Part shown: positions 1 through 35,085 of the stretch, in pieces
How positions within the stretch are numbered: position 1 is the first letter of the stretch
Layout: every line of letters begins with the position of its first letter
Source: Dehalococcoidia bacterium
Lineage (GTDB): Bacteria; Chloroflexota; Dehalococcoidia; Dehalococcoidales; W111
Length of the DNA: 35,085 nt
Assembly: GCA_011191985.1 (NCBI GenBank)
Contig: DUEU01000071.1
Location: forward strand, 55,467-90,551
Direction: 5' to 3'
Notes under the pieces: generated by a model
Database searches by the model: none
What the model saw: the letters and a program-made list of their open reading frames with translations, nothing else
Told to the model about the DNA's origin: nothing
Program-made: the position numbers and the translations under genes

Positions 1-609
1 TGGGTCTTTAATAAGCTCCAGTGCATGCACTGTGAGCATCCGGCCTGCGTGGAGGCCTGTATTGTCGGTGCTTTAGAGAAGAGGCCGGACGGGCCGGTGA
101 CCTACGATGACCATAAATGCATCGGCTGCCGCTACTGCCAGGTAGCCTGCCCCTTTGGCATACCGAACTTTGAATGGGACAAGCCACTACCATGGATACG
201 TAAGTGTACCTTCTGTGCGGACCGGCAGGGCGCCGGACTCAAGCCAGCCTGTGTCACTACCTGCCCTACCGGTGCTCTCAAATTCGGCGAGCGTGATGAC
301 CTCATTGCTGAGGCACATGGACGGATTGCCGCCGAGCCTGAGAAGTATGTAGACCATGTCTATGGGGAGAACGAGGTGGGGGGTACATCCTGGCTATACC
401 TGTCCCCCGTCCCCTTTGAGAAGATAGGGTTTGCCCAACACAGCTCCGAGCCGGTGACCGTCAATGCGGCGCGCGCTATGGGTGCTGTGCCGCCGGTGCT
501 CCTAGGCGTGGCGGCGGTTATGACTGGCATCTACTGGCTCACCAAACGCCGGCAGAAGCTCAGCCAGGCAGAGGATAGCGACAAAGAAAAAGCAGGGGTG
601 ACGAAATGA
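1..609 (+). CDS. HybA-like [4Fe-4S] electron-transfer subunit (5' truncated)
   Basis: The reading frame is open from base 1, so the N-terminus lies outside the window. Visible Cys groups are CxxCx4CxxxC (from the Cys at codon 8), a CIGCxxCxxxCPFG group, and a CTFCx8-9CxxxCPTGA group. This is the arrangement of the HybA/DmsB/NrfC ferredoxin family, whose four [4Fe-4S] clusters carry electrons between a periplasmic catalytic subunit and a membrane quinone subunit. The C-terminal 50 residues hold one hydrophobic segment (about GAVPPVLLGVAAVMTGIYW) followed by a charged tail, as in HybA of hydrogenase-2. The stop codon overlaps the next start as ATGA, so it is translationally coupled to the NrfD-like gene. 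A HybA role is inferred from the TM tail and the partner; other molybdoenzyme complexes also use this fold, and the catalytic gene is not in the window. Confidence 0.85.
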   Translation, partial: WVFNKLQCMHCEHPACVEACIVGALEKRPDGPVTYDDHKCIGCRYCQVACPFGIPNFEWDKPLPWIRKCTFCADRQGAGLKPACVTTCPTGALKFGERDDLIAEAHGRIAAEPEKYVDHVYGENEVGGTSWLYLSPVPFEKIGFAQHSSEPVTVNAARAMGAVPPVLLGVAAVMTGIYWLTKRRQKLSQAEDSDKEKAGVTK

Positions 610-1763
610 TACAACAGAAAAGCACCTTTCCTTTGGGTATATCTATCCTGACTGTGCTAGTCATCCTTGGTCTCATCCCGATGATTATTCGCTACATCAA
701 TGGGCTTGGTGCTGTAAGCAACCTGAGTGATGGCCGTCCCTGGGGGTTCTGGATCAGTTTCGACCTGTACTGCGGTGTTGCTTTAGCAGCGGGCGGGTTT
801 ACCCTGGCGGGCTGGGTCTACCTCTTTAACCGGGAAAAATATCATGCTGTAGCCAGGCCAGCAGTCCTGACCGCTTTCCTGGGCTACACTTTGGTGATTC
901 TTGCCCTGCTGGTAGACCTGGGGCAACCCTGGTACATCTGGCACGCTATCATCTACTGGAACATCCATTCCCCCCTGTTTGAAGTGGCCATATGCGTGAT
1001 AACATACACCGTGGTGCTGGCCCTAGAGTTCAGTCCGGCGGTCTTTGAGGGCTTAAGCAAGAGCAACCTCCCTGTAGTCAGGCGGTTAAACTGGCGCATC
1101 CCTTTGGGCGTCATCCGGGCAATACAGATCCCCCTGGTAATCGCTGGCGTCGTTCTCTCTACCCTGCACCAGTCTTCTCTGGGCTCAATGCTGCTGATGA
1201 TGCCAGAAACATTGCATCCCTTGTGGTATACACCGATACTGCCAATACTGTTCCTGAATTCGGCGATAGCCGTGGGGCCGGCGATGGTAATCTTCGAGAC
1301 TACGCTTAGCAGCCGGGCATTTGGTCATAAGCTACCTATGGATATCCTTAGCGGTCTGGGCAAGGCAATCCCCTACATTCTCGGCATCTACCTGCTGCTG
1401 AAAATAATGGACCTAACGGCCACAGGAGAAATAGGCCTAATCTTTACAGCATATCCGCAAAACCTGCTGTGGTGGGGTGAAATAATCATCGGGGTCATTT
1501 TGCCCATAGTACTCTTTTCCATGACCAGCGTCAGGCAAAGCAGGAGTGGGACGTTCTGGAGCTCGGTGCTGGTTGTCCTGGGTCTGGTGTTTAATCGCTT
1601 CAATGTGAGTATGCTGGCTCTGGCTATGCGACCGGGCTTTACTTATTTCCCCCACTGGATGGAGATTGCTATATCAGCAGCGTTGGTCGCCGATGCCTTG
1701 CTCGTAATCTGGCTGGCCTACCGGTTTTTACCCATGACTCATCACGAAGAAGCAACAGCGTGA
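606..1763 (+). CDS. HybB/NrfD-family quinone-reactive integral membrane subunit
   Basis: A 385-residue, strongly hydrophobic protein with about ten membrane helices (first about residues 10-30, last near 355-375), the length and helix pattern of HybB and PsrC/NrfD. Conserved-looking features include the N-terminal GRPWGFWISFDLYCGVALAAGG stretch (shown here only as landmark residues GRPWG and FDLYCG), typical of HybB. The family exchanges electrons between the ferredoxin subunit and menaquinone without haem. The start ATG overlaps the TGA of the upstream ferredoxin gene, so both are made in a fixed ratio. It ends 101 bp before the convergent cohesin gene. HybB is preferred over DmsC or PsrC on the basis of those motifs, but this is a family-level assignment. 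Confidence 0.85.
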   Translation: MIQQKSTFPLGISILTVLVILGLIPMIIRYINGLGAVSNLSDGRPWGFWISFDLYCGVALAAGGFTLAGWVYLFNREKYHAVARPAVLTAFLGYTLVILALLVDLGQPWYIWHAIIYWNIHSPLFEVAICVITYTVVLALEFSPAVFEGLSKSNLPVVRRLNWRIPLGVIRAIQIPLVIAGVVLSTLHQSSLGSMLLMMPETLHPLWYTPILPILFLNSAIAVGPAMVIFETTLSSRAFGHKLPMDILSGLGKAIPYILGIYLLLKIMDLTATGEIGLIFTAYPQNLLWWGEIIIGVILPIVLFSMTSVRQSRSGTFWSSVLVVLGLVFNRFNVSMLALAMRPGFTYFPHWMEIAISAALVADALLVIWLAYRFLPMTHHEEATA

Positions 1764-1780
1764 GTGTACAGTCACCGTAT

Positions 1781-1794
1781 GGTGTTAAAACACC
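1781..1794. terminator. Short hairpin between convergent genes
   Basis: GGTGT-TAAA-ACACC is a perfect small stem 18 bp past the HybB stop. A T-rich run (TGTTTTTCTT) follows about 16 bp later. It may help end transcription from either side, but stem and T-run are not adjacent, so this is a weak call. Confidence 0.3.
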
Positions 1795-1864
1795 AAGTCT
1801 ACCGGCACCTTGTTTTTCTTAGCGGAGGTTGTACACTACGTTGTTGAGTAATGCCAGAAATCGC

Positions 1865-3436
1865 TCAGAGCATCCGCCTTCTGAATCGGACGACGAAAAA
1901 GACGGCTATCGTGCTAACTAGTAAAGTTATACCAATTATGATGGCCAGGACTGACCAATTCACACTGGATGTTGCCTGTTCGGCGGTAACGTCTAGATTG
2001 TGCCCGACAGTACCGTATGCAAAATTGCCGTCTTCATATAATTCGAGGTAGAAAGTATAGGTGCCAATCTGCCAACCTTCACTCGGGTAATAGTCTAGGT
2101 TACCACTGGTTACGCCTGGTTCAAGCCCACTATCTGAAATTAGTACAATAGTATCTACCAGCTGGCTATCCAGCTTGACGTTAAGGATAACATCACCATG
2201 TACCGGTTGCTCGGCCGGATTATTAACCTCATAGTTTATGTTAACAAAGGCAAGCCGGGCCGTGTCAGTGTTGTAACGGGGGTCTATATTTACGAGATTG
2301 GCAGTAGCCCCTGATTTAGCTTCAACTATAATCTCGCCAGTAAGGCCATTTACATCTATGCTTCTAACACCGGTCGTCGTCATGGTCATGTGGAACGTCA
2401 CCTCTTTCGCTGTGCCTCCGTCGAGGCTAATCTCTCTTGTTTCAGCTACTGATTCATCAATCTTCAATACTAACTGATAAATTGCGGCAGCATCGCCATT
2501 ATTGATAACGGAAACGCTAATTGCCACTTCTTCGCCAACACGGACTTCTGCCGGTATTATATTCAGCGAATTCACGCCCATTTCAGCCGGTCTTCCTAAT
2601 GTGACAAACTGGTATTCATCGGAGACAGCCAGATTCCCGGCAGCATCGCGGGAAATTACCCGGTAATGATAGGTAGTCGCCGGCATAAGATCAGTCAGCT
2701 GGACGATATGGCTTCTGACCAGAGTTTCGTCCAGCGGCGAAAACTGATGCGGGCTGGCCCAGTATTCCACCTGGCTATCGCCCTTCTCATGTGTTGCCCA
2801 TGAGATGGTAGCGCTGGTCTTGCTTATGTCAGAAACAGCGATGTCGGAAAATCTAGGCGGGGAGGTATCGGGACCGCCGCCACCGCCTCCGCCACCTCCC
2901 CCGGAAGGTGGCGCGTCTGTAGCTATGGTTACCTGCCCATTAGCAATGCTTATTTCGACCGGCTGACCGTTGATATCACCGGCGATTACTCCGAACAGTG
3001 TGAAGGGGCAGGTACCCTCTTCCGCCCCGGCCGTCACCGTGATTATGGCAAACGTGCCCCCGGCCGATACTGTCTGCCCCGGCGTTATTATCGCGCCAGC
3101 GACTCCGTCAATATTTCCCGATACATTGTCGATACTCCCCGAGCTGAAATAGGTGGTGGCGCCGCCTTGCGACAGCAAGGCGCTCTCGGCGATACTATCG
3201 ACAGTAACCAGAGACGGGTCAAAGGCCAGGTCAAACTGTACCCCGGCAATCTCTTCACCCGGCTCCACCACCACGTTTACTACGAACTGCTCCCCCGGCT
3301 CAACCTGCCCCGGGGTGTCCACACTGACGTTAGTTACGGTCTGGGCCATTGCCAACCCGGGGAAAGCTAACACTAGGGAAAGGGCCAGCAGGGCTATAAG
3401 GGACCTTGTTGCACTTCGTTTGTTGTTGAGTACCAT
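1865..3436 (-). CDS. Membrane-anchored cohesin domain protein with FnIII and CARDB-like domains
   Basis: A 523-residue secreted protein. Residues 1-31 are a signal peptide ending LAMAQ. Residues about 33-172 fit a type I cohesin (PGQVEPGEQFVV start, GVQFDLAFDPSLV, ending in a beta strand VEISIANGQVTI). A run of glycines near 180-189 is a flexible linker, then a fibronectin III domain (about 193-278, with TSATISW and TYHYRV), a CARDB-like adhesion domain (about 283-370), a further beta-sandwich, and a C-terminal TM helix (about 495-517) followed by RFRRRML. The cohesin face is therefore displayed outside the cell. It sits 10 bp downstream of a dockerin gene, and its ribosome site (AGGAGG) overlaps that gene's stop codon. 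Cohesins bind dockerins, so the neighbours are probably partners. No catalytic domain is visible. Confidence 0.85.
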   Translation of the reverse strand: MVLNNKRSATRSLIALLALSLVLAFPGLAMAQTVTNVSVDTPGQVEPGEQFVVNVVVEPGEEIAGVQFDLAFDPSLVTVDSIAESALLSQGGATTYFSSGSIDNVSGNIDGVAGAIITPGQTVSAGGTFAIITVTAGAEEGTCPFTLFGVIAGDINGQPVEISIANGQVTIATDAPPSGGGGGGGGGGPDTSPPRFSDIAVSDISKTSATISWATHEKGDSQVEYWASPHQFSPLDETLVRSHIVQLTDLMPATTYHYRVISRDAAGNLAVSDEYQFVTLGRPAEMGVNSLNIIPAEVRVGEEVAISVSVINNGDAAAIYQLVLKIDESVAETREISLDGGTAKEVTFHMTMTTTGVRSIDVNGLTGEIIVEAKSGATANLVNIDPRYNTDTARLAFVNINYEVNNPAEQPVHGDVILNVKLDSQLVDTIVLISDSGLEPGVTSGNLDYYPSEGWQIGTYTFYLELYEDGNFAYGTVGHNLDVTAEQATSSVNWSVLAIIIGITLLVSTIAVFFVVRFRRRML

Positions 3437-3446
3437 TGCATGCCTC

Positions 3447-4094
3447 CTATCCGGTCCAGTTCTGACCGATGACTATCATGTCGAGGACGCTTATCGCTCC
3501 GTCCTCATTGACATCCTCTCGTATCCAGCCGGTCAAGCCTGTCTCGTCCCAGTGCTGGCCGACCAGTATCATGTCAAGGACATTGGCCGCTTCATCACCG
3601 TTGACATCCCAGTCCTCGTAGAGCTGGATGACGGTGATGGTGACATCCTCAAAGTCGCTAAGTTCTCCGTCGGACACCTCGAAACGTACCACATAGACGC
3701 CGGCCTGGTCGTAACGTGGTGTCCAGGAGAAGGTACCGGTCACGGCGTTAAAACTGGCCCCGTCGGGCAGGTTATACGCCGAGAAGGTTAGCGGGTCACC
3801 ATCGGGGTCAGTAGCCGTTATGGTGAACTCAAGAGTCTGACCTTCAACCACAGGTCGGTAAATATAGCTGGCGCTTTGAGTATTACCGGTTGTGATATCA
3901 TCATCTACTATATTTGAGTACTGTGGCAGGGAATATGCAAAGGTGGAATCGGTAAACGCGACAAAACAACTTATTAACGAAAATATAATGGTGACAAATA
4001 CGGGTATCAAGAATCTCGCTCTAAAAATTACTGGTCTTTTAGAGCCTCCTATGTTGACAAGTCCACTACCTGTGTTAAAATATGATTTGAGCAT
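3447..4094 (-). CDS. Secreted dockerin protein with an Ig-like (He_PIG) domain
   Basis: 215 residues. A hydrophobic segment (about 27-48, FLIPVFVTIIFSLISC) after basic residues acts as signal or membrane anchor. Residues about 75-150 match a putative Ig/cadherin-like domain (TDPDGDPLTFSAYNLPDGASF, then FSWTPRYDQAGVYVV and the strand FEVSDGELSDFEDVTITV). The C-terminal 60 residues are a type I dockerin: two calcium-loop repeats, DVNGDEAANVLDMILVGQHW and DVNEDGAISVLDMIVIGQNW, each with D-x-N-x-D and a following helix. The start has GGGGGA six bases upstream. It is the first gene of a two-gene unit with the cohesin protein. A 9-bp hairpin lies in the leader. Function beyond cohesin binding cannot be read; there is no hydrolase domain. 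Confidence 0.85.
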   Translation of the reverse strand: MLKSYFNTGSGLVNIGGSKRPVIFRARFLIPVFVTIIFSLISCFVAFTDSTFAYSLPQYSNIVDDDITTGNTQSASYIYRPVVEGQTLEFTITATDPDGDPLTFSAYNLPDGASFNAVTGTFSWTPRYDQAGVYVVRFEVSDGELSDFEDVTITVIQLYEDWDVNGDEAANVLDMILVGQHWDETGLTGWIREDVNEDGAISVLDMIVIGQNWTG

Positions 4095-4119
4095 GGGAAA
4101 TCCCCCGTGTTCGCTAAAT

Positions 4120-4155
4120 GCCCTGACTGGTCAGTGACTGGCTGCAAGTCAGGGC
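4120..4155 (-). repeat. 9-bp inverted repeat in the leader of the dockerin-cohesin unit
   Basis: GCCCTGACT (4120-4128) and AGTCAGGGC (4147-4155) are perfect inverted copies around an 18-base loop that itself contains CAGTGACTG. On the minus strand the hairpin ends 25 bp before the dockerin start. On the plus strand it is followed by a T-rich stretch, so it could equally stop plus-strand transcription. An operator, a leader structure or a terminator are all possible. Confidence 0.45.
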
Positions 4156-4367
4156 GTTATTTATTTTTACCAAGCGCAAGTACTAACCTATCAAATTTTG
4201 CTCCTTGTTGCCGAGAATCGCAATAGGTTATTTGTAATAACATTGCTATAGGACTTTTCGGCGGCTTGTGAAATATAGCTTATGTATGAGAACTGTAATA
4301 CATAATGGGCTTTATGCATGAATGTATTCACTCTCGGCTAACGGCGCTGGATGAGGGAAGCTGCTGG

Positions 4368-5654
4368 CTATGCCTCCGGCTTATCAGCTATTTCTGTCGT
4401 ATTGCCTGTTGCCGGAGTGGTTACCATGATGACCACGGAGGCAATGCACAGGCCGGTGAGGGCAAACCATATCCCTTGATAACTGCTCCATCTATCGAAT
4501 ACCCAGCCGGCCAGGAGTGGTCCTATGGTACCCCCCACCCGCATTACGGCAAATATAAAGCCAAAAATGGTGCCGAACCGGCTCCTCCCGAAGTATTCAA
4601 CGATCACAGGTGCTATCATGGTGAATTGGCCACCGAAACCGAAGCCAAAAAAAACCAGGAATAGTACCAGCAGCCATACCCCTCCATTGGCTACGTAGCC
4701 AAAGCAGAGCAGGCTAATAGTCGATAGGGCAAAACTGGCCGCGGTTATTCGCCTTTTCTCGATTCTGTCCCCGAGCCAGCCAAAAATCAGGCGGCCACCG
4801 ACGTTGGTCACGGTAATAGCACTGACTGCCAGACTGGAGGCCGACCTGGCGATACCAATATTACCAAGATAGGGCATGATATGAACTGTCACGGCATTTA
4901 GGGCAATGCACTGAAACATTAATGCCATGGCAATATGCCAGAAGGCACGGCCCTTTAACGCCTGTTTAACGGGGATATACACTTCGTGGCTCTTGGCTGA
5001 GATCGCATCTTCACTCATAACTACAGTAGTACTGCCAGCGTCGCCGTCGGTTAGGTTAATGTGTTCCTCTGGCCTACGTCGGAATAGAAGTGATAATGGC
5101 AGGGGTATGAGCAGCATACCTGAGCCGATGCTAACCATTGCCGTTCGCCACCCGAACGTGTCGAGGATTATGGCGACCAATGGGACCAGCAGGCCACCCA
5201 TGGCGAAGCCAGTAGCAGCAATGCCGGAGGCCATAGCAATGTTACGTCGAAACCAGTTAGCCACTGCGGTCATCATTACCAGGCCACTAGTGGTGCTATA
5301 ACCGATATATATCAAAATGAAAGCCACATAAAACATGGCCAGGGAAGTAATGCTGCTCAGGAGTATGAAGCCTAGAGAACTGATAACAACTCCGCCAAAT
5401 ACCAGTTTTCTTGGCCCCCAGCGGTCAACAAGCAGTCCCATCAGTGGCGCAATAAGTCCTTGCATAAAGCTCTGCAGCGTAGCCGCCAGTGAAATCTGGG
5501 TATAACTCCAGCCGAATTGGTTCGCTATCGGCTCAAAAAGGGCCGTGAAGCTGAAGACAACAACGCCCCCCGTGTACAGTGAAATGAAAAAACAGGCAGT
5601 AACAACCCACCACCCGTAAAAGACCTTGCCGTTTCTAACGTTCGTGTTTGTCAC
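4368..5654 (-). CDS. MFS transporter (monocarboxylate/oxalate-formate antiporter type)
   Basis: 428 residues with about 12 hydrophobic helices in two halves separated by a charged loop near residues 195-230. The start KVFYGWWVVTACFFISLYTGG and the loop-2 motif GLLVDRWGPRKLV are typical of OFA/MCT-type major facilitator proteins, which carry small organic acids. The second half has GWLGDRIEKRR at the matching loop and an FGRSRFGTIFGFI segment. The start is GTG with only a weak purine-rich site upstream; no better start is seen. It stands alone between the cohesin unit and the tRNA. The substrate cannot be read from sequence; a carboxylate is inferred from family resemblance. Confidence 0.8.
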   Translation of the reverse strand: MTNTNVRNGKVFYGWWVVTACFFISLYTGGVVVFSFTALFEPIANQFGWSYTQISLAATLQSFMQGLIAPLMGLLVDRWGPRKLVFGGVVISSLGFILLSSITSLAMFYVAFILIYIGYSTTSGLVMMTAVANWFRRNIAMASGIAATGFAMGGLLVPLVAIILDTFGWRTAMVSIGSGMLLIPLPLSLLFRRRPEEHINLTDGDAGSTTVVMSEDAISAKSHEVYIPVKQALKGRAFWHIAMALMFQCIALNAVTVHIMPYLGNIGIARSASSLAVSAITVTNVGGRLIFGWLGDRIEKRRITAASFALSTISLLCFGYVANGGVWLLVLFLVFFGFGFGGQFTMIAPVIVEYFGRSRFGTIFGFIFAVMRVGGTIGPLLAGWVFDRWSSYQGIWFALTGLCIASVVIMVTTPATGNTTEIADKPEA

Positions 5655-6150
5655 AAAGCGATCTCTATCCCGGTAAGCTAAACTGCGAAATCTTTCTCTA
5701 GCGAAGAGATTTATTGAAACAAGATACCATTGTGATGGCAGTAAGAACGGGCGTATGTTGACATTATCGAGTGTAGTGTCTTTTGCATTTTAAATTCGTT
5801 TACTCTTTTAAGTACTTAAATTATAACGCCCTATCCGAGGTCTAATTAACCCTCTTGAGATACTGCTGGGCATAGTATCGCACAGTCAATACATCCTCTG
5901 CAACGTCCCTGTCAGTGATAAGCAGTACTATACAGCAAGGATACAAGCCTTATCCTCAATCAATACCCACGTTGCTTGGTAAAACTGAAGTAATGCGAAA
6001 TCACCGTTGCTATATCAGAGATATCAAGGCGGAGACTAGGGGAATTCCCGCCGGCAGTCCAGCAGTAACCGGCGTACCTTGTCAAAGTCGGGAGCAGGGT
6101 GCTATCATGGAGAAGTTGGGTTTGGTGGCAGAGCAAGGCACCGGAGATTT
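5655..6150. other. Intergenic region without a supported gene
   Basis: About 500 bases between the MFS gene and the tRNA. The MFS end is AT-rich and includes an imperfect hairpin (AAATCT at 5687 with AGATTT near 5706) in the MFS leader. A plus-strand frame from 5915 runs into the tRNA gene; it has no ribosome site and an unconvincing composition, so it is not called. No riboswitch core or repeat array was recognised. Confidence 0.5.
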
Positions 6151-6222
6151 GCCAGCGTAGCTCAGTGGAAGAGCAGCGCTTTCGTAAAGCGCGGGCCGTG
6201 GGTTCGAATCCCTCCGCTGGCT
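6151..6222 (+). tRNA. tRNA-Thr (anticodon CGT)
   Basis: The cloverleaf can be drawn by eye. The acceptor stem is GCCAGCG (6151-6157) with CGCTGGC (6215-6221) and discriminator T. The D-arm is GCTC...GAGC, the anticodon stem GCGCT/AGCGC with loop TTCGTAA giving CGT, which reads the Thr codon ACG. The T-arm has loop TTCGAAT. The variable loop is five bases. The T-stem has one T-T mismatch (6199/6213). CCA is not encoded. A protein gene follows 17 bp after. Confidence 0.93.
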
Positions 6223-6239
6223 GAGCGGGAGGTAGTGAA

Positions 6240-6539
6240 ATGGGGACAAGTCAAGTAAGTCTTACCGTCAATGATGCCGCTATCGAACTGGACGACTTTG
6301 TTCAGAGATTTATTGACCACGTTGTCGGCAGTATACTGGCCACGCTAAAGGGGACCGGAGAGATAAACAGCGTTGACATCAATATCGTTGAGGATAAAAT
6401 CACCATTGACCTGAATAACAAAGTGGTTCCCACTAATCCTTTCGTCAGTGATATTACTCGGAACGTCATTACCGCTATGGTCTCGTCGCTGAAGGGAGTG
6501 AGGGAACCAAACCGGATAAACATCAGCATCAGAAGGTAA
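6240..6539 (+). CDS. Small conserved-looking hypothetical protein (99 aa)
   Basis: The start has an excellent ribosome site (GGGAGG, seven bases before ATG). The protein is a compact alpha/beta mix without signal or membrane segments: a beta strand (SQVSLTVND), a helix (DDFVQRFIDHVVGSILATL), a strand pair (SVDINIVEDKITIDLN), a helix (SDITRNVITAMVSSLKG) and a final strand (NRINISIRR). The strand/helix pattern repeats twice, suggesting an internal duplication of about 50 residues with a strand-helix(VxxxLKG)-strand unit. It follows the tRNA and precedes another small gene. I do not recognise the family, and no function is proposed. Confidence 0.7.
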   Translation: MGTSQVSLTVNDAAIELDDFVQRFIDHVVGSILATLKGTGEINSVDINIVEDKITIDLNNKVVPTNPFVSDITRNVITAMVSSLKGVREPNRINISIRR

Positions 6540-6619
6540 GCATCTATTCACTTTATTTAAAAGACCTTCATGGCAATGGTATCAAAAGGAGTTGCCCAGA
6601 TTAAGGCAGGTAAGGTGAG

Positions 6620-6763
6620 ATGCCAAGGATGAGAGCTTTCTTTACCAACATGTCGGTGCCGATGCCCCTGCACCGCAAGCTATATCTCGTCTTGCGCAAC
6701 AACCTGATAAAAATCTGGAAAAGACAGGGCTGTTGCGGCCATCCCGGTGAACCCGGCTGCTGA
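6620..6763 (+). CDS. Tiny Cys-terminal protein (47 aa)
   Basis: A short frame starting at ATG 6620 (AAGGTGAG just upstream) or at ATG 6629. It has a basic, amphipathic middle (LHRKLYLVLRNNLIKIWKRQ) and ends CCGHPGEPGC, a compact Cys/Gly/Pro tail of three cysteines that looks like a metal or Fe-S ligand set. Similar tails are, to my memory, seen on small Chloroflexota proteins, but I cannot check this. The TGA after the last Cys is read as a true stop; reading through adds only four residues. It is followed by a hairpin at 6778-6796. Confidence 0.55.
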   Translation: MPRMRAFFTNMSVPMPLHRKLYLVLRNNLIKIWKRQGCCGHPGEPGC

Positions 6764-6777
6764 GAAACGGGAGAATG

Positions 6778-6796
6778 ACCTCCTGGTCAAGGAGGT
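6778..6796 (+). terminator. Hairpin after the 47-aa gene
   Basis: ACCTCC-tggtcaa-GGAGGT forms a 6-bp stem, extendable with a bulge (GAATGAC / GTCGTTC). It lies 14 bp past the stop codon. The following bases (GTCGTTCTTC) are only mildly T-rich, so intrinsic termination is plausible but weak. Confidence 0.4.
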
Positions 6797-6854
6797 GTCG
6801 TTCTTCAGGGTAATCAACACAGCGGGCAAATGATAATTGTAGTGCTGAAGACTA

Positions 6855-8822
6855 TTATTCTCTCTCCTTTACCAGGATTTCAACCACGGACGCATCGGCC
6901 AGGGTGCTGGTATCCCCCAAATTCTCAACATCGCCAGCGCCAATTTTAGCCAATATCCGCCGCATAATCTTACCGCTCCTAGTCTTGGGCAGGGCATCGG
7001 CGAACTGTATCTTGTCCGGCGTAGCGATAGGGCCTATTTCCTGGCGGACATGGGCCACCAGTTCCTTCTTCAATTCGTCGGACTTTTTAACGCCAACCTT
7101 AAGGGTAACAAAGGCGTATATGCCCTGCCCCTTGAGATCGTGAGGTATGCCGACGACCGCTGCCTCGGCAACACTCTGGTGGGCTACCAAGGCGCTCTCC
7201 ACCTCAGCCGTGCCGAGACGGTGCCCGGAAACATTAATTACATCGTCTATTCGCCCCATCAGCCAGTAGTAGCCATCTTCATCTATCCGGGCACCATCTC
7301 CTGTATTGTACACGCCGGTGAACCTGGTAAAGTAGGTGTTTTTAAACCTCTCCGGCTCGCCGTAGACCCGTCGCATCAGTCCCGGCCATGGCCTTTTAAT
7401 CACCAGATAACCGCCCTCATTGACATCGGCCACGGAGCCATCTTCCCGGAATACCGCCGGTTCAATGCCGGGGAACGGCAGCGTTGCTGAGCCCGGTTTG
7501 AGCGGCGTTGCTCCCGGCAGGGGCGTAATCAGAATGCCACCGGTCTCGGTCTGCCACCAGGTATCCACGATGGGCCGTTCTCCTTTGCCAATTACGTCGT
7601 GGTACCACATCCACGCTTCGGGATTAATCGGCTCACCAACTGAGCCCAGAACGCGCAGCGAGTCTAGGTTATGCCTTTCGGGCCATTCGTCACCTTCCTT
7701 CATCAGGGCCCTGAGGGCGGTGGGGGCGGTATAGAATATGTTTACCCGGTATTTCTCAATGATATCCCAGAAACGGTCGGGGTGAGGGTAAGTCGGCACT
7801 CCCTCGAACATGAGACTGGTAGCACCAAAGGCCAGTGGTCCGTAGACGATATAGCTGTGCCCGGTAATCCAGCCAATATCGGCCGTGCACCAATAAGTGT
7901 CCTCTTCTTTAACGTCAAATATCCACTTAAAGGTCTGATAGGTGTAAAGCAAATAGCCGGCCTGGGTATGCAATACCCCCTTGGGCTTACCGGTACTGCC
8001 ACTGGTATAGAGAATGAAGAGAGGGTCCTCGGCGTCCATCACTTCCGGTTCGCAATATGGCCTTATATCCTCGGCTTTCATTTCTTCATGCCACCAGCGG
8101 TCACGGCCATCCTTGATATTCACCCCGATAGCTGCTCTCCGGACCACGATCATCGTATCAACGTCGGGACATTCCTCAAGGGCTTTATCGGCGTTATCCT
8201 TGCTCCGGATTACGCGACCACTGCGGTAATAGCCATCGGCGCAGATAAGCATCTTGGCCCCGCAGTCAATTATCCGGTCCCGCAATGCCTCAGCGCTGAA
8301 GCCACCAAAAACCACGCTGTGAACAGCCCCAATTCGGGCACAGGCCAGCATGGCAATGGGCAGCTCAAGGATCATGGGCAGGTAGATAGCGACGCGGTCG
8401 CCTTTCTTAATGTCCAGCTTCTTCAACACGTTGGCAAACTTGCACACCTGGTTATAAAGCTCCTGGTAGGTTACGGTCTTACCGTCACCAATATCGCCTT
8501 CCCAGATAAGGGCCGCTTTGTTTTTTCGCCAGGTCTTGAGGTGCCTGTCCAGGCAGTTTGAGCTGACATTGAGCTTGCCACCGATAAACCATTCATGCTT
8601 AGCTTCTTTGAAGTCTTCAACCAGCACCTTATCCCACTTCTGGTACCAGTCAAGTTGCTCGGCCAGCTTGCCCCAGAAACCCTCGGGGTCATCCACGGAA
8701 CTGGCGTAAATCTTCTTATACTCGTCCAGACTCTTGATATAAGCGCCCTCGCTGATATCTTCATGGGGTTTAAATACCCTCTTCTCAGCCATCATAGAAT
8801 TAATCGTTTTTAAGTCGTCCAA
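6855..8822 (-). CDS. acs: Acetyl-CoA synthetase (AMP-forming)
   Basis: Makes acetyl-CoA from acetate, ATP and CoA through acetyl-AMP in the cytoplasm. From the TTG start the protein has 655 residues, the normal length. The AMP-binding P-loop [11 protein letters not shown] is at about 272-282, the WWQTETGG motif follows, the hinge region is [18 protein letters not shown], and the C-terminal RSGKIMRR carries the Lys (about 618) that Pat-type enzymes acetylate in this family. Start choice: AAAGGAGAG sits six bases before TTG 8822. A longer frame begins at ATG 8882 without a ribosome site, and the ATGs near 8795 also lack one. It stands alone, opposite the small-protein unit. Acetate versus propionate preference is not certain from motifs. 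Confidence 0.92.
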
Positions 8823-8947
8823 AGCACGCTCTCCTTTTAATATAAATCCCTTGCGCCTGCTTACAAATTGAGCGCAAATCATTAGCCCCGGTAGTACATA
8901 AATCCAAGAATGATTAACCCGATAGCGGTTTTACTGTATCGGCCAAG

Positions 8948-9403
8948 TTAATCCTGATAGGTGCAGCCCATAAGCTGATCGAAAGCTGCCTTCAATCTCT
9001 GCGAGATGACGTAGGCGACCCCACCAGCAATCTCGGCACAAAGCTTGCAATTGGTATTTATCAGGTTACGCAGCTCCATGCCGTCAAAAGCGAGCACCTT
9101 TGTCCTCTCCACGGCTTTCGCCATACACAGGCGGCGGAATGGTGGTATTGTCGCTGCCCAGCCGAAACACTCAAAATTGGACGCGTACTGAATTTGCCGC
9201 TTATCAGTCGGCCCCATCTCTAGGAGAATGGATACCAGACCATCCTCAATTATGTAAATCTTTTCGGCGTGCTTATCCTGGCGGAATATGATTTCCCCCG
9301 GTTCAAACACCTCTTCAGTAGCCATCTTTTCCACGGTTTTCAGGTCAGCCTCATCCAGATAATGGAAAACATCCGACCTTTTCAGTACTTCCAGCTTGTC
9401 CAT
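8948..9403 (-). CDS. Stand-alone cyclic-nucleotide-binding-fold protein
   Basis: 151 residues forming a single cNMP/CRP-type beta barrel: the opening helix DVFHYLDEADLKTVEKMA, the strand EVFEPGEIIFRQDKHAEKIYIIEDGLV, and the C-helix region near residue 120-145. There is no helix-turn-helix after the barrel, so it is not a complete Crp/Fnr regulator. The position of the phosphate-binding cassette reads FECFGWAATIPPFRRLCMAKA, with Arg-Arg near the ligand end, so ligand binding is possible but not certain. Three or four Cys residues (Cys102 region, CKLCAE, MGC) are unusual for this fold. RBS GGGGG is eight bases before ATG. Family is clear; signal and target are unknown. Confidence 0.75.
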   Translation of the reverse strand: MDKLEVLKRSDVFHYLDEADLKTVEKMATEEVFEPGEIIFRQDKHAEKIYIIEDGLVSILLEMGPTDKRQIQYASNFECFGWAATIPPFRRLCMAKAVERTKVLAFDGMELRNLINTNCKLCAEIAGGVAYVISQRLKAAFDQLMGCTYQD

Positions 9404-9562
9404 GTATAGACCCCCAAAATATTCAGTAATATCCCCTTTTTCGACTCTCCGTTACATTATAATCTTAGCCAGGCATTTGCTTCAAACTTATTCATGAAGG
9501 GAATAAGAAGGCCGTCTGAGGAGAAAAGAAATCAAGACTTTGCTGGATGGCAAAATAGCAGA

Positions 9563-9585
9563 GGAGCGAAATTTTACTTCGCTCC
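9563..9585 (-). terminator. Hairpin downstream of the zinc-ribbon gene
   Basis: GGAGCGAA-attttac-TTCGCTCC is a perfect 8-bp stem about 50 bp after the end of the minus-strand zinc-ribbon gene. On the minus strand it is followed by TCTGCTATTTT, a weak U-tract. It is placed to end that transcript. Confidence 0.5.
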
Positions 9586-9633
9586 CCTGACTCGGTCTGT
9601 ATTTGACCTAGTATAATCAGGTAAATCTACAGA

Positions 9634-9828
9634 TTAATTCATCCGCCGAGAAGTTTTCGTCTTATAACGGACATCCCTGGTAACCGTCGCCTTGGTCAAT
9701 TCCACGGAGTCCTTCAATTCATTTCTGTAGGAGCAGTTTATGCATTGTTCGTACCAGCCATCCATATCATTGTCAACGAATAACCGGCCACCGCATCTCG
9801 GACAGCGATTTTCCTGCCATTTCCCCAT
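9634..9828 (-). CDS. Small zinc-ribbon protein (64 aa)
   Basis: CPRCGG at the N-terminus and CINCS about 20 residues later form a CxxC-x18-20-CxxC zinc ribbon with a Trp-Tyr linker (DGWYEQ). The rest is a basic, Lys/Thr/Arg-rich tail. The start chosen is ATG 9828, which has GGAGGT eight bases upstream; a longer frame to 9864 would place that ribosome site inside the coding region. It has its own promoter, a Crp-type site at 9904-9919 with a TATTAT -10. It shares that regulator with the selenoprotein unit, so a role in redox or stress response is inferred. The family was not identified. Confidence 0.75.
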   Translation of the reverse strand: MGKWQENRCPRCGGRLFVDNDMDGWYEQCINCSYRNELKDSVELTKATVTRDVRYKTKTSRRMN

Positions 9829-9876
9829 ATTGATACACCTCCTATCAGGCAACATCCCAGTCACGATTATATGAGT

Positions 9877-9919
9877 ATAATAGTCTAGGGGGTCGTGGCT
9901 GTATGTGACTTAAGTCTCA
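9877..9919 (-). promoter_or_regulatory. Crp-type activator site and promoter of the zinc-ribbon gene
   Basis: Read on the minus strand, TGAGACTTAAGTCACA (9919-9904) is a near-palindrome matching TGTGA-N6-TCACA. The -10 TATTAT lies at 9882-9877, putting the box centre 41.5 bp before the inferred start of transcription. That is the class II activation position. The 20 bases beginning with the box are identical to those at 11082, and both promoters have a CCCCC run at nearly the same place. Confidence 0.7.
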
Positions 9920-10023
9920 TTCTGACTGTCGTCATATTGAAGGCAAGACTTAAGATGAAGATGGAGGACTGCTCCAGGAGGGATGGCTGAAACTAGACAA
10001 TAAAGGCTTAGCGAGATTTAAAC

Positions 10024-10230
10024 TCAACTATGTTCAATGACTATCTCAAATGGACAGGCGATGGCTCCGGTAGGGCAAACAGCTTCGCACTCTGTGCACC
10101 ACCCACACTCCTCTGTTTCCAGAACAGTGATAACATTGTCAACTAATATCAGCGCCTCACAGTAGCAAACACTGATACATAGTCCGCATCCATTACACTT
10201 TTCTCTATCGACCACAGGCATTACAACCAT
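10024..10230 (-). CDS. Small 2x[4Fe-4S] ferredoxin
   Basis: About 68 residues with two cluster motifs: CNGCGLCISVC (followed by YCEAL instead of the usual Pro) and CGWCTECEAVCPTGAI. It is cytoplasmic and carries electrons at low potential. The first motif lacks the Pro after the fourth Cys, a mild deviation. The start chosen is ATG 10230, with GGGAG nine bases upstream; TTG 10239 and ATG 10221 are alternatives. It lies 60 bp downstream of the Crp-family regulator gene in the same direction, and has its own Crp-type site overlapping that regulator's stop codon. The electron partner is unknown; nearby candidates are the redox proteins of the same regulon. Confidence 0.85.
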   Translation of the reverse strand: MVVMPVVDREKCNGCGLCISVCYCEALILVDNVITVLETEECGWCTECEAVCPTGAIACPFEIVIEHS

Positions 10231-10250
10231 TAGCCGCAACTCCCTTGATA

Positions 10251-10293
10251 ATGTTAAAATTAATACCGACTCGTGTCTGTGACCTTTGTCTCA
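10251..10293 (-). promoter_or_regulatory. Crp-type activator site upstream of the ferredoxin gene
   Basis: On the minus strand TGAGACAAAGGTCACA (10293-10278) keeps both half-sites of the boxes at 9904 and 11082 and differs only in the centre. At the same spacing as at the other two sites lies TAACAT (10256-10251), a poor -10; CATTAT two bases further on is an alternative. The box overlaps the stop codon of the regulator gene. Confidence 0.6.
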
Positions 10294-10962
10294 ATTAGAT
10301 GCTCCCGCTATACCCCTAAGGGCTTCTTTATCGGTAATAACTATGCGGTGGCGGTCTATTTCGATCACTCCCTCCGATTGAAGCACTTTGAGCGACCGGC
10401 TGACCACCTCACGGGCAGTACCCGCCATGGCAGCCATATCCTGCTGGGTGAGTTGCTGGCCAGGGCTTGTCCCGTCCCCTGCATATTCCAAGAGGACCTT
10501 GGCAACCCTGCCAACGACGGGCCGGAAAGAAAGGTCCTCGACAAGCGACACCAGATGACGCACCTGAGCTGCCAATACGTTGGCAACGCTGACGGCTACC
10601 TGAGGGTGCTCCTGGAGGAATAAATCCAGGGAGTGCTTTGGTATGCCATATAGAGTAACCGGCCCCATGGCCTGGGCACTGGCCAGGTTTAGACCGCCAT
10701 CAAAGGCGGGCACATCGTTAAATGATTCTCCAGGGCGGACAATATTCAGCACCTGCTCTTTACCCTCGGCTGATGTCCGGAACATCTTCACCACGCCGGA
10801 GCTGACGAAATATAGGGCCTCAGGGGGGTCACCTTCAAATACTATAATGTCACCACGCTCAACCTTTTTCTCAAAGATGAGCTTCTTGACCGAATCAAGT
10901 TCTTCAGTACTTAATCCGGGAAAATAGGCTACAGACTTCAGGAAAGAATTATTTACTGCCAT
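10291..10962 (-). CDS. Crp/Fnr-family transcriptional regulator
   Basis: 223 residues: a cNMP-type barrel (about 10-120), a long dimer helix (about 122-148) and a C-terminal winged helix (about 150-215) with LTQQDMAAMAGTAREVVSRSLKVL. In the recognition helix R184, E185 and R189 match the Arg-Glu-x3-Arg set by which E. coli CRP reads TGTGA. FNR-type residues (E-x2-SR) are absent. The phosphate-binding cassette reads FDGGLNLASA without the Arg-Ser of cAMP-binding CRP, so the ligand is probably not cAMP. It lies between three TGAGAC-N4-GTCACA sites and is the obvious candidate to bind them. No clear ribosome site precedes the ATG. Confidence 0.88.
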   Translation of the reverse strand: MAVNNSFLKSVAYFPGLSTEELDSVKKLIFEKKVERGDIIVFEGDPPEALYFVSSGVVKMFRTSAEGKEQVLNIVRPGESFNDVPAFDGGLNLASAQAMGPVTLYGIPKHSLDLFLQEHPQVAVSVANVLAAQVRHLVSLVEDLSFRPVVGRVAKVLLEYAGDGTSPGQQLTQQDMAAMAGTAREVVSRSLKVLQSEGVIEIDRHRIVITDKEALRGIAGASN

Positions 10963-11081
10963 CGTTATAAAAAAACAAGCCGGTCCTGATTATAACTTCC
11001 CATGATAGTATATCATACAAATAGCCGGTGGTTTTTGAACTCAACCGTTTAACTGGAAAAACCACCTATGTCCGCTGGCAT

Positions 11082-11124
11082 TGAGACTTAAGTCACATAC
11101 ACATGACTACCCCCCATCTATAAT
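11082..11124 (+). promoter_or_regulatory. Crp-type activator site and promoter of the selenoprotein unit
   Basis: TGAGACTTAAGTCACA (11082-11097) is centred at 11089.5. A perfect -10 TATAAT lies at 11119-11124, predicting a start near 11131, which puts the box at -41.5. The leader would be only about 12 bases before ATG 11143. No -35 hexamer is seen, as expected for an activator-dependent promoter. Confidence 0.72.
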
Positions 11125-11142
11125 CTAACTAAATCAAGTGAA

Positions 11143-11313
11143 ATGAATTACGTAATCGGACTGATAGCAGGAGCTCTCATCGGTGGAGTAATCGGGTATG
11201 TCGGCAAATGTGCCGGAAGTACCTGAGGCATTACTGCCAGCCCCTGGTTAGGGGCGATTTTTGGTGCCCTGCTGGGACTTGTTATCGGTGCCGCAATAGG
11301 GGTCAGGACGTAG
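11143..11313 (+). CDS. DUF6132-like small membrane selenoprotein (in-frame UGA at codon 28)
   Basis: Reading through TGA 11224-11226 gives 56 residues: helix 1 (VIGLIAGALIGGVIGYVG), a central loop KCAGST-U-GITASP, then helix 2 (WLGAIFGALLGLVIGAAIG). This is the DUF6132-type layout, where the loop usually reads C-x-x-x-T-C-P-I; here the second Cys is UGA. The two hydrophobic halves are in the same frame on either side of the UGA, and a SECIS-like hairpin follows. Without readthrough only 27 residues would be made. The ribosome site is weak (AAGTGA). It is the first gene of a unit with MsrA, 59 bp apart, behind a Crp-type promoter. The Cys/Sec pair in a membrane hairpin suggests redox or metal handling; the exact role is unknown. 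Confidence 0.78.
11224..11255 (+). promoter_or_regulatory. UGA Sec codon with bacterial SECIS-like hairpin (DUF6132-like gene)
   Basis: After TGA 11224-11226 comes GCCCC-TGGTTA-GGGGC (11240-11255). The apical loop starts 18 nt past the UGA and has G as its second base, fitting the bacterial SECIS rules (loop about 16-37 nt downstream, G in the first two loop bases). Confidence 0.65.
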
Positions 11314-11372
11314 CTATCCTATCAATTCGGTGGCAGGCGGTTTCGTAGCTGATGAAGAGGAGTGAGACCGGA

Positions 11373-12182
11373 ATGGGTAAGCTGAGCAAAGTAACTATAG
11401 TAGCGGTACTCGGCGTGTTTATTCTTGGCTCTTTCTTGAGCTCAGGCCTGGTTGGTTGTAATGAGGAGGATGAGACAATGGGGATAGAAGATGGTGGGCT
11501 TGTTCCCGATGGAGGTATACCGGCCATAGATACGTCGGCACCGGTGAACACGGAAACGGCCACCTTCGCCTTGGGCTGATTCTGGGGGCCCGACTCCCGG
11601 TTCGGGAGTATAGACGGAGTAGTCCGTACCCGTGTCGGGTACGCTGGAGGAAACTCTAATAACCCCACATACCACAACCTGGACGGCCATTCCGAGACTA
11701 TTCAAATTGATTACGACCCGACTAAGGTAACCTATGAGGAGTTACTGGAGGTCTTCTGGGACAGCCATGATCCTACAACGCTGCCATGGTCCCGTCAATA
11801 TATGTCAATTGTGTTCTATCACAACGAGGAGCAGAGACAGATAGCCATTGCCAGTAAGGAGCGTGAGGAGTCCAGACTGGGCCGGCATATTATAACCGAA
11901 ATAATCCCATTTTCAGAGTTTTACCTGGCTGAAGACTACCATCAAAAGTACTATCTGCGCCAGGAGCCGGAACTTTTTCGGGAGTTAAGCGCCATTTACC
12001 CGGATATCGGTGACTTCATAAACTCTACCGCTGTAGCCCGGCTAAACGGCTATGTTGGCGGCTATGGCATACCGGAGACTCTTGAAAAAGAGCTGAATAG
12101 TCTTGGCTTGTCTGAAGCCGGCAAAGTAAGGCTCCAGCAGATCGCCGACAGGGGCCTTGTAGCCGGCTGCTTGGTACCGTGA
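11373..12182 (+). CDS. msrA: Peptide-methionine (S)-S-oxide reductase MsrA, lipoprotein selenoprotein
   Basis: Reduces the S-epimer of methionine sulfoxide. Reading through TGA 11577-11579 (codon 69) gives 269 residues. The catalytic motif normally GCFWG reads GUFWG, followed by VVRTRVGYAGG, NPTYHNLDGHSETIQIDYDP and LLEVFWDSHDPT, all MsrA signatures lying downstream of the UGA in the same frame. The N-terminus has a signal peptide and lipobox LVGC (Cys29), so the enzyme should be an outer-face lipoprotein. ATG 11373 has AGGAG ten bases upstream; ATG 11352 would put it inside. The TGA at 12180 is the true stop. The C-terminal 60 residues (ARLNGYVGGYG, ending AGCLVP) hold a possible resolving Cys. 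Annotation pipelines will split it at codon 69. Confidence 0.9.
11577..11609 (+). promoter_or_regulatory. UGA Sec codon with bacterial SECIS-like hairpin (msrA)
   Basis: ACTCCC-GGTTC-GGGAGT (11593-11609) lies after TGA 11577-11579. The loop begins 19 nt past the UGA and starts with G. The stem can gain one C-G pair, leaving loop GTT. The GGTT loop sequence is shared with the hairpin at 11240. Confidence 0.7.
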
Positions 12183-12205
12183 TTGGCAGTTTCTCCCTGG
12201 TATGC

Positions 12206-12727
12206 CTATAGTGACCCCTCGGTGGTCATTGTCTGGTTACCCCGAAGAAAGACCAGCGAGAAGCGACTGCCTCTGTTCAGGTTAGCCAGGGTACGCTCCA
12301 GATCGCCAGCATTAGCGATGCGCTGCAGGTTTAATTCGGTAATGATGTCACCGGGTGCCAGGCCTATTCTTTCGGAGACCGACCCCGGCCTGACCCGGCC
12401 CACATAGGCGCCGAGCGTTACTCCTGAACCCTGCTTGACCGTGATCTTGCCAGCATCGGCAATCGACGCGCCAAAAGAAGGACGTGGTACCCCTTGTGTT
12501 TTAGTCAGTACCTCTTCAAGCTTTGCTCGGTCAAAGCCAACCACTACCTGTCCGTTGATAATTGTCACCGGCACCCCCATCTGCCCACTGCTTTTCACCA
12601 GCTCCTGGGCGAAAGCCCTGTCTCGCGAAACATCACGCTCCTCAAAGTCTATGCCTCTCTGTGAAAGAAACTCCTTCACTATATGACAATAGGGTCACGT
12701 TGGGGTTGTGTACACTATTACCGCCAT
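12206..12727 (-). CDS. Glutaredoxin-PDZ selenoprotein (in-frame UGA at codon 11)
   Basis: The ATG at 12727 has GGAGG ten bases upstream. Reading through TGA (12697-12695) gives 173 residues starting MAVIVYTTPT-U-PYCHIVKEFL. This is the glutaredoxin/NrdH active site T-P-x-C-P-x-C with the first Cys as selenocysteine. The fold continues with FEERDVSRD, the cis-Pro motif MGVPVTIING and VVVGFDRAKLEEVL. Residues about 80-173 are a PDZ domain (GAYVGRVRPGSVSERIGLAPGDIITELNLQRI), so the reductase is probably docked on a partner. No signal peptide: cytoplasmic. It is 65 bp downstream of the Lon-like gene and convergent with msrA (23 bp between stops). Standard calling would start it at GTG 12679 and lose the active site. 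Confidence 0.88.
12661..12697 (-). promoter_or_regulatory. UGA Sec codon with SECIS-like hairpin (glutaredoxin-PDZ gene)
   Basis: On the minus strand GTGAA-GGAGTTTCT-TTCAC (12679-12661) follows the UGA at 12697-12695. The loop begins 20 nt past the UGA and starts GG; an inner AG/CT pairing is possible. The stem is shorter and less GC-rich than the other two, so support is weaker. Confidence 0.5.
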
Positions 12728-12792
12728 TTACCCGTAACCTCCAGAGATAGAATCTCTCGATTTGGATGCCAAACCTATTAGCAATGCCTGTC

Positions 12793-15234
12793 TCACTTAC
12801 CCTCTTTCTTCTCCTCAGCGTAAAAGCCCTTGAGCCGCTCTGCCATCTCCTTGAGCTTCTTGTCAACCAGGTAATTGATCGTGTCTTCAGGATAGGTGCC
12901 GTCTTTCTGCCTCTCGCCGGCGGGAACGTCGGTCAGTATCTCGACGCCCTCATCTATGTTCCTGGCTGAGTAGATGTGGAATTGGCCTTTACGGACGGCT
13001 TCAACCACTTCCTCGCGCAGCATGAGGTTTCTAAGGTTCTGATTGGGTATTAATACCCCCTGGTCACCGGTGAGTCCTTTGGCCTGGCAGACCTTGAAGA
13101 AACCCTCTATCTTCTGGTTGACACCGCCTATCGGCTGAACCTCGCCTTTCTGGTTCACCGAGCCGGTGACGGCTATATTCTGCTTTATCGGCGTTTCCGA
13201 CAGGCTGGACAGAATGGCATAAAGCTCGGTGGAGGAGGCGCTGTCTCCTTCCACGCCCTCGTAGGACTGCTCGAAACACAGGCTGGCCGAAAGAGACAGG
13301 GGTTTATCCTGGGCATATTTCCAGCCCAGGTAACCGCTCAGAATCATGACCCCTTTATTGTGAATCGGGCCGCTGAGCTGTGACTCCCGCTCGATATTGA
13401 TGACGCCACCACGCCCCAGAAAGGTCTTGGCGGTGATCCTTGACGGCTTGCCGAAGGCGATGTCACCGAGGGTGTAGACACTTAAGCCGTTGACCTGGCC
13501 GACCACGGCACCCTCAGCATCAATCATGATGGTACCCCGGTTTATCATGTCCCGGATTCGTTCGTCAAGCAGGTTGTGCCGGAATAGTCTCTCCTCGATG
13601 GCCTTTTGCACGTGACTGGCGGAGATATACTTGGCATTGTCCCGTGAAGCCCAGTAGTTGGCTTCCTCAATCCAGTCCTTGATCTGGGCAAACCTCGATG
13701 ACAGTCGCTCCTGATCAGCGACTATTCTGGCGGAGTATTCAATGACCTTGGCGACGCCGCTCGGATCAAAGTGCCGGGCTTCACATTCCTCACAGCATCC
13801 AGAGAGGAAGGCGGCATAGGCCAGCATGTTCTCCTTGGTGCTCTCAATCTCAAAATTGAAGTCAGCTTTGACCTTGAAGATCTCCCAGAAGTCCTCGTCA
13901 TACATAGATAATAGCTGGTAGAGCACGGCATCACCGGTAAGGACAACTTTGACCTTTATGGGCATGGGTTCCGGCCTCAATCCCTGAGGGGCAATGAGCC
14001 CGAACTGCTCAAAGGGGTCTTCAATTTTCATCTCTTTATTTTTGATCGCCCGCTTCAGTGCCAGCCAGACGCCAGGATTAATCAGCACATCATTAGCACT
14101 GAGTAACAGATAGCCGCCGTTGGCTTTGCTGAGAGCCCCGGCCTTCAGCATGGTGTGGTCGCTGAGGTAGCCACCGAAGAGGAACCGCCGCTCAATCCTG
14201 CCGAAGACATTGCCGAAATTGGGGTTGCTCTCGACAATCACCGGAGCCCCCTTGGCTTCGCTGTTATCCACGAAGACGTTGACTTGGAAGGGGATAAATG
14301 GATTTCTCCCCCCCATAACCTGGCTGACCGGGACCCCTAATATAGGATGTACCGGCTCTTCGGTACCCTTGAAGATTTCGAGGTTATCGAGTACATAAGT
14401 TTTCAGGTCGGTAAGATACTTGGTTATCTTTGGCCACTTAGAGTATTGCTCAAACAATGAGCCGAACAGGCCAGAGACAGTGTATTCGCCAATATCTTTG
14501 TCTGCTTTCTGTAGTCGCTCCATGGTCTTCGTTTGCACGTTACTGGCAGTTTCCAGGCCGGCCTGTAGCTTCTTGCGCAGCTCGGTCTGTTTTGCATCAA
14601 GTTCTTTCCTGGCGGCCTCCTCCAGGGCGAGGTATTCCTGCTCCTGCATGGGATGGTCGTCTTTAATGGGGATTAGAGCCGGGCCGGACGGAGTCATCTG
14701 AAGAACGAAACCCTGCTGGCGGGCCTCGCTGGATATCTCCTCAAACAACTTCTGCTGCTCAGCCTGTGCTTCTTCAACCGTCTTCTGTCTCTGGTTTTTA
14801 TACTCCTCGCTGGAGAAGGCCTGCCCCAGTCCCTGGCGAATCTTGTTGAGTAAGTCGGTAATCTCATCCCGGAAAACTTTGCCCTTTCCCGGCGGCAGGT
14901 TTGATATTTGCGGATTATCCGGTTCTTTAAAATTGTAGAGGTAACACCAGTCCTCCGGGGTGGAGGTTTCTCCATGGTCTTCTTTTTCCTTGATCACCCT
15001 TTCAATGTAGGCCTTCACCATGGATGTCTTTCCCGTTCCGGTAAGGCCGGCAACATAGATGTTATAGCCCGCGTTGGCCATGTTCAGTCCGAACTCTACC
15101 GCCCGTGTCGCCCGTTCCTGCCCGATGAACTCGCGAAGGGGGGCCAGGTCCTTGGTACACTCAAATTCGAACATTTTGGGGTCACATTCCCAGCGTAGCT
15201 TTTTCACCGGTACTTCATATTCCGTCAGTTCCAT
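12793..15234 (-). CDS. Lon-like ATP-dependent protease (AAA plus Lon_C type)
   Basis: 813 residues. Walker A GLTGTGKTS is at about 63-71 near the N-terminus, without the N-terminal substrate domain of classic LonA. A long coiled-coil-like Glu/Lys/Gln-rich insert (about 130-250) precedes the rest of the ATPase (SKANGGYLLLSANDVL, Walker B region). The C-terminal serine protease domain has EGDSASS with Ser665 and VNQKIEGF with Lys708, 43 residues apart as in E. coli Lon (S679/K722). It degrades or processes proteins in the cytoplasm. RBS GGAGGGAG precedes the ATG. It heads a unit with the glutaredoxin-PDZ gene, which suggests oxidised-protein quality control, an inference from adjacency only. 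Confidence 0.9.
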   Translation of the reverse strand: MELTEYEVPVKKLRWECDPKMFEFECTKDLAPLREFIGQERATRAVEFGLNMANAGYNIYVAGLTGTGKTSMVKAYIERVIKEKEDHGETSTPEDWCYLYNFKEPDNPQISNLPPGKGKVFRDEITDLLNKIRQGLGQAFSSEEYKNQRQKTVEEAQAEQQKLFEEISSEARQQGFVLQMTPSGPALIPIKDDHPMQEQEYLALEEAARKELDAKQTELRKKLQAGLETASNVQTKTMERLQKADKDIGEYTVSGLFGSLFEQYSKWPKITKYLTDLKTYVLDNLEIFKGTEEPVHPILGVPVSQVMGGRNPFIPFQVNVFVDNSEAKGAPVIVESNPNFGNVFGRIERRFLFGGYLSDHTMLKAGALSKANGGYLLLSANDVLINPGVWLALKRAIKNKEMKIEDPFEQFGLIAPQGLRPEPMPIKVKVVLTGDAVLYQLLSMYDEDFWEIFKVKADFNFEIESTKENMLAYAAFLSGCCEECEARHFDPSGVAKVIEYSARIVADQERLSSRFAQIKDWIEEANYWASRDNAKYISASHVQKAIEERLFRHNLLDERIRDMINRGTIMIDAEGAVVGQVNGLSVYTLGDIAFGKPSRITAKTFLGRGGVINIERESQLSGPIHNKGVMILSGYLGWKYAQDKPLSLSASLCFEQSYEGVEGDSASSTELYAILSSLSETPIKQNIAVTGSVNQKGEVQPIGGVNQKIEGFFKVCQAKGLTGDQGVLIPNQNLRNLMLREEVVEAVRKGQFHIYSARNIDEGVEILTDVPAGERQKDGTYPEDTINYLVDKKLKEMAERLKGFYAEEKKEGK

Positions 15235-15547
15235 AGCTCCCTCCTAACAGTTATTTTATAGTGCTGAGACTGTCAGGCTGGTAGCCCTGACTATCCCGGC
15301 CCGTTTCTTCTTCATCAAGCTTAGATTTTAGCTTATCCCGGTAGCTGAGTATTATTATTGGTAAGGTGAGCAGCTATGTCAAATGAGCAGCCAGATACCA
15401 ATCTTATTTTATAAGTATATCGCATCTTGAATGTTATAGTTCGGTAACTTTCTTTCCCTCCATTTTATGATTCCGTTATTGCTGGTTGGCTATTATAAGG
15501 GAGCATGTCCCGGAACTAAATTGTTTCCGGGAGGGAGGTGATAAAGG
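15235..15547. other. Divergent intergenic region: lon leader and metallothionein promoter
   Basis: About 310 bases. On the lon side GTCAGG-ctggtagc-CCTGAC (15272-15291) forms a 6-bp hairpin in the presumed leader. At 15432-15470 lies the GGTAAC-N14-TTTTATGA element listed separately. No further gene is supported; a 12-codon frame near 15376 is too short to call. Confidence 0.45.
15432..15470 (+). promoter_or_regulatory. Promoter-like element, copy 1 (metallothionein)
   Basis: TTCGGTAAC (15440-15448) then 14 bases then TTTTATGA (15463-15470), 78 bp before the metallothionein ATG. It shares the upstream TGTTATA block with the copies at 16858 and 21067. GGTAAY and TTTTATGA are the same 20 bases apart in all three, while the sequence between them differs. 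Confidence 0.55.
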
Positions 15548-15700
15548 ATGGTAGAACAGCTTTGCCCTGTCTGTGGCTGTACCATTTTCCCTGGTGAAGC
15601 CTATGAAAAGGAGGGGGTGGTGTACTGCTGCGAGCCCTGCGCTACAGGGCAGGGGGAGTGCGAATGCGGTTGCTGCACTGTTGAAGAGCCAGAGCAATAA
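15548..15700 (+). CDS. Bacterial metallothionein-like protein (50 aa)
   Basis: A 50-residue protein with 12 Cys: CPVCGC near the start, then YCCEPCATG and a tail GECECGCC. This matches the SmtA/BmtA family layout (paired N-terminal Cys, Y-C-x-x-x-C-A-x-G, Cys-rich tail), which binds Zn, Cd or Cu through thiolates in the cytoplasm. The usual His near the end is replaced by more Cys. RBS GGAGGTGAT is an unusually strong match, six bases before ATG. It is a single gene with its own promoter-like element 78 bp upstream. Too short for most gene callers, so likely to be missed. Confidence 0.82.
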   Translation: MVEQLCPVCGCTIFPGEAYEKEGVVYCCEPCATGQGECECGCCTVEEPEQ

Positions 15701-15866
15701 ATAATATTCCAAGAGGTACAAAAATTGGCCAAAGTAGCGCGAGAAATGGTGGAACTTACGGGAATAAATGTTGACTAACTGCTGGGTTCGAGGTAGGCCG
15801 GCTATTATTATGCCATGCTGCCCATCCAGCGTGCTGCCTAATTCCTATTAAGAACTTTATAGCGGC

Positions 15867-16772
15867 TTAATACCGGGGCATACCATACCAGCCCTCCAGA
15901 ATTCTCAAGAACAGCAGCTCGTCACCGGAAAACGGCAATTCTAACGGTGCTGACAATCCACCCAGTAGCTTTTCAAGAAAGGAAGCCTGCGCACTGTACT
16001 CCTCGACTTGAGGCAAAGTGATGCCCGCTAGGCTGGCAGCAATGTTTACCGCTGTATCCAGGCCGCCCAGGTCATCTACCAGTCCCAGAGCTAGCGCCTG
16101 AGTCCCGGTATACAGTTGACCGGTAGCCAGTTCTGTTACCCGCTCGACCGGTAAATCTCTACCCTCAGCTACGGTATTTACAAATTGCCGGTATAAGTCA
16201 TCGCTTATATCCTGCATTATCTGTCGCTGCTCCTGAGTGAGTGGCCAGATACCCATATCCTTGTGCTCGCCTGATTTAATCGTCTCCAACTCTAATCCCA
16301 GCTTGTCCAATAACCCCTCTATGTAGATGAACTGGCTTATTACGCCGATGCTGCCGGTAAGAGTACTCGGGTTAGCTACAATGCTGTCTGCATAGGCTGA
16401 AATATAATAACCACCTGAGGCGGCTATGTCACCCATAGATACCACCACTGGCTTCCCCGTGTCCTCCTTAAAACGGCGTATCAGCGAAGCTATCTCCTGA
16501 GAAGCGGCTGCTGAACCCCCGGGGCTGTTTATGCGCAGTACAACAGCCTTGACCCCGCTGTCTCGTTCAGCCATTTTTAAATATTCCCCAACTAGCCTGG
16601 GGCTAATACCACCGGTTACCAGCAAGCCCTGCTGGCCTGATTCAGCAATAACCCCATTTAAGCGAATCACCGCCACTTTCTCTTTACCGATCATACAACT
16701 ACTCAGGGTAAATACCAGCATGAATACCGCTATTGTCACGAAGAGTACTTTCCATTTTCTGGTTTTCATCAT
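15867..16772 (-). CDS. sppA: Signal peptide peptidase SppA (S49), short form, lipoprotein
   Basis: Cleaves leftover signal peptides and membrane fragments. 301 residues, the short (67K-less) form that works as an oligomeric ring. An N-terminal hydrophobic segment ends in lipobox LSSC (Cys26). The fold motifs are INSPGGSAAAS (about 81-91), catalytic Ser119 in GDIAASGGYY, and Lys171 in SGEHKDMG, the S-K dyad of the Bacillus enzyme. RBS GGAGGAGGT precedes ATG ATG. It stands between the metallothionein and the osmoprotectant operon, opposite in direction to both. High confidence in family and activity; a lipoprotein anchor rather than a TM anchor is inferred from the LSSC box. Confidence 0.92.
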   Translation of the reverse strand: MMKTRKWKVLFVTIAVFMLVFTLSSCMIGKEKVAVIRLNGVIAESGQQGLLVTGGISPRLVGEYLKMAERDSGVKAVVLRINSPGGSAAASQEIASLIRRFKEDTGKPVVVSMGDIAASGGYYISAYADSIVANPSTLTGSIGVISQFIYIEGLLDKLGLELETIKSGEHKDMGIWPLTQEQRQIMQDISDDLYRQFVNTVAEGRDLPVERVTELATGQLYTGTQALALGLVDDLGGLDTAVNIAASLAGITLPQVEEYSAQASFLEKLLGGLSAPLELPFSGDELLFLRILEGWYGMPRY

Positions 16773-16857
16773 GTTATACCTCCTCCAAGCAATATAATAT
16801 CCAAGATTAATATATCATACTCAAAAATATTGCCCCGGCTCTACTTTCATCCCCAAA

Positions 16858-16896
16858 TGTCATAATTCGGTAACTTTTTTGATGACTATTTTATGA
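16858..16896 (+). promoter_or_regulatory. Promoter-like element, copy 2 (osmoprotectant operon)
   Basis: TGTCATAATTCGGTAAC (16858-16874), 14 bases, TTTTATGA (16889-16896). It lies 146 bp before the binding-protein gene. This is the best copy of the three. Confidence 0.58.
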
Positions 16897-17042
16897 CTAC
16901 TTAACACGCGCTACGTTAGGATAATATGAGTGGCAATATTTTGCACCCGAGTATGTACGGTATCGCCGACCACTCTTTTGATTACAAAGGAAAATATATA
17001 ATGTCATCGTAATGGAGGCCAAACTTAAACAGGGAGGGAGTT

Positions 17043-17981
17043 ATGAAAAAATTGGCAGGCATACTGGTAGTTGTGCTGGTGGCACTGACTATCGTAGTCT
17101 CTGGTTGCGCCGGCGGTGGTACGACGACCACTAAAGGCCCGGTCACCGTCGGTTCAAAGATTGATACCGAGGGAGCCCTGCTATCGCAGATGATTATTCT
17201 TATGCTAAGGGACAATGGTTTCGAAGCTATTGACAAATCTCAGTTCGGCCCGACTTCGGTGGTGCGCAAAGCGATTATCAGCGGTGAGCTTGATATTTAT
17301 CCGGAATATACCGGCAACGGTGCTTTCTTTTTTGACGAAGCCGACTCCCCCATCTGGAAGAGCGCCGAACAGGGGTACGAGAGGGTCAGGGAACTAGATA
17401 AAGAGGCAAACAATATCGTGTGGCTCACTCCGGCGCCAGCCAACAACACCTGGGCAATTGCCATACCGAAGACCCTGGCCGATGAAGAGGCCCTTACTTC
17501 TCTGGATGACTTTGCCGCCTATATCAACGGAGGCGGCTATGTCAAGCTGATTGGCTCCGAGGAGTTCGTCACCAGTCCGGCAGCGTTGCCCGCATTCCAG
17601 GAGGCTTATGGCTTCACTTTGGAACAGTCCCAGTTACTGGTAGTATCAAGCGGTGACACGGCGCAGACGGAAAGAGCGGCCGCGGAGGGCACCGACGGTA
17701 TCAATGCCGCCATGGCCTACGGCACAGACGGTGCACTGAGCGCCTTCAACCTGGTTGTTCTCTCTGACCCAAAGGGAGTTCAACCGGTTTACCAACCGGC
17801 GCCGATAGCCCGCAGTGAGGTCTATGATAAGTACCCTGAAATCGGCACGATGCTGGGGTCAGTATTCGAGAGCCTTGACCTGGTAACCCTCCAGACCCTG
17901 AACGGCCAGATTGCCGTTGAGGGACAGAACGCGACTGACGTGGCCAGGGATTACCTCACCACTCAAGGCTTCTTGAAGTAG
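17043..17981 (+). CDS. osmF: Osmoprotectant (glycine betaine/choline-type) ABC substrate-binding lipoprotein
   Basis: 312 residues with a signal peptide and lipobox VSGC (Cys22). The mature protein begins GPVTVGSKIDTEGALLSQMI and contains GELDIYPEYTGNG and the Trp/Tyr-rich region VWLTPAPANNTWAIA, the hallmarks of the OpuAC/OsmF/YehZ family that binds quaternary amines through an aromatic box. The protein captures ligand outside the membrane and hands it to the permease. RBS GGGAGG lies nine bases before ATG, and the unit starts behind a promoter-like element at 16858. It is first of four co-directional genes (binding protein, permease, ATPase, permease), the OsmU arrangement. Exact ligand cannot be read. 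Confidence 0.88.
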   Translation: MKKLAGILVVVLVALTIVVSGCAGGGTTTTKGPVTVGSKIDTEGALLSQMIILMLRDNGFEAIDKSQFGPTSVVRKAIISGELDIYPEYTGNGAFFFDEADSPIWKSAEQGYERVRELDKEANNIVWLTPAPANNTWAIAIPKTLADEEALTSLDDFAAYINGGGYVKLIGSEEFVTSPAALPAFQEAYGFTLEQSQLLVVSSGDTAQTERAAAEGTDGINAAMAYGTDGALSAFNLVVLSDPKGVQPVYQPAPIARSEVYDKYPEIGTMLGSVFESLDLVTLQTLNGQIAVEGQNATDVARDYLTTQGFLK

Positions 17982-18004
17982 CATCCGACCTTAGGTAACG
18001 GATA

Positions 18005-19183
18005 ATGCGGCGACTTATTAACCCTGACCGCGTAGCCCTCACTGGCTCTATCCTAGGGCTGGCTTCACTGCTACTCGGCTGGCTGACATTAAAGCCCAAC
18101 CGTCTGGCAGCGGGCACCAGCCTGAACCTTAGCGAGAGTCTTGGCCAGCCTGGGGCGATGGCCATTGTCGTATTATGGCTACTCTGCCTTGCCCTAAGCC
18201 TGGTCAAATTGAAGAGGGGACGTAGTATTGGGCTGGGTATTACCGCCAATATCCTGCTTATTCTCACCTTGGTACTGGTCGGTCTGGCGAGTGGACGTCT
18301 CCTTGAAGGAGAGCCGGCGGCAGCCAGGGTATCCCTTGGCACTGGCTTCTGGGTCACTCTGGCCGCGACATACACGGTGATATTCGCCGCTCGGCGGCTG
18401 CTGGATGGCTGGCATACCTGGCAGAACTTGGTCTCTTTCAGTGGGCTGGTGGTTTTGGCCTTTCTTCTCTCGGTTGGCTGGCTGAATAACATCTCGGTAA
18501 TGGAGGAGTTCAGCGGCTACCAACAGCGCTTCGTACAGGAATTGCTTCAGCATATGCGTTTGTTTGGCATCAGTGTCGCTATCGGTACGGTGATTGGCAT
18601 TCCACTAGGCATCTGGGCCACTCGTAAAAAGCACGCCGAAAAACCGGTGTTCTTTACTACCAGCATAGTGCAGACGATACCCAGCCTGGCCCTTTTCGGC
18701 CTGTTAATAGCGCCGCTTTCGGCAATATCTTTCGCCTTTCCAGTACTGAGGGACATTGGTATCAGGGGGGTTGGCATTACGCCAGCCATTATCGCCCTGA
18801 CTATTTATTCACTGCTGCCGGTAGTACGTAACACCTATGTCGGCATACGCCAGGTAGACCCGGCGGCAATAGATGCCGGGCTGGGCATGGGGATGAGCCG
18901 CTGGCAGGTATTTCGCAGGGTAGAGGCACCTTTAGCGGCCCCCCTGGTCTTAGAAGGTGTCCGGACAGCATCAGTACAGGCGGTGGGGCTTGCTACGGTA
19001 GCCGCTCTTATTGGCGCCGGCGGGTTGGGCTGGTTTGTTTTCCGGGGAATCGGTCAGGCAGCCCCTGACCTGATTGTCCTGGGGGCAATACCGGTGATTA
19101 TTCTGGCCTTGCTGGTGGATGCCCTGATGCGAACGATAGTACGGCTGGGTACGCCTAAAGGGCTGGGGGGAGAGAGACGGTGA
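18005..19183 (+). CDS. Osmoprotectant ABC transporter permease (YehY type)
   Basis: 392 residues. The N-terminal third (to about 165) has four or more TM helices outside the transporter core, as in YehY. The C-terminal BPD_transp_1 domain carries the EAA loop GMSRWQVFRRVEAPLAAPLVLEG, where the ATPase docks, and has about six helices. It follows the binding-protein gene by 23 bp and overlaps the ATPase start (GTGA at 19180). The GTG/TGA overlap couples its translation to the next gene. Confidence 0.87.
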   Translation: MRRLINPDRVALTGSILGLASLLLGWLTLKPNRLAAGTSLNLSESLGQPGAMAIVVLWLLCLALSLVKLKRGRSIGLGITANILLILTLVLVGLASGRLLEGEPAAARVSLGTGFWVTLAATYTVIFAARRLLDGWHTWQNLVSFSGLVVLAFLLSVGWLNNISVMEEFSGYQQRFVQELLQHMRLFGISVAIGTVIGIPLGIWATRKKHAEKPVFFTTSIVQTIPSLALFGLLIAPLSAISFAFPVLRDIGIRGVGITPAIIALTIYSLLPVVRNTYVGIRQVDPAAIDAGLGMGMSRWQVFRRVEAPLAAPLVLEGVRTASVQAVGLATVAALIGAGGLGWFVFRGIGQAAPDLIVLGAIPVIILALLVDALMRTIVRLGTPKGLGGERR

Positions 19184-20277
19184 TACGTTTAGAGCAGGTA
19201 ACCAAGCGCTATGGCGAGACCACCGCCGTGAACCAGCTTTCCCTCGAAATTGGCAAGGGAGAAGTCTGTGTCCTCATCGGGCCATCGGGCTGTGGCAAGA
19301 CGACAACACTGCGGATGATAAACCGTCTCATCGAGCCGACGGCGGGGCGGATTTTCATCGACGGACGTGACACGGCCACTGTTGACGCCGAGAAGCTGCG
19401 TCTGTCCATCGGCTATGCCATTCAGAGTGTTGGCCTGTTCCCGCACATGACCGTTTTTAACAATATCGCGGTGGTGCCGCAGCTCCTGCTCTGGGAGAAT
19501 AACCGCATCGTCCGACGTGTTGGAGAACTGCTGGAACTTGTCGGCCTTGAACCCGCCGATTATATCAGGAAATATCCCAGTCAGCTCTCCGGTGGGGAAG
19601 CGCAGCGCATTGGAGTAGCCCGAGCTCTGGCCGCTGACCCGCCTATTCTGCTTATGGACGAACCCTTTGGCGCAGTCGACCCACTTACCCGCGAGAGACT
19701 GCAGGCCCAGTTCATCCATATTCAGAAGGAAGTGAATAAGACCATCGTTCTGGTAACCCATGACCTCGACGAGGCCATCCGCCTGGCCGACCGGATTGCT
19801 ATTATGGAGTCAGGCAGGCTGGTACAGTATGACTCGCCAGAGATAATTCTTTCCCGACCGGGCAGCAAGTTTGTCCGTGATTTTGTCGGTGCGGACCGGG
19901 CCCTGAAGCGCCTTTCCCGCATCAGTGTCAAGGACTTCATTAAACCGGCGGCAGCAGTGAATGTTAACCAGCCGAAAAAAGAGGCATTGGCCTCGGCAGC
20001 AGGCCACCGCTGGCTATGGGTAGTTGACGATGACGAGCAACTCATTGGCTGGGTTGACACAAAAACCCTGATGCAGTCCGTTTCCACTAAGGAAGCCATG
20101 GACGAAGGCGACGCGGTTAAAATCTCCATATTGGAGAGCGCTACCCTCCGGGAAGCCCTATCACGTATGCTGGAGCTCGGGTTCAAGCACATCCCCGTGG
20201 TTGATGACAGTCAACGACTCATCGGTGAAGTGGCCCTGGGCGACATTGAGGCAGCGACAGCCGAGGGGAAAGGATAG
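19180..20277 (+). CDS. Osmoprotectant ABC transporter ATPase with tandem CBS domains
   Basis: 365 residues, GTG start overlapping the upstream stop. Walker A GPSGCGKTT, signature LSGGEAQRIGVARAL, Walker B ILLMDEPFGAVD and the H-loop VTHD are complete. After residue 245 come two CBS domains (about 250-300 and 305-360), ending HIPVVDDSQRLIGEVALGDI. In OpuA/OsmV-type transporters these sense ionic strength or nucleotides and gate transport. The first CBS repeat is weaker. Powers the two permeases encoded on either side. Confidence 0.92.
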   Translation: MIRLEQVTKRYGETTAVNQLSLEIGKGEVCVLIGPSGCGKTTTLRMINRLIEPTAGRIFIDGRDTATVDAEKLRLSIGYAIQSVGLFPHMTVFNNIAVVPQLLLWENNRIVRRVGELLELVGLEPADYIRKYPSQLSGGEAQRIGVARALAADPPILLMDEPFGAVDPLTRERLQAQFIHIQKEVNKTIVLVTHDLDEAIRLADRIAIMESGRLVQYDSPEIILSRPGSKFVRDFVGADRALKRLSRISVKDFIKPAAAVNVNQPKKEALASAAGHRWLWVVDDDEQLIGWVDTKTLMQSVSTKEAMDEGDAVKISILESATLREALSRMLELGFKHIPVVDDSQRLIGEVALGDIEAATAEGKG

Positions 20278-20280
20278 ACA

Positions 20281-21030
20281 ATGCCCAGTAAGAAGACCAG
20301 GCGGTGGTTTATCCTGGGTGTGGCGCTGGTGGCTTTCGTAGTTCTCATTGCCAACACCGGACTGTGGGAGACTGGCCTCCGTTTCCTTTTCCCCGGGGAG
20401 ACCACCGTAATACACCCGCGCGCCAGCCTGTTGGTTCTTGTCTGGGAGCATATCCAGCTGGTCGCTATCTCCAGCGGCATAACCATTATCCTCGGCATTC
20501 CGCTGGGAATATGGGTAAGTCGCCCCAGCGGCCGCGACTTCTTACCGATAGTCACTGATATCACCTCCTTCGGCCAGACCTTTCCGCCGGTAGCGGTTCT
20601 GGCCCTGGCAGTGCCGGTACTCGGTTTTGGCCTGATGCCTACCATAGCTGCCCTTTTCCTCTATGGCCTCCTTCCTGTTGTCCGCAATACCATTGCCGGC
20701 CTGCATGCGGTACCTTCCGACCTTCTCGATGCCGCCTATGGCATGGGCATGAGCCGACTGCAGGCGTTGTTTCGGGTAGAACTGCCGCTCTCGGCTCGGG
20801 TCATTCTGGCCGGGGTGCGCGTATCAGTCATCATTAACATCGGGACGGCCATGATAGGTGCTGTAATTGGCGCCGGCGGACTTGGCTCCCCCATCATCGC
20901 CGGGCTGGTGCGGGACAACCTTGCCTTTATCATTGAAGGGGCACTGCCGGCTGCCTTGCTGGCTATCCTCGCTGACCAGTTTCTGACCAATATAGAAAAT
21001 AGTCTCGCATATACAAATGAGCCAGTTTAG
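20281..21030 (+). CDS. Osmoprotectant ABC transporter permease (YehW type)
   Basis: 249 residues with about six TM helices and the EAA loop GMGMSRLQALFRVELPLSARVIL. It is the second, shorter permease of the OsmU system, starting three bases after the ATPase stop. It ends 50 bp before a new promoter-like element, and no terminator hairpin is evident. Family is secure; heterodimer formation with the longer permease is inferred from gene order. Confidence 0.88.
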   Translation: MPSKKTRRWFILGVALVAFVVLIANTGLWETGLRFLFPGETTVIHPRASLLVLVWEHIQLVAISSGITIILGIPLGIWVSRPSGRDFLPIVTDITSFGQTFPPVAVLALAVPVLGFGLMPTIAALFLYGLLPVVRNTIAGLHAVPSDLLDAAYGMGMSRLQALFRVELPLSARVILAGVRVSVIINIGTAMIGAVIGAGGLGSPIIAGLVRDNLAFIIEGALPAALLAILADQFLTNIENSLAYTNEPV

Positions 21031-21066
21031 CTTGACAACGGGGACTGCCCTTGCTATCTTGTTAAA

Positions 21067-21106
21067 TGTCATAAATTTGGTAATCTTCTGGTGGCTGATT
21101 TTATGA
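21067..21106 (+). promoter_or_regulatory. Promoter-like element, copy 3 (NEW3-domain protein)
   Basis: TGTCATAAATTTGGTAAT (21067-21084), 14 bases, TTTTATGA (21099-21106). One extra base lies in the upstream AT block; the spacing from GGTAAT onward is as in copies 1 and 2. It lies 36 bp before ATG 21142, so the leader would be short. Confidence 0.5.
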
Positions 21107-21141
21107 TTTTTCAACATGTGAACGGCTACTATCCTTTCAGA

Positions 21142-21654
21142 ATGAGAAAAGGCAGTAAATATCTATGGTTTCTGTTGGTGGTTATAGCCTTCATGGTTCT
21201 GGTACCGTCAGGTCAGGTTACCGCTCAGGAAGATAGATTTGAACTGGTATTAAGAGTACTACCTGGCTATTACTATAGAGAGATAACCGCTGGCGAAGAA
21301 AGCACCCTGTACCTGGCAATCAGTAATATTGGCAATCAAGCGGTTAAGGATATCAGATTGATTTCGGACCACCCCAGAGGGTGGCATGTCGACTTGAGAC
21401 CAGATAGCATAGATTACCTTGGTGCCGGCAGCTCTCAGACCATTGATGTGAGCGTGACAGCTCCGTCCGGGACGGAGCGGGGGGAATATACGCTGACGAT
21501 TGTTGCTGAAGCCAGCCAGACGCGCACGGCAACGAGCACGGTGGTGCGAGTGGAGAGTGCCTTTTCCCTCTGGCTCTGGATTGGAGTCGGGCTGGCCATC
21601 TTGGTAATCGCTATCTTTGTAATGGTATATCTTCGTCTCGGGCGAGAACGGTAA
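21142..21654 (+). CDS. Secreted membrane protein with a NEW3-type beta-sandwich
   Basis: 170 residues from ATG 21142. A longer frame from GTG 21091 would overlap the promoter-like element and place extra residues before the signal peptide, so the shorter start is chosen; neither has a good ribosome site. Signal peptide (about 5-30, ending VTAQ), then an Ig-like domain (about 35-135: TLYLAISNIGNQAVKDIRLI, WHVDLRPDSIDYLGAGSSQTIDVSV) of the NPCBM-associated NEW3 kind, then a C-terminal TM helix (about 143-163) with tail RLGRER. The domain faces outside. Like the cohesin protein, it is a surface beta-sandwich anchored at its C-terminus. Function is unknown. Confidence 0.72.
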   Translation: MRKGSKYLWFLLVVIAFMVLVPSGQVTAQEDRFELVLRVLPGYYYREITAGEESTLYLAISNIGNQAVKDIRLISDHPRGWHVDLRPDSIDYLGAGSSQTIDVSVTAPSGTERGEYTLTIVAEASQTRTATSTVVRVESAFSLWLWIGVGLAILVIAIFVMVYLRLGRER

Positions 21655-21678
21655 TCTTATACTGTTGGAGGCATGAAT

Positions 21679-22080
21679 ATGATCGAACGAGTCCATGAGC
21701 ATATTATCGGCGAGCTGGGCACGAATACTCGCACTGACACTATCTTTGTTCTTACTGCCATCTTGCTGAACCTGATAACACTGGGTATCAATTCCGGGAT
21801 TGCCTCTTCGAATAATAATGGCACTCAGACAATCGTCATGTTCACTTTTGTAGTCCTCATAATAGTTGTCAACTTGGTTGCCGAAATCGGGCTGATCCGG
21901 GGCCGGCAAATGAGGAAGAAACTGCTTGATGGATTACTCAAAATGTATAGAGACCAGGGCGTGGAGGGTTACTACGACCCTACCCTTCTCAGTGACTATA
22001 CGACAAGATATAATTTGTTCATGTTGGCGGTTCTCGTTACCGGTCTGATCGCCATAGTTATTCCTTTTATCATCCGCTGA
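21679..22080 (+). CDS. Small hypothetical membrane protein (about 133 aa)
   Basis: Starts at ATG 21679, seven bases after GGAGG; ATG 21673 is too close to that site. Three TM segments: about 22-42, 53-73 and 112-132. Between the second and third lies a charged soluble stretch (RGRQMRKKLLDGLLKMYRDQGVEGYYD). Acidic/polar N-terminus (ERVHEHIIGELGTNTRTD). It follows the NEW3-domain gene by 24 bp and is probably co-transcribed. I do not recognise the family. Confidence 0.68.
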   Translation: MIERVHEHIIGELGTNTRTDTIFVLTAILLNLITLGINSGIASSNNNGTQTIVMFTFVVLIIVVNLVAEIGLIRGRQMRKKLLDGLLKMYRDQGVEGYYDPTLLSDYTTRYNLFMLAVLVTGLIAIVIPFIIR

Positions 22081-22281
22081 TGTGATGCGTCGGGTCTCCA
22101 GTAAGAATTGTTAGACGGTAAGACTGGCGTTGATTGACAGGATATAGGTAGGCCATCCCCGAAAAACCCGTTTGCCGTCTGATGCCCGAAGCTTTCTAGC
22201 TCTTAAAAACGCCCACTGGCTCATTGCATGAGTCATATGCGGCTGATAAAATGTATATTACTATAATGGGATAACAGGTCA

Positions 22282-23010
22282 ATGGCCACAGAATATTATA
22301 TTGGGACATCAGGCTGGCACTATGACCACTGGCGGGAGACTTTCTACCCTGAAGGTTTGGCCAAGCCGAGGTGGCTCGAGTTCTATTCCGGCCATTTTTC
22401 TACGGTGGAGCTTAATAATAGCTTCTATCACCTTCCTTCTGAGAAAGCGTTTGCTAACTGGAATAATTCCTCTCCTTCTGGATTTGTATTTTCCGTTAAG
22501 GTGAGCCGTTTTATTACCCATGTAAAGAGACTTAGAGATACCACTGAACCGGTGGCCAATTTCATGTCTCGAGCTCGGCTTCTGGAGAAGAAGCTGGGCC
22601 CCTTACTCTACCAGCTCCCCCAGAGCATGAGGTATGATGCCCAAAGACTGGAGGATTTTTTGAAGATTATCCCCGGTGATGTTAGTCACGCGTTTGAATT
22701 TCGACACAATTCCTGGTTCGATGATCGGGTATTCAATCTATTACGCCGCTACAATGTTGGCCTCTGCATCTATGATATGCCCGATTTCCGTACGCCGCTG
22801 GTGACCACGTCCGATTTCTCTTATATACGTTTTCATGGTAGCCGTTGGCTCTACAGCAGCGGCTACTCTGACGAGGAACTGGAGGATTGGGCTCAGAAGA
22901 TTAATGAGCTGGGTGTCACCAAAGTCTATGTCTACTTCAATAATGATGCTGAGGGATTTGCTATTGAGAATGCGTTAAAGCTGAAGAGCCTACTGGGAGT
23001 GTCCAGCTAA
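22282..23010 (+). CDS. DUF72 (YecE-like) TIM-barrel protein
   Basis: 242 residues beginning YYIGTSGWHYDHWRETFYPEGL, the DUF72 signature, followed by the STVELNNSFYHLPSEKAF motif and FRHNSWF, then VYVYFNNDAEGFA near the end (YxYFNND is the family's C-terminal mark). The family adopts a TIM-barrel shape and has no settled biochemical role. It has no good ribosome site (AGGTCA before ATG). A TATAAT-like hexamer (22262) lies 15 bp upstream of the start without a clear -35. Single gene. Confidence 0.9.
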   Translation: MATEYYIGTSGWHYDHWRETFYPEGLAKPRWLEFYSGHFSTVELNNSFYHLPSEKAFANWNNSSPSGFVFSVKVSRFITHVKRLRDTTEPVANFMSRARLLEKKLGPLLYQLPQSMRYDAQRLEDFLKIIPGDVSHAFEFRHNSWFDDRVFNLLRRYNVGLCIYDMPDFRTPLVTTSDFSYIRFHGSRWLYSSGYSDEELEDWAQKINELGVTKVYVYFNNDAEGFAIENALKLKSLLGVSS

Positions 23011-23100
23011 CGATTGAATTAGCAGAATCATCATTGTTGACTAAGATTGATTTCGGGTGCAGTAAGTCTGGTATACTAGAACTGTAAGGTGTTATCAGCC

Positions 23101-23265
23101 ATGGAACCACCCTGGACGCATAGAATAAGCCTGAGGTTTAAAAAAGCACTGGGCATGAACATATTTCTTTGTGACAAGTGCAAATGGAACTGGCGTGGGG
23201 CCTGCCGCAGCCCGGCCCGTCCCAATGCTACCTGGTGTCCTGACTATAAGAAACGGGGCCGGTAG
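23101..23265 (+). CDS. Small Cys protein (54 aa)
   Basis: A 54-residue basic protein with four cysteines: CDKC, then CRSPARPNATWC, each about 10 residues apart, ending PDYKKRGR. This could be a zinc-binding knuckle (CxxC-x7-C-x10-C). Aromatic and basic residues around the Cys pairs (KWNWRG, TWCPDY) suggest a nucleic-acid or protein-binding role, but no function is known. No strong ribosome site is visible. It ends three bases before the convergent thiolase gene's last codon. Short genes like this are easily missed. Confidence 0.55.
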   Translation: MEPPWTHRISLRFKKALGMNIFLCDKCKWNWRGACRSPARPNATWCPDYKKRGR

Positions 23266-23268
23266 CTT

Positions 23269-24594
23269 TTACCTCTCTAGTACCATGGCCATTCCCTGAC
23301 CACCACCGATGCACAGCGTTGCCAGACCGAGATGACCGTCTTTCCTCTCCAGCTCATGTACTAGTGTCACTAGTATTCTGGCCCCGGTGCAGCCGATGGG
23401 GTGACCCAGCGATATGCCTGAGCCGTAGGGATTGATCTTTTCGCAGCCAGGCTGACAGAACTCCTGGCTTTCGCCGTAGCTGGGTATATCAAGTTCCCTC
23501 ATGCAGGCAATCGCCTGGGAGGCAAAGGCTTCATTCAGTTCAATGGTGTCGAAGTCTTTGATACTATAACCCGTCTGCTTCATTACCTTGCGTGTTGCCG
23601 GTACCGGGCCGAGACCCATAAACTGTTGGTCAACACCCCCGGCAGCGTAGGCCTTTATGGTAGCCCTGATGGGCAGACCGTTCTTCTCGGCGTACTCCCG
23701 TGATGTAATAAGTAGGGCCGCGGCGGCATCGTTTATCCCCGAGGCGTTGCCGGCGGTAACTGTACCGTCCTTGGTAAAGGCTGGCGGGAGACTGCCCATC
23801 TTCTCGGCACTGGTTTCCATTGGTCTCTCATCGGTGTCAAAAACAAGCGGTGGCCCTTTGCGCTGCGGTATTTCAACCGGTACAATTTCTTCCTCGAAGA
23901 TGCCTTCTTTTATTGCCCTGAGTGCCCGATGGTGGCTTTCGGCACCCACCTCGTCCTGCTCTCGCCGGGAGATTTTATAGTCTCTGGCGATGTTCTCCGC
24001 GGTTATGCCCATGTGGTAACCGTAAAAAATCTCGAACAGCCCGTCGTAGACCATGGTATCGATAAGTTCGGCTTTGGAGCTGACGTCCATACGGTATCCC
24101 CAGCGTGCCTTGGGTAACACATAGGGGACATGGCTCATTGCCTCCATGCCGCCGGCAATTATACAGTCCGCGTCGCCGGCCCTTATCGCTTGTGCCGCCA
24201 GGGCCACTGCTTTCATGCCTGAGGCGCATATCTTGTTGACGGTGGTCACGTTGGTTTCCTGGGGTACGCCGGCCCTGAGACTGGCCTGCCGGCCGGTGTT
24301 CTGCCCTTGTCCGGCCTGGATAACATTGCCCATAATAACTTCATCTATCTCTATCCCTGGCAGGCTTTCGTCCCAGTCCATGTACTTTTGTTCAATGGGG
24401 CTCCTGTCGATGTCTCTTAAAATCGAGGGCCTTATTCCCTTTACTGCCTCCGAGACTACTGGCCGTCTGCCGATTCTGTTCAGCACCCCTTTTATGACGA
24501 CCTTACCCAGGTCCATAACCTCAATATCTCGCAGACTGCCGCCAAAACTCCCTATCGCCGTTCTCACGCCGCTGACAATTACCGGTTCCGCCAT
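23269..24594 (-). CDS. Thiolase family protein (acetyl-CoA acetyltransferase)
   Basis: 441 residues. Active-site Cys123 in KICASGMKA, NEAFASQA, His398 in GHPIGCTGAR and Cys428 in CIGGGQGMAMV are all present, so it should be active in condensation or cleavage of acyl-CoAs. It is about 45 residues longer than usual thiolases; the extra stretch (about 43-80, Arg/Pro-rich then SPIEQKYMDWDE) sits in an N-terminal loop. AAGGAGGT precedes ATG. It is followed in the same direction by no gene within 3' reach, and preceded by the enoyl-CoA hydratase 149 bp upstream, so a beta-oxidation-like pathway is likely. Confidence 0.9.
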   Translation of the reverse strand: MAEPVIVSGVRTAIGSFGGSLRDIEVMDLGKVVIKGVLNRIGRRPVVSEAVKGIRPSILRDIDRSPIEQKYMDWDESLPGIEIDEVIMGNVIQAGQGQNTGRQASLRAGVPQETNVTTVNKICASGMKAVALAAQAIRAGDADCIIAGGMEAMSHVPYVLPKARWGYRMDVSSKAELIDTMVYDGLFEIFYGYHMGITAENIARDYKISRREQDEVGAESHHRALRAIKEGIFEEEIVPVEIPQRKGPPLVFDTDERPMETSAEKMGSLPPAFTKDGTVTAGNASGINDAAAALLITSREYAEKNGLPIRATIKAYAAGGVDQQFMGLGPVPATRKVMKQTGYSIKDFDTIELNEAFASQAIACMRELDIPSYGESQEFCQPGCEKINPYGSGISLGHPIGCTGARILVTLVHELERKDGHLGLATLCIGGGQGMAMVLER

Positions 24595-24743
24595 TGGTTT
24601 ACCTCCTTCTCGTATTGTTCTCTTTCTATTTTATGTTCTACGTGAATTGTGCCCGGCTCATTTTCACGAATAACACGCCAGTGCACAGCGCAGACAATAA
24701 ATGGTCGTTTCCGCTTTTTTAACGAATTGCCAGTGAGGGTTGT

Positions 24744-25514
24744 TTATTTCCCCTGGTAGTTCGGCTTCCTTTTCTCGACGAAAGCGGTAATCCCCTCGTT
24801 GAAGTCCCCCGTGCTCGTAAGATAGGCTACCAGCGCATTCTCTAGGCGCAGGCCCTCTTCTAGGGTCATTTCGCTGCCTCTGATCATTGCCTCTTTGGCC
24901 GCCCGCACTGCCAGCGGGGCTGCCTGACTTATAGTCTCGGCCCATTCTCTAGCGGTGGACATGACCTGTTCTAGAGGGACTACCGTGTTCACCAGGCCGA
25001 TACGGTATGCCTCTTGGGCATCAATCATCTTGCCCATGAGCGCCAGCTCGGCTGCCTTGCACCAGGGGAGCATCCGCGGCAGCCGCTGGGTACCACCAAA
25101 GCCGGGGATAAGGCCCAGGGTCACCTCGGGCGTACCGAAACGGGCTTTCTCGGAAGCTATGCGGATATCACAGGCAAGGACCAGCTCAAGACCGCCACCC
25201 AGGGCAACGCCATTTACCGCGGCGATTAGCGGCTTCCATAGCTCAAGCCCGCGCCATACACTGGCGGGAAAATTCCACTGGTCCTGGCTATGTTCCTGCA
25301 TGAAGGGAAGGGTATCTTTTATATCGGCGCCGGCACAGAAAGCCCTGTCTCCAGCCCCGGTGACGATACCAACCCGGAGTTGGGGGTCGTCACGGAAGTC
25401 CTTAATGGCATCATGCAACTCCCGGACTGTCGGCATGTTCAGGGAGTTCATCGCTTCCGGGCGGTTGAGAGTAAAGATGGCAATGTTACCTTCTTTAATA
25501 TAGTCAACAGCCAT
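24744..25514 (-). CDS. Enoyl-CoA hydratase/isomerase family protein
   Basis: 256 residues, the usual crotonase length. The oxyanion-hole segment GDRAFCAGADIKD and the second site GVALGGGLELVLACDIRIA are in place. Both catalytic Glu positions are kept: the Glu in TPEVTLG and the Glu in KAAELALMG. It hydrates 2-enoyl-CoA to 3-hydroxyacyl-CoA in the cytoplasm. RBS AAGGAG precedes ATG. It lies between the MBL hydrolase and the thiolase, all in one direction, so they may act on the same acyl-CoA substrate. Substrate chain length is not inferable. Confidence 0.9.
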   Translation of the reverse strand: MAVDYIKEGNIAIFTLNRPEAMNSLNMPTVRELHDAIKDFRDDPQLRVGIVTGAGDRAFCAGADIKDTLPFMQEHSQDQWNFPASVWRGLELWKPLIAAVNGVALGGGLELVLACDIRIASEKARFGTPEVTLGLIPGFGGTQRLPRMLPWCKAAELALMGKMIDAQEAYRIGLVNTVVPLEQVMSTAREWAETISQAAPLAVRAAKEAMIRGSEMTLEEGLRLENALVAYLTSTGDFNEGITAFVEKRKPNYQGK

Positions 25515-25548
25515 AGTTAATCTCCTTCCAGATTTATTGCACCCTGTT

Positions 25549-26529
25549 TTAGACCAGCGTAAATACTACCTGCGATTCCTCTATTTTCCTCTCTACTACT
25601 CCTTTGACTTCAAGATATTTAATATGGGACATCGTTTCACCTACCGCAAATCGCTTTTGGACCAGTGGAAATTCCTCCCACGAGTTGCAGTCCATGTCCC
25701 AGGTTACCCAGGGGGTTATATCAAAAGCGGTTTTGTTACCGTCCTCAAGGGCAGAGATGATTTCATTCAGCCGGAACTGGTGATGTTCCTGTAGTTCAGT
25801 TATCCTTTGCCTGTGGTCATGCCAGAGGTTTCGGTGGCCTGGTAGCACCAGATCGACATCAAAGCTATAGACCTTCTCCAGGTTTTCTAGGTAGTCTTGT
25901 AACGGATTTTCCATTTCCATCCAGAACGATATATTGGGGGTTATATCAAAAAGAATATGGTCACCGGATACCAGTATCTTCTTATTGGCCTCGTAAAGAC
26001 ACATGTGACCGGGAGAATGCCCCGGGGTGGCGACACACCTGAAGTTGTAGTCTCCAATTTGTATCGTGTCCCCTTCTTTCAAAGGTGTGAAGTCAATATG
26101 GTACTTCAGTCCGTATTGAAGCCCAGGATTGTTAGGCTCGGCTTCCCTGAGTTCATCTTCGGGAAAACCATTGGAAAGGAAAAGCTCATGTACCTTCTGT
26201 CGCCATTCTTCGCCCCCGATACCAGAGTTGTAAAATATGAAGGCTTCTTCCTGGCTCAGGTACGTTTTGGATGTTTCCGTAGCCAGGTCTGCGGTAAGAC
26301 CGATATGGTCCACATGGAAATGCGTTATGAAAAAGTCTGTTTTGTTTAAGTCGATGTGCAACTTTTGCAGACTGGAGAACATTTCGCGCTTGCATTCCTC
26401 TCTATTCATGCCGGTGTCAATAATTAAAAAGCGCCCGTCGCCTTTTATCAGATAAGAGTTTAGGGATTTTAACGGACTTTCCGGGAGAGGAATTTCAATC
26501 CGGTACAGGTTCGGTAGTATTTCTTCCAT
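25549..26529 (-). CDS. MBL-fold metallo-hydrolase
   Basis: 326 residues. The metal-binding THFHVDHIG motif is at about 69-77, with TPGHSPGHMCLY, VSGDHILFD and LPGHR completing the di-metal site. The C-terminal 80 residues are helical, with a winged-helix-like end (LVQKRFAVGETMSHIKYLEVKGVVERK), as in LACTB2-type hydrolases. Purine-rich GAAAGAG precedes ATG. It lies upstream of the hydratase and thiolase in the same direction (34 bp to the hydratase), so it may hydrolyse a thioester or lactone in that pathway; that is inference. Family certain, substrate unknown. Confidence 0.87.
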   Translation of the reverse strand: MEEILPNLYRIEIPLPESPLKSLNSYLIKGDGRFLIIDTGMNREECKREMFSSLQKLHIDLNKTDFFITHFHVDHIGLTADLATETSKTYLSQEEAFIFYNSGIGGEEWRQKVHELFLSNGFPEDELREAEPNNPGLQYGLKYHIDFTPLKEGDTIQIGDYNFRCVATPGHSPGHMCLYEANKKILVSGDHILFDITPNISFWMEMENPLQDYLENLEKVYSFDVDLVLPGHRNLWHDHRQRITELQEHHQFRLNEIISALEDGNKTAFDITPWVTWDMDCNSWEEFPLVQKRFAVGETMSHIKYLEVKGVVERKIEESQVVFTLV

Positions 26530-26640
26530 TATAGAGCTCTTTCTATTATATCATTTTAAAATTGTTGTTGCATGTCGTCCCTGAAGATGGGGTGGTACCC
26601 AGTAATTAGCGCTAAAGTTAACCGCGAAGGCGGATTATTG

Positions 26641-28368
26641 TCAGTTCGCCAGGCCGCTCCTTAGTCGTTCGGTAGCCTTTTCATCAATGTTCAATGTTTT
26701 GGGGTCAATCACTACGCCGTAGTCCTGCCCGGAGCTCTCCAGTGAAACGTAGCCGTCAATGACATCCTGTCGCACTTCCTCAGGAGTCCTGTCCAGCGGG
26801 TTACCGTAGCCCCCACCCCCGCCGGCCAATACGGTCACCCTGTCGCCTGCGGCCAGGTTCACACCGGAAGTCTTCAGCACCTCGAATTCCCCTTTTTCTT
26901 TTGACTGAATCAGCGCGTAATTTCTGAGGCCAGCTTTGCCGCCGTCGATGCCCCAGTGTGGTGTTTTTGCCTTTTCTATAAAGCTGTAAAATGTCACCGG
27001 GGCCAGCGGTCGAATTTGAATGAGTGAGCCCAGACCGCCCCTCTGTCTACCAGCGCCAGCACTGTCTGGTATGAGCTCAACCCTTTCCACAAACAGGGGG
27101 AATGCCGATTCCAGTATCTCGGTGGGGATGTTCTGGCCACCGGAACAGGAATGGTGCATCAGGTAATTTTCCCCGTCGGCATAGAAATCCGCCCCTTGCC
27201 CGATTATGGACGGTGTTATCGTTCCAAAGTACCGTCCGGTCCTAGGGTCTACTCCGAAGAAGCCGTCTCCGATTACGTCACCCCCGGAACATGCGGGCGT
27301 CCTTTCCGGAAGAATGGGATATAATGCTTTATTTACCAGTTCCAGTATGGTCTGGGCTACGTTACCACACAGGAATGACGGCGCGGTTGGCCCGGCATTA
27401 TAGACACTACCTTTGGGAGCGATAACTGTTATAGGCCGGTTGAAGCCTTCGTCGGCCGGCAGTTCCGGGCTGGTCAATGCCTTCACCGCCGCTCTGGCCG
27501 CGGATAATGTGGTCACCCACAGCCCGTTCATCGGGCCCCTTTGCTCCGGGGCGGAGCCAGAGAGGTCTATGGTGATATCACTACCCTTAATCGTTATGGT
27601 TACTTTGGTCAGCACCAATTCTTCGAGGTCAATGCCGTTATTGTCCATGTAATCTTCGGCCGTCCAGGTGCCGTCAGGCATTGCCTCGATGGCCAGCCGG
27701 GTGATTCGCTCGCTATGGTCGTACATCTCCCCGATACAGGCCTCTATAGTCTCGACCCCGTATTTGTCCAGCAGCTCTGTTACTTGCCTTTCGGCAAAGT
27801 GACAGCCAGCAATCTGGGCCTGCTGGTCTCCCCAGACCTGGTCGGGGGCCCTCGAATTCCATTTAATAATTTCCCAGATTGCTGATTGCAGCTTGCCTTT
27901 CTGATAATACTTCACCGGGGGGATGCGCAGGCCCTCTTCATAGATATTGGTGGCATCGGCCGGGTAGGTGCTTTTAGCGCCGAGGTCTATCCAGTGTGCC
28001 TTGGTGGCAGCGTAGCCAAACAGTCGTCCTTGATAGAAAATAGGGGCAAACAGTATGGCATCAGAAGTGTGGTTGCCGGTAACATCGGGCGCCGTCGATA
28101 TTACTATGTCGCCGGGTTCCAGGTTTTCCTTGCCGATGTGGTCGACGCAGTTTTTTGTTGCCGGACCAAGACTGCCGGCAAAGAGGGGAATTCCGTTGGA
28201 CTGGGCAATGATACCGGTGTCGGCATCAAGGAGACCAAACGAGCAGTCCCTGATTTCATACATAAAAGTGGTCACCCCGCACCGGAAGGCGGTCTCTAAC
28301 ATCCCGTGAGCTATTGAGATTAGCTTGTTGCGAACGACAGCAAACGTAATCGGGTCTACCTTTGCCAT
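26641..28368 (-). CDS. Hydantoinase B/oxoprolinase-family subunit
   Basis: 575 residues. Opens with DPITFAVVRNKLISIAHGM and has APDVTGNHTSDAILFAP, the PMNGLWVTTLSAARAA region, GGDVIGDGFFG, and the C-terminal GGGGGYGNPLDRTPEEVRQDV, the typical HyuB end. The start abuts the HyuA stop (TAAATG), with GGAGGTG inside the end of HyuA, so both subunits are coupled. With HyuA it forms an ATP-dependent complex opening cyclic amides (hydantoins, 5-oxoproline) or, in relatives, carboxylating acetone. Which of these holds here is unknown. No gamma-subunit of acetone carboxylase follows, which argues for the hydantoinase side. Confidence 0.88.
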   Translation of the reverse strand: MAKVDPITFAVVRNKLISIAHGMLETAFRCGVTTFMYEIRDCSFGLLDADTGIIAQSNGIPLFAGSLGPATKNCVDHIGKENLEPGDIVISTAPDVTGNHTSDAILFAPIFYQGRLFGYAATKAHWIDLGAKSTYPADATNIYEEGLRIPPVKYYQKGKLQSAIWEIIKWNSRAPDQVWGDQQAQIAGCHFAERQVTELLDKYGVETIEACIGEMYDHSERITRLAIEAMPDGTWTAEDYMDNNGIDLEELVLTKVTITIKGSDITIDLSGSAPEQRGPMNGLWVTTLSAARAAVKALTSPELPADEGFNRPITVIAPKGSVYNAGPTAPSFLCGNVAQTILELVNKALYPILPERTPACSGGDVIGDGFFGVDPRTGRYFGTITPSIIGQGADFYADGENYLMHHSCSGGQNIPTEILESAFPLFVERVELIPDSAGAGRQRGGLGSLIQIRPLAPVTFYSFIEKAKTPHWGIDGGKAGLRNYALIQSKEKGEFEVLKTSGVNLAAGDRVTVLAGGGGGYGNPLDRTPEEVRQDVIDGYVSLESSGQDYGVVIDPKTLNIDEKATERLRSGLAN

Positions 28369-30399
28369 TTAAGCACCTCCGATACGGATAATCAGATTAC
28401 CCAGTTTATCCACCACCAGCGTTTGATCCGTCATGACGACCGTCGTGTGAAAGGGTTCCTCTATTATCGCCGGACCGGCTATGGTATTGCCGCAGAGCAA
28501 TTGATCCCTCTCATAGACCTGACTTTCAACGAGCTGGCCTTCCAGATATACTTTCCTTTTTGGCTTTACGGCACTCTGTGGAATATCCTTGCCTGATTTG
28601 ATTTCCGCCACGGGCACATCCTTGATTCTACCGGTTGCCCTTAGCCTGATATTAATAGTTATCATGGGGGCTTGAATACGATGGCCGTACTTGATTTCAT
28701 GGAGACGCTCGAAAGAGTCCCTTATTTCTGTTTTGGCAGCCGCCTTCAATTCCCCGCCGGGCACCGGTGTTTCGATGTAATAGTGCTGGCCCTCATAGCA
28801 CATATCCAGGGACCGGGTAAATTCAATAGAGTCTCGGGACATACCTTCAGTGGTGAGCAGTTGCAAGGCGCTATTTTCCATCTCGGTGTATATGTCAGTA
28901 AGCTCCTTGGTATCAAGCCCTTCTATTGACCGGCCATAGGCGCGGGCATAGGTATGTACCAGGTTCATGGTCAGAATCCCCTGGGCGGAAAAGACTCCGG
29001 GAGCCACCGGAACAATCACGCGTGAGATAGACATGTCCTCGGCGATGTTGGCGGCAAATAAGCCACCAGCCCCGCCGTAGGCCATGAGAGCAAAATCTCT
29101 CGGGTCGTAACCCTGGCCGATCAGTATTTCGCCAATAGTCGTGATCATGTTGTTTCTGGCTACCGAGAGGATGCCGTCGGCGGCCTCATTTAGGCTTAAT
29201 CCCAGTTTGTCGGCCACAGCCTTCATTCCCTTTTTGGCCAGCGCTACGTCCACGCTGACCTCACCGCCAAGAAAATAATTGGGGTCTATCAGACCGTTTA
29301 CCAGAGCAGCATCAGTCACTGTCGGCTTGGTGCCGCCCAGCCCGTAGGCCATGGGACCGGGGTCAGCACCGGCACTCTCCGGCCCGACGGTGAGCAGTCC
29401 GGCAGCATCCACCCTGGCTATGCTGCCGCCACCGGCACCAATGGCACGTATGTCCACACCGGCCATAAGTACCGGATAGCCCAGCACTTCAGATTGGTGC
29501 CTTTCTACATTGACCCCATCCTTGATTATGGACACATCAATACTGGTGCCGCCGATATCCATGGTCAACAGGTCCTTGATGCCGCAGAGACTGGACAGAT
29601 GGGCAGCGCCGGCGGCACCGCCTATCGGCCCGGAGGCGATGGTGTACAGGGCCTTTTCTTTGACCGCTTCAATACCCAGTACCCCGCTGGGGCCTGATAT
29701 CAGCAGTTGACCGGTGAACCCCTGGTCTTTCAGATTGGCACTGAGCCGGTTGAGATATCCCACCACTGCCTTTTCAATATAGGCATTAATTACCGTGGTA
29801 CTCGTCCGTTCGTACTCTCTATATTCTCGGGACACCAGGTGGCTGAGGGCCACGCTGGCCTCAGGCCAGACAGCACTGATTTTTCCCCCTATCCTTTGCT
29901 CGTTTTCAGGGTTGGCGTATGAATGCAGCAGACAGACGGCAACAGCCTCAACCCCGTCCCCCTTGAGTTTCCCGATGATTTCCGCTAGCTGTTTTTCATC
30001 AAGCTTTTCTACGATTTCTCCTAAATAGTTGGTTCGTTCACGCACTCCCAATCGCAGGTGTCTGGGCACCAGCGGTTTTGGTTTTTTCCATAAATAGTTA
30101 TATAGCTCTGTCCTGTCGCCCCGTGCCATCTCCAGGACATCGGTAAAACCACTGGTGGTTATCAGGCCTACTTTGGCCCCTTTTCGCTGTACGATAGTGT
30201 TTACGCCAATGGTAGTTCCATGGATAAACAAGGCAATTTCTGACATGTCTATTTTGGCCTTTTTAATCGCTTCCGAGACGGCCTGACCGATATCCCGGGG
30301 TGTACTTCGCGTCTTGTCCACGACTATATTCATAGTGTCATCATCAATGTAGACGATGTCAGTAAATGTGCCCCCGATGTCAACCGCGACCCGTTTCAT
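28369..30399 (-). CDS. Hydantoinase A/oxoprolinase-family subunit
   Basis: 676 residues, the usual length. The N-terminal ASKHA ATPase motif reads VDIGGTFTDIVYID, followed by IHGTTIGVNTIVQRKGAKVGLITTSGF and the central LTMDIGGTSIDVSII, then GGGSIARVDAAG and AGADPGPMAYG, all standard for HyuA. It phosphorylates the cyclic amide (or equivalent) with ATP before ring opening by the B subunit. The start has a strong AGGAGGTGA. It is the second gene of a three-gene unit after the unrecognised Cys-tailed protein (42 bp upstream). Confidence 0.9.
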   Translation of the reverse strand: MKRVAVDIGGTFTDIVYIDDDTMNIVVDKTRSTPRDIGQAVSEAIKKAKIDMSEIALFIHGTTIGVNTIVQRKGAKVGLITTSGFTDVLEMARGDRTELYNYLWKKPKPLVPRHLRLGVRERTNYLGEIVEKLDEKQLAEIIGKLKGDGVEAVAVCLLHSYANPENEQRIGGKISAVWPEASVALSHLVSREYREYERTSTTVINAYIEKAVVGYLNRLSANLKDQGFTGQLLISGPSGVLGIEAVKEKALYTIASGPIGGAAGAAHLSSLCGIKDLLTMDIGGTSIDVSIIKDGVNVERHQSEVLGYPVLMAGVDIRAIGAGGGSIARVDAAGLLTVGPESAGADPGPMAYGLGGTKPTVTDAALVNGLIDPNYFLGGEVSVDVALAKKGMKAVADKLGLSLNEAADGILSVARNNMITTIGEILIGQGYDPRDFALMAYGGAGGLFAANIAEDMSISRVIVPVAPGVFSAQGILTMNLVHTYARAYGRSIEGLDTKELTDIYTEMENSALQLLTTEGMSRDSIEFTRSLDMCYEGQHYYIETPVPGGELKAAAKTEIRDSFERLHEIKYGHRIQAPMITINIRLRATGRIKDVPVAEIKSGKDIPQSAVKPKRKVYLEGQLVESQVYERDQLLCGNTIAGPAIIEEPFHTTVVMTDQTLVVDKLGNLIIRIGGA

Positions 30400-30441
30400 A
30401 CCGTCACCTCCTGCGAGACCGACATATTTTGCCTCTCCGTA

Positions 30442-31302
30442 TCAGGCTGAGACCCAGTGTTTACCGCCAACAGGGAACTGGCAATTCGGGTCTGAGCACT
30501 GGTAACAGTTACAGAGGCGCAATTGGGGCAGCCTGGCCCCCTTCGACTGTTCCACGAAATCAATGGCTTTTTTGACCTGTCCTTCGCTGCCCTTTATAAC
30601 CAGAGTTATACTGCCCTCGGCGCCACCTAAACCACCGGCGGCTATAGGCACGGCGGTAGCGCCGCTTAATATTTCGATAGCGTCTACCTCGGTCACCGTC
30701 TTTCCCTGCGGACAGGGAAACAGACCAACGCCCATTCCCATCGCGTAGTCATACCTGGCCCGCTTCGCCTCCTTGGCCGCCTGTTTTATCGGCGTAGGTA
30801 TCAATTTCTCCAGCCCGACAGGAAAGACCATCTTGAACCCATTTCGCCGCCAGGCCGAGAGTACCTGGCCAAAGCTTTGCGAACGACCTACCAGAATGCC
30901 CACGTTCCCCTGGGGGTCCAGGGCGTTTACCCCTTTTATGTAAACATCCCCCGGCCCCATACTATCCAGATATTCGGCTATCGTTCCCCCGGTTGAGAGA
31001 TTCTCGTTCCTGATTACCCATAGAGCACTCAACTCTCTCAGATCAAGGCTCCCGGGGGAATACCCGCCCACAAAAGTTCCCATCTCAACACACATTCCTC
31101 TTGGCGCCACCACACCGCAGACCCAGTAGTTAGTCCTGGGCTTCACCCCCGTGATCTCCTCAACAATGAAGTAGGTGCTGCTGCTAGGATGCAGCAGGAT
31201 CATACCCTCTGTTGATGCCTGTCTAACCATATCCAGACTAGCAATAGCTTTAGCAATCAATTTTTTTGACTCTGTAGGAGTGAGATTAACCTGAGCTAAC
31301 AT
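30442..31302 (-). CDS. Unrecognised protein with Cys-rich C-terminal tail, first of the hydantoinase unit
   Basis: 286 residues, soluble. The N-terminal 30 residues are a helix (SKKLIAKAIASLDMVRQA). The middle is alpha/beta with GGYSPGSLDLRELSALWVIRNEN, GPGDVYIKGVNALD and AMGMGVGLFPCPQGKTVTEVDAIEILSG. A ferredoxin-like strand-helix follows (SITLVIKGSEGQVKKAIDFVEQ). The last 30 residues carry CxCxxC-x4-C, a likely zinc or Fe-S ligand set, and end GKHWVSA. RBS GGGAGGG precedes ATG. It is 42 bp before HyuA, so probably serves the same complex, perhaps as a substrate- or metal-handling partner. I do not know the family. Confidence 0.72.
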   Translation of the reverse strand: MLAQVNLTPTESKKLIAKAIASLDMVRQASTEGMILLHPSSSTYFIVEEITGVKPRTNYWVCGVVAPRGMCVEMGTFVGGYSPGSLDLRELSALWVIRNENLSTGGTIAEYLDSMGPGDVYIKGVNALDPQGNVGILVGRSQSFGQVLSAWRRNGFKMVFPVGLEKLIPTPIKQAAKEAKRARYDYAMGMGVGLFPCPQGKTVTEVDAIEILSGATAVPIAAGGLGGAEGSITLVIKGSEGQVKKAIDFVEQSKGARLPQLRLCNCYQCSDPNCQFPVGGKHWVSA

Positions 31303-31613
31303 ATTCCCTCCCTACGAAGATGCTTCCGGCCATCAGTCGCTGCCGTGAATCAACATAGTTAGCAGACCTGGAGTTGTCAGTTTTGCCAGTTCCCGTACCC
31401 GAAACACAGTTCTGGATTATAACAGGGGTACAATCAGCTCGAACGGAACGAATCTCTATGGACTTAAGACGTTGGCCAAAGACATGGTACCTTGCCTAGC
31501 TGTTCCTCACCGGGATTACTGTCACCTTCTGGCATAATAGTTTGTTTATTTGAGGTTTGTCAACACGTCTCTACTGGTTGGAGCGTTTTCCGTTTCCACA
31601 AAGGATAAGCGTT

Positions 31614-31642
31614 TTGATAGCCTGGTATAGTCGTGGTATAGT
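31614..31642 (+). promoter_or_regulatory. Sigma-70-type promoter
   Basis: TTGATA, 17 bases, TATAGT: five of six bases match the consensus in each hexamer, at ideal spacing. The inferred start is near 31649. The sequence TGGTATAGT occurs twice in tandem within it. It is 150 bp before the flavoprotein gene and 50 bp before a terminator-like hairpin. Confidence 0.6.
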
Positions 31643-31696
31643 TTGGACAACTTTACAGACAATACAGGTTAATGGCTTATGCAACAGGCCTTTCTG

Positions 31697-31723
31697 GACT
31701 AGCGAAAGACGCTAGTCTTTATT
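31697..31723 (+). terminator. Terminator-like hairpin (attenuator or small-RNA end)
   Basis: GACTAGCG-AAAGA-CGCTAGTC (31697-31717) is a perfect 8-bp stem with a five-base loop, followed by TTTATTATAATT. No upstream protein gene ends here on the plus strand, so the transcript ended would be about 70-75 nt from the promoter at 31614. Either a small RNA or an attenuated leader of the flavoprotein gene fits. Confidence 0.55.
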
Positions 31724-31793
31724 ATAATTGAAACTGGTCTAAGCGCCGGCTCTTGGGGATGAACTACTTGCTTTCGTGGGATAAGGAGCACCA

Positions 31794-33485
31794 ATGGCAA
31801 TAGAGAACGTAGTTGAAACTGATGTCCTGGTTATTGGGGGAAGCATCGCTGGTTGTTTCGCGGCGATAAAGGCCAGGGAGCAGGGTCTTGATGTTACGAT
31901 AGTAGACAAGGCCTACGCTGGCAAATCGGGCGCTGGTTTCGCGGCCGGTATGGGCTACATGGTTTTTAACCCTGAATGGGGTCTCGACCTTGATGCCTGT
32001 ATGAAGGCCATTAATATAAAGGGTGAGTATATTAACAACCGGGAATGGACCGAGATAGTATTCCGTGATTCATGGGCAAGGTACCAGGACCTTCTTTCCT
32101 GGGGTGCAGAGTTTCCGGTCGAGGAAGATACGCTACTGGTAAAGGATTTCCTGCCCTTCGGAGTAGTGCGTATAAAAAGAAGGAAAATAACGCCCTTGCT
32201 TAGAAGCCAGACGGTGAAGAGTGGCATTAAGATAATAGACAGGGTAATGGTGAATGACCTGCTGAAGCAGGATGGGAAAGTAGTAGGTGCCATCGGTTTT
32301 CCCATGGACAGCGAAGAATTATATATCTTTAAAGCGAAGGCAACCGTTTTGAGCGCTGGTTATAACAGTTTCAAACCAGCCGGGGCTGAAATCTGTTCCT
32401 TGACAGGCGACGGGGAGGCGATGGCTTATCGCGTCGGTGCTGAGATTACCTGTAAAGAGTTTCCCGACGTGGGTAATTACGGTATGAATCCTTATCCCGC
32501 CTGGCGCGGCGGCCGGGGGAGCCGAGCCTGCTTCCGTTATTACACTGATGCCTATGGCCAGGAAGTCAAGACACATCATCAATATGAATCAGACCTTACT
32601 CTGGAGTTCGCGATGCATGCTGGCCGGGGGCCGATACTCTGGGATATTGATTCGGCTACTCCAGAAGAAGTTGACAGAATGCGCAAACGGATGCAACACT
32701 CTGATGCCCTGGAAAGTGAGCGGATTGGTTTCGATCCGGGCCATGGCGGCAAGTTTTTGCAGGCCGGGGGCGGTGCAGCCGGTGCCCCGAATGCCCAAAC
32801 GGCGGGGGTGTGGCCGGTTAACACGAAATGTGCCACCAGCATCCCGGGACTTTACGTGGCCGGTGAGTGCTGTGGGACCAGATACCTGGGTGCTTACCAC
32901 CCGGCCCCCGGATTCGGTCTTACCGGTTCTTCGGTTACCGGTTCCCGGGCCGGCCTGGGTGCTGCCGAGTATGCTCAGCAGGCGGAAGAGCCGGTAATAG
33001 GAGATAAAGAACTGTCAGTGCTAAAACGGATTACGTACGCGCCAATGGAGCACAAGGGTGGCTTTAGCCCGAGGTGGGTAACGCAAGTGCTCCAGAACAC
33101 GATGATACCGTATTTCGTTTTGCACATCAAGCACGAGAAGCGGTTGCAGGCAGTGCTGACAGTCATTGAGTTCCTGAGAGACCACCTCGTGCCCAAGCTG
33201 ATTGCCCGGGACAATCATGAACTGCGCCTGGCCCATGAGACCAAAAACATGGTCCTCAATGCCGAGATGATACTGCGGTGTTCACTTCTCAGGACTGAGA
33301 GTAGAGGCCAGCACTATCGGGAAGACTATCCCCGGAGAGATGACCCTGCCTGGCTGGCCTGGGTGAAATTACGTGACGAGCAGGGCCAGATGAAGCTGGA
33401 AAAAGTGCCAATTCCCAGGGAATGGTGGCCGGACCTGTCTCAACCCTACGAGGAAAGGTATCCCAAGAGGTTCCCGGGAGAGTGA
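31794..33485 (+). CDS. FAD-dependent oxidoreductase (fumarate/adenylylsulfate reductase flavoprotein-like)
   Basis: 563 residues. The N-terminal dinucleotide fold is VLVIGGSIAGCFAAIKA with Asp at the end of the second strand (VDKA), followed by the FAD-binding GKSGAGFAAGMGYM. The C-terminal FAD segment is NTKCATSIPGLYVAGECCG then GSSVTGSRAGL. The layout fits the SdhA/FrdA/AprA family, without an obvious covalent-flavin His. The C-terminal 80 residues (from about 480) are AprA-like, with REDYPRRDDPAWLAW, a motif of the electron-accepting helical domain in this family. RBS GGAG is seven bases before ATG. A ferredoxin follows by 60 bp, as AprB follows AprA, but no sulfate-reduction partners are seen. 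Substrate unknown. Confidence 0.83.
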   Translation: MAIENVVETDVLVIGGSIAGCFAAIKAREQGLDVTIVDKAYAGKSGAGFAAGMGYMVFNPEWGLDLDACMKAINIKGEYINNREWTEIVFRDSWARYQDLLSWGAEFPVEEDTLLVKDFLPFGVVRIKRRKITPLLRSQTVKSGIKIIDRVMVNDLLKQDGKVVGAIGFPMDSEELYIFKAKATVLSAGYNSFKPAGAEICSLTGDGEAMAYRVGAEITCKEFPDVGNYGMNPYPAWRGGRGSRACFRYYTDAYGQEVKTHHQYESDLTLEFAMHAGRGPILWDIDSATPEEVDRMRKRMQHSDALESERIGFDPGHGGKFLQAGGGAAGAPNAQTAGVWPVNTKCATSIPGLYVAGECCGTRYLGAYHPAPGFGLTGSSVTGSRAGLGAAEYAQQAEEPVIGDKELSVLKRITYAPMEHKGGFSPRWVTQVLQNTMIPYFVLHIKHEKRLQAVLTVIEFLRDHLVPKLIARDNHELRLAHETKNMVLNAEMILRCSLLRTESRGQHYREDYPRRDDPAWLAWVKLRDEQGQMKLEKVPIPREWWPDLSQPYEERYPKRFPGE

Positions 33486-33545
33486 CCTTGATTATGGAGT
33501 CTGGGCGTGGGCAGGCTATAATATTCAACCGATAGGAGTGGTTAG

Positions 33546-33764
33546 GTGACTATTGAGCGGATTGACCCTGAGTTATGCAACGGCTGTGGGATATGTGTCA
33601 ACAGCTGTCCCGTAGATGTGATAAGGATGGATAAGGAAAGCCAAAAGGCAGTCATCAAGTATCCTGAGGAATGCATGTGCTGCGACTACTGTGAACTCGA
33701 TTGCCCCCAGGATGCAATATATGTCTCACCGGAAAGATATGTACCCCATATGGTAGCCTGGTAA
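33546..33764 (+). CDS. 2x[4Fe-4S] ferredoxin, partner of the flavoprotein
   Basis: 72 residues from GTG 33546. Cluster motifs are CNGCGICVNSCPVDVI and CMCCDYCELDCPQDAI, both complete. The layout resembles the small AprB-like ferredoxin domain without its C-terminal tail. It follows the flavoprotein by 60 bp and would deliver electrons to or from its FAD. GGAG lies 10 bases before the start. The second cluster has an extra Cys (CMCCDYC), which could be spare or structural. Confidence 0.88.
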   Translation: MTIERIDPELCNGCGICVNSCPVDVIRMDKESQKAVIKYPEECMCCDYCELDCPQDAIYVSPERYVPHMVAW

Positions 33765-33806
33765 GCTGGGCAGCAACCAAAGCGGGTGGATAAAGCGAGG
33801 TGTGCC

Positions 33807-34739
33807 ATGTATAAAGGGACCGGTGTGCATCATGTTGCCATCGGCGTTAAAAGCCTGGAGATTATGAAGTCATTCTATCAGGATGTACTGGAATTCACCG
33901 AAGTATTTGGCGAATTCCCCGAGGCCGAGCATGAGGCCATGAACGAAGTATTACGGATGTCACCGGTGGTATTCAAGGGCATCATGTTCAACCAGCAAGC
34001 GGGGGGAGTATCCCTTGAATTGATTCAGATGACTAACCCGGCCCCACGCGCTATCCGCAAGGATTTCAGGTACGGCGATATCGGGGTTGCCAAGATAGCC
34101 ATCGCTGTCTCTGATGTAGAACAGTTTTATAGAGACTATAAGGACAGACTCAGTTTCTGTTCCGGGCCGAAAGTGGCAGCAGTCCCGGGGTGGGGAGAGT
34201 ACCCATTTATGTACTGCAGAGACCCGGAGGGGAACCTGCTAGAGTTTATTTCCGGGGTAAATGTGCCCGCGCATGATAAATTCGGCGGTATTCGCTGGGC
34301 AGGGGTAAGTGTAACTGACCTGCCACGTTCGGTATCTTTTTATCAGCACTACTTCGGTTTTGATAGTGTGGTGATAGAAAGCCATGAGGGCTTTTCCGGG
34401 CTGGTTGATGAGGTTTCCGGCGATAGCCATACGCGGGTTCGCTCCTGCATTCTGGCAAATAGGCGGGGTGGTGGCATGCTGGAACTATTTGAGGTCACGG
34501 AGCCCCGGGGCAGGTCAATACCATTCGCGACAAACTGGGGTGATTTTGGCTATTTGCAGGTCTGCTTCTACTGCGAAAATACCCCTGAGATGGCAGACTA
34601 TTTAGAGAGGGAAGGTATAGAGTTCCTGACCGGGATTAAAACGATTGCCGATGACCCGGAACAGGCCGGTTCTTTCTTATATATTAAAGACCCGGATGGC
34701 ATTCCGGTAGAGAATATGGTTATCGATCACCAGCTTTAA
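33807..34739 (+). CDS. Two-domain VOC (glyoxalase/extradiol dioxygenase-like) protein
   Basis: 310 residues from ATG 33807, which has GAGG seven bases upstream; the longer frame from GTG 33786 has a weaker site. Two repeats of the VOC fold: residues about 6-150 (GVHHVAIGVKSLEIMKSFYQ, ending DPEGNLLEFI) and about 160-305 (WAGVSVTDLPRSVSFYQHYFG, ending DPDGIPVENMV). Metal ligands would be His9 (in HHVA) and Glu in LLEF for domain 1; in domain 2 the usual first His is replaced (RWAGVSV), so one site may be degenerate. The family covers glyoxalases, epimerases and ring-cleaving dioxygenases. It follows the ferredoxin by 42 bp, so likely in the same unit. Substrate unknown. Confidence 0.82.
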   Translation: MYKGTGVHHVAIGVKSLEIMKSFYQDVLEFTEVFGEFPEAEHEAMNEVLRMSPVVFKGIMFNQQAGGVSLELIQMTNPAPRAIRKDFRYGDIGVAKIAIAVSDVEQFYRDYKDRLSFCSGPKVAAVPGWGEYPFMYCRDPEGNLLEFISGVNVPAHDKFGGIRWAGVSVTDLPRSVSFYQHYFGFDSVVIESHEGFSGLVDEVSGDSHTRVRSCILANRRGGGMLELFEVTEPRGRSIPFATNWGDFGYLQVCFYCENTPEMADYLEREGIEFLTGIKTIADDPEQAGSFLYIKDPDGIPVENMVIDHQL

Positions 34740-34868
34740 AGATTCTTAAGAAATATGGTGGGCGGTACTGTACGGTACGTGGAACCTCTGAATTAACTTA
34801 TAACCTAGTCTAATCTTATAGTGAAGACAAGTAATTATTAATACCCTTGTATATTAAGTTTAGCTTCA

Positions 34869-34890
34869 GGTGGTACTGTTGAGTACCACC
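34869..34890 (+). terminator. Strong hairpin after the VOC gene
   Basis: GGTGGTACT-GTTG-AGTACCACC is a perfect 9-bp stem with a four-base loop, 130 bp past the VOC stop. It is followed by CTGTAATTTAT rather than a T-run, so it may be a terminator without a strong U-tract, or an RNA-stabilising element. Confidence 0.45.
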
Positions 34891-34940
34891 CTGTAATTTA
34901 TAATAATGAAAAGTTTGTTAGCTACAATGTTGGCAAATTC

Positions 34941-34970
34941 TTGACATTCTATTATGGGCTGACGAATAAT
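34941..34970 (+). promoter_or_regulatory. Sigma-70-type promoter of the OYE-family gene
   Basis: TTGACA (34941-34946), 18 bases, AATAAT (34965-34970), 38 bp before the ATG. The -35 is perfect; the -10 has five of six matches. Confidence 0.5.
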
Positions 34971-35007
34971 ATATCGCACTATAGAGAAGAAAGGAGTGTA
35001 ATTAATA

Positions 35008-35085
35008 ATGAAAAAGTACCCGAATCTGTTCAGTCCGCTCAAACTGGGAAATCTCACTTTAAAAAATAGAATCATCGCGGCACCA
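35008..35085 (+). CDS. Old Yellow Enzyme-family FMN oxidoreductase (3' truncated)
   Basis: Only 26 codons are inside the window. They read MKKYPNLFSPLKLGNLTL then KNRIIAAP, the typical start of the OYE/2,4-dienoyl-CoA reductase (FadH-like) family: LFxPxxxGxxxxKNRIxxAP forms the first strand of the FMN barrel. AAGGAG is 11 bases before ATG. It follows the flavoprotein/ferredoxin/VOC unit, but with its own promoter and a hairpin in between. Which member of the family it is (enoate reductase, dienoyl-CoA reductase, or other) cannot be told from the fragment. Confidence 0.8.
   Translation, partial: MKKYPNLFSPLKLGNLTLKNRIIAAP

Follow-up and report, generated by a model that had tools for sequence, protein, structure and literature searches.

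The closest described counterpart of the locus analysed here stems from Clostridium oremlandii, in which a selenocysteine (Sec)-containing glutaredoxin (Grx) reduces a Sec-containing MsrA (Kim 2011, as cited in PMC4479559). This enzyme, CoMsrA (PDB 4U66/4LWJ), has its Sec in a GUFWG motif and was described as a 1-Cys enzyme that is monomeric in solution (PMC4479559). For an exported Msr the nearest working model is the extracellular CcdA-Etrx-MsrAB2 pathway of Streptococcus pneumoniae, in which a surface Msr is fed with electrons across the membrane (PMC3914529). The YruB/Uxx-star glutaredoxins and the Trx7/PDZ (seleno)proteins combine a Grx fold with a UxxC motif, and MsrA, Grx, FmdB and Trx7/PDZ are all included in a catalogue of 119 selenoprotein families (PMC13188914). 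The Bacteroidales members of DUF6132 (PF19628) are short two-helix proteins with a Cys pair in a CX4C-type loop.

The window, i.e., the whole stretch of 35,085 nucleotides that was analysed, belongs to a Dehalococcoidia MAG (95% complete, 97 contigs; G000). As in C. oremlandii, a Grx and an MsrA that are both selenoproteins are encoded in one organism, and a third UGA-containing gene of the DUF6132 family lies next to them. The features of the locus are the following:

10291-10962 (-), Crp/Fnr-type regulator (PF00027 and PF13545), divergent from the DUF6132-msrA unit
11143-11313 (+), Sec-DUF6132, membrane hairpin protein of 56 aa with CX4U (C23, U28), stop codon TAG (PF19628, 34.1 bits)
11224-11226 (+), UGA (Sec28) of DUF6132, aligned with the second Cys of the Bacteroidales CX4C
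11240-11255 (+), SECIS-like hairpin of DUF6132, GCCCCTGGTTAGGGGC, -10.1 kcal/mol, loop 19 nt past the UGA
11313-11355 (+), scar of an msrB 3'-end between DUF6132 and msrA, by similarity to contig L047 of genome G006
11373-12182 (+), Sec-MsrA, predicted lipoprotein (lipobox Cys at codon 29) with catalytic domain, selenoprotein-MsrA helical domain and C-terminal Cys
11577-11579 (+), UGA (Sec) of MsrA in a GUFWG motif, conserved in six genomes
11593-11609 (+), SECIS-like hairpin of MsrA, ACTCCC-GGTTC-GGGAGT, -9.8 kcal/mol
12206-12727 (-), Sec glutaredoxin-PDZ fusion with a UPYC active site (PF00462, 6.2e-20, and PDZ domains)
12695-12697 (-), UGA (Sec11) of Grx-PDZ in TUPYC, always the first residue of UxxC/CxxC in orthologues
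12661-12679 (-), SECIS-like hairpin of Grx-PDZ, GTGAAGGAGTTTCTTTCAC, with pairing and compensatory changes in UGA orthologues
12793-15234 (-), LonB/LonC-like AAA protease (PF13654, 2.9e-47), same strand as Grx-PDZ and immediately upstream of it

The sequence-only reading had treated the three genes as one adjacent cluster. The adjacency was verified, but one operon is not formed, because the Grx-PDZ gene is oriented against the co-directional DUF6132 and msrA genes, and the stop codons of msrA and Grx-PDZ face each other across 23 nt. The three genes are thus two convergent transcription units. The Crp/Fnr-type regulator is divergent in G006 (L047) as well, and a second protein with a cNMP-binding domain is encoded at 8948-9403 (-), which lacks the DNA-binding part of the regulator at 10291-10962.

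Decoding of the three UGA codons

Each of the three genes had been proposed to contain one in-frame UGA at a redox Cys position, and homologues indeed have a conserved redox Cys at each of these positions. A UGA is present in the same column in 10/10 DUF6132 matches, in the MsrA of six genomes, and in 28 Grx-PDZ orthologues. Hairpin loops had been placed 18, 19 and 20 nt behind the UGAs; the best folds yielded 19, 19-20 and 22-23 nt, so that only the third distance was slightly off, and the occurrence of GGTT in two of the loops (TGGTTA and GGTTC) was confirmed. The hairpins were scored with the bSECIS rules (PMC13188914), i.e., a loop of 3-9 nt with a G in the first two positions, 16-37 nt from the UGA, and an energy of at most -7.5 kcal/mol. 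A hairpin at the proper distance, with a G at the loop start, is present in every UGA gene. In the window the hairpins of DUF6132 and MsrA also pass the energy limit, while that of Grx misses it in isolation (-6.8 kcal/mol). The model was passed by all six UGA-MsrA genes and the energy limit by only 12 of the 28 UGA Grx-PDZ genes, and it was reached by none of the Cys genes (0/18 Grx-PDZ, 0/28 DUF6132). For DUF6132 only the eleven members found by protein similarity were counted, each UGA member of which has the hairpin, while the members found by a DNA pattern had been selected for it. An Rfam scan of positions 10500-13500 gave chance matches only, with no SECIS family among them.

For Grx-PDZ the energy could be complemented by a comparative analysis. 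The hairpin columns were paired in 92.3% of the cells in UGA genes and in 40.5% in Cys genes, in which pairing resembled that of shuffled columns. Among the UGA genes three pairs had changes on both sides, and the covariation score was reached by no shuffle; the weak isolated hairpin of the window is thus supported by covariation among its UGA orthologues. Because the same columns are conserved in independent genomes and the hairpins are confined to the UGA versions, the UGAs are beyond chance, and together with the exchange against Cys this strongly supports the selenoprotein reading. From this comparison, all three UGAs are almost certainly decoded as Sec. Decoding as Trp or another residue, or readthrough without selenium, seems extremely improbable, and nothing was seen that would favour it: UGA is an ordinary stop codon in this region of the genome, since 11/28 main open reading frames of the window end in TGA (TAA 10/28, TAG 7/28), including HybA (ends at 609), msrA (12182) and Lon, as had been claimed before for HybA and msrA; in addition, the UGAs align with Cys of homologues, and the hairpins track UGA and not Cys.

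The co-occurrence with selABCD was only partly found in this MAG. It contains a genuine SelB above the curated cut-off, while searches for selA, selD and tRNA-Sec yielded none. The possibility that the SelB on contig 59 is a mere paralogue was rejected, as it is 50-53% identical to the SelBs beside selA in three relatives, and as, among 41 genomes of the order, SelBs of this kind were present in each of the 20 with selA, with G000 as the sole further genome to have one. The RF01852 hits of the MAG turned out to be tRNAs for Ser, Leu, Cys, Tyr, Gly and Thr, and none was tRNA-Sec. In relatives selD, selA and selB, often together with tRNA-Sec, form one cluster, so that one or two assembly gaps could explain the absence, which is probably a gap rather than a loss. 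The tetranucleotide composition of the window correlated best with that of the selB contig among the contigs compared (r = 0.925). A recent loss of Sec decoding, with the three UGAs acting as stops in decaying genes, would be in line with the undetected selA, selD and tRNA-Sec, but it is very improbable: a full-length selB remains, the hairpins and reading frames are intact, and in a MAG of this completeness and contig number a single gap could hide several clustered sel genes. Sec decoding in this genome is therefore regarded as very likely. Two further observations were made in the MAG. A CcdA-like gene for a membrane electron carrier (L001:3406-4092) starts 10 nt after selB, on a contig other than that of the window, and one contig (L013, G000:C78) stands apart from the remaining genome in composition (GC content 0.41, correlation with the window r = 0.16) and is possibly foreign to the MAG.

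Sec-MsrA and Sec-Grx-PDZ in relatives

Sec-MsrA and Sec-Grx are known kinds of selenoproteins, and the genes of the window are new members. The MsrA consists of a PMSR domain with the catalytic Sec (PF01625, 1.7e-45) and a helical domain (PF20939, 3.2e-6), the same two domains as in CoMsrA, with which it groups by architecture. Its best match among solved structures was 4U66 (1.4e-61), whereas 5e-33 was the best value for an MsrA other than CoMsrA. The UGA version is conserved in six genomes of the order. The start at 11373 is more likely than that at 11352, since this is where, behind a ribosome-binding site, the L047 orthologue begins. In contrast to CoMsrA, the protein is a predicted lipoprotein with a C-terminal, possibly resolving, Cys. 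In the alignment the window protein shares a lipobox-like Cys with at least three relatives, and the C-terminal Cys occurs in four of six proteins (the window and three relatives) and in neither of the other two; it is a guess that this residue might resolve the selenenic acid.

All three UGA genes were found within 4 kb elsewhere only in G006, which belongs to another family of the order and whose proteins are 82, 78 and 79% identical to those of the window. In G006 msrB lies between DUF6132 and msrA in one unit, two genes part msrA from Grx-PDZ, and there is no Lon. The msrB scar and the msrA start of the window were identical to L047 at 84 of 109 positions (E = 4e-20), and the alignment score of the DUF6132-msrA spacer was 64 (shuffled maximum 29). 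As the spacer matches the 3'-end of the G006 msrB, msrB was lost from the window. On L047, at around 9040-9131, msrB is preceded by a lipoprotein leader (LPLAC...) that shares its reading frame and is separated from it by one TAG codon only; this msrB may once have been, or may still be, an exported lipoprotein. In a further genome, G181, a DUF6132-UGA gene and a Cys-type Grx-PDZ gene follow dnaK and dnaJ at a distance of 0.9 kb from each other, and a gene for a membrane-anchored MsrBA follows 7 kb beyond, all within 10 kb. The expectation of a cluster conserved across the Dehalococcoidia was thus not borne out: the three genes mostly do not co-occur and are clustered in two genomes only, that of the window and G006.

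The Grx-PDZ protein matched the curated models TIGR02196 (91.4, cut-off 88.55) and NF041212 (67, cut-off 66). It differs from the described UxxC glutaredoxins by its C-terminal PDZ fusion, and the Trx7/PDZ model NF041199 matched the PDZ part only, far below its cut-off. Among 46 near-full-length orthologues 28 have UGA and 18 Cys, always at the first active-site position, and the tree contains five Sec/Cys switches, of which at least four are forced by well-supported branches. The family is thus a large series of Sec/Cys exchanges, with the hairpin accompanying UGA and missing from the Cys forms. The association of UGA-Grx-PDZ with selA was positive and modest (23/27 versus 231/366 genomes, p = 0.02), as many genomes of the class have selA anyway; selA was undetected in 4 of the 28 genomes with UGA-Grx-PDZ, including that of the window. 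Within 41 loci a Crp/Fnr-like regulator was a neighbour in nine and DnaJ, DnaK or Lon in a few, and, apart from the window, G006 and G181, the other 40 or so Grx-PDZ loci have neither msr nor DUF6132 nearby. A directly upstream Lon, as in the window, was otherwise found only in one genome of a distant family, next to a UGA form (G080, L137:819-3766). No signal peptide was seen, and because of this and of the chaperone and Lon neighbours the predicted place of Grx-PDZ is cytosolic protein quality control. In two genomes of one genus (G126 and G188; L121 and L126) the Grx-PDZ genes break frame at the same place, at about codon 50, which would be either inherited or a programmed frameshift.

Sec-DUF6132 as a membrane selenoprotein family

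The DUF6132 protein of the window scored above the gathering cut-off of PF19628 (23.2 bits). In 393 Dehalococcoidia genomes the model had ten matches in nine genomes, each with exactly one in-frame UGA and all of these in one column. In contrast, 33 Bacteroidales matches in 31 genomes contained no in-frame stop, and CX4C replaced CX4U; the hits in the wider Chloroflexota were weak partial matches without UGA and were discarded. A pattern of UGA, spacer and hairpin was scanned over 84,980 species genomes. It yielded 37 hits, of which 15 were chance matches unrelated to DUF6132 and 22 were real DUF6132 frames, from Chloroflexota (10), Desulfuromonadales and other Deltaproteobacteria (11, one of them in the isolate Pelovirga terrestris M08fum), and an unclassified genome (1). 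The selA gene was present in 13 of 15 tested genomes with Sec-DUF6132 and absent from the Porphyromonas genome used as negative; in the genome comparison used for UGA-Grx-PDZ, the association was not significant for DUF6132 alone. All 20 aligned Sec members matched PF19628 and none matched an NCBIfam model, DUF6132 is not in the 119-family catalogue of May 2026 (PMC13188914), and in the part of the literature that was searched no paper treating DUF6132 as a family was found. On these comparisons, Sec-DUF6132 (CX4U) is a selenoprotein family missing from the present catalogue and from NCBIfam, and it would add a small membrane selenoprotein family from at least two phyla and a cultured isolate.

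The Sec and Cys forms share the short two-helix layout and differ in that the second Cys is replaced by Sec and that SPW(S)GA is nearly fixed in the Sec members. This near-fixation is apparently due to the overlapping hairpin, which would make DUF6132 a clean natural case of a SECIS hairpin that constrains the overlapping protein sequence. Helices were predicted at residues 2-23 and 34-55 with the Sec in the loop, at low confidence (pLDDT 64), and no solved structure resembling the protein was found by sequence. Lys/Arg residues precede the first helix in Desulfuromonadales members and occur at both ends in Bacteroidales members, which by the positive-inside rule suggests that the termini are inside and the CX4U loop outside. 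The partner Cys of the Sec varies (CX4U, CU or absent, the latter in L177), and a search for a conserved operon or consistent neighbour elsewhere found none. In two genomes (G101, L062/L146; G078, L065/L148) an FmdB-family zinc-ribbon gene lies about 0.4 kb from DUF6132. It ends with SCG(P/T)ARHT-UGA-GPSW-stop, and a conserved hairpin, GTA(A/G)AGC-GGTTC-GCTTTAC, spans the next stop codon; this FmdB is probably a selenoprotein with a layout unlike the catalogued UxxU form.

Possible roles of the three selenoproteins

The best overall explanation, which has good confidence, joins what the comparisons show, three Sec genes in two convergent units, with proposed roles as an exported Msr, a DUF6132 partner and a cytosolic Grx-PDZ. 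The first unit comprises Sec-DUF6132 and then Sec-MsrA, with msrB lost from it, and the second Lon and then Sec-Grx-PDZ. As a lipoprotein, MsrA would be attached to the outside of the cell membrane, where it would repair methionine-S-sulfoxide in exposed proteins, and such an extracytoplasmic role is probable. The CX4U loop of the two-helix DUF6132 would probably be on the same side as MsrA, where DUF6132 could be a thiol/selenol relay or a partner for Msr proteins. This role would fit the gene order DUF6132-msrB-msrA in G006 and the pair in the window, while the variable context elsewhere calls for caution, and it is proposed only tentatively. Still less likely is its most specific form, a Sec-to-Sec relay in which the minimal membrane protein passes electrons to the exported Sec-MsrA for repair outside the cytoplasm. 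The comparison with S. pneumoniae has its differences: the catalytic residue here is Sec, and neither CcdA nor the thioredoxin-like lipoprotein Etrx was found among the window genes beside msrA. Grx-PDZ would reduce thiols in the cytosol in connection with protein quality control (Lon, DnaK/DnaJ), probably outside the Msr pathway.

The sequence-only reading had instead joined all three genes in a methionine-oxidation repair set with a possible electron path across the membrane. Spelled out as one pathway, electrons would pass from the cytosolic Sec-Grx via the membrane Sec-DUF6132 to the lipoprotein Sec-MsrA. The C. oremlandii case makes this idea reasonable, as Grx, but not Trx, reduces the Sec-MsrA of that species (PMC4479559), though the predicted compartments differ in the window, where the Grx carries a PDZ part and is seemingly cytosolic, MsrA is seemingly exported, and a partnership between the two is putative. 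The idea is also favoured by the joint occurrence in the window and G006 and by the neighbourhood in G181. However, the units are convergent, Grx-PDZ usually adjoins Crp, DnaK/DnaJ or Lon and not msr, DUF6132 occurs without msr neighbours, and by prediction the membrane separates MsrA from Grx. What stands of the repair set is thus the co-directional DUF6132-msrA pair, one unit with msrB in G006, and not its extension to Grx-PDZ, which usually has no msr partner, or a consistent neighbour for Sec-DUF6132; the joint pathway of all three genes is partly supported as a proposal and as a whole appears unlikely.

A further explanation, with a chance not far below even, is that Sec-DUF6132 has a job of its own, e.g., as a membrane protein that binds or transports species of sulfur, selenium or metals, and that its adjacency to msrA is incidental. 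It would agree with the varying context in Desulfuromonadales and other Dehalococcoidia and with the varying partner Cys, but both genomes that carry the pair, which are of different families, have DUF6132 co-directional with msr. The CX4C/CX4U loop is a testable redox site for DUF6132, a family of unknown function.
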